From an uncultured Alphaproteobacteria bacterium (lineage in GTDB: Bacteria > Pseudomonadota > Alphaproteobacteria > RF32 > CAG-239): a stretch of 39,453 bases of DNA. Below are positions 1 to 39,453 of this stretch, piece by piece. Both the position numbers and the translations under genes were made by a program. The DNA is taken from NCBI GenBank assembly GCA_944389095.1, contig CALXLC010000016.1, positions 1 to 39,453 of the forward strand, written 5' to 3'. Positions within the stretch are counted from its first letter, which is position 1; each line of letters begins with the position of its first letter. Below the pieces are notes generated by a model. That model was not told the origin of the DNA. It ran no database searches and saw only the letters and a list, made by a program, of their open reading frames with translations.

Positions 1-2
1 AA

Positions 3-1322
3 GCCGGCTGGCAGGAAACGCCGTGTTCGGATCCGGATTTGCAAAGCGGCAAAGAAGACAACGGCTGCGGAGGGTATTACTACCAGTGTATGAGCACGGG
101 GGAATACTGTGAAAGCAAAGGGTTCAAAAAACAGGAATGCGAGGCCGGGGAAGAAGCCACGGTCTGCGACAAAGACAGCAGTTACAAGACATGTGCCTGT
201 GTTCCGCTGAGTGACGAGAGCAACTGCAGCTGGGGCACCAAGAACTGCGACAATGCCTGCGGCGGCACGCGAAGCTGCTGCAAAACCGCAGCCGAATATT
301 GCATGGAAAAAGGGTTCAAACAGCAAACCTGTTCATCCACGGATATTGTCACAAAGTGTGAGGCCGACGGCAGTTATGTCCAGTGCGGAGACAATCCTGA
401 TTGTCGGGTGACGCCGGTTACGGTTCCGGCAAACGGTTATTGTTCCACTACCAACAGCTGCAACATCTGCACGGATTGGAAATGTAATACTAATTACTAT
501 CAGGACGGCAACAGCTGTAAACATAATGACTGCAAGGTGACGCCGGTCAGGGTTCCTGCAAATGCGGTTTGCTCAAATACCAACAGCTGCGATATCTGTA
601 CCGGTTGGGAGTGTCGCAGCGGCTACGCGGATACGGAAAGCCACTGGTGCAGTGTTCCGGAGACAACGGACTGCGGCGAGTTGGGATACAACAAGACCGA
701 AGATGAATGCGAAGGATTGGATATGCTTAAATGTCCCTTTGATATGAGTCACGTCTGGTGTGAGGATGTTCCTGTCGAACCGGAACCCGGTATGATTTTA
801 TACTCCGACGGAACTGTGTCATTGGATGTTATTTCCGGCAAAACCCCCGTCGGCGTAGTGGCCTATGTCGATGAGACCAGAAGGTTTGCCGTGGCGCTGG
901 AAGAAACAATAAGACAATGGGGCGGTTATGGTTCTAACGTCTCATGTTTAACAAATATGAGTGCCTCGCAAGCTCAATCAGATTTTAATGGTGCAGCAAA
1001 TACACAATGTTTGATAAATGACAGTCAATCACATCCGGCGGCAGAGTATTGTAATACTTATAAACCGGTTTCGAGTGGAACAGGATCCAACGGATGGTAT
1101 TTACCGGCAGGAGGAGAGTTAACTGTAATGAGTTTTAGCTATGGGGCTATTAATTTAGGACTTCAAAAATTGTCGAAGACGCAACTTAGCAGCAATTGGT
1201 ACTGGTCTTCGTCCGAGGGCAATAACTATTACGCCGGGTACGTCAGACCGTCCGGCGGCCTTATGAACGCCAGCAGCGCTAAGAATAACTATAACCGCGT
1301 TCGTTGTGTCCTCGCTTTTTAG
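3..1322 (+). CDS. Secreted Cys-rich protein with C-terminal DUF1566/C-lectin-like domain (5' partial)
   Basis: The frame is open to the window edge, so the true start lies upstream. What is visible is about 440 residues. The N-terminal two-thirds is Cys-rich and repetitive: two modules with spaced cysteines around EYC-x-x-KGFK (near 95-400), then two modules of the type DC-[RK]-VTPV-x-VPAN ending in an SC (near 400-650), then a GY-NKTEDEC...KCPFD module. The C-terminal part (from about 790) runs ILYSDGT...WYLPAGGEL...YWSSSE...VRCVLAF, matching the DUF1566/Fib_succ_major type of C-type-lectin-like fold. It is probably an exported surface or adhesion protein; the signal peptide would lie outside the window. 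Its 3' end looks like a DGR variable region (see findings). A paralogue begins 29 bp downstream. Confidence 0.8.
   Translation, partial: AGWQETPCSDPDLQSGKEDNGCGGYYYQCMSTGEYCESKGFKKQECEAGEEATVCDKDSSYKTCACVPLSDESNCSWGTKNCDNACGGTRSCCKTAAEYCMEKGFKQQTCSSTDIVTKCEADGSYVQCGDNPDCRVTPVTVPANGYCSTTNSCNICTDWKCNTNYYQDGNSCKHNDCKVTPVRVPANAVCSNTNSCDICTGWECRSGYADTESHWCSVPETTDCGELGYNKTEDECEGLDMLKCPFDMSHVWCEDVPVEPEPGMILYSDGTVSLDVISGKTPVGVVAYVDETRRFAVALEETIRQWGGYGSNVSCLTNMSASQAQSDFNGAANTQCLINDSQSHPAAEYCNTYKPVSSGTGSNGWYLPAGGELTVMSFSYGAINLGLQKLSKTQLSSNWYWSSSEGNNYYAGYVRPSGGLMNASSAKNNYNRVRCVLAF
1200..1312 (+). other. Candidate DGR variable region (VR1)
   Basis: Flanks at 1200-1217 and 1293-1312 are identical, base for base, to the flanks of the equivalent region of the gene at 38660-39427 (complement of 38768-38785 and 38670-38689). 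The 75-bp core between them differs strongly from the other copy. From codon 12 of the core onward the differing codons keep the same third base (C or T) while positions 1 and 2 vary, as expected when AAC/AAT codons of a template repeat undergo adenine mutagenesis. No template repeat or reverse transcriptase was seen in the window. Confidence 0.6.
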
Positions 1323-1351
1323 AAATTAGGAAAGTTTTTAGGAGAAAAGCA

Positions 1352-2101
1352 ATGAGAAAGTTGAATAAATTACTGGCCGGAGTATCGGTTGCGGTGTTGG
1401 CCTCGTTTCAGGCGCAGGCGACCTGTGTCCCGGCAGACTGCAACGCCATGGGCTACACCAAATCCGCTTCCGACTGCGACGGCAGCGATATGATTAAATG
1501 CCCTTTTGACACTGATAAAGTCTGGTGTACGGAAGGAAGCGACGTTTCAACAATGGCTCCGGCTATAGGAGCTATATATTATTCCGACGGAACATTCTCA
1601 ACAGAACTTAATCCAAAGAAAAATGCCGTCGGCATCGTTGCGTATATGAATGGAAATCGGAGACTTGTTATCGCATTTGATGAACAATCCAAATTATGGG
1701 GCGGTTATGCCGTAAATGAAGCTTGTCTGACGGATTACGGCAGTTCTGACAACGCCAAGACAGATTTTAACGGCCTGATGAACACATTATGTTTGGTAAA
1801 CGCAGGCAATCGCCCTGCTGCAGAATATTGCAATTCTTACAAACCTGTTTCAAGCGGTGCGGGAAGCATAGGCTGGTATTTGCCGGCTGCCGGTGAATTA
1901 AACGGAATCAGTTCTAATTACAACGCAATCAACTCAGCGCTTCAAAAATTATCAAAAACAAAACTCAGCACCGACTATTATTGGACCTCGTCCGAAATAG
2001 ATCTCGGAACCTCCTGGTATGCAAAATTCGCAACCGGCGATGTCCACTATAGTGATGGAAAAAATCAGAGCCACCTCACTCGCTGCGTCCTTGCGTTTTA
2101 G
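1352..2101 (+). CDS. Secreted Cys-module protein with DUF1566-like C-terminal domain
   Basis: A 249-residue protein. The ATG at 1352 is chosen because AGGAG stands at 1340-1344 and because it is followed at once by a signal peptide (MRKLNK, hydrophobic LLAGVSVAVLASF, AQA cleavage before TC). A short Cys module (GYTKSASDCDG...KCPFD...WC) precedes a DUF1566-like domain with WYLPAAGEL and YWTSSE and the family ending RCVLAF. It is a paralogue of the flanking upstream gene and of the gene at 38660-39427, but lacks the long N-terminal Cys repeats of the former. Its C-terminal region also has many NNY codons but is clearly more diverged than the other two. It is probably an exported, surface-exposed protein; the ligand is unknown. 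Confidence 0.8.
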   Translation: MRKLNKLLAGVSVAVLASFQAQATCVPADCNAMGYTKSASDCDGSDMIKCPFDTDKVWCTEGSDVSTMAPAIGAIYYSDGTFSTELNPKKNAVGIVAYMNGNRRLVIAFDEQSKLWGGYAVNEACLTDYGSSDNAKTDFNGLMNTLCLVNAGNRPAAEYCNSYKPVSSGAGSIGWYLPAAGELNGISSNYNAINSALQKLSKTKLSTDYYWTSSEIDLGTSWYAKFATGDVHYSDGKNQSHLTRCVLAF

Positions 2102-2103
2102 AA

Positions 2104-2136
2104 AAATGCCCGTTGAATTCAGCGGGCATTTCTTTT
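2104..2136. terminator. Bidirectional rho-independent terminator
   Basis: A 9-bp perfect stem AAATGCCCG (2104-2112) / CGGGCATTT (2123-2131) is followed by TCTTTT, with an A-run on the left side, so it can serve both the gene ending at 2101 and hisS, which converges from the right. Confidence 0.8.
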
Positions 2137-3439
2137 AAGCTGCAACGGCTTTAATCAACTCATCCAGCTTCAGGCGCTGCTGGTCGCCGGTTTGCATATT
2201 TTTGAGCGTATAGTTCCCCTGCGCCGCCTCGTCTTCTCCGATGATTATCAGATAAGGCACCTTGATTTTATTGGCATATTCCATTTTTTTCTTGAATTTG
2301 CACTCACGCAGAAAAACATCCGCGGCAATGTCATGACGCCGGAGCTCTCCGGCCAGCGTTACCGCCTGAGTTTGATACGCCGCATTTTGAACGACGATTA
2401 ACGCCTTGTTCGGGGTCGGACCGCCAATTTTTAGCAGCCCTTTGCCGCGCAACTGGTCAAACAGACGGGTCAGACCGATGGAAATACCGACACCCGGAAA
2501 TTTCTTGTCCATAAACACGCTGGACAAATTTTCGTACCGGCCGCCGGAACAAACCGAACCAAACTCGGGATAGTCGTCAAAAAAGGTTTCGTAAACCGTG
2601 CCGGTATAATAATCCAAACCGCGGGTGATGCTTAAATCTACCTGAATGTTTTGCGGATTGATGCCCAGATTGCGCGCCTGAGAAATGACCGTCTGCAGTT
2701 CCTCCAGTCCGGCGCGGTAGCTTTCATTATCAATATTGTATGCGGCCAGAGCCTGCAAAATTTCTTCATTGCTGCCTTTGACGGTGATAAATTCCAGAAT
2801 TTTGCGATTAAGCTCTTCCGGCAGTCCCAAATCCCGGAGTTCTTCCAGAAAAGCCGCTTCCGGGATTTTTTTGATTTTATCTACCAGACGCAGCACATCA
2901 ACGGTCTTGTCCCGAATGTTCAGACTCTCCAGAAAACCGGAAAGAAGTTTGCGGTTATTCAGATAAATTTTGAACGCCGGAAGTTCCAGCTTTTTGAACA
3001 CGGTATAAATAACCGCCAGCACTTCGGCATCATAAACAATATTTAAATCATCGCGGTCAATGATATCTATATCGCACTGATAAAACTCGCGAAACCGTCC
3101 TTTTTGCGGACGTTCGCCGCGGTATACCTTGCCAATCTGATATCGTTTGAACGGGAAAGTCAAATCGTTGTTGTAAAGCGCAACGTATTTAGCCAGCGGC
3201 ACCGTCAAATCGAACCGCATTGCCAAATCGGTATCGCCTTTTTTGAACTCGTAAATCTGTTTTTCGGTTTCTCCACCGGATTTGGACAGTAAAACCTCCG
3301 CCAGCTCCAAAACCGGCGTATCCAGCGGCGCAAAACCGAACAGCTCGTAAGTATGGCGGATAACGGACTTCATATGCTCCATTACAATCTGTTCCTGCGG
3401 CAAAAGTTCCATAAATCCCTGTAAAGTACGAGCTGTCAT
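2135..3439 (-). CDS. hisS: Histidyl-tRNA synthetase
   Basis: A 434-residue class II synthetase that charges tRNA-His. Visible landmarks are motif 2 (ERPQKGRFREFYQCD, about residues 110-125), the histidine-binding segment RGLDYYTGTVYE (about 270) and the GVGISIGLTRL motif 3 region (about 315), followed by an anticodon-binding domain. The start at 3439 has GAGGGA a few bases upstream. The motif 2 wording FREFYQCD and RGLDYYTG resemble the archaeal/eukaryotic/Bacteroidetes-like branch of HisRS more than the YRQFHQ form of E. coli. This recalls the known peculiarity of HisRS and tRNA-His in many alphaproteobacteria, or transfer. It is convergent with the upstream DUF1566 gene and shares its terminator. 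Confidence 0.95.
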   Translation of the reverse strand: MTARTLQGFMELLPQEQIVMEHMKSVIRHTYELFGFAPLDTPVLELAEVLLSKSGGETEKQIYEFKKGDTDLAMRFDLTVPLAKYVALYNNDLTFPFKRYQIGKVYRGERPQKGRFREFYQCDIDIIDRDDLNIVYDAEVLAVIYTVFKKLELPAFKIYLNNRKLLSGFLESLNIRDKTVDVLRLVDKIKKIPEAAFLEELRDLGLPEELNRKILEFITVKGSNEEILQALAAYNIDNESYRAGLEELQTVISQARNLGINPQNIQVDLSITRGLDYYTGTVYETFFDDYPEFGSVCSGGRYENLSSVFMDKKFPGVGISIGLTRLFDQLRGKGLLKIGGPTPNKALIVVQNAAYQTQAVTLAGELRRHDIAADVFLRECKFKKKMEYANKIKVPYLIIIGEDEAAQGNYTLKNMQTGDQQRLKLDELIKAVAA

Positions 3440-3550
3440 AATTCCCTCTTTTTGAAAAAATAAAAAAATACCGGATTATTAATAGTTTGAATTGCCTTAA
3501 ATGTCAAATTCAAAATATGCCGTCCCTGCCGATAATCCTTTGCACAAATC

Positions 3551-3577
3551 TTATAATCTCTTGCAAAAAGATTATAA
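3551..3577. promoter_or_regulatory. Inverted repeat in the hisS-fliI intergenic region
   Basis: Perfect 9-bp arms TTATAATCT (3551-3559) and AGATTATAA (3569-3577) with a 9-nt centre lie about 50 bp upstream of fliI. This could be an operator for the flagellar operon or a weak hairpin. A TATAAT-like box lies in the left arm, but I see no convincing -35 partner. Confidence 0.35.
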
Positions 3578-3625
3578 AGCATTACAAATGTATTATTGTT
3601 TCTATAAATTGATGAGAGTTTGGGC

Positions 3626-4966
3626 GTGTCCGATTATACCGACAATATTCTGCAGGAGATTTCAAAGCTGGACGAAGCTTCTTATTACGGCTGCGTGACC
3701 GGGGTGCAGGGCTTGTTTATCGAAGCCGGGGGTATTCTGGCCAAGTTGGCCGTGGGTGACCGCTGCAACGTGATTGCCGCCGGCGGCAAAGTCGTGCCCT
3801 GCGAGGTGGTCAGCTTTAAGGACAACAAACTGCTTTTGATGCCTTACGGCTCGGTTGACGGCATCGGACCGGGCTGCCGGGTGGAAGTGGAAAACGCCCG
3901 GCCGGTGATTTATCCGCATCCGTCGTGGCTGGGACGCATCATCAACGCGTTCGGCGAGGCCATTGACGGCAAAGGCCCCCTTATTAAGGGCAACACGCCG
4001 TATCTGATAAAATCTTCGCCGCCTCCGGCGCAATTCCGCGACCGGGTCAAGGGCAAGGTTGACCTCGGTGTTAAGGCCGTCAACACCTTTTTGACGATTT
4101 GCAAGGGGCAACGTATGGGGATTTTTGCCGGTTCCGGCGTCGGCAAATCGACCCTGATGTCGATGATGGCGCGGCAAACCGACTCCGATGTGTCGGTTAT
4201 CGGGCTTATCGGTGAACGCGGGCGCGAGGCCAAGGAATTTGTGGAAGACGTGCTGGGGGAAGAAGGTTTGGCCAAATCAGTGCTGGTGCTGGCGACGTCC
4301 GACGAAAGTCCCCTGCTCCGCCGTCAGGCCGCTTATGTGACGATGGCCGTCGCAGAGTTTTTCCGCGACCAGAACAAGGATGTGCTCTGCATGATGGACT
4401 CGATTACCCGTTTTGCCATGGCGCAACGCGAAATTGCCCTGTCCGTGGGAGAACCGCCTGCCTCGAAAGGCTATACGCCGAGTGTGTTTGCCGAACTTCC
4501 CCGCCTGCTGGAGCGGGCCGGCCCCGGCGCCGGAAACGGTACAATTACCGGGTTGTTTACGGTTTTGGTGGACGGTGACGACCATAACGAGCCCGTGGCC
4601 GATGCCGTGCGCTCGATTTTGGACGGCCATATCGTTCTGGACCGAAGCATTGCAGAACGAAACCGCTATCCGGCAATCAATATCCTGCGCTCCGTTTCGC
4701 GTACCATGCCCGACTGCGACACCAAGGAAGAATATGCCCTGGTGGCTAAAGCGCGCAAATATATTTCCGCCTATGAGGATATGGCTGAGCTTATCCGACT
4801 CGGAGCTTATAAAAAAGGCTCCAACCGCGAAGTGGACGAGGCTATTTTCTATTACCCCAAAATTGAGGAATTTTTGGCGCAGGGCAAGCAGGAACGTTTT
4901 ACGCTGCCCGAGTGTTATGACCTTTTGGGCAAGATTCTGGCACAGCCCTACACCCCGGCCGGATAA
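3626..4966 (+). CDS. fliI: Flagellar export ATPase FliI
   Basis: A 446-residue F1-beta-like ATPase that energises export of flagellar rod, hook and filament subunits at the cytoplasmic face of the basal body. It has an N-terminal beta-barrel domain, Walker A GSGVGKST at about residues 169-176, Walker B around VLCMMDSITRFAMAQRE, and the family segment SVFAELPRLLERAG. The GTG at 3626 is preferred because GAGAG sits 7 bp upstream; a TTG at 3620 in the same frame is also possible. fliJ begins 14 bp after the stop. Only fliI and fliJ of the export apparatus are in the window, so the flagellar genes are dispersed. The Walker motifs leave no doubt about the ATPase family; FliI rather than a type III secretion homologue is supported by fliJ and the nearby motAB. 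Confidence 0.93.
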   Translation: MSDYTDNILQEISKLDEASYYGCVTGVQGLFIEAGGILAKLAVGDRCNVIAAGGKVVPCEVVSFKDNKLLLMPYGSVDGIGPGCRVEVENARPVIYPHPSWLGRIINAFGEAIDGKGPLIKGNTPYLIKSSPPPAQFRDRVKGKVDLGVKAVNTFLTICKGQRMGIFAGSGVGKSTLMSMMARQTDSDVSVIGLIGERGREAKEFVEDVLGEEGLAKSVLVLATSDESPLLRRQAAYVTMAVAEFFRDQNKDVLCMMDSITRFAMAQREIALSVGEPPASKGYTPSVFAELPRLLERAGPGAGNGTITGLFTVLVDGDDHNEPVADAVRSILDGHIVLDRSIAERNRYPAINILRSVSRTMPDCDTKEEYALVAKARKYISAYEDMAELIRLGAYKKGSNREVDEAIFYYPKIEEFLAQGKQERFTLPECYDLLGKILAQPYTPAG

Positions 4967-4980
4967 TCTGAGAGGCGCCC

Positions 4981-5406
4981 TTGAAAAATTCTTTGAAAAC
5001 TCTCGGCCGAATTCAAAAATTCCAAATTGACGAACAGCGCAAAAGACTGGTCGAACAGCAAAAAATTGAAGACCATTTGAACCGGACCATCAAAGAACTG
5101 GATGATTCTTTTGAAAAAGAAAAAGCTTTTGCCAAACAAAACGCCAATGTCGGCGATTTCGGTCTGTATGTCAAAACTTATTTGAAAAAGAGGGAGGAAC
5201 TCCTGAACCGTCTGCATGCCGTCGAACAGAAAATTGCAGAAATCAGAGATATTATCGCAGACCTTTTCAAAGAACAGAAAACTTACGAAATCGTCGACGA
5301 CCGCCGACGCAAGGCCGCTCAAAAAGAACTCGAAGATAAAGAGCAGAAGATGCTTGATGAAATCGGCACCAATGCTTATATCAAAAAACACGAGCAACAA
5401 GATTAA
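4981..5406 (+). CDS. fliJ: FliJ-like flagellar export protein
   Basis: A 141-residue, highly charged, almost wholly helical coiled-coil protein. FliJ acts as a stalk/escort protein for FliI in flagellar export. Identification rests on size, heptad-rich Lys/Glu/Gln composition, and position directly after fliI with a 14-bp gap. The start is a TTG preceded by AGAGGC; no upstream ATG fits. Sequence alone cannot prove FliJ, which is poorly conserved, but the context is characteristic. Confidence 0.75.
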   Translation: MKNSLKTLGRIQKFQIDEQRKRLVEQQKIEDHLNRTIKELDDSFEKEKAFAKQNANVGDFGLYVKTYLKKREELLNRLHAVEQKIAEIRDIIADLFKEQKTYEIVDDRRRKAAQKELEDKEQKMLDEIGTNAYIKKHEQQD

Positions 5407-5419
5407 AAGGAGAAAGGTC

Positions 5420-5998
5420 ATGTTTGAGATGAAACCCCTGCCCTATGCCCCGGGCGCTCTGGGCGAATACATGTCTGCCCGCACACTGGAATTTCATTAC
5501 GGAAAACATTACAAAACTTATGTCGACACCCTTAACAAGTTGATTGCCGGCACCCAATTTGACCATCTGCCGCTGGAAGAAATTATTCAGAAAACCTACG
5601 GCAAAGCAGAATATCAGGCCATTTTCAACAATGCCGGGCAGGTTTACAATCATGAAATGTTTTGGAATTCGATGACGCCAAACGGCGGCGGCGCTCCACA
5701 AGGCCGGCTTGCCGAAAAGATTCAGGAAGCTTTCGGAAGCTTTGAAAAATTTAAAGAAGAATTCAAAAATGCCGCAATCACCCAATTCGGCAGCGGCTGG
5801 GCCTGGCTGGCCGTTGACGGCGGCAAGCTCAAAATTATCAAAACGGCCAACGGCGACACGCCGATTGCCCGCGGTGTCAGACCTTTGCTCAACCTTGACG
5901 TCTGGGAACATGCCTATTATCTGGATTATCAGAATCGGCGCGCCGATTTTGCCGAAAACTTTCTGCAGCATCTGGTTAAGTGGCCGGAATCGGACTAA
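5420..5998 (+). CDS. sodB: Superoxide dismutase, Fe/Mn family (likely Fe type)
   Basis: A 192-residue protein that dismutates superoxide. The metal ligands are recognisable as His26 (FHYGKHY), His78 (NHEMFW), Asp160 and His164 (DVWEHAYY). The FGSGWAWL segment and the second-sphere region around 120-130 are typical of the Fe type. The start at 5420 follows AAGGAGAAAGGTC. It begins only 13 bp after fliJ, so it may be co-transcribed with fliIJ, an unusual partner for flagellar export genes. It ends before a hairpin-plus-T-run terminator. Confidence 0.92.
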   Translation: MFEMKPLPYAPGALGEYMSARTLEFHYGKHYKTYVDTLNKLIAGTQFDHLPLEEIIQKTYGKAEYQAIFNNAGQVYNHEMFWNSMTPNGGGAPQGRLAEKIQEAFGSFEKFKEEFKNAAITQFGSGWAWLAVDGGKLKIIKTANGDTPIARGVRPLLNLDVWEHAYYLDYQNRRADFAENFLQHLVKWPESD

Positions 5999-6012
5999 AT
6001 TCCGACAGATAA

Positions 6013-6043
6013 GAAAAAAGCAGCTGATAAAGCTGTTTTTTTT
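6013..6043 (+). terminator. Rho-independent terminator after sodB
   Basis: An A-run followed by CAGC / GCTG around a 7-nt loop and a run of eight T. The A and T runs extend the stem. Confidence 0.7.
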
Positions 6044-6094
6044 GATGTCTTTTAAAGAATATTTAAGTAGAATCGGTTATAGTAAAATAAATTA

Positions 6095-6123
6095 TTGACG
6101 AAATTTGTCAAAAGTGATATTGT
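6095..6123 (+). promoter_or_regulatory. Sigma-70-like promoter for the 6165/6764 gene pair
   Basis: TTGACG (6095-6100), a 17-bp spacer, then TATTGT (6118-6123). It lies about 40 bp before the ATG at 6165 and after the sodB terminator. Confidence 0.6.
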
Positions 6124-6164
6124 AAAAATAATAAAAATTTACATAACTGAAGGAGCTTATTCTC

Positions 6165-6761
6165 ATGGCTACATACAGCTGCGGCGGAAAACCGAACAAA
6201 GAATCTCAGAATATCTGGCAGAAAATCCACAGTGCCGCTCAGAATGCAAAAGGCAAGGTCAAAGAGAAAGCCGTTGACTTTGCCGGCACCAGGCTGGGTG
6301 TGGCCGCAATCGGCATCGTTTCGGGCGCGGCGACCGTCGGATTCGACAAAATCCGCGAATTCAGTTTTGCCCTGCCGAATTCTCATTACTTTGCCGGCGC
6401 CGTCGGAAGCGGAGCCGCTTTTGCCGAGGCTGCCACCGCCGGCGTGACCCTGGTTGCCGCCAGCGCTCTGGTTTATGATGCCAGCCAGACAAAACTCGGA
6501 AAAGCTTTTATTCACGGCACAAAAAATACCGCCGCCAAAATGAATGACTATACAAAACATAAAATCGTTCCTTTTGCCAAAAAGGCCATGTCCAATATTC
6601 AGAGTCGTTTTGCCGACGGCATGGATATTTATGCGCCGAGCAAATCCGGTGACGGTGTCGTATATGCGGGAACTTCCGTTCAGACGCAAGACGGCGGTAA
6701 AATCGTCAAGCAGCCGTTAAAAGTTCTTAACTCCTGGTTTCAAAAAGTTAAAGGCAGATAA
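6165..6761 (+). CDS. Unknown small protein with two hydrophobic segments
   Basis: A 198-residue protein I do not recognise. An AAGGAG precedes the ATG at good spacing, and a clear promoter lies upstream. The N-terminus is basic and amphipathic without a classical signal peptide. Two Ala/Gly-rich hydrophobic stretches follow (about residues 45-60 and 80-105), then a Lys-rich, soluble-looking C-terminal half. This suggests a membrane-associated or glycine-zipper-like protein. The next gene starts 2 bp after the stop, so the two form a transcription unit closed by a strong terminator. Confidence 0.7.
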   Translation: MATYSCGGKPNKESQNIWQKIHSAAQNAKGKVKEKAVDFAGTRLGVAAIGIVSGAATVGFDKIREFSFALPNSHYFAGAVGSGAAFAEAATAGVTLVAASALVYDASQTKLGKAFIHGTKNTAAKMNDYTKHKIVPFAKKAMSNIQSRFADGMDIYAPSKSGDGVVYAGTSVQTQDGGKIVKQPLKVLNSWFQKVKGR

Positions 6762-6763
6762 AG

Positions 6764-7114
6764 ATGTCAGAGTATGTTACCGAAGACAATTTTATGATTG
6801 CGGAAGGCTCTGAGGGAGAATTGTATGTTTATCTCTCGGCTAAAAAAGCTCATCCGGAAACGCCGAGAATTGTCTATGACGGACATGACCATGCAATTTT
6901 TCTGCGTTCCCCCAAACAAAAAATCATTTTGGACTACATTAATCCGGAGGTGCGCGACAAACTGCGCAAAGCGCCGGAAGTGATTGTGGTTGAAACAATT
7001 TTGGAAAATATTAAAGACTGCTATGTGGCCAAGATGAACATGGTTGACCGGATTCCGGTAGATTGGAGCCAGCTCGGACTTTCAAATTGGGAAGACGCCG
7101 TTCTGAAAAATTAA
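6764..7114 (+). CDS. Unknown 116-residue soluble protein
   Basis: A small acidic protein without signal peptide or membrane segment, translated from an ATG 2 bp after the preceding stop, with no SD of its own obvious beyond AAAGGC. It contains alternating hydrophobic and charged stretches (RIVYDGHDHAIFLR, EVIVVETIL) that suggest a mixed alpha/beta fold. No family is recognised. Coupling with the upstream gene suggests a joint function. Confidence 0.65.
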   Translation: MSEYVTEDNFMIAEGSEGELYVYLSAKKAHPETPRIVYDGHDHAIFLRSPKQKIILDYINPEVRDKLRKAPEVIVVETILENIKDCYVAKMNMVDRIPVDWSQLGLSNWEDAVLKN

Positions 7115-7130
7115 AATTTATATCAGTCAG

Positions 7131-7157
7131 AATGCGCCCTTTGCGGCGCATTTTTTT
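7131..7157 (+). terminator. Rho-independent terminator
   Basis: Stem AATGCGCC (7131-7138) / GGCGCATT (7145-7152) followed by seven T in total. It closes the 6165/6764 unit. The converging gene ends at 7172. Confidence 0.8.
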
Positions 7158-7171
7158 GCGGCAAACAGTCC

Positions 7172-7879
7172 CTACCACTCAAAGTTTTTGCGGGACATAT
7201 AATCTTTTTTCTGCGCGGCGTTTAATTTTTCCAATGAATAACGCAGCATGGTCCGCGGCATGTCTTTGCTGTAACGGTCCAAAAACCGGCAAAGACCGTC
7301 ACAATCCTTCTTGCCGGCTTCCCGCAGCATCCATCCGCAGGCTTTGTGCATCAAATCATGAGGATGATTCATAAATTTTTCGGCCATATCAAAAACCGGA
7401 CCGCAATCTCCCCGGCGAATAAAATACCAGCAGGCAATCATGGCAATCCGCTGCCGCCATAAACGCCCAGACGATGCAAGTTCAAAAAGAAAATCCGTTG
7501 ACGGATAACACCAGGCCCCCGGAATTTCCGCCGCCGACAAGTCGACCAAATCCCAATTGTTGACATAATCAATGTTTTTGACATAGAGGTCAAAGATTTG
7601 CTTTTGACGAGGCCCGTCCGCTATTTTGAACTGCTCTATCATCAGCACCAGCGCGGCAAACCGCACCTCATGGTAAGGCGAACAAAGCAGCCTTTCCGCT
7701 TCGGACAAACTGAATTTTTTTTGAAACGGTTTGACGATACGGCGAATCTGCGGCACTTTGAGCCCCAAAAACATGTCTCCTTCCCCGTAACCGCCGGGAT
7801 AAGCCTGAAAGAACTTCCGGTAATGCTCAACAAGCGCTTCATCTCCGGCTTTTTTCAATTCGGCTGCCAAGTCTTCCAT
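7172..7879 (-). CDS. DNA alkylation repair protein (AlkD family)
   Basis: A 235-residue all-helical HEAT-like-repeat protein matching the AlkD family of DNA glycosylases, which remove bulky or positively charged alkylated bases such as 3- and 7-methylpurines. Supporting segments are GLKVPQIRRIVK (about 40-52), the helix with EVRFAALVLMIEQF, NNWDLVDLSAAEIPG, and the family ending with a long basic helix. Length fits the family (about 220-240). The start at 7879 is the only suitable ATG, with GGAGGCGC-like purines just upstream. An ogt gene for another alkylation repair protein lies 7 kb away, but the two are not linked in an operon. Confidence 0.85.
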   Translation of the reverse strand: MEDLAAELKKAGDEALVEHYRKFFQAYPGGYGEGDMFLGLKVPQIRRIVKPFQKKFSLSEAERLLCSPYHEVRFAALVLMIEQFKIADGPRQKQIFDLYVKNIDYVNNWDLVDLSAAEIPGAWCYPSTDFLFELASSGRLWRQRIAMIACWYFIRRGDCGPVFDMAEKFMNHPHDLMHKACGWMLREAGKKDCDGLCRFLDRYSKDMPRTMLRYSLEKLNAAQKKDYMSRKNFEW

Positions 7880-7947
7880 TTTGCGCCTCCGCTCAGTTTT
7901 TTTGATTATAACATAAAGAATATCGCAAAAGTTTCAAGTCAAAAGGC

Positions 7948-7975
7948 TTGCAATTTATCTGTTTTGCATTATACT
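7948..7975 (+). promoter_or_regulatory. Possible promoter for the Nudix gene
   Basis: TTGCAA (7948-7953), a 16-bp spacer and TATACT (7970-7975), about 40 bp upstream of the ATG at 8015. Confidence 0.45.
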
Positions 7976-8014
7976 TTAGACAAAATTGATTATTAACTTT
8001 TAAATTTTTATGTT

Positions 8015-8812
8015 ATGGACATCTTTTTTCTTATTCTGTTATGCGTGATTTTAGTGGCCTGTGCCTGTGCAATTATCTGGAAAGGCGAATTGCTGAAAAA
8101 ATTTGCGGATCGTTTTCCTTCTGCACAAGTACAAAGCGGAAAAGTAACGGCCCTGCAGCGTTATGAGAGCATCATAACCGGTTCTGATCCTTTGGGCGAT
8201 ATGGTAACACCCTGTTTTTATCCCTGCTGGATATGCGAAATTATTGACGTGACGCTGGACAACGGCAAACGTTTCATGATGTATCGCGGAACCGTAAAAG
8301 AACCGTTGAAAATCGGTGATTTGATAAAATTCCGGATTTATCCGCGCCTATTCTGTGATGAAACCTGGCTGGGAGAGGCTTTTGACGTTGAAGTTATCGG
8401 TCATGAAAATCCGCTTTCGCATGCTGCGGTCGGCATTTTGCTGGACGGGAAAAACATCTTTATCGCCCAGCGGGCCAAAAATCAAAGTTTTCCGTTGCAC
8501 TGGGAATTTCCCGGAGGCAAAATCCGCAACGACGAAAATGCCGGACAGGCTCTGGAACGCAGACTTGAAGAAGAACTCGGCGTTAAGCTACACAAGATGA
8601 CGTTTTTTATGGACGCGCTTTGTGAAACGGCTGATAAAACTTATTTGCTGTCTGCTTTTTGGGTGAAGCCCGAAACAACAGAGATTCCGCCGAAACAGGA
8701 TCATAACGATACCCGGTGGATAAGAATCTCCGAACTTGATTCTTATCAGTTTACGCCGGCGGATGCTTTGATTCTCGAAGCTTTGAAACTACAAAGATTT
8801 TTGTATGATTGA
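8015..8812 (+). CDS. Membrane-anchored Nudix hydrolase-like protein
   Basis: A 265-residue protein. Residues 3-22 form an N-terminal membrane anchor (FFLILLCVILVACACAII), followed by an uncharacterised domain of about 100 residues and then a MutT-like Nudix domain from about residue 130. The Nudix box reads GG-KIRND-E-NAGQALE-RR-LEEELGV. The position normally held by the Glu of REU is Arg, whereas the two metal-binding glutamates downstream are kept. In E. coli MutT that Glu is important for catalysis, so activity may be altered. The substrate is not predictable; a nucleotide or oxidised dNTP is the usual guess. There is no clear SD before the ATG. A terminator follows closely. Confidence 0.8.
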   Translation: MDIFFLILLCVILVACACAIIWKGELLKKFADRFPSAQVQSGKVTALQRYESIITGSDPLGDMVTPCFYPCWICEIIDVTLDNGKRFMMYRGTVKEPLKIGDLIKFRIYPRLFCDETWLGEAFDVEVIGHENPLSHAAVGILLDGKNIFIAQRAKNQSFPLHWEFPGGKIRNDENAGQALERRLEEELGVKLHKMTFFMDALCETADKTYLLSAFWVKPETTEIPPKQDHNDTRWIRISELDSYQFTPADALILEALKLQRFLYD

Positions 8813-8834
8813 AAAAATTGTTTTAACCTTTGAA

Positions 8835-8862
8835 AATCCCTGCTTCGGCGGGGATTTTTTTG
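8835..8862 (+). terminator. Rho-independent terminator after the Nudix gene
   Basis: Stem AATCCCTGC / GCGGGGATT around a TTCG tetraloop, followed by a T-run. Confidence 0.85.
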
Positions 8863-8915
8863 TTGTCGGATTACGGTCGGAAAATATGTTTTTGCGCATG
8901 TCCCGTTTTTTTTAA

Positions 8916-8944
8916 TTGCATATTAAAATTTTTGCGGATAGGAT
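8916..8944 (+). promoter_or_regulatory. Possible promoter for the structured RNA/autotransporter leader
   Basis: TTGCAT (8916-8921), 17-bp spacer, TAGGAT (8939-8944). The match is modest, but the predicted start falls at the first hairpin (8951). Confidence 0.35.
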
Positions 8945-8950
8945 AAGAGG

Positions 8951-9219
8951 CAGATACGGATTTTTATCTGTGTTTAGTGTCCTTGCGGCACGGGGCTTTC
9001 AACGGCTCTATCCACATCGGCGTTAGGATATAACGTCGTCAAATTGTTATCTGTTTCACACGGATAATGATGAATATATCCCCGATTCATAGCAATATGG
9101 TCGGGGAGCTTTTAGCGTATACAAGAGGAGTCTGCCGACTTTAAAGGCTAAAAGAATCATTTATGTGGATATGATTGTTGAACTCTCCGGCCACCTGCAA
9201 AGGTGGTTTTGTTTTTATT
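8951..9219 (+). ncRNA. Highly structured RNA or cis-regulatory leader upstream of the autotransporter
   Basis: This about 270-nt stretch has no gene but contains six consecutive hairpins: CAGATA/TATCTG (8951-8970), CGGCGTTA/TAACGTCG (9018-9038), TTATCTG/CGGATAA (9047-9067), TCCCCGA/TCGGGGA (9079-9107), CTTTTAGC/GCTAAAAG (9109-9154), and CCACC/GGTGG (9191-9206) followed by TTTTGTTTTTATT. The last is a terminator placed 34 bp before the autotransporter ATG. This is either a riboswitch or attenuator controlling the autotransporter, or a stand-alone small RNA. I could not match it to tmRNA, RNase P RNA, 6S RNA or a familiar riboswitch consensus. Confidence 0.45.
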
Positions 9220-9252
9220 AACGTGAAAAAAACAAAAGGAAAGTTAGATCAT

Positions 9253-12200
9253 ATGAGAAACAAACTTTTATTTTCAACCGCATTGGTCGCCGCCGCTTTT
9301 GCCGCGTCTGACGTTCTGGCGGAAAATGTTTATACGGAATATGAGGCGGGTTCTGTGATTACGGAAAATGACCTTGGTCATGAAGCCGGAAACAACAGAA
9401 TTTCTTTTTTAGGAGACGCTTCGCTGGCAAATGACGTCACAATGGGTAATTTTGTGACACTGCAAAATCAGACCAAATTAACCGGCGACAAGAAACTGAC
9501 CGTTATGGGGTATCTGACGCAAACTGCTGCAGGTTCGGATATTTCGGGCGTTGACCTTGAAATACAAAAAGGCACGGTATATCCTAATGATAATCCTGCC
9601 GGCGACGGTGATGATACCGTTAACGAAGGCGAATTGGTTTTAGGAAGCGATTTGACCGTCGGAAACGTTACCATGGCCGACGGAACCGGCATCTTTCTTT
9701 TTAAAGGTGATGATTCTGCAAATAACGGCATAAATAAAATCCTGACCATTGCAGAAGGCAAAACGCTCAATTTTGTTGATGAAAACTATATTAAGGGCTC
9801 AGAGGGTGCCACTCTGGCAATTGAAGGAGACGGTACCGTCGTCAACAACGGTAATCTGAATATTCAATCCCAATTGAGCAGCGAAGCCAAACTTGTCAAT
9901 AACGGAGAAATTGCCGTTAATGCCCAAACGACATTAAACGGCGGATATGAATCCGACGGCGGGTATATGGGCAATGAAACAGCCGACAGCACAATTAATT
10001 TGGCCGGAGACATTATTCTTAAAAACAATGCCCGAATTGTTGCCGCTACGGCTGACGATAAGGGAACCGTTTCGATTTCTGACGCTCAAAATATTACGCT
10101 GACCAACGGGTCGACCATTGACGCGGTTAACCTGACAATCACCGGCGACGAGGAAAACAAAACCCAAATTTCTATCAGCGGCAATAATCCTGATGCCGGG
10201 CGTGGTGAAGGCGAAGACAACTGGCGCAATAATTCCTATATTTTGGGTTATGGCGTCAGCAGCATTTCCAATGCCGAAATTTCCATCGGAGACGGCGGCC
10301 ATTTGATTCAGGGCGCAAAAGGAACCTCCGAAGAACCGGTACCCGGAACGATGACGCTGGCCAACAGTACGGTTGACATTGCTTCCGGCGGTATGATGAA
10401 GTCCACCAACGGCTCCGACTTTGAACTCAACAACACCACCATTAATCTGGAAGGACGGATTGAAGGGACGATAAAAACTGCGGCGGCTCAGGGACTGTCC
10501 GAGGGTGATGAAGAAAATACGCCAAAGAGCGTTATCAATGTTGACAAGTCCGATGCTTATATTGATGAAATCGAAAGTCTGGATGAATTGAATATCAATG
10601 CGGACACGTCGACGCAACGTTTGTTAGGGGCAGATTCGACTGTTACCGATATGAACATTGCGGCAGGCAAGACCTTTACGCTGGACACCCCGGAGGAAGA
10701 CGGCACGGCTGTCAAGCTGACCGCAACTAATGTTAATGTTGACGGCACACTGGTTGTCGGCAACGGTGCCGAAGACCCCACAAATTATGATATTGAGAAT
10801 ACCACCGTCAACAACGGCGGAACGCTCGACCTCGGCACCAATAAATATGCCAGCAACGTTACCCTGAACGAAGGATCTACGTTGGCCATCGGCGTTGCCA
10901 ATGATGAAGGCGGCGAAGATATTACCAACGGCTCAATTGCCAGCGGAAATTCCCTGACAGTTGCAGGTGCATCCAAACTGGCCGTCATCATTGCCGATGA
11001 TGTTGAGTTGGGCGAAGAGGGTTCCGCTCTTGAGTTGCAAGACAATATTAAGAACGCACTGGCAGCTGAGGAAAGCAAGCTGACTTTGGTCGACAACTTT
11101 ATGTATGATTTGTCCGTTGATGAAAACGGTGGAATTACCGCGGCCAAAGAAGACGCCTCCGGCATTGCGTCCAATATGACCGCCGCCGGCGCTTCCGCCA
11201 ATGCGGCCGGTACCGCCGCGGCTTTTGCTCTGGCTGACGGACTGACCGGACAAGGACAGGCCATTCATGATGCTTTGAGCAACAGCATGCAGTCCGGCAA
11301 CGCTTCTGCCGCCGCCAAACTGGCCGAAGATGTCGCTCCGTCTGCGGCTCCCGTTGTTCAGACGGTTGAAACCGGCCTGCTCAATCAGGCTTATGATGCC
11401 GTTTCCTCCCAGCTGAGCGGCGGAACCGTGGCTGCAACCTCCGAAGGCAAAGCCTCCGGTGACGGTGCCTTCAGCAAGGCTGCGGCCTGGGTACGCACCC
11501 TGTTTAACAAAACCGAAATCGACGATACTTCCAAGGCTAAAGGCTTTGATGCCGAAACAACCGGCATTGCCCTGGGCTTCCATAAAGAAGTGGCGGACAA
11601 TGTCAAAGCAGGTATCGCTTACGCTTACGGCGACACCGATATTGACGGCTCCAGCCGCGATACCGATGTTGAATCGCATACCTTTATGCTTTACGGCGAA
11701 TATAAACCGAGCAATTGGTATGTTAACGGTATTGCCTCTTACGGCATGTCCGATTATGACGAGAAAAAACATACTTCCGTCGGCACCATCGACGGCAGCT
11801 ATGATGTGGAAACTTACGGCTTGCAGGCCATGACCGGCTACGAAATGAACGTCGGCGGTTATAACCTCACGCCGGAAGCAGGCTTGCGCTATGCACATAT
11901 CAAACAGGATTCTTACAGAGATTCCGCCGGTCAGAGAATCAGTGCGGATGATCAGGATATCCTGACCGGTATCGCCGGCGTTAAAGCCAACAAAGACTTC
12001 GCCCTCGACAACGGCACCATTCTCCGTCCCGAAGTCCGTCTGGCCATGACCTATGACCTGATGGACGGCGACAACACCGCCATTGTCAACGTCGGCGGGT
12101 CTTCGTACAGAATCAATGGCGAAGAACTTGACCGCTTCGGCATTGAGGCCGGTGCCGGTGTAACCGCAGAACTGAATGATAACTGGGATGTCACGGCAGG

Positions 12201-12270
12201 TTATCAGGGAAAATTCCGCTCGGATTACACCGATCACACCGGTTTGTTAAGCGCTAAATACAAATTTTAG
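9253..12270 (+). CDS. Type V autotransporter with repetitive passenger domain
   Basis: A 1005-residue outer-membrane autotransporter. The ATG at 9253 (AAAGGAAAG upstream) starts a signal peptide, MRNKLLFSTALVAAAFAASD with cleavage after VLA; the frame extends upstream through the terminator but that part is not coding-like. The passenger (about 25-730) is Asn/Gly/Thr/Asp-rich with repeated short beta-strand patterns (NNG, GTL, ITLTNGSTI), typical of a right-handed beta-helix adhesin. From about residue 735 a classic beta-barrel translocator begins (AWVRTLFNKTE...GIALGF...), with alternating strands to the terminal aromatic KYKF. It probably displays the passenger on the cell surface. No protease triad or RGD-type motif was seen. 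Its expression may depend on the structured leader. Confidence 0.9.
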   Translation: MRNKLLFSTALVAAAFAASDVLAENVYTEYEAGSVITENDLGHEAGNNRISFLGDASLANDVTMGNFVTLQNQTKLTGDKKLTVMGYLTQTAAGSDISGVDLEIQKGTVYPNDNPAGDGDDTVNEGELVLGSDLTVGNVTMADGTGIFLFKGDDSANNGINKILTIAEGKTLNFVDENYIKGSEGATLAIEGDGTVVNNGNLNIQSQLSSEAKLVNNGEIAVNAQTTLNGGYESDGGYMGNETADSTINLAGDIILKNNARIVAATADDKGTVSISDAQNITLTNGSTIDAVNLTITGDEENKTQISISGNNPDAGRGEGEDNWRNNSYILGYGVSSISNAEISIGDGGHLIQGAKGTSEEPVPGTMTLANSTVDIASGGMMKSTNGSDFELNNTTINLEGRIEGTIKTAAAQGLSEGDEENTPKSVINVDKSDAYIDEIESLDELNINADTSTQRLLGADSTVTDMNIAAGKTFTLDTPEEDGTAVKLTATNVNVDGTLVVGNGAEDPTNYDIENTTVNNGGTLDLGTNKYASNVTLNEGSTLAIGVANDEGGEDITNGSIASGNSLTVAGASKLAVIIADDVELGEEGSALELQDNIKNALAAEESKLTLVDNFMYDLSVDENGGITAAKEDASGIASNMTAAGASANAAGTAAAFALADGLTGQGQAIHDALSNSMQSGNASAAAKLAEDVAPSAAPVVQTVETGLLNQAYDAVSSQLSGGTVAATSEGKASGDGAFSKAAAWVRTLFNKTEIDDTSKAKGFDAETTGIALGFHKEVADNVKAGIAYAYGDTDIDGSSRDTDVESHTFMLYGEYKPSNWYVNGIASYGMSDYDEKKHTSVGTIDGSYDVETYGLQAMTGYEMNVGGYNLTPEAGLRYAHIKQDSYRDSAGQRISADDQDILTGIAGVKANKDFALDNGTILRPEVRLAMTYDLMDGDNTAIVNVGGSSYRINGEELDRFGIEAGAGVTAELNDNWDVTAGYQGKFRSDYTDHTGLLSAKYKF

Positions 12271-12301
12271 CCTTAACGGGTTCTAAATAACATCACTCCT
12301 G

Positions 12302-12333
12302 CACCCCGGAGCAACAGCTCCGGGGTGTTCTTG
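12302..12333 (+). terminator. Strong hairpin terminator after the autotransporter
   Basis: Perfect 11-bp stem CACCCCGGAGC / GCTCCGGGGTG with AACA loop, followed by TTCTTG. Confidence 0.75.
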
Positions 12334-12372
12334 TCCCTGTGGTCCGGAATTTCAAAGATATCAACAAAATTT

Positions 12373-12387
12373 AAGATAATTTATCTT
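12373..12387. promoter_or_regulatory. 15-bp palindrome upstream of motA
   Basis: AAGATAA-T-TTATCTT, a perfect 7-bp dyad about 70 bp before the motA ATG. This is a possible operator. No clear sigma-28 or sigma-54 promoter was found near it. Confidence 0.35.
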
Positions 12388-12458
12388 TTGTGTTTACACG
12401 CACAGTGCCGGAAGTTAAAAATAATAACAGTAATTTATCAATAACCGGATGAAATAAA

Positions 12459-13235
12459 ATGGAAAAAAGTACTCTTATCGGGGTAGTCGGCGGTGTTTTG
12501 GCCGTGGGTGTCGGTATGGCCTTGAAAGGCGCGGATCCGCATGCCTTAATCAACCCCGCTGCCTTTTTGATTATTATTGCGGGAACCGCCGCGGCACTGT
12601 TTAATGCCTTTACCATGAAAGGGCTGAAAAAGTTTCCGACTCTGCTCAAACTGCTGTTTTCCACGCCAAAGCTGATGTCAAAACAACAGGTTCTGGAATT
12701 CTTTGTCGATATGGCAAAGGTTTATAAGCAGGAGGGCGTTGTCGGTATTGAGAAAAAAGCCAACGAAGCAACGGATCCGTTTATTAAAAACAGTTTATCG
12801 CTGGTTGCGGACGGTTTTCAGGCCGAATTTATCGACGAAGTGCTGAGTATGGAAATCAAACAGATGGAAGAACGTCATCGTGCCGGCGCCCAGATTTTTT
12901 CACAAGCCGGCATGTATGCGCCGACGCTCGGCGTGCTGGGCGCAGTTATCGGTTTGATTGCCGCCTTGGGAAACTTGTCTGATATTGATATGCTGGGGCA
13001 TTCCATTGCCGCGGCGTTTGTTGCCACCCTGCTCGGTATTTTTACCGGTTATGTTTTGTGGCACCCGTTTGCAAACAAACTTAAGCAGATTTCTCAAGAC
13101 GAAGTCGAAATCAAAAAGATGATCATGGAAGGAGCTATGACCCTGCAGTCCGGCGCCTCCTCCATTGCCATGGAGGCTAAGCTGCAGTCATTTATTCCGA
13201 TTTCGGAACGCAAATCTTTACGAGGGGATAATTAA
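12459..13235 (+). CDS. motA: Flagellar motor stator protein MotA
   Basis: A 258-residue inner-membrane protein with four hydrophobic segments (about 5-22, 33-52, 147-167, 179-200) and a cytoplasmic loop between the second and third. The segment AGMYAPTLGVLGAVIGLIAAL is the hallmark of the MotA/PomA/TolQ/ExbB family. With MotB it forms the ion channel that drives flagellar rotation. The start ATG at 12459 is preceded by weakly purine-rich sequence. The stop overlaps the ATG of motB by 1 bp, so translation is coupled. Confidence 0.93.
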   Translation: MEKSTLIGVVGGVLAVGVGMALKGADPHALINPAAFLIIIAGTAAALFNAFTMKGLKKFPTLLKLLFSTPKLMSKQQVLEFFVDMAKVYKQEGVVGIEKKANEATDPFIKNSLSLVADGFQAEFIDEVLSMEIKQMEERHRAGAQIFSQAGMYAPTLGVLGAVIGLIAALGNLSDIDMLGHSIAAAFVATLLGIFTGYVLWHPFANKLKQISQDEVEIKKMIMEGAMTLQSGASSIAMEAKLQSFIPISERKSLRGDN

Positions 13236-13897
13236 TGAGCCGAAAAAAACCGGAATCCGGACCTCACGAAGATCATGCCGACGAAACATGGCTGATTCCT
13301 TATTCGGATTTGCTGACGCTGCTGTTGGCGCTGTTTATCGTGCTGTTTGCCTCGTCTTCGCTGGACAAGAAAAAAATGGGCATGATGGAAAATGCTTTTG
13401 CCGCAGCTTTCAATAATATTCCGCCGGAAAAAATGAACGGAACACTGGGGGATTTTTTGAGCGAGGCGGAAGGTCTTGATTTGGGACGAGGCGTCAGTCT
13501 GGGTTCGGACTCTCAGGGCGCGGTTATCGAGATTTCGAGCCTGTCGCTGTTTGATGCCGGAAAATCGGAGCTTAAAGCCGAGTTGATTCCCATGATTAAG
13601 AATATTGCCGCAATGCTGCAGCAAAGCCGCTATACCAGATTTCGCGTGATTGTGGAAGGTCACACTGATGATGCCGAAGCTGCCGATTCCGGTTTTCCGT
13701 CGAAGTGGGAGCTGTCTTCCAACCGAGCTGCAGCCGTGGTGCGGGCTTTTATCGCCTCAGGGCTTGAACCGGAACGGATGCAGGTTGTCGGCATGGGCGA
13801 TATTGCGCCGAAATATCCGAATTACAACGCTTATCATGAACCGATTCCACAGAATCAAATTTTGAACCGGCGCGTTGTTATCAGAATCGAACCTTAA
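13235..13897 (+). CDS. motB: Flagellar motor stator protein MotB
   Basis: A 220-residue protein with a short cytoplasmic N-terminus, one membrane helix (about 26-42) and a C-terminal OmpA-like peptidoglycan-binding domain (VEGHTDD at about 140, ending RRVVIRIEP). The channel aspartate is Asp25 in PYSDLLTLLLALFIVLFASS. This helix closely resembles the Bacillus-type MotB wording and is unlike the E. coli FADFMTAMMAFFLVMW form. It anchors the stator to the cell wall and conducts the driving ion. The ion cannot be read securely from the sequence. Confidence 0.93.
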   Translation: MSRKKPESGPHEDHADETWLIPYSDLLTLLLALFIVLFASSSLDKKKMGMMENAFAAAFNNIPPEKMNGTLGDFLSEAEGLDLGRGVSLGSDSQGAVIEISSLSLFDAGKSELKAELIPMIKNIAAMLQQSRYTRFRVIVEGHTDDAEAADSGFPSKWELSSNRAAAVVRAFIASGLEPERMQVVGMGDIAPKYPNYNAYHEPIPQNQILNRRVVIRIEP

Positions 13898-13926
13898 AAA
13901 AAGCCTGCATTGCGCAGGCTTTTTTA
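13898..13926. terminator. Bidirectional terminator between motB and flavodoxin
   Basis: GCCTGC (13903-13908) / GCAGGC (13914-13919), flanked by A- and T-runs on the two sides, so it works for both converging genes. Confidence 0.85.
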
Positions 13927-13934
13927 TTCTTCCG

Positions 13935-14555
13935 TCAGTTTAGGGAATTTAACCACACGGCGATTTTGTTTTCAACCGCCGCCCGATATTCGTCCGGAAG
14001 ATTATTAAACGATGCGGAAGGCTGCAAATTCGCATTTTTGGCAGCTTTGGCAAAATCTTCAAAAAAAGTTCCGTAATTGCTGCCCTGCGTGGAAAACGGG
14101 ACAACTTTTTTGCCCTTAAAATCAACTTGTTGCAAAAAAGACAATGCCGGGGTGGCAACCGTATACCACCAGACCGGCGCCCCGACAAAAATAACATCAT
14201 AATTGTCAATATCGGGCTTTTCGCCGTATAATTCCGGATAAGTTTTGTTTTTCAGCTGTTTTTTGATATCCCAATAAATCAACGGATTGTTTTTGATGAC
14301 CCGGGCGGTTTTGATTTCGTAGAGTTCGGCACCGGTCATGCCGCGGATTTTTTCGGCAATTTCTCTGGTATGGCCGCTGAGTGAGTAATACACGACCAAA
14401 ATCCGTCCGGGAAGTTTGCCGTTATATTCGGTCTTTTGAGAATAGCGGGCCATTTCCTTTTTGTTTTTTTGGGACACCTTAAACAAATGGACGCCGCCGG
14501 CAATCAATCCTGCCAAAACGGCGGCGATAACAACATAAAATACATATTTCAGCAT
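13935..14555 (-). CDS. Membrane-anchored flavodoxin-like protein
   Basis: A 206-residue protein. The ATG at 14555 is chosen because AAGGA lies 7 nt upstream; the frame extends 11 codons further but without SD. An N-terminal membrane helix (residues 4-25, YVFYVVIAAVLAGLIAG) is followed by a flavodoxin fold with the FMN phosphate-binding loop YYSLSGHTREIA (about 57-68), a second FMN contact region GAPVWWYT, and FSTQGSNYGTF. It should carry FMN and transfer electrons or reduce quinones or similar at the cytoplasmic face. The redox partner is unknown. The membrane tether sets it apart from ordinary soluble flavodoxins. Confidence 0.83.
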   Translation of the reverse strand: MLKYVFYVVIAAVLAGLIAGGVHLFKVSQKNKKEMARYSQKTEYNGKLPGRILVVYYSLSGHTREIAEKIRGMTGAELYEIKTARVIKNNPLIYWDIKKQLKNKTYPELYGEKPDIDNYDVIFVGAPVWWYTVATPALSFLQQVDFKGKKVVPFSTQGSNYGTFFEDFAKAAKNANLQPSASFNNLPDEYRAAVENKIAVWLNSLN

Positions 14556-14591
14556 ATCGGGTTCCTTTTGATGATTAAAAAAAGACACTTT

Positions 14592-14619
14592 AGTTTATGA
14601 TATAAGCCAAGAATGTCAA
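14592..14619 (-). promoter_or_regulatory. Promoter of the flavodoxin gene
   Basis: On the minus strand, TTGACA (complement of 14614-14619), 16-bp spacer, TAAACT (complement of 14592-14597), about 37 bp upstream of the ATG. Confidence 0.5.
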
Positions 14620-14678
14620 GTTTCATCACCTGAAGCCCAATCCGGGATGTTTTCGGGCAAAAAATATTTTGTTTTTAT

Positions 14679-15212
14679 TTATAAGGCTGTTCCTTTTCGG
14701 GGACGGAAGAGATGCGTCATGTCGACACCTTCCATTGTCAGCAGTTTTATTTTTATATCCAATCCGCCGGCATATCCGGTCAGGCTGCCGCTGCTGCCGA
14801 CAACCCGGTGGCAGGGAATAATTATGGAAATCGGATTATGGCCGACGGCGCCGCCAACGGCCTGGGCGGACATTTTTTTGCCCGTTCGGGACGCGATTAT
14901 TTGCGCAATTTCGCCGTAAGTCGTGGTTTGTCCATAAGGAATTTGGCGCAAAATACGCCATACCTGCTGCCGGAATTCACTGCCCCGGGGGGCCAGCGGC
15001 AAAGCAGAAATTTCCGGCTTTTCTCCCCGAAAATATTTATTAAGCCAATTCCGGGTTTGGATAAAAACCGGCAAATCATCATGCTTCGTAAGCTTGGCAG
15101 GCGGTAACGGCGCGTAATATTTCTGCTTATCAATCCATAACCCGTTTAAATTATTTCCGTCAGACACTAGCAGCAGCCGACCGACGGGAGACGCGAAACA
15201 ACTTGAATACAT
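14679..15212 (-). CDS. ogt: Methylated-DNA--protein-cysteine S-methyltransferase
   Basis: A 177-residue suicide repair protein that transfers the methyl group of O6-methylguanine (and O4-methylthymine) to its own cysteine. The active site IIIPCHRVV, the helix-turn-helix region with FRQQVWRILRQIPYGQTTTYGEIA and the AVGGAVGHNPISI segment are complete. The ATG at 15212 is chosen for its AGAGGA; the open frame reaches 15356 but lacks family homology there. It follows the polysaccharide operon with an 82-bp gap, so it may be read through from it or have its own promoter. Confidence 0.93.
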   Translation of the reverse strand: MYSSCFASPVGRLLLVSDGNNLNGLWIDKQKYYAPLPPAKLTKHDDLPVFIQTRNWLNKYFRGEKPEISALPLAPRGSEFRQQVWRILRQIPYGQTTTYGEIAQIIASRTGKKMSAQAVGGAVGHNPISIIIPCHRVVGSSGSLTGYAGGLDIKIKLLTMEGVDMTHLFRPRKGTAL

Positions 15213-15294
15213 TATTTTTCCTCTTGTTTCAAACTTTTCATCTTCCGCCGGGAAAGTCAAGCAAAAGTTGTCGCTGCTTTTAAGAAAACGGTTT

Positions 15295-16275
15295 TTACAA
15301 ATTTTCCGGTTTGACAGATTTTCGTTTGAGCACAAATTTCTTTCCAAAAATTTCAAGAATACCGGTTCTGGTATCCGTGTCCCAGATTTTATAATATTTC
15401 AAAAAACGGCCAAGCCGGTATTTAACCCGTATCCGGTAAATATTTTGGTCATAAATTTTTTTCCAATGCTCGTTGCCGGGAAGGCTGACAAGCTTTTTTT
15501 CATATATTTTGGTCTGGTACGATATTTTACGCATAATTTCTTTATGCGTCACCGTATTGTCACCATGCCAGCGGTATGACAACAAAATGTCATCAAAATA
15601 CTTCATCTTTCCGATTTTGGACAGCTGCAGCATCATATACCAGTCTTCCAACGGGGCCTCTTTGGTATAACCGCCGGCTTTTTTTATGGCATCAAGTCTG
15701 GCCAGCCCGCCGTTTGGAATATAATTACGGCTGACGAAGGTCTGGTAAGTTCCGAAGCGTTCCGAATGAAAATCAAGATCAGAATTGTTTTTTTGAAGCA
15801 TTTCGCCAAAAGTCCGATAAAGAGCATGCTCCAAAGGAACGGCATTGCGTTTTTTGTCCCAGCCGATCCGACGGGAATGGCCGTCGATAATTTCATTGTC
15901 GCCAATCGCAAAAACATATTCCGGATTTTTTGACAGAAAATTCTCTAAAACTTCAACGGCCTGTGGTTTGGCAACATCATCCGAAGCTACGCCAAAGAAA
16001 AATTTTCCCTGTGCCAGGCTGATGATTCTATTCAGATTTTCGGCCAGTCCGATATTCTCATGCGTTTCCATGACAACGCGTTTAAAACGTTTTTCGCACG
16101 CCGGTTTCAGTTTCAGCAGTTTCTGATAAGTTGAGTCGGTTGAACCATCATCCAAAACAATCAGCTCCATATTTTCATATGTCTGATTAATCAGCCCCCT
16201 GACCGCTTCTTCTATGTATTTTTCGTGATTATAGGCCGAAATATAAGCCGATACCAACGGTTTAGCGGTAGACAT
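15295..16275 (-). CDS. Family 2 glycosyltransferase
   Basis: A 326-residue GT-A fold glycosyltransferase. The N-terminus [20 protein letters not shown] and [12 protein letters not shown] (about 38-49) form the nucleotide-sugar site; GVASDDVA carries the DxD-like metal motif near residue 100. The acceptor side contains [17 protein letters not shown] and PLEDWYM. The ATG at 16275 (GGAG 7 nt upstream) is preferred over a TTG two codons earlier. Its start overlaps the aminotransferase gene by 14 bp, so translation is coupled. It is presumably one of the enzymes that assemble the surface glycan repeat; donor and acceptor are not predictable. The C-terminal 60 residues are basic. Confidence 0.88.
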
Positions 16276-17350
16276 TGACAATCTCCGTTACTTTTTGAAT
16301 CTCGTCATTTGTCATTACCGGAGAAATCGGCAGAGAAATAATCGTCCGGTGGATTTCCTCGGTAATCGGAAAGCTCAGGTGATTCCACTCCCGATAGGCT
16401 GGCTGTTTGTGCGGCGGGGTCGGATAATGAATGATGGTCTGAACGCCGTTGTCGCTCAAATATTGCTGAAAACGGTCCCTTTCGGCCGTACGCACTGCAA
16501 AGACATGCCAAACGGCGGCCTTTTCGTCATAAGTCTGCGGCAAAATAACTGCCGGATTGGTGATGTTTTCGCGATAATATGAGGCAATCTCCCGACGGCG
16601 CGCATTATCGGCATCCAGATACGGCAACTTGACATCCAAAACGGCTGCCTGAAGTTCATCCAGACGCGAGTTCAGTCCTTTATAAAGATTATGGTATTTG
16701 CGGTCAGAGCCATAGTTGGCCAAGGCTTTTATCTTTTGATAAAGCTCCTCGTCATTGGTGGTTACGGCGCCGCCATCGCCCATACAGCCGAGATTTTTGC
16801 CGGGGTAAAAAGAAAATGCGGCGGCATCGCTCAAATTGCCGACACGGCGGTTTTGATATTCGGCACCATGCGCCTGGGCGGCGTCTTCAAAAACCTTAAG
16901 GTTATATTTCTTTGCCAAATCCCAGATTTTTTGCATCTGCACCGCTTGACCGTAAAGGTGAACAACCATAATGGCTTTGGTTCGCGAAGTGATTTTTTCT
17001 TCCACCAAATCAGGATTAATATTATATGTTTTAATATCAGGCTCAACCAATACCGGTGTGCAACCGTTGTCGGTGATGGCCAAAATTGTGGCAATGTAAG
17101 TATTGGCCGGAACAATAATTTCGTCCCCGGGACCAAATCCAGATGCCCTGATGATGAGGCGCAGCGCATCTAATCCGTTGCCGACACCCAGCGCATATTT
17201 TGTGCCGCAAAAAGCTGCAAAATTTTTGCAAAAAGTTTCATTTTCCGCGCCCTGCAGATACCAGCCTTTATCTAAAATTGTCTTAATTCTGGAATCAATT
17301 TCGCTTCTGAAACGGTTGTTTATCTTCTCTAAATCTAAAAATTTAATCAT
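16262..17350 (-). CDS. fdtB: DegT/DnrJ/EryC1-family sugar aminotransferase (FdtB/QdtB-like)
   Basis: A 362-residue PLP-dependent transaminase. The PLP lysine is Lys185 in [10 protein letters not shown], and [27 protein letters not shown] and [10 protein letters not shown] are classic for the family. With a 3,4-ketoisomerase (24147-24551) and RmlA in the same operon, the likely reaction is transamination of a dTDP-3-keto-6-deoxyhexose to dTDP-3-amino-3,6-dideoxyhexose (Fuc3N or Qui3N). The exact stereochemistry cannot be read from sequence. The start ATG overlaps the preceding gene's stop by 4 bp (ATGA). Base composition is more balanced than in its upstream neighbours. Confidence 0.87.
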
Positions 17351-18681
17351 TTTATTATACCTTTCTTACGCAGCTTTTTGCCTAAATGTTTCCAAATTTT
17401 GTATTGCAACCTTTGGGCGCCCCCCCTGTTTACACTTTTTGATTCTTTAGCTTTATGAGTATCTTTTATGAATTCCTGAGGAAATAAAAACTTTATTTCT
17501 CCTTTTCCTTTTGAACATAAAGATATACCCAATATATCTTCCCAATTTTTTCTGTATCTTTTAAATCTGTATTTTTCTTCTATTATTTCATGACACTGGG
17601 TTACAATATCTTTTCTAAGATTTTCCTCTTTCAGAAGCCTGGAACAAACTTCTCTTGCTTCTGCCGGAGAATCATATAGGGGGATTGGTACCTTGGGGAA
17701 ATACAAATTAAAATCTTCGTGATAGTCTGAAACCAGACAGGCATTTGAGGCCATGACATCCATAATTCTTAAAGGAAAGCCACTTTTAGCCTGAAAATGA
17801 GCAATACTGATTCCTATTTTGGAATTATTATAAATACGTTGATTATCTGCTAATGTGTATACTCTCTCACCATGAAAACTCAAGGCTATTTCCGGATAAT
17901 AATTGAATTTTGTAATCCAGGATTCAGTCCCGTAAAGCTCTAATCCTAAATCGGCAATTGCTGATAATGTTTTAATTCTTTTGGTTGAACAAAGAAAGGC
18001 CCCTATTGTTTCGACCGATAAATTTTTTTGCAAATATTGTGATGATATTGATAGATTTTGGAGAATATTTTCCTTAGATGTAAACGGATTTTTTTCAATA
18101 TATCGGCATATATCTTTAAATTCGTTAATATCTGTTGCAGAAGGGAGACTCAGCATAAAATTACGAATAAAATCCGTATAGTTAAAAAAAGTACCAATAA
18201 ACGATATATTTGTATTAGGTTGTTTTTTATTTGCTCTGACAGACGTAAAAACGGGAACTCTGTAAATACGTGAGGTATCAATGCCCAGATGATCATGGAT
18301 ATTTTGTATAGAATCATTTGCCTGAACAAAATACAGATATTTGTTGTTCTTTTTTTGTAAAATGTGAGGATTGGAAAAATACAAATAACTATCTACTTCC
18401 AATACAATTATCGGGCAGTCAAATTCTACAGAAAAATCATAATCATAAAAACCATTATTAAAAAGAATAATTACATCCGGAGAAAAGGCTTTTATTTTTT
18501 GTATTAATGAATTCGGAGCTGTTTCCCCTTTTTCATATGAAAAAAGGCTTGAAGAGAAAAATAAAACATCATTACCGGAATTTTTAAATTCGCTTAAAAA
18601 ACTATCTAAAAAGCATGGTACGGCATATTTATTGTTTTTATCTAAATTTCCGGAATACGCAGAAATAAAAATTTTGGCCAT
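17347..18681 (-). CDS. CgeB-like glycosyltransferase
   Basis: A 444-residue GT-B-like protein. The N-terminal half has a Rossmann-type pattern ([21 protein letters not shown]). The C-terminal half has the retaining-GT segment [41 protein letters not shown] (about 310-350), including the nucleotide-sugar-binding R-x-x-D-V-x-A-x-G/N type motif of the CgeB/Glyco_trans_1_2 family. The gene is strongly AT-rich. A run of seven G (minus strand, 17420-17426) lies just before a basic C-terminal tail, [17 protein letters not shown], that also occurs at the end of the next protein upstream. It probably transfers a sugar in surface glycan assembly; specificity is unknown. Confidence 0.75.
17420..17426 (-). 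repeat. G7 tract near the 3' end of the CgeB-like gene
   Basis: Seven G on the coding strand, codons for Arg-Gly-Gly, about 20 codons before the stop. A one-base slip would replace the basic C-terminal tail. Confidence 0.7.
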
Positions 18682-18699
18682 TTTATTTTCCTTTACTTA

Positions 18700-19956
18700 T
18701 CAGATAATTCCTTCTTGACGAAGTTTTTTATTAAGGTGTTTCCAAATTTTGTATCTAAACTTATTTTTTAGATTTTTAATTTTTCTATCTGGAAGCAATT
18801 TTTCTGTACTTTTGGGTTTGAGCCTTTTGGCATCAGAAATATTTTCCTTAATATATTTTAAAATGGCTTTCCCATATCTTCCATCTGCAGGAACCCCTTT
18901 TAACAAAAAACTTTTCACCTTTTGGCGCTCTTGAAATTTGGAATCTTTTCCTCCAATTATCGTATCTATGTGCTTTATCATTTCTTCTATATTTTGAGCA
19001 ACATATGCGGCGCTATAAATTTCTTTTCCAATCTTGTTAAGTTTTACTGCCGTCGGAGTATATATGTATGGTTTGGCCGTTAATGCATATTCTACAAATG
19101 TTGAACTATAATCGCCGATATATAAATCGGCATTCATAACTTCATCCAGAAAATCATCCGTATCAATTACTTCTGTATTTGGCTGTTCGTTAAAATATGT
19201 GATAATATTGTCAAATTCTTCTTTACACATAATTGACCGTTGCAACAAAAATCCTTCTAAATTAGGATGGCGCAGGAATATAAATTCTATCTCTGGGTGT
19301 TTTCTGCTGTAATATTGAAAAAAGTAGATGTATTTTAAAAAATTACTTTCACCTATTGTTCCCAACCACCTAGGTTTCCAAACTATTGTAAATTTGTTTC
19401 TTTTTTGTTTAACCGGACATTCTTTGCAATTTCTCATATACTTTTCGCATTTTACATATCCGGCGGTTACGGCAATTCCCGGATAATACTCATTTAATAT
19501 TTTTGTATTTTCAATTGTTTCGTTAAACGACTTCCATAAATTTTGGTAATTTTGAACCTTATATACCCAATTTTTATAATATTCTCCGCTGTATTCAATC
19601 ATACTGCATCCATACGAAACAGTGACCACCGCTGCAAAACTTGATAAATAACTACTTTTATACAGTTTCGAAGCATAGGCGTTATCGTATGGCGTTTGAA
19701 TAAAAATGATATCCGGAGATAATCCTTTTAAATCCAAGTAAGTTTTTGATGATGCGTCATATCCTACTATGTAAGGATATCTTTTTTCATCCATCATCTT
19801 CTGTAAATCTGTTATTGAATAATGAGTTGTCAGATAATCAAAAGGAATTAAAACAAAAGTCCATTCTATCTCCGGATCTTTTATTGCCTCTAAGTAAAGA
19901 GTATCATAAGTATTGGTAAACAGCTGATTTACAATAGCGAAAATTTTAATTTTCAT
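18700..19956 (-). CDS. TagB/CDP-glycerol glycerophosphotransferase-like protein
   Basis: A 418-residue GT-B-like protein of the CDP-glycerol:poly-glycerophosphate glycerophosphotransferase family. Indicators are IVWKPRW (about 190), FLRHPNLEG, and ADLYIGDYSSTFVEYALTAKPYIYT (about 293-317), which resembles the D-x-x-S-D-x-S-S-x-x-x-E/D-x pattern of TagB/TagF. It could add a polyol-phosphate or act as an ordinary glycosyltransferase. The same basic C-terminal tail as in the CgeB-like protein (YKIWKHLNKKLRQEGII) is present. It is AT-rich, overlaps the preceding gene by 11 bp and is separated by 18 bp from the next. Confidence 0.7.
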   Translation of the reverse strand: MKIKIFAIVNQLFTNTYDTLYLEAIKDPEIEWTFVLIPFDYLTTHYSITDLQKMMDEKRYPYIVGYDASSKTYLDLKGLSPDIIFIQTPYDNAYASKLYKSSYLSSFAAVVTVSYGCSMIEYSGEYYKNWVYKVQNYQNLWKSFNETIENTKILNEYYPGIAVTAGYVKCEKYMRNCKECPVKQKRNKFTIVWKPRWLGTIGESNFLKYIYFFQYYSRKHPEIEFIFLRHPNLEGFLLQRSIMCKEEFDNIITYFNEQPNTEVIDTDDFLDEVMNADLYIGDYSSTFVEYALTAKPYIYTPTAVKLNKIGKEIYSAAYVAQNIEEMIKHIDTIIGGKDSKFQERQKVKSFLLKGVPADGRYGKAILKYIKENISDAKRLKPKSTEKLLPDRKIKNLKNKFRYKIWKHLNKKLRQEGII

Positions 19957-20887
19957 TTTTATAGTCCCAAATTAAGATTGGCTTTAATGAGCATTTGCAT
20001 CCTATTCCTTCTTTAAAATCACATAGGCCGCAGTTAGGTATGCTATCTTCCGTTGAAGTGCCGATATCTATTATTTTAAATTTTGAAGTGCTATAATATT
20101 TGAATACGTTATAACTTAAAAAATTCATCGGGCATAATTTATTGGATTCCCGGATATTTCCCCAATATACAACTCTTAATATTTCGTCGTTTATTTGATG
20201 AACCAAAGCTGAAGCTATAGGCATATTATTTTCATCTTTTACCAGAAAGAAATCGCTCGGAATAATTTTAGATGTATCCATAACATTTTGGTATGACATC
20301 CAAAGAGGATAGCCCTTTTCTTCCCGATTTTGTTTAATAACCTCATAAACAGTCTGACTGTCATTTGTTTTTTCAAAATTTAAATTATGTTTATTGGATG
20401 CTCTCAGTTTCTGTCTGGCTTTTATATCTATATTCATTTCATAATTTTCATTAAAGTCAGACAAATAATATTCAAAGTTTACATCCAATACCTCTGGCTT
20501 AAAACCATGGCAGAACAATGCATTTTCTAATTTTGTGATATGAGGCATATTATAATAACACGGTGGCAGAGATATTTTTATCTTATTGATTTTGTTGTTT
20601 TTTCCCCATTCCAATAAAGAATTTACGGCATCATGGTAATGGTTGATTTTGTTGTTAAACGTTATCTCCGAAAAACATTCAAATGATGCTGAAAAAGGAA
20701 ATTTTACAATATTATCTTTTAATCCACCAACAAAAGCAAACCGATCTTTTCCATCACGAAAAATCAAATATTTGACTTCATCAACTTTTGAGGCGTTTAA
20801 TGCATAAAATTCCGCTTGTTCAAATCTTGTAAAAGGAGAGACAACTATTTTTTTGTATTCTTCATTACTAACTTCTCGAAGTTCCAT
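19946..20887 (-). CDS. GNAT/FemAB-like acyl- or aminoacyltransferase
   Basis: A 313-residue protein. The ATG at 20887 overlaps the stop of the gene before it (TAATG) and has GGAGT upstream; a TTG five codons earlier is less likely. The pattern FTRFEQAEFYALN at the N-terminus, the basic IDIKARQKLRASNKH helix and PIASALVHQINDEILRVVYWG are typical of FemAB/Acetyltransf_6-type twin-GNAT proteins found in polysaccharide loci. It may transfer an acyl group, perhaps from the ACP in this operon. The Cys-rich segment NCGLCDFKEGIGCKC near the C-terminus is unusual and might bind metal. Confidence 0.6.
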   Translation of the reverse strand: MELREVSNEEYKKIVVSPFTRFEQAEFYALNASKVDEVKYLIFRDGKDRFAFVGGLKDNIVKFPFSASFECFSEITFNNKINHYHDAVNSLLEWGKNNKINKIKISLPPCYYNMPHITKLENALFCHGFKPEVLDVNFEYYLSDFNENYEMNIDIKARQKLRASNKHNLNFEKTNDSQTVYEVIKQNREEKGYPLWMSYQNVMDTSKIIPSDFFLVKDENNMPIASALVHQINDEILRVVYWGNIRESNKLCPMNFLSYNVFKYYSTSKFKIIDIGTSTEDSIPNCGLCDFKEGIGCKCSLKPILIWDYKNEN

Positions 20888-21555
20888 TATTTTACTCCGC
20901 AAAATTCTCTGGCTGAAATAAATTTGTTTTCTACGGCAGGATTTCCCTCATACAACTTATTGGCATGAGTTGATTTACGAACAACCGTCCCCATTGTAAT
21001 AAAATTATCTTCTGCAATTTCAATTCCATCCGCTATTGAACATCCTATTCCTAAGTAGCTGTTTTGTCCTACGATAATATTCCCTCCAAGTGTTACTCCT
21101 GCCGCAATATAACAATGATTGTCAATTTTACTCAGATGAGAAACATAAACATTTGGCCAGATAATGATATCGTCGCCCAATGAGGCACCACTTTGAATCA
21201 CAACGTTTTCCATGATGAAACAATTTTCTCCAATTTTTGTATTAGCACCAATGATTGCTTTTGAGCTTATGCAGGAAATTGTCGCATACTCTTTACTTTT
21301 TATATATTCAAATACTCGGCGACGGCTATAATTTAACTGTCCTCCGGCTATTGCCACAAAAATCTTATATTCTGAAGGAGGATATTTTTTTTCCAAATCC
21401 TCACTACTTATAACAGGCAATCCCAAGAATGTGTTTGATGTTATGTATTCTGCATTTACGACAAAACCGGTAACTTTGATATTTTGCTCTGCAAAATATT
21501 CATAAGCCAAACGAGCTGTTTCACCAACTCCAAAAATGATAATATTATTATTCAT
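20887..21555 (-). CDS. NeuD/PglD-like sugar O/N-acyltransferase
   Basis: A 222-residue two-domain protein. The N-terminal Rossmann-like half (NNNIIIFGVGETARLAYEYF) binds the sugar nucleotide in PglD-type enzymes. The C-terminal half is a left-handed beta-helix of hexapeptide repeats (IGANTKIGENCFIMENVVI, ...LGGNIIVGQNSYLGIG) that binds the acyl donor. The ATG at 21555 is favoured over the upstream frame extension and overlaps the VOC gene by 8 bp. A His in SHLSKIDNHCYI fits the catalytic His of the family. The best guess is N-acylation of the 3-amino sugar made by the FdtB-like enzyme. The acyl donor could be acetyl-CoA or, given the neighbours, an acyl-ACP. Confidence 0.82.
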   Translation of the reverse strand: MNNNIIIFGVGETARLAYEYFAEQNIKVTGFVVNAEYITSNTFLGLPVISSEDLEKKYPPSEYKIFVAIAGGQLNYSRRRVFEYIKSKEYATISCISSKAIIGANTKIGENCFIMENVVIQSGASLGDDIIIWPNVYVSHLSKIDNHCYIAAGVTLGGNIIVGQNSYLGIGCSIADGIEIAEDNFITMGTVVRKSTHANKLYEGNPAVENKFISAREFCGVK

Positions 21556-21961
21556 TATCTTTACTTTCACTTTTCTGAACAAACTCAATGAGCATCATAT
21601 TTCTAAGCATTAAAAAACAAATTTTGTAAAAATATGTAGCTTGAGTTATAGGACAAACCATAATGGCATGTGTCTCTGTCATAAATTGTTTTACATCATT
21701 TTCAATATCATCTGTTTCATATGCAAAATGGTAAAATTTATTATTTTTCTGTAAATATCCTGTTAAAGGACCATTTGGAGAAAGATTTTCAAGAAGTTCT
21801 AATGTTGGTTGATTATCTGCGGAAATGAACACCCCTTTTATTTTTTGAATTTCATCACAAAAAACTTTTGAAACTTTGTGATAACCTAGTTTTTCAAAAA
21901 AAAGATATTCTTTTTCTATATTCTGCGATGCAACACCAATATGATGCAACTTCAAATTCAT
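21548..21961 (-). CDS. VOC/glyoxalase-fold protein (methylmalonyl-CoA epimerase-like)
   Basis: A 137-residue protein with two beta-alpha-beta-beta-beta modules. It keeps plausible metal ligands: His7 in LHHIGVA, the TLELLE segment, His in FYHFAYE and Glu in LIEFV, as in methylmalonyl-CoA epimerase-type VOC enzymes. It lies between the FkbH-like gene (1-bp gap) and the NeuD-like gene (8-bp overlap), so it probably acts on the ACP-bound acyl group or the acyl-sugar. The specific reaction is unknown; an epimerase or lyase role is inference. Confidence 0.65.
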   Translation of the reverse strand: MNLKLHHIGVASQNIEKEYLFFEKLGYHKVSKVFCDEIQKIKGVFISADNQPTLELLENLSPNGPLTGYLQKNNKFYHFAYETDDIENDVKQFMTETHAIMVCPITQATYFYKICFLMLRNMMLIEFVQKSESKDNE

Positions 21962-21962
21962 T

Positions 21963-23540
21963 TTACATTACCTTTAAAATCAAACCATCCATGGGGACTG
22001 TTTCCGGAATGGAATAATAAACTGTTCCCCGGTTTTCGGATAAACTTTTGCCGGTTAACTGTTTTAACCAATTTATGGCCGGCGCATTGCGATCCCCTTT
22101 TTGATAATTAATATTTGCAGCAGCCGTTGTTCCCAACTGTTGTTGCGCAAGAACAAACAAATACGACAGCATGATATTTTCTAAATTACGCCCAAGTGCT
22201 CGGCAAGAGACGGTCAATTCATCTACTTCTAATTTATCATTTTGCTTGTGAGCGGCCAAAATGGCGATAATTCCGCTGTCAGACAAATTATCCGACATAT
22301 GGATTGTGATAATACACCTTCCTGTCGTCTGCATAAACTCTTTGACATCTGTCTCCTTGTAACGGGCATAGGTCAAAATAAACTGATTAGTTTTCCCAAA
22401 CAATTCGGCAACTCTGGTTATTTGTTCCTCGCGGTTTATGCCATATATCAACTTAATCCCCAATTTTTCAAAATATTCTTTTGGAGAAAGAGATTGCGCT
22501 AATTTTGCACGTTCAACATTAGCACGCACATCTGTTGCGCGAATGGCATCCTCCGCCGAGTTTTTCAATTTTAGTAATCCCGGAAAATAGTTTATCATCT
22601 GTAAAGTAGTTTCCGGATCTTCCGCAAGAATAGTCTTGACCCCTAATCCAGCCATTTCTACATTTTGAATTTCTGCCGGGTTATCATCAATAAAAAGCAT
22701 GGCATCGGTATTAATATTGAGTGTTTTGGCAAGTTTTGATATATTGTCCGCTTTGCTGTCCCAATTTATTTGAACGGCCGCAAAATCTTCCCTACGAAGC
22801 GGAAAATCTGTTCTCTGAGCAAACAGCGTCTTGACATCTTGCTCCTCATTTTTTGATGCTATACATAGGAAAAAACCCTGCTGTTTCAGCTCTTTTAGCT
22901 TTTGCTGAAGTTTACAATATGGCTTTAATCCCTCAATACCATCTTCGCCAAGAATACCTTGATATAATGTATTATCCAAATCGACGATAATTGCTTTCAG
23001 CGATGGTTGTAAGAGCGCGGGAAAATATTTCAGTCCAAGAATCTGAGCCAGTTTCAGGCTTGCTTTATTAGATAAGCGGGTTCCGGAATAGGCTTCTTTT
23101 TTTTCATCATATGCCTCCTGCCCCAAGCCGGTTAAAAAATTATCTACATGTAAAGCATAGCAATCGGTTGTTATATTTTCCAAATTAAGTTCATAATTTC
23201 CTGTATAAGCAATTAAAATCGGCGATTTTCCCAGACTTCTCAAGCTCAACGCACGATCTCTGACAAAACCTTCGGCAAGTTTAGAATTATAGCGGTTTAT
23301 ATCAATCCAAATCAATTGAATGTCAGCTTCTTTATACTGGAAATTCAAACTATCATCGTAGTCGCTATAAATAAATTCTGCTTCCATTTCCGTATAATTA
23401 AAAAAAGAATTTAATGCCGAAGCAATCATTTCAAACGAATGATTGCGATAAACGGCCACCTTGACATGTCGTTTAACAGCTTTTCTTTCTTGCTGCATAA
23501 TGTCCAATCGCTTTGGCGTTTCTTCAAAAAGCGCAAGCAT
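21963..23540 (-). CDS. FkbH-like HAD-IIIC protein (putative glyceryl-ACP synthase)
   Basis: A 525-residue protein with an N-terminal domain (about 1-175) and an FkbH/HAD-IIIC domain. The HAD motif is IIVDLDNTLYQGILGEDG with the nucleophile Asp187 and Asp189; the later motif MLFIDDNPAE holds the metal aspartates. A GNAT-like C-terminal part follows (ARYKETDVKEF...TVSCRALGRNLENIML). Known FkbH proteins dephosphorylate 1,3-bisphosphoglycerate and load glyceryl onto a partner ACP. The ACP gene overlaps its start by 1 bp, which supports that role. This is a polysaccharide locus rather than a polyketide locus, so the glyceryl unit may modify a sugar. Confidence 0.82.
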   Translation of the reverse strand: MLALFEETPKRLDIMQQERKAVKRHVKVAVYRNHSFEMIASALNSFFNYTEMEAEFIYSDYDDSLNFQYKEADIQLIWIDINRYNSKLAEGFVRDRALSLRSLGKSPILIAYTGNYELNLENITTDCYALHVDNFLTGLGQEAYDEKKEAYSGTRLSNKASLKLAQILGLKYFPALLQPSLKAIIVDLDNTLYQGILGEDGIEGLKPYCKLQQKLKELKQQGFFLCIASKNEEQDVKTLFAQRTDFPLRREDFAAVQINWDSKADNISKLAKTLNINTDAMLFIDDNPAEIQNVEMAGLGVKTILAEDPETTLQMINYFPGLLKLKNSAEDAIRATDVRANVERAKLAQSLSPKEYFEKLGIKLIYGINREEQITRVAELFGKTNQFILTYARYKETDVKEFMQTTGRCIITIHMSDNLSDSGIIAILAAHKQNDKLEVDELTVSCRALGRNLENIMLSYLFVLAQQQLGTTAAANINYQKGDRNAPAINWLKQLTGKSLSENRGTVYYSIPETVPMDGLILKVM

Positions 23541-23767
23541 TACTTTGTTAACTCCTTAACTTTTTGAATAATTTTTTGCATTGTCGTCATTTGCGGAATA
23601 TCCTCCGGAATAAAGGAAACTCCGAGTTCATCTTCTATGGTTACAATAATTTCAATATGTTTCATGGAATCCCATTCATAACAATTTTCCATTGATACAT
23701 CGTCATTCGGTGAAATTTCTTTTTTTAAAATAACACTTAGAATTTTCGCGATTTTTTCTTCTATCAT
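23540..23767 (-). CDS. Acyl carrier protein
   Basis: A 75-residue, four-helix acidic carrier protein. Ser34 in WDSMKH is the phosphopantetheine site (DSxxH in place of the usual DSL). It starts in a 4-bp ATGA overlap with the cupin gene and ends in a 1-bp overlap with the FkbH-like gene. It is not the housekeeping fatty-acid ACP, since it is divergent and sits inside a sugar operon. It most likely carries the glyceryl or other hydroxyacyl group made by FkbH. Confidence 0.85.
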   Translation of the reverse strand: MIEEKIAKILSVILKKEISPNDDVSMENCYEWDSMKHIEIIVTIEDELGVSFIPEDIPQMTTMQKIIQKVKELTK

Positions 23768-24144
23768 TTATTGTTTCCCTTTATAAAATCCTCATAATTG
23801 TTTATATACTCATCCTTATCATATTTCTGATCTGAAAAGACTGTTAAAACAGCATCTTCAGAAAAATCGTACATTCTTTTCCAAATCATTTTATCCAGGT
23901 ACAGAAATTTTGCGCGATTATTTAATCGGACGATTTGTTTTTCTTTTCCGTCATCCACTTCTATACTGCAATGACCTTTGATACAGTTCATTACAAACCT
24001 GGACTTTTGATTGGCATGATTTCCTCTGTCTTGGGCTTTTTTGACATCGTAGATATAAAAGGCCCGACATGCATCAAACGGAAAGCCTGTTTGAATTCCC
24101 AAATCAAAAGGTATCGGCAATTTTGTTATTTCAGACGCAAACAT
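23764..24144 (-). CDS. Divergent FdtA/WxcM-like cupin (second copy)
   Basis: A 126-residue cupin of the sugar 3,4-ketoisomerase family, tandem paralogue of the next gene. The active-site stretch reads DRGNHANQK, so the first histidine (His43) is kept but the second His of the usual RGxHAHK is Asn45. The C-terminal family signature (FSDQKYDKDEYI) is intact. Its active site is therefore altered: it may isomerise with a different outcome, bind only, or support its partner. One extra G in the preceding G9 tract would fuse it to the canonical copy. The ATG follows the G-run at SD distance. Confidence 0.75.
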   Translation of the reverse strand: MFASEITKLPIPFDLGIQTGFPFDACRAFYIYDVKKAQDRGNHANQKSRFVMNCIKGHCSIEVDDGKEKQIVRLNNRAKFLYLDKMIWKRMYDFSEDAVLTVFSDQKYDKDEYINNYEDFIKGNNK

Positions 24145-24146
24145 CG

Positions 24147-24551
24147 CTACCCCCCCCCTCGAGCTAATTCTTTGAAATTACTATATTTTTTTATATAATC
24201 AGCTTCATCATAAGGTTCGGAGGCGAGGACCATCACAACACAATCAGGACTGAAGTTTGTAAATTCACGCCAGATGTTATGGCGAATATACAACCCCTGC
24301 GCCGGATTGTTTAAATGGACGGTTTCCCGCTTTGTGCCGTTATCAAGAATAAAATCACAACTTCCGGACAAACAAATAATCATTTGCTCCAATTTTCGAT
24401 GAGCATGCCTGCCGCGCACAACATCTTTGTCCGTTCCCCAAATGTAATAGACACGTCTGATTTCAAACGGAAAATCGGCTCCTTTTTCTAAAGCCACCAA
24501 TTTTCCCGAATGGTCACCGTGGACGGGAAAATCATAAAGTTTGTACATCAT
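24147..24551 (-). CDS. fdtA: dTDP-4-oxo-6-deoxyhexose 3,4-ketoisomerase (FdtA-like)
   Basis: A 134-residue cupin. The active site VRGRHAHRKLEQ carries His49 and His51, the residues expected in FdtA/QdtA/TylM3 enzymes, and the C-terminal ASEPYDEADYIKKY signature is present. It moves the keto group from C4 to C3 of dTDP-4-oxo-6-deoxyglucose before transamination by the FdtB-like enzyme. The start may be either of two adjacent ATGs at 24551 or 24548. The gene ends in Arg-Gly-Gly-Gly encoded by a run of nine G (minus strand of 24150-24158), an unusual 3' end with potential for slippage. Confidence 0.85.
   Translation of the reverse strand: MMYKLYDFPVHGDHSGKLVALEKGADFPFEIRRVYYIWGTDKDVVRGRHAHRKLEQMIICLSGSCDFILDNGTKRETVHLNNPAQGLYIRHNIWREFTNFSPDCVVMVLASEPYDEADYIKKYSNFKELARGGG
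24150..24158 (-). repeat. G9 homopolymer tract at the fdtA/cupin junction
   Basis: Nine consecutive G on the coding (minus) strand in an AT-rich operon, immediately before the TAG stop. It is the longest G or C run in the window. Loss of one G gives a six-codon altered end; gain of one G places the downstream cupin in frame. Confidence 0.9.
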
Positions 24552-24599
24552 CTCCGGGTGAGCTCCTTAAAGCCGGTGCGGAGAATAAAATTCCGGGCG

Positions 24600-25490
24600 T
24601 TAATCATTGTGGCTGTACTCCCTGCAAATACGCTGCAGATATTCTTTGTAAGTTATGTTGTCGGGCAATTCCTCTACCAGCCGCCGCATTTGTTCATCAT
24701 TAATAAAACCGCGTCGGAAGGCAATCTCTTCAATACAGGAAATCTTGAGTCCCTGACGTTTTTCTATCAGCTGGACATACATTCCCGCATCCATCAGACT
24801 GTCGGGTGTTCCGGCATCCAGCCACACTGTTCCGCGCTTCATAATACAGGCATTCAACCGGCCCTCCGCCAGATACTTTTTATTCAAATCGGTAATTTCC
24901 AGCTCGCCGCGCTTCCCCGGCTTTAAAGCACGGGCTTTTGCAACAACATCATTCTTATAAAAATACAACCCGACAGCGGCGTAATTTGATTTCGGATGCG
25001 CCGGTTTTTCTTCCAGCGAGAGAATCCGCATTCCGTTTTCTTCATCAATCTCCATGACTCCGAAACGTTCGGGATCACGAACCCAATATCCAAAAATTAA
25101 GGCCCCTTTGTTTTCGGCAATATTCTTTTCAAAAGAGCGAATCTGATCACCCATATAAAAAATATTATCGCCGAGAATCAAACAGACATCATCATTGCCG
25201 ATAAAATCAGCCCCGATTGTAAAGGCCTGGGCAATTCCTTTGGGTTCGTTTTGAATCTGATATTGAAGAGATAAACCGATTTTTTCGCCGTTGCCTAAAA
25301 GACGTTGAATATTCGGAGTATCCTGCGGCGTGGAGATAATCAAAATCTCCCGAATGCCAAACAGCATCAACGTGGACAAAGGGTAGTATATCATCGGTTT
25401 GTCATAAACCGGCAGAAGCTGTTTTGAGACGGCGGTTGTCAACGGATAAAGACGGCTGCCGCTGCCGCCGGCAAGAATAATCCCCTTCAT
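24600..25490 (-). CDS. rmlA: Glucose-1-phosphate thymidylyltransferase
   Basis: A 296-residue nucleotidyltransferase that makes dTDP-glucose from glucose-1-phosphate and dTTP. The P-loop-like GGSGSRLYPLT, KQLLPVYDKPMIYYPLS, LGDNIFY and EKP motifs are complete. The ATG at 25490 begins MKGIILAGG with GGGAGAG upstream; the frame extends 47 codons further into the leader but without family similarity. It is the first gene of the polysaccharide operon. rmlB (4,6-dehydratase), needed before the ketoisomerase, is not in the window and must be supplied from elsewhere. Confidence 0.94.
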   Translation of the reverse strand: MKGIILAGGSGSRLYPLTTAVSKQLLPVYDKPMIYYPLSTLMLFGIREILIISTPQDTPNIQRLLGNGEKIGLSLQYQIQNEPKGIAQAFTIGADFIGNDDVCLILGDNIFYMGDQIRSFEKNIAENKGALIFGYWVRDPERFGVMEIDEENGMRILSLEEKPAHPKSNYAAVGLYFYKNDVVAKARALKPGKRGELEITDLNKKYLAEGRLNACIMKRGTVWLDAGTPDSLMDAGMYVQLIEKRQGLKISCIEEIAFRRGFINDEQMRRLVEELPDNITYKEYLQRICREYSHND

Positions 25491-25759
25491 TGCCGCTCTC
25501 CCGGAGCAAGATTTGAGGCTTGGCAAAAATACGCAAAACTTTTGCCGGGGTGGTGACAAATACCGATAAATAGATTTGAAATAAAACGATACCTTCCGCC
25601 TTTTAGAAACGCAGGTTTCCTGAACATACACGGAACACCCCGGCTAATTATTCTGATTGCGGCCGACACCGGACGTTGTTTTTGAATCGGCGTCCGGCTG
25701 CCGCTCCTTATTTTTATGTCACGACTCATTCTACATTGACCTTGTAGATTTTATTAATT
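25491..25759 (-). promoter_or_regulatory. Long GC-rich leader upstream of rmlA
   Basis: This 269-bp stretch without a convincing gene separates rmlA from the inverted-repeat segment. It contains a 7-bp stem CCGGACG (25669-25675) / CGTCCGG (25691-25697), a longer-range 9-bp pair GCCGGGGTG (25544-25552) / CACCCCGGC (25636-25644), and a dyad TCTACA-N7-TGTAGA (25730-25748). It would form a folded 5' leader if transcription starts inside the invertible segment. Confidence 0.4.
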
Positions 25760-25887
25760 AAGGAACGATAGATGCTGTAATGTTTTTTGACATAATTTTT
25801 TATGTTAAGATTGTAATTTTATGAACTTTAGCAAGAATAAGAGTTGATTTTTTCATTTAGGTATCATATAAGGGTTTATCGTTCCTT
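25760..25887. promoter_or_regulatory. Candidate invertible promoter segment
   Basis: Perfect 11-bp inverted repeats AAGGAACGATA (25760-25770) and TATCGTTCCTT (25877-25887) enclose 106 bp. Inside is TTGACA (25787-25792) with TGTAAT (25812-25817) 19 bp further, reading rightward. The serine recombinase gene ends 3 bp to the right and the polysaccharide operon begins to the left. Inversion would turn the promoter toward rmlA. In the orientation given I find no good leftward promoter, so this copy may be in the OFF state. Confidence 0.6.
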
Positions 25888-25890
25888 TGA

Positions 25891-26529
25891 TTATAAAATG
25901 CTGCTGCGGTCTTGGAGAGCCTTTTGTTTTGGTGAGGCCGCGTGTTTTTCCAAAAATTGATATATCGTAAAAATACTAACGCCCATCCGGCGGGCAATCT
26001 GGGTTTTGGGCGTTCCGTTTTTCGCAAGGTTTAAAACTTCCTCCTCTTTGCCGTCCAAAATATGCCGTTTGTTTTTGCTTCCGGTTTTTCGCCCAAGCTT
26101 GCGGCCTCCGGCTTTGAGACGCTGCAGAGCCTCCCTCGTCCGCTGACTGATAAGGTTACGCTCAATTTCTGCGGCCAGGCCGAATGCAAATGCCAGCACC
26201 TTACTTTGAATATCCGCGCCCAACCTGTAGTTATCTTTTATGGTCCAAACCTGAGCGCCTTTTTGCATGCAGATATTCAAAATTGTCATAATTTGCAGCA
26301 AGTTGCGCCCAAGGCGGGAAATTTCTGAACTGATTAAAACATCTCCCGGTTTCAGGCGCCTGAGAAGTTTGCCGAGCTTACGTTTTTCAAAATCCTGGGT
26401 GCCGCTGATTGTTTCCGTAATCCACCGGTTTATTTGCAAATTTTCACGTTCACAAAATTTTTTGATTTCAAATTTCTGATTTTCCAATGTTTGTTTATCC
26501 GTGCTGACTCTGAGATATCCGTAAATCAC
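25891..26529 (-). CDS. Serine recombinase / DNA invertase
   Basis: A 212-residue resolvase/invertase-family protein. The catalytic serine is in GYLRVSTDKQ (Ser9). ISSEISRLGRN carries the conserved arginine, and AAEIERNLISQRTREAL is the long E-helix. A C-terminal helix-turn-helix (KTQIARRMGVSIFTIYQFL) binds the crossover site. The start is GTG at 26529 with AAGGAAC upstream. Size and architecture match Pin/Hin-type invertases. The nearby inverted repeats suggest that it flips the segment at 25760-25887. A 9-bp copy of part of the repeat (GTTCCTTTG, 26536-26544) also covers its own SD region. Confidence 0.88.
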   Translation of the reverse strand: MIYGYLRVSTDKQTLENQKFEIKKFCERENLQINRWITETISGTQDFEKRKLGKLLRRLKPGDVLISSEISRLGRNLLQIMTILNICMQKGAQVWTIKDNYRLGADIQSKVLAFAFGLAAEIERNLISQRTREALQRLKAGGRKLGRKTGSKNKRHILDGKEEEVLNLAKNGTPKTQIARRMGVSIFTIYQFLEKHAASPKQKALQDRSSIL

Positions 26530-26721
26530 CTTTTTGTTCCTTTGCAGTGTTTTTGAAGATATCCGAATATAGACGCAAAAACATTCCGTTGGGTCAAATT
26601 TTGCTTAATGCGGAGTTGGGCTTTGGGGAGATGCGCAAAGATAAAATTTATTGATTTTTTGCAAATTCTGCTATATGTTTTCGGGTAAACTTTTATTATT
26701 ATTCAACCTAAATATATTGTT

Positions 26722-27033
26722 ATGAAAAATTTTTTTGAAAAATGGGAGGACAAAGACCAAAGTTTTTTTAAAAAAGTACGTTTGGTTACCCAGTTGTGCA
26801 TCGTGCTTCTTACCGTCGTCGTCTGGTGTCTGATTGACTGGAAATACGGTATCATCGGAATTTTCTGGCTCATTAACAATGAGTTTTTCTATGCCGTCGG
26901 ATGCCGGGAAATCTGTATTGACGAATGGGAGGAAGGTTATCCTTGTTTCGGCGTCCCGCGAATGTTCAGAAGCTGGCGCTTTTTTATTCCCCTGGCCGGC
27001 ATTGTTTGTCTGGCTATCTATGCCGCTTTATAA
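26722..27033 (+). CDS. Small inner-membrane protein, unknown function
   Basis: A 103-residue protein with two or three hydrophobic segments (about 22-40, 44-58, 86-102) separated by a loop with acidic and aromatic residues (CREICIDEWEEGYPCFG). I do not recognise a family. The ATG at 26722 has no strong SD. It stands alone between the recombinase and the nitroreductase and ends in its own terminator. Confidence 0.65.
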   Translation: MKNFFEKWEDKDQSFFKKVRLVTQLCIVLLTVVVWCLIDWKYGIIGIFWLINNEFFYAVGCREICIDEWEEGYPCFGVPRMFRSWRFFIPLAGIVCLAIYAAL

Positions 27034-27041
27034 AAAACGGT

Positions 27042-27072
27042 AAAAAAGCTTCCTTTCCGGAGGCTTTTTTTG
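27042..27072 (+). terminator. Rho-independent terminator
   Basis: Stem AAAAAGCTTCC / GGAGGCTTTTT with a TTTCC loop and T-run, after the small membrane protein. Confidence 0.75.
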
Positions 27073-27125
27073 TATCATCTGGTTTACATTGGTGATGTTG
27101 CATCCACTGTTTCACAAGCTGTTGA

Positions 27126-27752
27126 CTACCAATTGTTGATATGTAATCTATCCTCAACATTGATAACTTTTTGTTTGGGCATGAAAGCATTTTCGGCAGG
27201 ATAACCCAGCGTCAGCAGGCAGGTGAATTCGTAACCTTCCGGAGCGTTCACAATTTTTTTAATCTTTTCTGCTTCATCGCTTACAGGAATATGAAATACC
27301 GTTCCCAGACCTTCTGCGGTGGCGGCCAGCAACATGTTCTCCAATGTACACCATGCCGAAGCAAAATAGTTGAGCGAGCTTTGCTCCGCTGGCTTGAGCA
27401 GCGGCCATGTCAATTGGCGGAAGAACGGAATAATAAGCAAGCCGCTCTGCATCAGCATTTTTTGCTGTTTGGGCAGCGCATCGGCAAACATCGCCATCTT
27501 GTCCTTATCGTCGGATTCGTCAACCTCTGCCACCAACTTCTTGAATGCCGCCATGTTTTTGGCGAGTGGAGCAATTACTTTTGCAATGTTCTCGCGGCCG
27601 CGTACCACCACAAACTCCAATTGACGCAGATGATCGTTGGTCGGCGCCTTGAATGCCGCGCCAATCACCTTTTTAAGAATATCATCGCTTACTTCACGAT
27701 CAGAGAAGTCGCGGTAAGTACGACGTTTTTCCAGTACTTCATAAAGTTCCAT
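27126..27752 (-). CDS. Nitroreductase-family FMN oxidoreductase
   Basis: A 208-residue protein with the family N-terminus RRTYRDFSDREVSDDILKKVIGAAFKAPTNDHLRQLEFVVV. Arg10/Arg11 and the Pro-Thr-x-x-x-x-R-Gln segment contact FMN, and GLGTVFHIPVSDE is the second FMN-binding region. It probably uses NAD(P)H to reduce nitro compounds, quinones or similar. The marR-type gene lies 12 bp upstream and is transcribed with it, so the enzyme is probably induced by a ligand of that regulator. Substrate is unknown. Confidence 0.88.
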   Translation of the reverse strand: MELYEVLEKRRTYRDFSDREVSDDILKKVIGAAFKAPTNDHLRQLEFVVVRGRENIAKVIAPLAKNMAAFKKLVAEVDESDDKDKMAMFADALPKQQKMLMQSGLLIIPFFRQLTWPLLKPAEQSSLNYFASAWCTLENMLLAATAEGLGTVFHIPVSDEAEKIKKIVNAPEGYEFTCLLTLGYPAENAFMPKQKVINVEDRLHINNW

Positions 27753-27764
27753 TTTATATTTTCC

Positions 27765-28217
27765 CTAATTAAGTTCATCAAATTTTTTCTTCATCAAACC
27801 TGAAAACAGCGCCGTCAGTCGCACCAGCTCGGCAATATTCTCGTTTTCTGCCAATTCGGCCATAGCATCAATTTCGGCCTTGGCCGCCGGCGGAATGATT
27901 TTTTCTACATAGTCTCGGCCAGCTTTGGTAAAACGGATTATCTTGTTTCTCCGGTCTTTCTCTTCTTCCTGCAAACTGACAAAACCTAATTTTAAAAACT
28001 TTTTGACAATCGCACTTATCGTTTGTTTGGTGGCCGACATTCTTTCACAAATATAGGTTTGCGAACATCCGCCCCGGGCAAACCAGATAATGTCCAAAAC
28101 GAACAATTCATTTGTTGTCAGATTGTGTTTTCTGGCACATTGCGTGTATGCGGCATATTGTATATCACGCAAATGGCAATATTGATTCACATAAACCCTG
28201 ACTTCTTCTCTGGTCAT
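27765..28217 (-). CDS. MarR-family transcriptional regulator
   Basis: A 150-residue winged-helix repressor. The recognition region is CSQTYICERMSATKQTISAIVKKFLKLGFVSLQEEEKDRRNKIIRFT, with the wing DRRNK typical of MarR. Two N-terminal and two C-terminal helices form the dimer. A perfect 12-bp inverted repeat at 28238-28269, overlapping its own promoter, is very likely its operator. It should control itself and the nitroreductase. The ATG at 28217 follows AAAGGAAG. Confidence 0.88.
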   Translation of the reverse strand: MTREEVRVYVNQYCHLRDIQYAAYTQCARKHNLTTNELFVLDIIWFARGGCSQTYICERMSATKQTISAIVKKFLKLGFVSLQEEEKDRRNKIIRFTKAGRDYVEKIIPPAAKAEIDAMAELAENENIAELVRLTALFSGLMKKKFDELN

Positions 28218-28237
28218 AAAACTTCCTTTTAGTAAAA

Positions 28238-28292
28238 TATTTGATAGTCTGATATTTGACTATCAAATAAAATGATAATCCCGAATTGTCAA
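28238..28292 (-). promoter_or_regulatory. marR-nitroreductase promoter and operator
   Basis: TTGACA (complement of 28287-28292), 17-bp spacer, TATTTG (complement of 28264-28269). The -10 lies within the right arm of the perfect 12-bp inverted repeat TATTTGATAGTC (28238-28249) / GACTATCAAATA (28258-28269). Binding there would block RNA polymerase. Confidence 0.7.
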
Positions 28293-28376
28293 TAAAAATA
28301 TAATTCCTCACGAAATGTAAGCTGCGGGAAAGAACACAAATAAAAAAACATAAATTCAATAATAACTTCCGCAAAA

Positions 28377-28407
28377 CAAAAAAAGCACCCTAATGGTGCC
28401 TTTTTTT
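28377..28407. terminator. Orphan bidirectional terminator-like hairpin
   Basis: GCACC (28385-28389) / GGTGC (28395-28399) flanked by an A-run and a seven-T run. No gene ends beside it on either strand. The surrounding 28293-28530 holds nothing else I can call apart from the hairpin at 28501. Confidence 0.5.
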
Positions 28408-28500
28408 AATGCTTAACTCATGGTTCACGAACTGAAATATGTTGAATTTTTATTTTTTTATGTTAAATATAATTTACAAAATATATTATTAATTTTAATC

Positions 28501-28518
28501 CCATCGAAAAGGCGATGG
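28501..28518 (+). promoter_or_regulatory. Hairpin presenting AAGG in its loop before the gene at 28531
   Basis: CCATCG-AAAAGG-CGATGG, a perfect 6-bp stem 12 bp before the ATG. The loop holds the only SD-like sequence. Confidence 0.35.
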
Positions 28519-28530
28519 TTACATTTATGT

Positions 28531-29115
28531 ATGAATATAGAAGAAAAAATCAAACGATTTGAAAATGAGCATTCTACGTCATTGCGTGAGCTCAATCCGG
28601 TTATGAAAAAAAATTATCAAGCAATTATCAGAATGTTGCTTGAAAAAGAGCAAATGTCCAAAGAAAAACTTATTCAACTTGCTCATCGTATTAAACCTTT
28701 GATGTATCCCAAAGATGAAAGTACGTTAGCATATAAGTTATATTGGACTAAACCGGTACCTCTTACTCAAAGTTTTTACTTCAATTTTGATGATGCCTCT
28801 GTGGTTCGAAACGAAGAAGGCGAAATCTTAGAGGTCAATGATTTAGTAAAAGTCTGCGAGTTTACATGTTATCATCGCTATGGTGGTTATTATGGTTGCC
28901 TGCGTCCTGGTATGAATGAGATTATACAGCAATTCCCTGCATATCTATTAACAGATGAAAAAGCAGAATATGCTGTTGAACTGATTTTCTCATCTCTGGA
29001 ATTGCATGATGTTTATGATGCTATTTTAGACAGGCATGTGTCGACAATAATCGTGTATCAGCTAAAAAACGGCTTACCAAAAGAGCTTCGAGATCAAGAA
29101 GTTATATATGATTAG
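28531..29115 (+). CDS. Unknown 194-residue protein
   Basis: I do not recognise this protein. The N-terminal 60 residues are charged and helical (EEKIKRFENEHSTSLREL, LLEKEQMSKEKLIQL). The remainder has an alpha/beta look with a Tyr/Gly-rich segment (CYHRYGGYYGCLRPG) and no signal peptide or membrane helix. The ATG at 28531 is preferred to the upstream frame opening at 28420 because the codons before it are AT-rich, low-complexity and cross the hairpin at 28501. The base composition is AT-rich. It ends in a very strong terminator and stands alone. Confidence 0.65.
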   Translation: MNIEEKIKRFENEHSTSLRELNPVMKKNYQAIIRMLLEKEQMSKEKLIQLAHRIKPLMYPKDESTLAYKLYWTKPVPLTQSFYFNFDDASVVRNEEGEILEVNDLVKVCEFTCYHRYGGYYGCLRPGMNEIIQQFPAYLLTDEKAEYAVELIFSSLELHDVYDAILDRHVSTIIVYQLKNGLPKELRDQEVIYD

Positions 29116-29122
29116 CAATCTT

Positions 29123-29160
29123 AGTTCTTCAGTTGGAAAACCAACTGAAGAACTTTTTTT
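29123..29160 (+). terminator. Very strong rho-independent terminator
   Basis: Perfect 14-bp stem AGTTCTTCAGTTGG (29123-29136) / CCAACTGAAGAACT (29141-29154), AAAA loop, T-run. Confidence 0.9.
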
Positions 29161-29248
29161 ATTAAATTGCCCTGCAAAAAATTCTCATAATTCAACAACA
29201 TCAAAATTAAATAATATCTTGAAAAATAAAGGATTATCATCAAACGAA

Positions 29249-29353
29249 TTCGGAAAATTCTCCAAAAATAACATTTTCAAAAAAACAAACACTCGAACTC
29301 GGTTAAGTGCTTGATTTACAAAATAAAAATAGCAGTTTTAACCTGCCGTTTGA
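29249..29353 (-). repeat. Dispersed repeat, copy A
   Basis: Shares with copy B (30165-30360) the order TTCGGAAAATTCTCC, ACATTTTCAAA, TCGAACTC, CTTGATTTA, then CCTGCCGTTTGAA, in the same orientation. Copy A lacks about 90 bp that copy B has near its right end. Confidence 0.65.
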
Positions 29354-29368
29354 AATGATGAGGTTTGG

Positions 29369-29971
29369 CTAGCAATTCACGAACCGCCGCACATCCTTTG
29401 CAATCGTATCCTTATTAAAAACAATTCCATTTATACCGATTAATTTTGCCGCCTCAACGTTTTTCAATTTATCATCAATAAAAATAACCTCTTCCGGCTT
29501 AGCTTTCAATAACTTTAAGATCTGCTCATAAATTTTTACATCAGGTTTTAGCAACCCCAACTCATACGACACAAAAATTTTATCATCTGCCACCAATCCT
29601 TTTGCTGTATCAAATAAATTTGGCAACGCATTAGACAACAAACAAACCTCAATCCCCTTTAATTGAAGCTCTGACATAACCGCCAATGTCTCAGCATAAA
29701 ATTCCCCAACGCCTTTATGCATTGCCTTATCAATCAAAGCCTCAATATCTGTCGAATAATCAACCCCACAATAAGCACATAACTCTTTGCAAAATTGTGA
29801 AAAATCAACTTCACCTTTCATAAACAGATTATAATTAAACGACTTTACCCCGCCTTTTGTATCAAAATCTTCTTTTCTACCTGTTTTATCCCTTAAAAAA
29901 CAATTCAGAGGATCCAAAGAATACGGATAACAAACCTGTCCAACATCAAAGATACAAAATTTTATTACCAT
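29369..29971 (-). CDS. HAD-family hydrolase (YihX-like subclass)
   Basis: A 200-residue HAD phosphatase with a helical cap (about 20-85). Motif I is FCIFDVGQVC, with the nucleophile Asp9 and Gly in place of the usual second Asp, as in the YihX-type group (FDLGNV). Motif II is LLSNA, motif III the Lys of GLLKPD, and motif IV FIDDK. It is probably a small-molecule phosphatase; the substrate is unknown. The gene is AT-rich, is bracketed by direct copies of a dispersed repeat and lies beside tRNA-Glu, so it may have been acquired. Confidence 0.8.
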   Translation of the reverse strand: MVIKFCIFDVGQVCYPYSLDPLNCFLRDKTGRKEDFDTKGGVKSFNYNLFMKGEVDFSQFCKELCAYCGVDYSTDIEALIDKAMHKGVGEFYAETLAVMSELQLKGIEVCLLSNALPNLFDTAKGLVADDKIFVSYELGLLKPDVKIYEQILKLLKAKPEEVIFIDDKLKNVEAAKLIGINGIVFNKDTIAKDVRRFVNC

Positions 29972-30164
29972 TTTTAATTAGCTATAACATATTTAATCTA
30001 AGAAATATTAAAGTACAGAAGTTAATCAATTACAAGCTTTTAAACATCTTGTCCTTAGGATTATTAAGTTAAAAATGGTAACTATTGTATTTATTCGTTC
30101 CCGAAAACATCTAAGCAACAAACTTGATTAAGCATTTGAAAAACATAAATATTTATAAAAATAG
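29972..30164. other. AT-rich intergenic stretch
   Basis: Between the HAD gene and repeat copy B I see no gene, promoter or terminator that I can support. Confidence 0.5.
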
Positions 30165-30360
30165 TTCGGAAAATTCTCCCAAAATGACATTTTCAAATTC
30201 ACAACATTCGAACTCTGGTAAACACTTGATTTATAAAAGAAACTTCTCTTAGCTTTGCAAGGGAGAAACGACCACAGCAAAGGTTAGTTGTTCGCGCAAG
30301 TAGAAAGCTTTAGCTTTCGTAGCGACGCAAAAACGGCAGTTTTTATACCTGCCGTTTGAA
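30165..30360 (-). repeat. Dispersed repeat, copy B, with internal extra block
   Basis: Second copy of the element at 29249-29353, in direct orientation. Between the CTTGATTTA and CCTGCCGTTTGAA landmarks it has about 90 extra bp with a palindrome GAAAGC-TTTA-GCTTTC. The right end forms a hairpin AAACGGCAG / CTGCCGTTT. Confidence 0.65.
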
Positions 30361-30480
30361 TTGGAGTCTTGCTTCGTAAGGCTCGCCTTAAAAAGGCTCG
30401 CCAACTACACTTCGGGCATTTGACTTGTAACACCGCCTACGGCTAGCTCTTGCTTACCTCGGCGCTTAACAAGTCGGCAC
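30361..30480. other. GC-richer non-coding stretch with short repeats
   Basis: Contains the direct repeat AAGGCTCGCC twice, 5 bp apart, and a run of short inverted repeats up to the tRNA terminator. No ORF is supported. Confidence 0.45.
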
Positions 30481-30525
30481 ATCACCATAAAAAAAGCGTC
30501 ATTAAGGCGCTTTTTTTATGGTGAT
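30481..30525 (-). terminator. tRNA-Glu terminator, an 18-bp perfect inverted repeat reaching into the tRNA 3' end
   Basis: ATCACCATAAAAAAAGCG (30481-30498) and CGCTTTTTTTATGGTGAT (30508-30525) are perfect complements around 9 nt. The right arm includes the CCA end and discriminator of tRNA-Glu. Confidence 0.8.
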
Positions 30526-30594
30526 CCCAGCGAGACTCGAACTCGCGTTACCGCCGTGAGAGGGCGATGTCCTAGACCGCTAGACGATGGGACC
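30519..30594 (-). tRNA. tRNA-Glu (anticodon CUC)
   Basis: A 76-nt cloverleaf including encoded CCA. Acceptor GGTCCCA pairs with TGGGATC. The D-arm region has the Glu-type TCGTCTAGCGGTCTAGGACA, the anticodon stem-loop has CTC at 30558-30560 (minus strand) with loop CTCTCAC, and the T-arm is GCGAGTTCGAGTCTCGC. Confidence 0.95.
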
Positions 30595-30608
30595 TTCGAA
30601 CACTCCCT

Positions 30609-30637
30609 TTGATAATCTAAATTTTATTAACTTGCAA
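30609..30637 (-). promoter_or_regulatory. Promoter of tRNA-Glu
   Basis: TTGCAA (30632-30637, palindromic), 17-bp spacer, TATCAA (complement of 30609-30614), just upstream of the tRNA 5' end at 30594. Confidence 0.5.
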
Positions 30638-30645
30638 GCATTTTT

Positions 30646-32280
30646 TTAATTTTCTTTGTCCGCCATAATTTCCGTATATAAATCCAGACTGCCGCTCAGC
30701 AGATAGATATTATCATAGCCATGATACGCCAAAAGGCAATAGGCATTATATGCGCCGTACCCGGAGTTGCAATACAACACAACCATTTTGTCCCGCGGAA
30801 CAAATGACAGATGTTTTCGAAAATCGGCCAACGGGAGATTAACGGCTCCGGGAAGATGTCCGCCCCGAAAGGCTTCGTGCGAGCGTGTGTCTATCAGCAT
30901 AATCTCCCTGCCGGCCTGAGACCAATCCAAACTTTCAATAAACACATATTTTACCCCGTCACGAACAACGCCTTCTATCATTGAGCCCATATTATTGACG
31001 GCATCCTTGGCCGTGGCAAAAAAAGGCGAATAAGCTATTTCAGCGGACATCATTTCTTTATATGTGCCATGATGGTGCATAACCGAAGATACGACATCCA
31101 CCCGTTTGTCCACGCCGGATCCGCCAATGCCTTCAATGCCCAGAATATGGCCGTCAGAGGCAAACATTACTTTAAACAGCATTTTCTCGTTGCCGGGAAT
31201 GTATGAGGCATAGTTATTCTGCCACAAATGAATTTTATGATACAATTTTCCGGTTTGACGGCGCAGAAATTCTTCACTGCTTCCTGACATAACAACCGAC
31301 AGCCCGAACAACCTGACGGCAGAAGTTCCGAGAACGGGTTTAAATTCTTCTTCATGCCCGGCCAAGTTTTCGGCGACGACCCTCGCCTGTTTGACCGCAA
31401 TTGACGCATTGCCGCCCAGCCGGCTGCCGCGAGTCTGCAAAACCGGTGTTTCCACATTATCGCCGCAGGCATAAATACTTTCATCTTTGGTCTGCATGCG
31501 CCGGTTGACTTTGATGCCGCCGTTGGCCCCCAGAGGCAAATCCGCCATTATCGGCAGTTTGACATCCGGTTTGATGCCGGCGGCCACAATTGCCATGTCA
31601 AAGGGGATTTTTCGGCCGTCTTCCAAAATTACGGCGGTTTCCGAAAATTCTTTGACCTTAATTTTCAGGTAGAGATTTATATTGTTTTCCCTCATGCGGT
31701 TTTGTACGATTGCGGCAATATCGGCATCAAAACGCGGCAAAACATGCGCTCCGGCTTCCAGCAGGAAAACCTCGGCTCCCATTTGAGCAAAAGCCTCGGC
31801 GGCTTCCACGCCGATATCCCCGCCGCCCAAAATAACGACTTTTTTGGCACCTGTTCCGTAAAAATAGTCTTTTATCTGGCCGACTGAGGACAAATCGCGA
31901 ATTGTAAAAATATTTTCTCCCAATATTCCCGGAATATCCGGACGAAGCTGCAAAGCCCCCGTGGCAATCACAAGTTTGTCATAAGTTTCTCCGGGATGTC
32001 CGTCAATTGTCAGTTTTTTTTCTTTGGTATCGATGCTGACGACCTCATGTTTCAGCCGGACATCTATTTTGAAAACCCGGCGCATCTGTTCGACCGTGGC
32101 GCCGACAAGACTGTCCTTTTCCTCAATAAGTCCGGACAGGTAATAAACCAGGCCGCAGGCTGCCGTGGCAAATTCGTCGTTTTTTTCCAAGACGACAATC
32201 CTGACATTTTCATCCAGACGCCGCAAATGCGTCGCAACGCTGATACCCGCCGTACCGCCGCCGATGATGACTACTTTCAT
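30646..32280 (-). CDS. CoA-disulfide reductase-like flavoprotein with C-terminal rhodanese domain
   Basis: A 544-residue protein. The ATG at 32280 follows GGAGGGCGG at close spacing. It has an N-terminal FAD site VIIGGGTAGISVA, active-site Cys42 in FATAACGLVYYL, an NAD(P)H site VVILGGGDIGVEAAEAF and a second FAD contact YACGDNVETP. From about residue 450 a rhodanese module follows, with Cys504 in YCNSGYG. This architecture is known in CoA-disulfide, polysulfide or NADH-dependent persulfide reductases (CoADR-Rhd/Npsr). It would reduce CoA-persulfide or disulfides in sulfur or redox metabolism. It stands alone, with the tRNA-Glu promoter starting just after its 3' end. Confidence 0.88.
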   Translation of the reverse strand: MKVVIIGGGTAGISVATHLRRLDENVRIVVLEKNDEFATAACGLVYYLSGLIEEKDSLVGATVEQMRRVFKIDVRLKHEVVSIDTKEKKLTIDGHPGETYDKLVIATGALQLRPDIPGILGENIFTIRDLSSVGQIKDYFYGTGAKKVVILGGGDIGVEAAEAFAQMGAEVFLLEAGAHVLPRFDADIAAIVQNRMRENNINLYLKIKVKEFSETAVILEDGRKIPFDMAIVAAGIKPDVKLPIMADLPLGANGGIKVNRRMQTKDESIYACGDNVETPVLQTRGSRLGGNASIAVKQARVVAENLAGHEEEFKPVLGTSAVRLFGLSVVMSGSSEEFLRRQTGKLYHKIHLWQNNYASYIPGNEKMLFKVMFASDGHILGIEGIGGSGVDKRVDVVSSVMHHHGTYKEMMSAEIAYSPFFATAKDAVNNMGSMIEGVVRDGVKYVFIESLDWSQAGREIMLIDTRSHEAFRGGHLPGAVNLPLADFRKHLSFVPRDKMVVLYCNSGYGAYNAYCLLAYHGYDNIYLLSGSLDLYTEIMADKEN

Positions 32281-32373
32281 TCCGCCCTCCTTCTGTCTGC
32301 CATATCTGTTATAAATAAGCATGCCGCGGCTTTTTTTTAGGGGGATTTAAATAAAGTCTCCGGATAAAAAAGC

Positions 32374-32402
32374 TTGACATGACTGTAAAGCTCTTATATA
32401 AA
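32374..32402 (+). promoter_or_regulatory. Strong sigma-70-like promoter of the ffh operon
   Basis: TTGACA (32374-32379), 17-bp spacer, TATAAA (32397-32402). This is one of the best promoter matches in the window. Confidence 0.8.
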
Positions 32403-32409
32403 GCGACTC

Positions 32410-32529
32410 AAATAACGTAAATTTTTCATATTAAAAGCACGAAAAATTTATACACTCCAAGGAGTGCCGCCAGTCAGCGAGGGTTCGCACACTGGCGCGT
32501 TAGTGGTTTAAATTGAGGTTATCTGTTTT
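32410..32529 (+). promoter_or_regulatory. Structured 5' leader of ffh-rpsP-rimM-trmD-rplS
   Basis: About 120 nt with three consecutive hairpins: TAAATTTTTC (32418-32427) / GAAAAATTTA (32441-32450); CACTC/GAGTG (32453-32466); and CGCCAGT (32468-32474) / ACTGGCG (32491-32497), with an inner GCGA/TCGC. It then runs to GAGG before the ffh ATG. It lacks the SRP RNA signature, so it is more likely a cis-regulatory leader than the 4.5S RNA gene. Confidence 0.5.
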
Positions 32530-33912
32530 ATGTTTGAAGCGCTGAGCGACAAATTAACGGCTGTTTTTAACAAAATTACTTCCCGCGGAGTGTTGAGCGA
32601 GAGTGATATTGATACGGCCATGCGCGAAATCAGACTTGCCCTGTTGGAGGCCGACGTTGCCCTGCCCGTGGTCAAAGATTTTATCGCCAAGGTTAAGGAA
32701 CAGGCTCGCGGCGAAAAAGTCGTCCGCTCAATTCAGCCGGGACAGATGGTCGTCAAGATTGTCCATGACGAACTGGTTAAAGTTCTCGGAGAAGAAGCCG
32801 CGCCGCTTAACTTGAACGCGGTGCCGCCGGTCTGCATTCTGATGGTCGGCCTGCAGGGATCGGGCAAAACCACTTCGGCGGCCAAGATTGCCAAGCGCCT
32901 CAAAGACAAACAAAAAAAGAAAATTTTGCTGGCTTCTCTGGATATTTACCGGCCGGCGGCACAGGAACAGTTGGCGCAACTGGCCGCGCAAATCAATGTT
33001 GCGTCCCTGCCGATTGTTCCGGAAGAGAAACCGGCTGCCATAACCCGACGCGCTTTGGATTTTGCCAAAAAAGGCGGGTATGACGTTGTTATTCTCGACT
33101 CGGCCGGCCGCCTGCATATTGATCAGAAGCTGATGGACGAAGTCGTCGAGGTCAAAAAAATCGCCAATCCGGCGGAAGTTTTGCTGGTGGCCGATGCCAT
33201 GACCGGTCAGGATGCCTGCACCGTTGCCAAAGAATTCAGCGAACAGGTCGGCGTTACCGGACTGATTTTGACCAGAATTGACGGTTCGGCCCGCGCCGGA
33301 GCGGCATTATCCATGAAAATGGTGGCCGGGGTGCCGATTAAATTTTTGGGAACCGGCGAAAAAATCGACGAGATTGAAGAATTTCATCCCGACCGGCTGG
33401 CCGGGAGAATCCTTGGACAGGGCGATGTGGTTTCTTTGGTTGAAAAGGCCATAGAAAACGTCGACCGTCAGGAAGCCGAAAAGATGGCTCAAAAAATGAT
33501 GAAAGGCAAATTTGACCTGGATGACATGCTGAGCCAGCTGAGACAGGTGCAAAAACTGGGATCCATCGGCAATATTATCGGCATGATTCCGGGACTGTCC
33601 AAGTTCAAAAATCAGATTGAGGCGGCCGGCGTCGGCGATAATCTGATTAGCCGGCAAGAGGCGATTATTCTTTCCATGACCAAGGCGGAAAGACGTAATC
33701 CCGATATCATCAAAGCCTCCCGCAAGAAACGCATTGCTGCCGGTTCGGGCGTTGAGGTTCACGAAGTCAACAAACTGCTCAAGTCGTATGAGCAGATGGC
33801 GACGATGATGAAAAGAATGGGCCGCGGCGGCGGAATGCCTAATCCGGCCATGCTGAAAAATTCTCCGCTGGGCAAGATGCTCGGCGGCAGAGGTGGTAAA
33901 TTTCCGTTTTGA
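32530..33912 (+). CDS. ffh: Signal recognition particle GTPase Ffh
   Basis: A 460-residue SRP54 homologue that binds signal sequences on ribosomes and delivers them to FtsY at the membrane. The N domain (1-90), G domain with GLQGSGKTT (107-115), DSAGRLHID, TRIDGSARAGAAL, and a Met/Gly-rich M domain with the SRP RNA-binding segment (about 320-450; GIGxxxxMIPG-type NIIGMIPGLSKF and SRKKRIAAGSG) are complete. GAGG lies upstream of the ATG. It is the first gene of a five-gene operon with ribosomal protein and tRNA/rRNA maturation genes, a common bacterial order. Confidence 0.96.
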   Translation: MFEALSDKLTAVFNKITSRGVLSESDIDTAMREIRLALLEADVALPVVKDFIAKVKEQARGEKVVRSIQPGQMVVKIVHDELVKVLGEEAAPLNLNAVPPVCILMVGLQGSGKTTSAAKIAKRLKDKQKKKILLASLDIYRPAAQEQLAQLAAQINVASLPIVPEEKPAAITRRALDFAKKGGYDVVILDSAGRLHIDQKLMDEVVEVKKIANPAEVLLVADAMTGQDACTVAKEFSEQVGVTGLILTRIDGSARAGAALSMKMVAGVPIKFLGTGEKIDEIEEFHPDRLAGRILGQGDVVSLVEKAIENVDRQEAEKMAQKMMKGKFDLDDMLSQLRQVQKLGSIGNIIGMIPGLSKFKNQIEAAGVGDNLISRQEAIILSMTKAERRNPDIIKASRKKRIAAGSGVEVHEVNKLLKSYEQMATMMKRMGRGGGMPNPAMLKNSPLGKMLGGRGGKFPF

Positions 33913-33954
33913 AGCGGAAGTTTGTTTTGTTAATTAATTAAGAAAGGAAAATAA

Positions 33955-34362
33955 ATGTCAGTACGTATCAGACTTTCCCGCGGCGGTTCAAAAAAACGTC
34001 CGTTTTACCGTGTTGTCGCAGCAGACCAGCGCGCTCCCCGCGACGGCCGTTTTATTGAAAGACTGGGCTCTTACAACCCGATGCTGCCGCAGGATCATTC
34101 CGATCGCTTCGTTATTAACGAAGAAAGAGTAAAATATTGGTTGTCTCAGGGTGCCGAGCCGACCGAAAGACTGCAGAAACTGCTGTCCAAGCTGGGTTTG
34201 GTTGCCGTTCCGGCTCTGCGTAATCAGCCGCAGAAATCCGCTCCGAAGGCCAAGGCTCAGGAAAGACTGAAAGAAGCTGCCGAAAAAGCCGCTGCCGCCG
34301 CCGAAGCTGCCAAAGCCGCCGCTGAGGAAGCTGCTCCGGCCGAAGAAGCTTCTGCCGAATAA
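33955..34362 (+). CDS. rpsP: 30S ribosomal protein S16
   Basis: A 135-residue protein. The core (1-82; [21 protein letters not shown]...[13 protein letters not shown]) is typical S16, which helps assemble the 30S body. The last 50 residues are a long Ala/Lys/Glu-rich tail, longer than in E. coli (82 aa) but of a kind frequent in alphaproteobacteria. AAAGGAAA precedes the ATG. Confidence 0.95.
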
Positions 34363-34394
34363 ATATTTAAAGTTGCTTTGAGAGGACTTTGAGC

Positions 34395-34931
34395 ATGGAA
34401 TTTCAGGACCGGATTTGTTTGGGAGCCATTGTCGGCGTTCACGGTATCCGCGGCGAAGTCAAAGTTAAAAGCTTTACCGAGGTTGACCGTGACATTGACA
34501 AATACGGCGATGTGGAGAATGAAGACGGCTCCAGAAAATTTTCAATCAAAGTTGTCGGACATTCCAAAGACCTTTTGAGGGTCAAGGTTAAAGGCTGTGA
34601 TGACCGCAATACCGCCGAAACGCTTATCGGCACCGGATTGTATGTCAGCCGTTCGCTGCTGCCGGAGCTTGGCGAAGAGGAATTTTACCATACCGATTTA
34701 ATCGGGCTGGAAGCCAAGACTGCCGACGGGACCGTCATCGGACGGGTTAATGCCGTGTATAATTTCGGCGCCGGCGATTTGCTGGAGCTGAAAATGAACA
34801 GCGGCGCGCTGGAAATGCTGCCTTTTACCAAACAGTATGTTCCGACGGTGAATATTAAAGATGGTTTTATTATTGTTGAGATGATTCAATTTGCCGAAGA
34901 CGATGAGCAAGGAGAACATGTTGAAGGTTAA
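34395..34931 (+). CDS. rimM: 16S rRNA maturation factor RimM
   Basis: A 178-residue two-domain protein. The N-terminal barrel has LGAIVGVHGIRGEVKVKSF and the C-terminal PRC-barrel has DLIGLEAKT...GAGDLLELK...LPFTKQYVPTVN. It assists 30S head assembly and binds S19. The ATG at 34395 has AGGA 8 nt upstream; a TTG two codons earlier is less likely. Its 3' end overlaps trmD by 14 bp. Confidence 0.94.
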   Translation: MEFQDRICLGAIVGVHGIRGEVKVKSFTEVDRDIDKYGDVENEDGSRKFSIKVVGHSKDLLRVKVKGCDDRNTAETLIGTGLYVSRSLLPELGEEEFYHTDLIGLEAKTADGTVIGRVNAVYNFGAGDLLELKMNSGALEMLPFTKQYVPTVNIKDGFIIVEMIQFAEDDEQGEHVEG

Positions 34932-35610
34932 GGTTTTTACGATTTTTCCGGAACTTTTTCCGGGATTTTTGGGACATTCCTTGACCGGCCGGGCCTTAAG
35001 CGAAGGATTGTGGTCAGTGGAAACGGTTAATATCCGCGATTATGCTTTTGACAAATACGGCTCGGTTGACGACACTCCCTGCGGCGGCGGCGCCGGAATG
35101 GTTATGCGGGCAGACGTGCTGGGAGCAGCACTGAAAGCGCAATATCAAGGCGGAAGACTGCTGAATATGTCGCCACGCGGCAAACCCCTGACACAGGCTC
35201 TGGTGAAAGAGCTTTCCCAAGAACCGCAGCTGACGATTATTTGCAGCCGCTTCGAAGGGATTGACGAAAGAGTGCTGGAGGCCTATAACGCTGAGGATAT
35301 CAGCATTGGCGATTATATTTTAACAGGGGGCGAACAGGCGGCCCAGATTATGCTCGACGCGGTTATCCGTTTGCTGCCGGGCGTGCTGGGTAACAAAGAA
35401 TCTCTTGCAAGCGAAAGCTTTGAGAACTTTTTGCTGGAATATCCGCAATATACCCGTCCGGTTGAGTGGGAGGGGCGCAAAGTTCCCGATGTTTTGATGA
35501 GCGGACATCATCTGAACATTGCCAAATGGCGGCTCGAACGTTCCGAAGAAGCGACACAGAAGAACCGACCCGATTTATGGAAAAAATATCTTGATTTTAA
35601 GCGGGTTTAG
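34918..35610 (+). CDS. trmD: tRNA (guanine-N1)-methyltransferase
   Basis: A 230-residue SPOUT-fold enzyme that methylates G37 of tRNAs with G36, using S-adenosylmethionine. VFTIFPELFPG at the start, the DTPCGGGAGMVMR loop, CSRFEGIDERV and the knot SIGDYILTGGEQAAQIMLDAVIRLLPG are all present. The ATG at 34918 follows AGGAGAAC and lies inside the end of rimM (translational coupling). Confidence 0.96.
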   Translation: MLKVKVFTIFPELFPGFLGHSLTGRALSEGLWSVETVNIRDYAFDKYGSVDDTPCGGGAGMVMRADVLGAALKAQYQGGRLLNMSPRGKPLTQALVKELSQEPQLTIICSRFEGIDERVLEAYNAEDISIGDYILTGGEQAAQIMLDAVIRLLPGVLGNKESLASESFENFLLEYPQYTRPVEWEGRKVPDVLMSGHHLNIAKWRLERSEEATQKNRPDLWKKYLDFKRV

Positions 35611-35650
35611 TTATAAAAGAAAACAAAATAATTGATAAAGGGTAAAACTG

Positions 35651-36061
35651 ATGAACATTATTGAAAATATTGAAAAAGAGCAGATTGCAAAGCTCACCGA
35701 AGGCAAAAACGTCCCCAGTTTTAAGCCTGGCGATACTTTGAAAGTTCATACCAAGGTTAAAGAAGGCGACCGCGAACGTATTCAGATTTATGAAGGCGTC
35801 TGCATTGCCCGCAAAAATGACGGTCTGAACTCCTCTTTCACCGTTCGTAAGATTTCTTTCGGCGAAGGCGTTGAGCGCGTTTTCCCGTTGTATTCTCCGA
35901 ATGTTGCAAAAATTGAAGTTTCCCGCATCGGTAAAATCCGCCGGGCAAAACTTTACTTCCTGCGTGCCCTGCGCGGCCGTTCGGCTCGTATTGCCGACGA
36001 TTTGACGGCTACGGCCAAAGCCAAGGAAGAAAGCGGCGAAACCTCTGCCGAAAACAATTAA
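35651..36061 (+). CDS. rplS: 50S ribosomal protein L19
   Basis: A 136-residue protein. The [33 protein letters not shown]...[20 protein letters not shown] core is diagnostic of L19, which sits at the 30S-50S interface. It has a short Lys/Glu-rich tail. AAAGGG precedes the ATG. It is the last gene of the ffh operon and is followed at once by a strong terminator. Confidence 0.96.
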
Positions 36062-36077
36062 TTTTTTGCGCTTTGCG

Positions 36078-36107
36078 AAAAAAGCCCTCTTTTGAGGGCT
36101 TTTTTTG
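36078..36107 (+). terminator. Terminator of the ffh-rplS operon
   Basis: AAAAAAGCCCTC / GAGGGCTTTTTT around a TTTT loop. Confidence 0.9.
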
Positions 36108-36124
36108 TGCCAGCCTCACTTTTA

Positions 36125-36153
36125 TTGACAGATTGCAAAAAATCGGCTATACT
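36125..36153 (+). promoter_or_regulatory. Sigma-70-like promoter of the Cys-rich secreted protein
   Basis: TTGACA (36125-36130), 17-bp spacer, TATACT (36148-36153). Confidence 0.75.
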
Positions 36154-36159
36154 TGGTTT

Positions 36160-36331
36160 TGTAAATCTATAGTGGTGTGTAGTTTACATTGACATACGTC
36201 CGGTATTCCGGGCGGCAGATAATATGCTTGCAAGCTGTTTTGGGCTTGTGGCGGTTGTTGCGCAGATATGAGCGTCTGCGCAAATGTTGGCGCATATCCT
36301 CTATAGTTTTTATCGGAACAACTGTTAGAGG
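36160..36331 (+). promoter_or_regulatory. Structured leader with SD-sequestering hairpin
   Basis: About 170 nt of non-coding leader. Hairpins include GTCCGG/CCGGGC, GCGCAGA (36260-36266) / TCTGCGC (36275-36281), and alternative partners GATATG (36265-36270) / CATATC (36293-36298) and TGCGC/GCGCA that exclude the previous one. The last hairpin pairs CCTCTA (36298-36303) plus AGTT with AACT plus TAGAGG (36326-36331), hiding the GAGG SD of the downstream gene. Confidence 0.5.
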
Positions 36332-36340
36332 ATGGGCGTT

Positions 36341-37669
36341 ATGAAAAAATTATTCGGCTGTTTTTGTTTTGCTCTGTTGATGTCATTATTCGGTCTGAGC
36401 AGTAAACCTATTTTTGCTTCGGCGCATACCCCTCCTCTTATTAAAAATTCATTGTCGTTATCCGCTGAATCCCACTCTTCATTTCAGGTTGCGGGAATAT
36501 ACTGGCTTCCGGATTATCTGAAAGACAACACGTCCCGGGACTATAATACCGACGGCGACAATGAGGATCCCGGCGGCGGGGATGTTATTCCTTCAGATCC
36601 TATAAATCCAGATGAGAGCCGTTGCAGCATTTACGGATTTCAAACCCCTGATTCGGTCGATACATCTTTATACAGCTGTACAACGGTCTATCCGATTACC
36701 GGACTGCCCTGCTATAAAGATTGTGTCTGCAAATCCGATTTTAAATATACCGAGGAAAATTGTCTCGCCAGCGCCGGTAAAAAACTTTCCGGCCGCAATT
36801 GTAACGGCAAATATGAAAATTGTGTCTGTAAACAGACTGTGACCGTCAGCACAGGCGAGAAGTGTGACCTGTATTGCGAAAACGCCTGTGTTGAAAAAAG
36901 CTGCAAGCCTTCGGTAAGTTTGGGAACCGGTGAGGAATGTTCCGAACACTGCGCGTCAAGCTCCGGCACTTGCACGGCAAAAAAATGTAAAGCCTCCGTA
37001 AGTTATAACACCAGCAAAGGAGAATACTGCGCTGAAAAATGCGCTTCAAATTCCGGCGTCTGCACCAAGAAGGGTTGCAATAAAATCTGCAAAGATAAGT
37101 TTACCGGCAGTGCCCCGACCAATGGTTATATTACGACGGAAAACTGTTCCGACTGTTCCGGCTCTTACACTATCAAAACCGGCTGGGCTTGCAACTCCGG
37201 TTATCATAAATCCGGAAGTTCTTGCATCGCAGACTGCACCCGCACCTGCTATGACAGTTATACGGGAAGTCTCCCGGCAAATGCCCAATACACCACAAAA
37301 AGCTGTTCCGACTGCTCCGGTTCTTACACTATCAAAACCGGCTGGTCTTGCAAGTCCGGTTATACAAAGTCAGGAAACAGCTGTGTCTGCGCCACAACCT
37401 GTAAAGACAAGGTAACCACCAAACCTGCGAACTCCTACTTTGTTAGAGTTAATTGTTACGCCTGTGGTGTTTCAAAAACAATTAATGACCGATGGGAGTG
37501 TGATTCTGGTTATAAAAAATCTGGAACCAGTTGTGTATCAACTTGTACCGGTGGTGCAATCACGCTATGTACAGCAACTTATTGCGTAAAATATGCCCAA
37601 GGAAGCAGCTGTTGGAATGCATGTTATCATCAATGTAATCAGAACTGTACATTTGACGGAAACTGCTAA
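36341..37669 (+). CDS. Secreted Cys-rich repeat protein
   Basis: A 442-residue protein. The ATG at 36341 (GAGG 9 nt upstream) is preferred to an in-frame ATG 3 codons earlier that touches the SD. A signal peptide (MKKLFGCFCFALLMSLFGLSS) is followed by a linker and then many cysteines in repeated units. Three units carry SVS-x-x-TGEYC/EEC...CAS-SG-CT-KKC (about 185-250). Three units carry CSDCSGSYTIKTGW-C-SGY-KSG-SC (about 255-400). It resembles the N-terminal Cys modules of the gene at 3-1322 and, in pattern, EGF/granulin-like disulfide repeats. It is probably surface-exposed or released; the function is unknown. Confidence 0.8.
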   Translation: MKKLFGCFCFALLMSLFGLSSKPIFASAHTPPLIKNSLSLSAESHSSFQVAGIYWLPDYLKDNTSRDYNTDGDNEDPGGGDVIPSDPINPDESRCSIYGFQTPDSVDTSLYSCTTVYPITGLPCYKDCVCKSDFKYTEENCLASAGKKLSGRNCNGKYENCVCKQTVTVSTGEKCDLYCENACVEKSCKPSVSLGTGEECSEHCASSSGTCTAKKCKASVSYNTSKGEYCAEKCASNSGVCTKKGCNKICKDKFTGSAPTNGYITTENCSDCSGSYTIKTGWACNSGYHKSGSSCIADCTRTCYDSYTGSLPANAQYTTKSCSDCSGSYTIKTGWSCKSGYTKSGNSCVCATTCKDKVTTKPANSYFVRVNCYACGVSKTINDRWECDSGYKKSGTSCVSTCTGGAITLCTATYCVKYAQGSSCWNACYHQCNQNCTFDGNC

Positions 37670-37684
37670 GCTACCTGATAAGCA

Positions 37685-37714
37685 TCCCGGGACTGAACAT
37701 CCCGGGGTTTCTTT
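37685..37714 (+). terminator. Terminator after the Cys-rich gene
   Basis: CCCGGGA (37686-37692) / TCCCGGG (37700-37706), then GTTTCTTTT. Confidence 0.7.
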
Positions 37715-37716
37715 TG

Positions 37717-37763
37717 TTAACAATTATTAACAGCCCTATAAAAAAGTTAATAAAAAAGTTAAC
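37717..37763 (+). promoter_or_regulatory. Cluster of TTAA(C) half-sites upstream of ctrA
   Basis: TTAA occurs at 37717, 37727, 37747 and 37759, three of them as TTAAC. The known CtrA box is TTAA-N7-TTAA; the pairs here have spacers of 6 and 8. CtrA autoregulation is well known, so this is a plausible but imperfect binding region. Confidence 0.4.
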
Positions 37764-37829
37764 AAATCAAAAATAAGGAAGTATGATGTCTTCATAATAA
37801 ATAATAATTAATATAAAGGGGAAGCGGTT

Positions 37830-38519
37830 ATGCGAGTTTTGTTGGTTGAAGACGATTATGCAATCTCTCAAAGCATTGAGATGATGCTCAAAAAAGAAGG
37901 CATGATTGTAGATACGACCGATTTGGGCGAAGATGGTCTCGAAATCGGCAAGCTTTATGATTATGACATTATCATTCTTGATTTGATGCTTCCGGATATG
38001 AACGGTTATGAAGTCCTTAAGAATCTGCGCGGCTCCAAAGTCAATACGCCGGTCTTGATTTTGTCCGGCCTCAGCGAGCCTGACAAAAAAGTTAAGGGTT
38101 TGGGATACGGCGCAGACGATTATTTGACCAAACCTTTTGACAAGGCTGAACTTTTGGCCCGGATTCAGGCCGTTGTCCGCCGCTCGAAAGGACATTCAAA
38201 TTCCGTCATCCGCACCGGCGATGTGGAAGTCAATCTTGATAATCAGACCGTATCCGTTAAAGGCAAGGCTCTGCACCTTACCGGAAAAGAATACGGTATT
38301 ATGGAGTTGTTGTCCCTGCGCAAGGGGTCCACGTTGAACAAAGATCAGTTTTTGAATCATCTGTATGGCGGGATTGATGAGCCGGAGTTGAAAATTATTG
38401 ACGTCTTTATTTGCAAATTGCGCAAAAAACTGGAAAAAGCGTCCGGAGGCAAAAATTATATTGAAACCGTCTGGGGACGCGGCTATGTCTTGCGGGATCC
38501 CGATGAGATAAAAAAGTAA
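37830..38519 (+). CDS. ctrA: Cell-cycle response regulator CtrA
   Basis: A 229-residue OmpR-type response regulator. The receiver domain has acidic Glu7/Asp8/Asp9, phospho-acceptor Asp51 ([16 protein letters not shown]) and Lys of TKPFDK. The DNA-binding domain contains [44 protein letters not shown] and [13 protein letters not shown], nearly word for word as in Caulobacter CtrA. CtrA is phosphorylated through CckA-ChpT and governs cell division, DNA methylation and flagellar genes in alphaproteobacteria. It is the best taxonomic marker in the window. GGGGAAG lies before the ATG. Confidence 0.96.
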
Positions 38520-38614
38520 CGGACTTTTCTTGCTTTTGACAACAAAAGCGAAGTAATCGGGCGTTGCGAAGAAAGTTCTGCTTGTTTATACAGTCAATTA
38601 TATAAAGATGAATG

Positions 38615-38649
38615 AAAAATCCCCGGAAGCTGATATTCCGGGGATTTTT
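38615..38649. terminator. Bidirectional terminator between ctrA and the DUF1566-like gene
   Basis: Perfect 14-bp arms AAAAATCCCCGGAA (38615-38628) and TTCCGGGGATTTTT (38636-38649) with a 7-nt loop. Confidence 0.85.
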
Positions 38650-38659
38650 GTGTGCCTGA

Positions 38660-39427
38660 TTAAAACGCAAGGACACAACGAACGCGGTTACTGCTATTCT
38701 CATTGTCGTCGTGGCTCATACTGCTGTCGGACGGACGCACAACCCACGCGTAGTCGCCGTAATCGTACTCGGACGAAGACCAGTAGTAAGGATTGTAAAT
38801 ATCACTGCTAAGCTGCGTCTTAGATAATCTTTGAAGCGTTGAGTTGATAGCTTCAAAATTAAAGCTCATCATAACTAGTTCTCCGGCAGCAGGAAGGTAC
38901 CAACCACTTGCCCCTGTACCGCTTGAAACCGGCTTATAAGTATTACAGTATTCGGCAGCTGGGTGCGGTATATTGTCATTTATTAAACACTGCGTGTTTA
39001 ATGCTCCGTTAAAATCAAATTGGGTGACTGAACTAACCATATTTCCTACACACCAAACATCATGATCATCAGCTCCCCAACTTTTCGTTGTCTCCTCCAG
39101 TGCTACGGCAAGCCTCGTCGAACCTGCGACATAGGCGACGATGCCGACGGGAGTTTTGCCGGAGACGACGTTTTCGGACACCGTTCCGTCGGAATAAAGA
39201 ATCATGCCCGGCGCGGCATTAGCCAGTGACCCGGCGACATCCACGCAGTAATATTTGGACTTGTCAAACGGACACAGCAGGCTTTCCATTCCCTCACAAT
39301 CCGAAGCCGACTTGGTATAGCCGAGTTCTTCGCAGGATGGCGGCGTTACGCAGGTCTGCGCCCATGCCCCCGAAATCATCAGCAGACTGCCGCTTACGGC
39401 TGCGGCGGCCAATATTTCTTTTTTCAT
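38660..39427 (-). CDS. Secreted DUF1566/C-lectin-like protein with candidate DGR variable region
   Basis: A 255-residue protein. AAGGAGAAAGACG precedes the ATG at 39427. It has a signal peptide (MKKEILAAAAVSGSLLMISG, cleaved after AWA), then the same short Cys module as in the gene at 1352 (ELGYTKSASDCEG...LLCPFD...YYCVD), then the C-terminal domain with ILYSDGT, FDFNGALNTQCLIND, WYLPAAGEL, YYWSSSE and the ending VRCVLAF. It is the closest paralogue of the partial gene at 3-1322: much of the body differs at silent positions, but the sequences bordering the C-terminal variable core are identical. It probably has a surface-exposed ligand-binding role. Confidence 0.85.
   Translation of the reverse strand: MKKEILAAAAVSGSLLMISGAWAQTCVTPPSCEELGYTKSASDCEGMESLLCPFDKSKYYCVDVAGSLANAAPGMILYSDGTVSENVVSGKTPVGIVAYVAGSTRLAVALEETTKSWGADDHDVWCVGNMVSSVTQFDFNGALNTQCLINDNIPHPAAEYCNTYKPVSSGTGASGWYLPAAGELVMMSFNFEAINSTLQRLSKTQLSSDIYNPYYWSSSEYDYGDYAWVVRPSDSSMSHDDNENSSNRVRCVLAF
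38670..38785 (-). other. Candidate DGR variable region (VR2)
   Basis: Counterpart of 1200-1312. The 18-bp flank (38768-38785) and 20-bp flank (38670-38689) are identical to VR1; the 78-bp core between (38690-38767) is rich in NNC and NNT codons (TAC GAT TAC GGC GAC TAC, then GAC AGC AGT, AGC CAC GAC GAC AAT, AGC AGT), with one codon more than VR1. Confidence 0.6.
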
Positions 39428-39453
39428 CGTCTTTCTCCTTTTCTTATTGCAGC

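Follow-up and report, generated by a model that had tools for sequence, protein, structure and literature searches.

Two genes at opposite ends of a 39,453-base window, which is the whole of contig C16 from a genome of 1,554,758 bases in 60 contigs, carry towards their 3' ends a divergent core set between identical flanks. The question raised by this locus is whether these cores are variable repeats (VRs) of a DGR and, if so, where its template and reverse transcriptase (RT) reside. The window contains three related genes (A, B and C), with the following features:

3-1322, plus strand: target gene A, an ORF truncated at its 5' end by the contig edge
1203-1319, plus strand: VR A, at the 3' end of gene A (template TR2, on contig C14)
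1200-1217, plus strand: 5' invariant flank of VR A, TACTGGTCTTCGTCCGAG, identical in VR C
1293-1319, plus strand: 3' invariant flank of VR A, IMH-like, including CGCGTTCGTTGTGTCCTCGCT and equal to TR1-3 up to GCT
1352-2101, plus strand: paralogue B, without a VR signature; static counterpart and internal control
38660-39427, minus strand: target gene C, an ORF
38661-38782, minus strand: VR C of gene C, best fitted by a TR3/TR2 mosaic

Gene A is composed of a Cys-rich region followed by a C-terminal Lcl_C/DUF1566-like domain that contains VR A, and gene C of a signal-peptide-like N terminus, a Cys-rich segment and a C-terminal CLec-like domain that contains VR C. As originally reported, the 18 and 20 bases at 1200-1217 and 1293-1312 (the latter being AACCGCGTTCGTTGTGTCCT) recur on the minus strand at 38785-38768 and 38689-38670, and the core between them spans 25 codons in gene A and 26 in gene C. 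The aligned codon pairs with a common third base that had been listed were also present, far beyond chance. Within the 5' flank of VR A, GGTCTTCGTCCGAG is common to the three template repeats (TR1, TR2 and TR3) described below, and beyond the GCT of the 3' flank the VR and TR sequences part. As to the inverted repeat that a DGR may carry just 3' of a VR, a strong one was seen by eye after VR C (~38614-38650), in a reading that did not cover every VR, and may be a mere terminator.

The original prediction expected an RT and an A-rich template elsewhere in the genome and would have been refuted by their absence; both are present on contig C14, together with the two flanks of the window, and the refuting condition was not met. 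Only one RVT_1 gene was found in the genome, and it lies in a minus-strand cassette (C14:28000-36000) ordered as a target gene with a VR, an Avd-like ORF, three TRs and the RT:

C14 31773-31655, minus strand: TR1, A-rich and AAC/AAT-rich
C14 31505-31387, minus strand: TR2, A-rich and AAC/AAT-rich
C14 31241-31120, minus strand: TR3, A-rich and AAC/AAT-rich
C14:29805-31067, minus strand: RT, RVT_1, full length, 421 aa

The closest solved structure to the RT was 8ub7 (E=4.6e-35), which we take to be the RT of the BPP-1 DGR, and the motifs LPIGNLSSQ and YVDD were recognised by eye from the sequence; its assignment as a DGR-type RT rests on this match and these motifs, without a phylogeny. The Avd-like ORF (130 aa, 5' of the TRs) matched Pfam bAvd PF22296 at 8.5e-18 with 65 bits against a cut-off of 40, and scored 59 bits against NCBIfam DivGenRetAVD NF033474, below the cut-off of 80. 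Neighbouring genes resembled, by eye, alaS and the end of ligA, suggesting that the cassette occupies a chromosomal rather than a prophage locus, and the exact TR pattern had no match among IMG/VR viral contigs, thus giving no sign of a phage version. Rfam yielded nothing credible at the cassette, only two matches at chance level.

Comparison of the window with these templates showed that VR A has the same length and codon register as TR2 and differs from it at 15 of 39 A positions versus 1 of 74 non-A positions (Fisher p=1.7e-7). VR C differed from TR3 alone at 16/37 A and 4/79 non-A positions (p=1.5e-6) and from a TR3>TR2 mosaic at 16/39 A and 1/77 non-A positions; it is one of several VRs for which a two-TR mosaic gave the better fit, and is best explained as a putative mosaic of the 5' half of TR3 and the 3' half of TR2. 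The proposed origin of the codon pairs was upheld, with a refinement: the adenine-specific pattern stands against the real template, whereas the pairs GGC/GAC and GGC/AGC reflect a template GAC GGC and not AAY codons.

Overall, the 22 VRs pooled showed mismatches at 366 of 816 A positions (45%) in comparison to 80 of 1685 non-A positions (4.7%), an odds ratio of 16, and all three templates were used, the best template being TR3 for 11 VRs, TR2 for seven and TR1 for four. As the best of three TRs was taken for each VR and the VRs are paralogous, the pooled p-value overstates independence; the adenine bias holds nonetheless, given the size of the effect and the control provided by the static paralogue. 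Three VRs had zero non-A mismatches, and several had 7-8, so that age or decay is possible for some targets. The VRs end adjacent to the stop codon, and at the 3' junction a common ...CTCGCT is followed by TTTTAG in the VR and by CTTGGAAATAAA in the TR. By sequence this junction meets the DGR criterion of an IMH in the VR versus an IMH* in the TR, although functional data for its role are lacking. Many contigs of this genome end in or near target genes (C16, C14, C15, C24, C40, C47, C56 and C57), so the count of at least 22 VRs is likely a lower bound, with targets probably undercounted in this assembly.

Among congeners, RT matches were found in 8 of 35 genomes. The RT of one of these (G032; record CASFLC010000131.1) was 98% identical to the C14 RT, and its 13 VRs, each compared with the best TR from either genome, differed at 240/529 A versus 71/1024 non-A positions. 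In the clearest pair of orthologues (L018/L086) the flanks were 95% and 95% identical and the VR 69%; other pairs were less clean, with upstream parts that had diverged too. Paralogue B and its congener orthologue were identical at 728 of 762 positions, including 121 of 125 in the region equivalent to the VR. The VR-limited divergence of orthologues combined with a static B indicates that variation between congeners is, on these alignments, concentrated in the VR, in agreement with the original interpretation. Most VRs of two further genomes (G074 and G066) were unmatched by TRs in their own genomes, making TR loss or assembly gaps likely. Many VR-like 3' ends among the G074 targets L154-L170 have a common core, GCGTGGTACTGG...GCGTCTTC, that no array TR fits, which suggests that their templates are lost or unassembled.

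These comparisons bear on two other explanations of the window. Ordinary paralogous divergence or recombination within a lectin-like family, with no retroelement involved, would agree with the genes being paralogues, with the tendency of contigs to break there and with the differences of B from A and C, which show no DGR pattern. It leaves unexplained, however, why differences to a noncoding template should be adenine-specific with an odds ratio of 16, why RT and Avd adjoin the templates, and why B is static and the VRs hypervariable in the same congener comparison. We regard this explanation as effectively refuted by the TR-VR pattern and scarcely tenable. A second possibility is that the DGR formerly worked and that its VRs are now frozen relics, as could be read from the 7-8 non-A mismatches of several VRs and from the many congeners without an RT match. 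Such degeneration appears improbable in view of a full-length RT (421 aa) that is 98% identical to that of G032, the three VRs free of non-A mismatches, orthologous VRs that differ between congeners, and the leader and closing helix of the RNA (described below), whose pairing persists across double changes.

The variable region had been assigned to a lectin-fold DUF1566 host, and our analysis agreed. The C-terminal domains of A, B and C are all Lcl_C (the former DUF1566), with B scoring at the Pfam cut-off and A (29.4 bits versus a cut-off of 34.9) and C slightly below it. An AlphaFold2 model of protein C, built from 11 sequences and of moderate confidence (pLDDT 67.8), gave 4EPS as its top fold match (4.6e-5) and a weak match to the Legionella Lcl C-terminal domain 8q4e; an earlier study tied 4EPS to DUF1566 DGR targets and to TvpA (PMC4159848). 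As modelled, the VR sits at the 3' end of a target with a CLec-type fold, meeting that criterion for a DGR target, and secretion of the targets is inferred from the N terminus only. Other genes of the window include one for a 445-aa Cys-rich, repetitive, secreted-looking protein ~1 kb from gene C (36332-37669, plus strand), for which no Pfam match was found, and one for a large autotransporter (9175-12270, plus strand; beta-domain PF03797, 5.7e-53). A serine resolvase/invertase gene (25891-26529, minus strand; PF00239) lies beside a surface-glycan-like cluster at ~15.3-25.6 kb and is possibly a phase-variation switch.

Relatives found via the RT also carried tandem template units, four in Azospirillum sp. 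CAG:239 (FR885508), seven in JAUNPO010000050, three in CALXTR010000022 and two in CALXUE010000017, and the remaining relatives had one unit each. Every unit has the same type of 5' leader, composed of two hairpins and followed by the TR. Across 23 leaders, 94.5% of hairpin pair cells were standard and double changes occurred in 14 of 24 pairs, a level of pairing reached by 0/500 shuffles. A covariance model of the leader had matches in 23 of the 152 genomes of the family, eight of which contain arrays of 2-7 units, and in most of the non-training genomes inspected an A-rich TR lay directly 3' of the match. A scan of 385 genomes of the class under stricter filters gave one genome outside the family with a match. 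Leader matches were also observed off-array or scattered (G127 C72, G062 C185, G095 C3/C9/C22 and G032 C43), suggesting dispersed template units that act in trans.

Folding of whole units revealed pairing of the stretch between the hairpins with the tail that immediately follows the TR; in nearly every true unit the best partner began at the same GCT. In 27 distinct units, 96.5% of the pairs in this closing helix were standard and 56 double-change cells were counted, in comparison to a mean of 13.9 and a maximum of 29 for shuffled tails (0/1000) and to 10-15 for slid registers, which retain the relatedness that shuffles lose. From this we conclude that every TR forms, as predicted from sequence, an RNA unit of its own that the leader-tail helix closes. 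Binding of RT-Avd to the leader is an inference, with no binding or RNA data behind it.

An alternative that opposes only this RNA-architecture part of our explanation is that the template RNA is organised as in BPP-1, so that the tandem leaders are a duplicated spacer serving the preceding TR from its 3' side. BPP-1 itself has a structured spacer 3' of its TR (PMC12875486), and each internal array TR does precede the leader of the next unit. In single-TR relatives, however, the leader precedes the TR on its 5' side, and only ~35-90 nt, without visible conservation, lie between the last TR and the RT start; a BPP-1-style structured spacer 3' of the TR is thus not evident, the conserved structure being 5' of each TR. 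No leader was found 3' of the last TR in the arrays inspected, and the closing helix joins each leader to the tail of the TR that it precedes, with own-tail pairing better than pairing to other tails in four arrays (G066, G097, G074 and the present genome, G000) and equal in two (G071 and G068). A BPP-1-like arrangement therefore seems unlikely to us, if still worth bearing in mind, and individually closed, leader-first units remain the preferred architecture. In the open-access literature, which cannot prove absence and which gives tandem or multiple TRs brief mentions only, we found no account of template units that stand in tandem, each with its own scaffold. Membership of the DGRs is well supported, and the novelty lies in the template-RNA architecture.

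The units themselves may also change. On contig C132 of G032, two leader-TR units (3563-3667 and 3935-4039; locus L092) lie beside a VR gene, and no RT was found on that contig, the sole RT match of G032 being on C131. Compared with TRa, TRb differs at 11/28 A and 5/82 non-A positions, and in the reverse direction at 0/19 A and 12/91 non-A positions, which is the asymmetry of an apparent adenine-biased derivative of TRa and not of the reverse; the adjoining VR differs from TRa at 9/28 A and 0/82 non-A positions. A weaker asymmetry of the same kind was seen for unit 1 of G097 (13/30 A and 8/77 non-A; reverse 3/23 and 15/84). These adenine-biased copies suggest that the machinery which rewrites targets can also act on templates, although two cases are no proof. 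TR unit 2 of G066 was considered as a mutated copy of a neighbour and rejected, as mismatches at 23-32 of 51-63 A positions were accompanied by 11-16 non-A mismatches and the pattern was not clean. The wider notion that the arrays are evolving template libraries, in which the retroelement now and then rewrites its autonomous, scaffolded template units, the arrays acquire diversified TRs and targets sample templates and mosaics, is offered tentatively and at somewhat less than even odds.

In summary, we assign a probability of about 95% to the reading that both window loci are VRs of a chromosomal DGR with its core on C14. What the sequence itself establishes is the RT, Avd, three TRs, the adenine-specific differences between TR and VR, the use of all TRs, the covariation in leader and closing helix and the VR-limited divergence of congeners. 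As we infer, transcription would place each TR in an RNA that has a two-hairpin leader of its own on the 5' side, and the helix between leader and 3' tail would close the unit around the TR. RT with Avd, by an inferred binding to the leader and inferred cDNA priming, would copy the TR to cDNA, misincorporating opposite adenines. The mutated cDNA would then replace the homologous 3' end of a target via the common TGGTCTTCGTCCGAG and CGCGTTCGTTGTGTCCTCGCT flanks. The expected outcome, in no fewer than 22 genes, is a randomised patch on the C-type-lectin-like domain (Lcl_C/DUF1566) of a protein inferred to be secreted, for which surface display and ligand binding are likewise inferred. Current activity is inferred from sequence, without reads, RNA, transcript or population data.

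In the usual description of a DGR, a single template writes into one gene or a small number of genes. In this 1.55 Mb genome a repertoire of at least 22 genes of surface type is served by one RT through several interchangeable templates, which in scale is nearer to antigen variation or a receptor repertoire. The 5' leader and the closing helix, both covarying, mark out a template unit that is portable; this provides a direct handle on how template RNAs of DGRs other than BPP-1 are recognised, and might be used to design programmable hypermutation from several templates simultaneously. If templates are indeed rewritten, the directionality of DGRs (TR to VR only) would not be absolute.

Among known systems, the DGR of Bordetella phage BPP-1 (bRT-Avd-TR-Mtd) resembles the present one in RT homology, the presence of Avd, the order target-avd-TR-RT, an adenine-specific VR and a C-terminal CLec target. 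The present system differs in that it is chromosomal, has three TRs and serves 22 or more targets; its structured RNA, closed by a leader-tail helix, precedes each TR, in comparison to a structured spacer 3' of the TR in BPP-1 (PMC12875486). The Treponema denticola TvpA DGR likewise has a single RT for as many as seven CLec targets dispersed over the chromosome (PMC4891356), but has one TR per genome in contrast to the three TRs and at least 22 targets found here. In human-microbiome DGRs, DUF1566 is the commonest target domain and 4EPS the structural reference (PMC4159848); the Lcl_C targets and 4EPS fold match are shared, and the portion of the source available describes no multi-template arrangement. 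Cyanobacterial DGRs also have remote dispersed targets and CLec paralogues beside variable ones (PMC7517822), yet in the available sections of that report the targets are mostly predicted to be cytosolic and multidomain and tandem template arrays are not described. Multi-VR DGRs have a single TR in 216 of 271 cases and more in the rest, as given in a survey that includes Stenotrophomonas sp. SKA14, with two TRs, six VRs and DUF1566 targets (PMC6642488). SKA14 thus shares with our system both the DUF1566 targets and the use of more than one TR, but structured tandem units are not described for it in the available part of that survey, whereas arrays of up to seven units are found repeatedly within one family in the present analysis.
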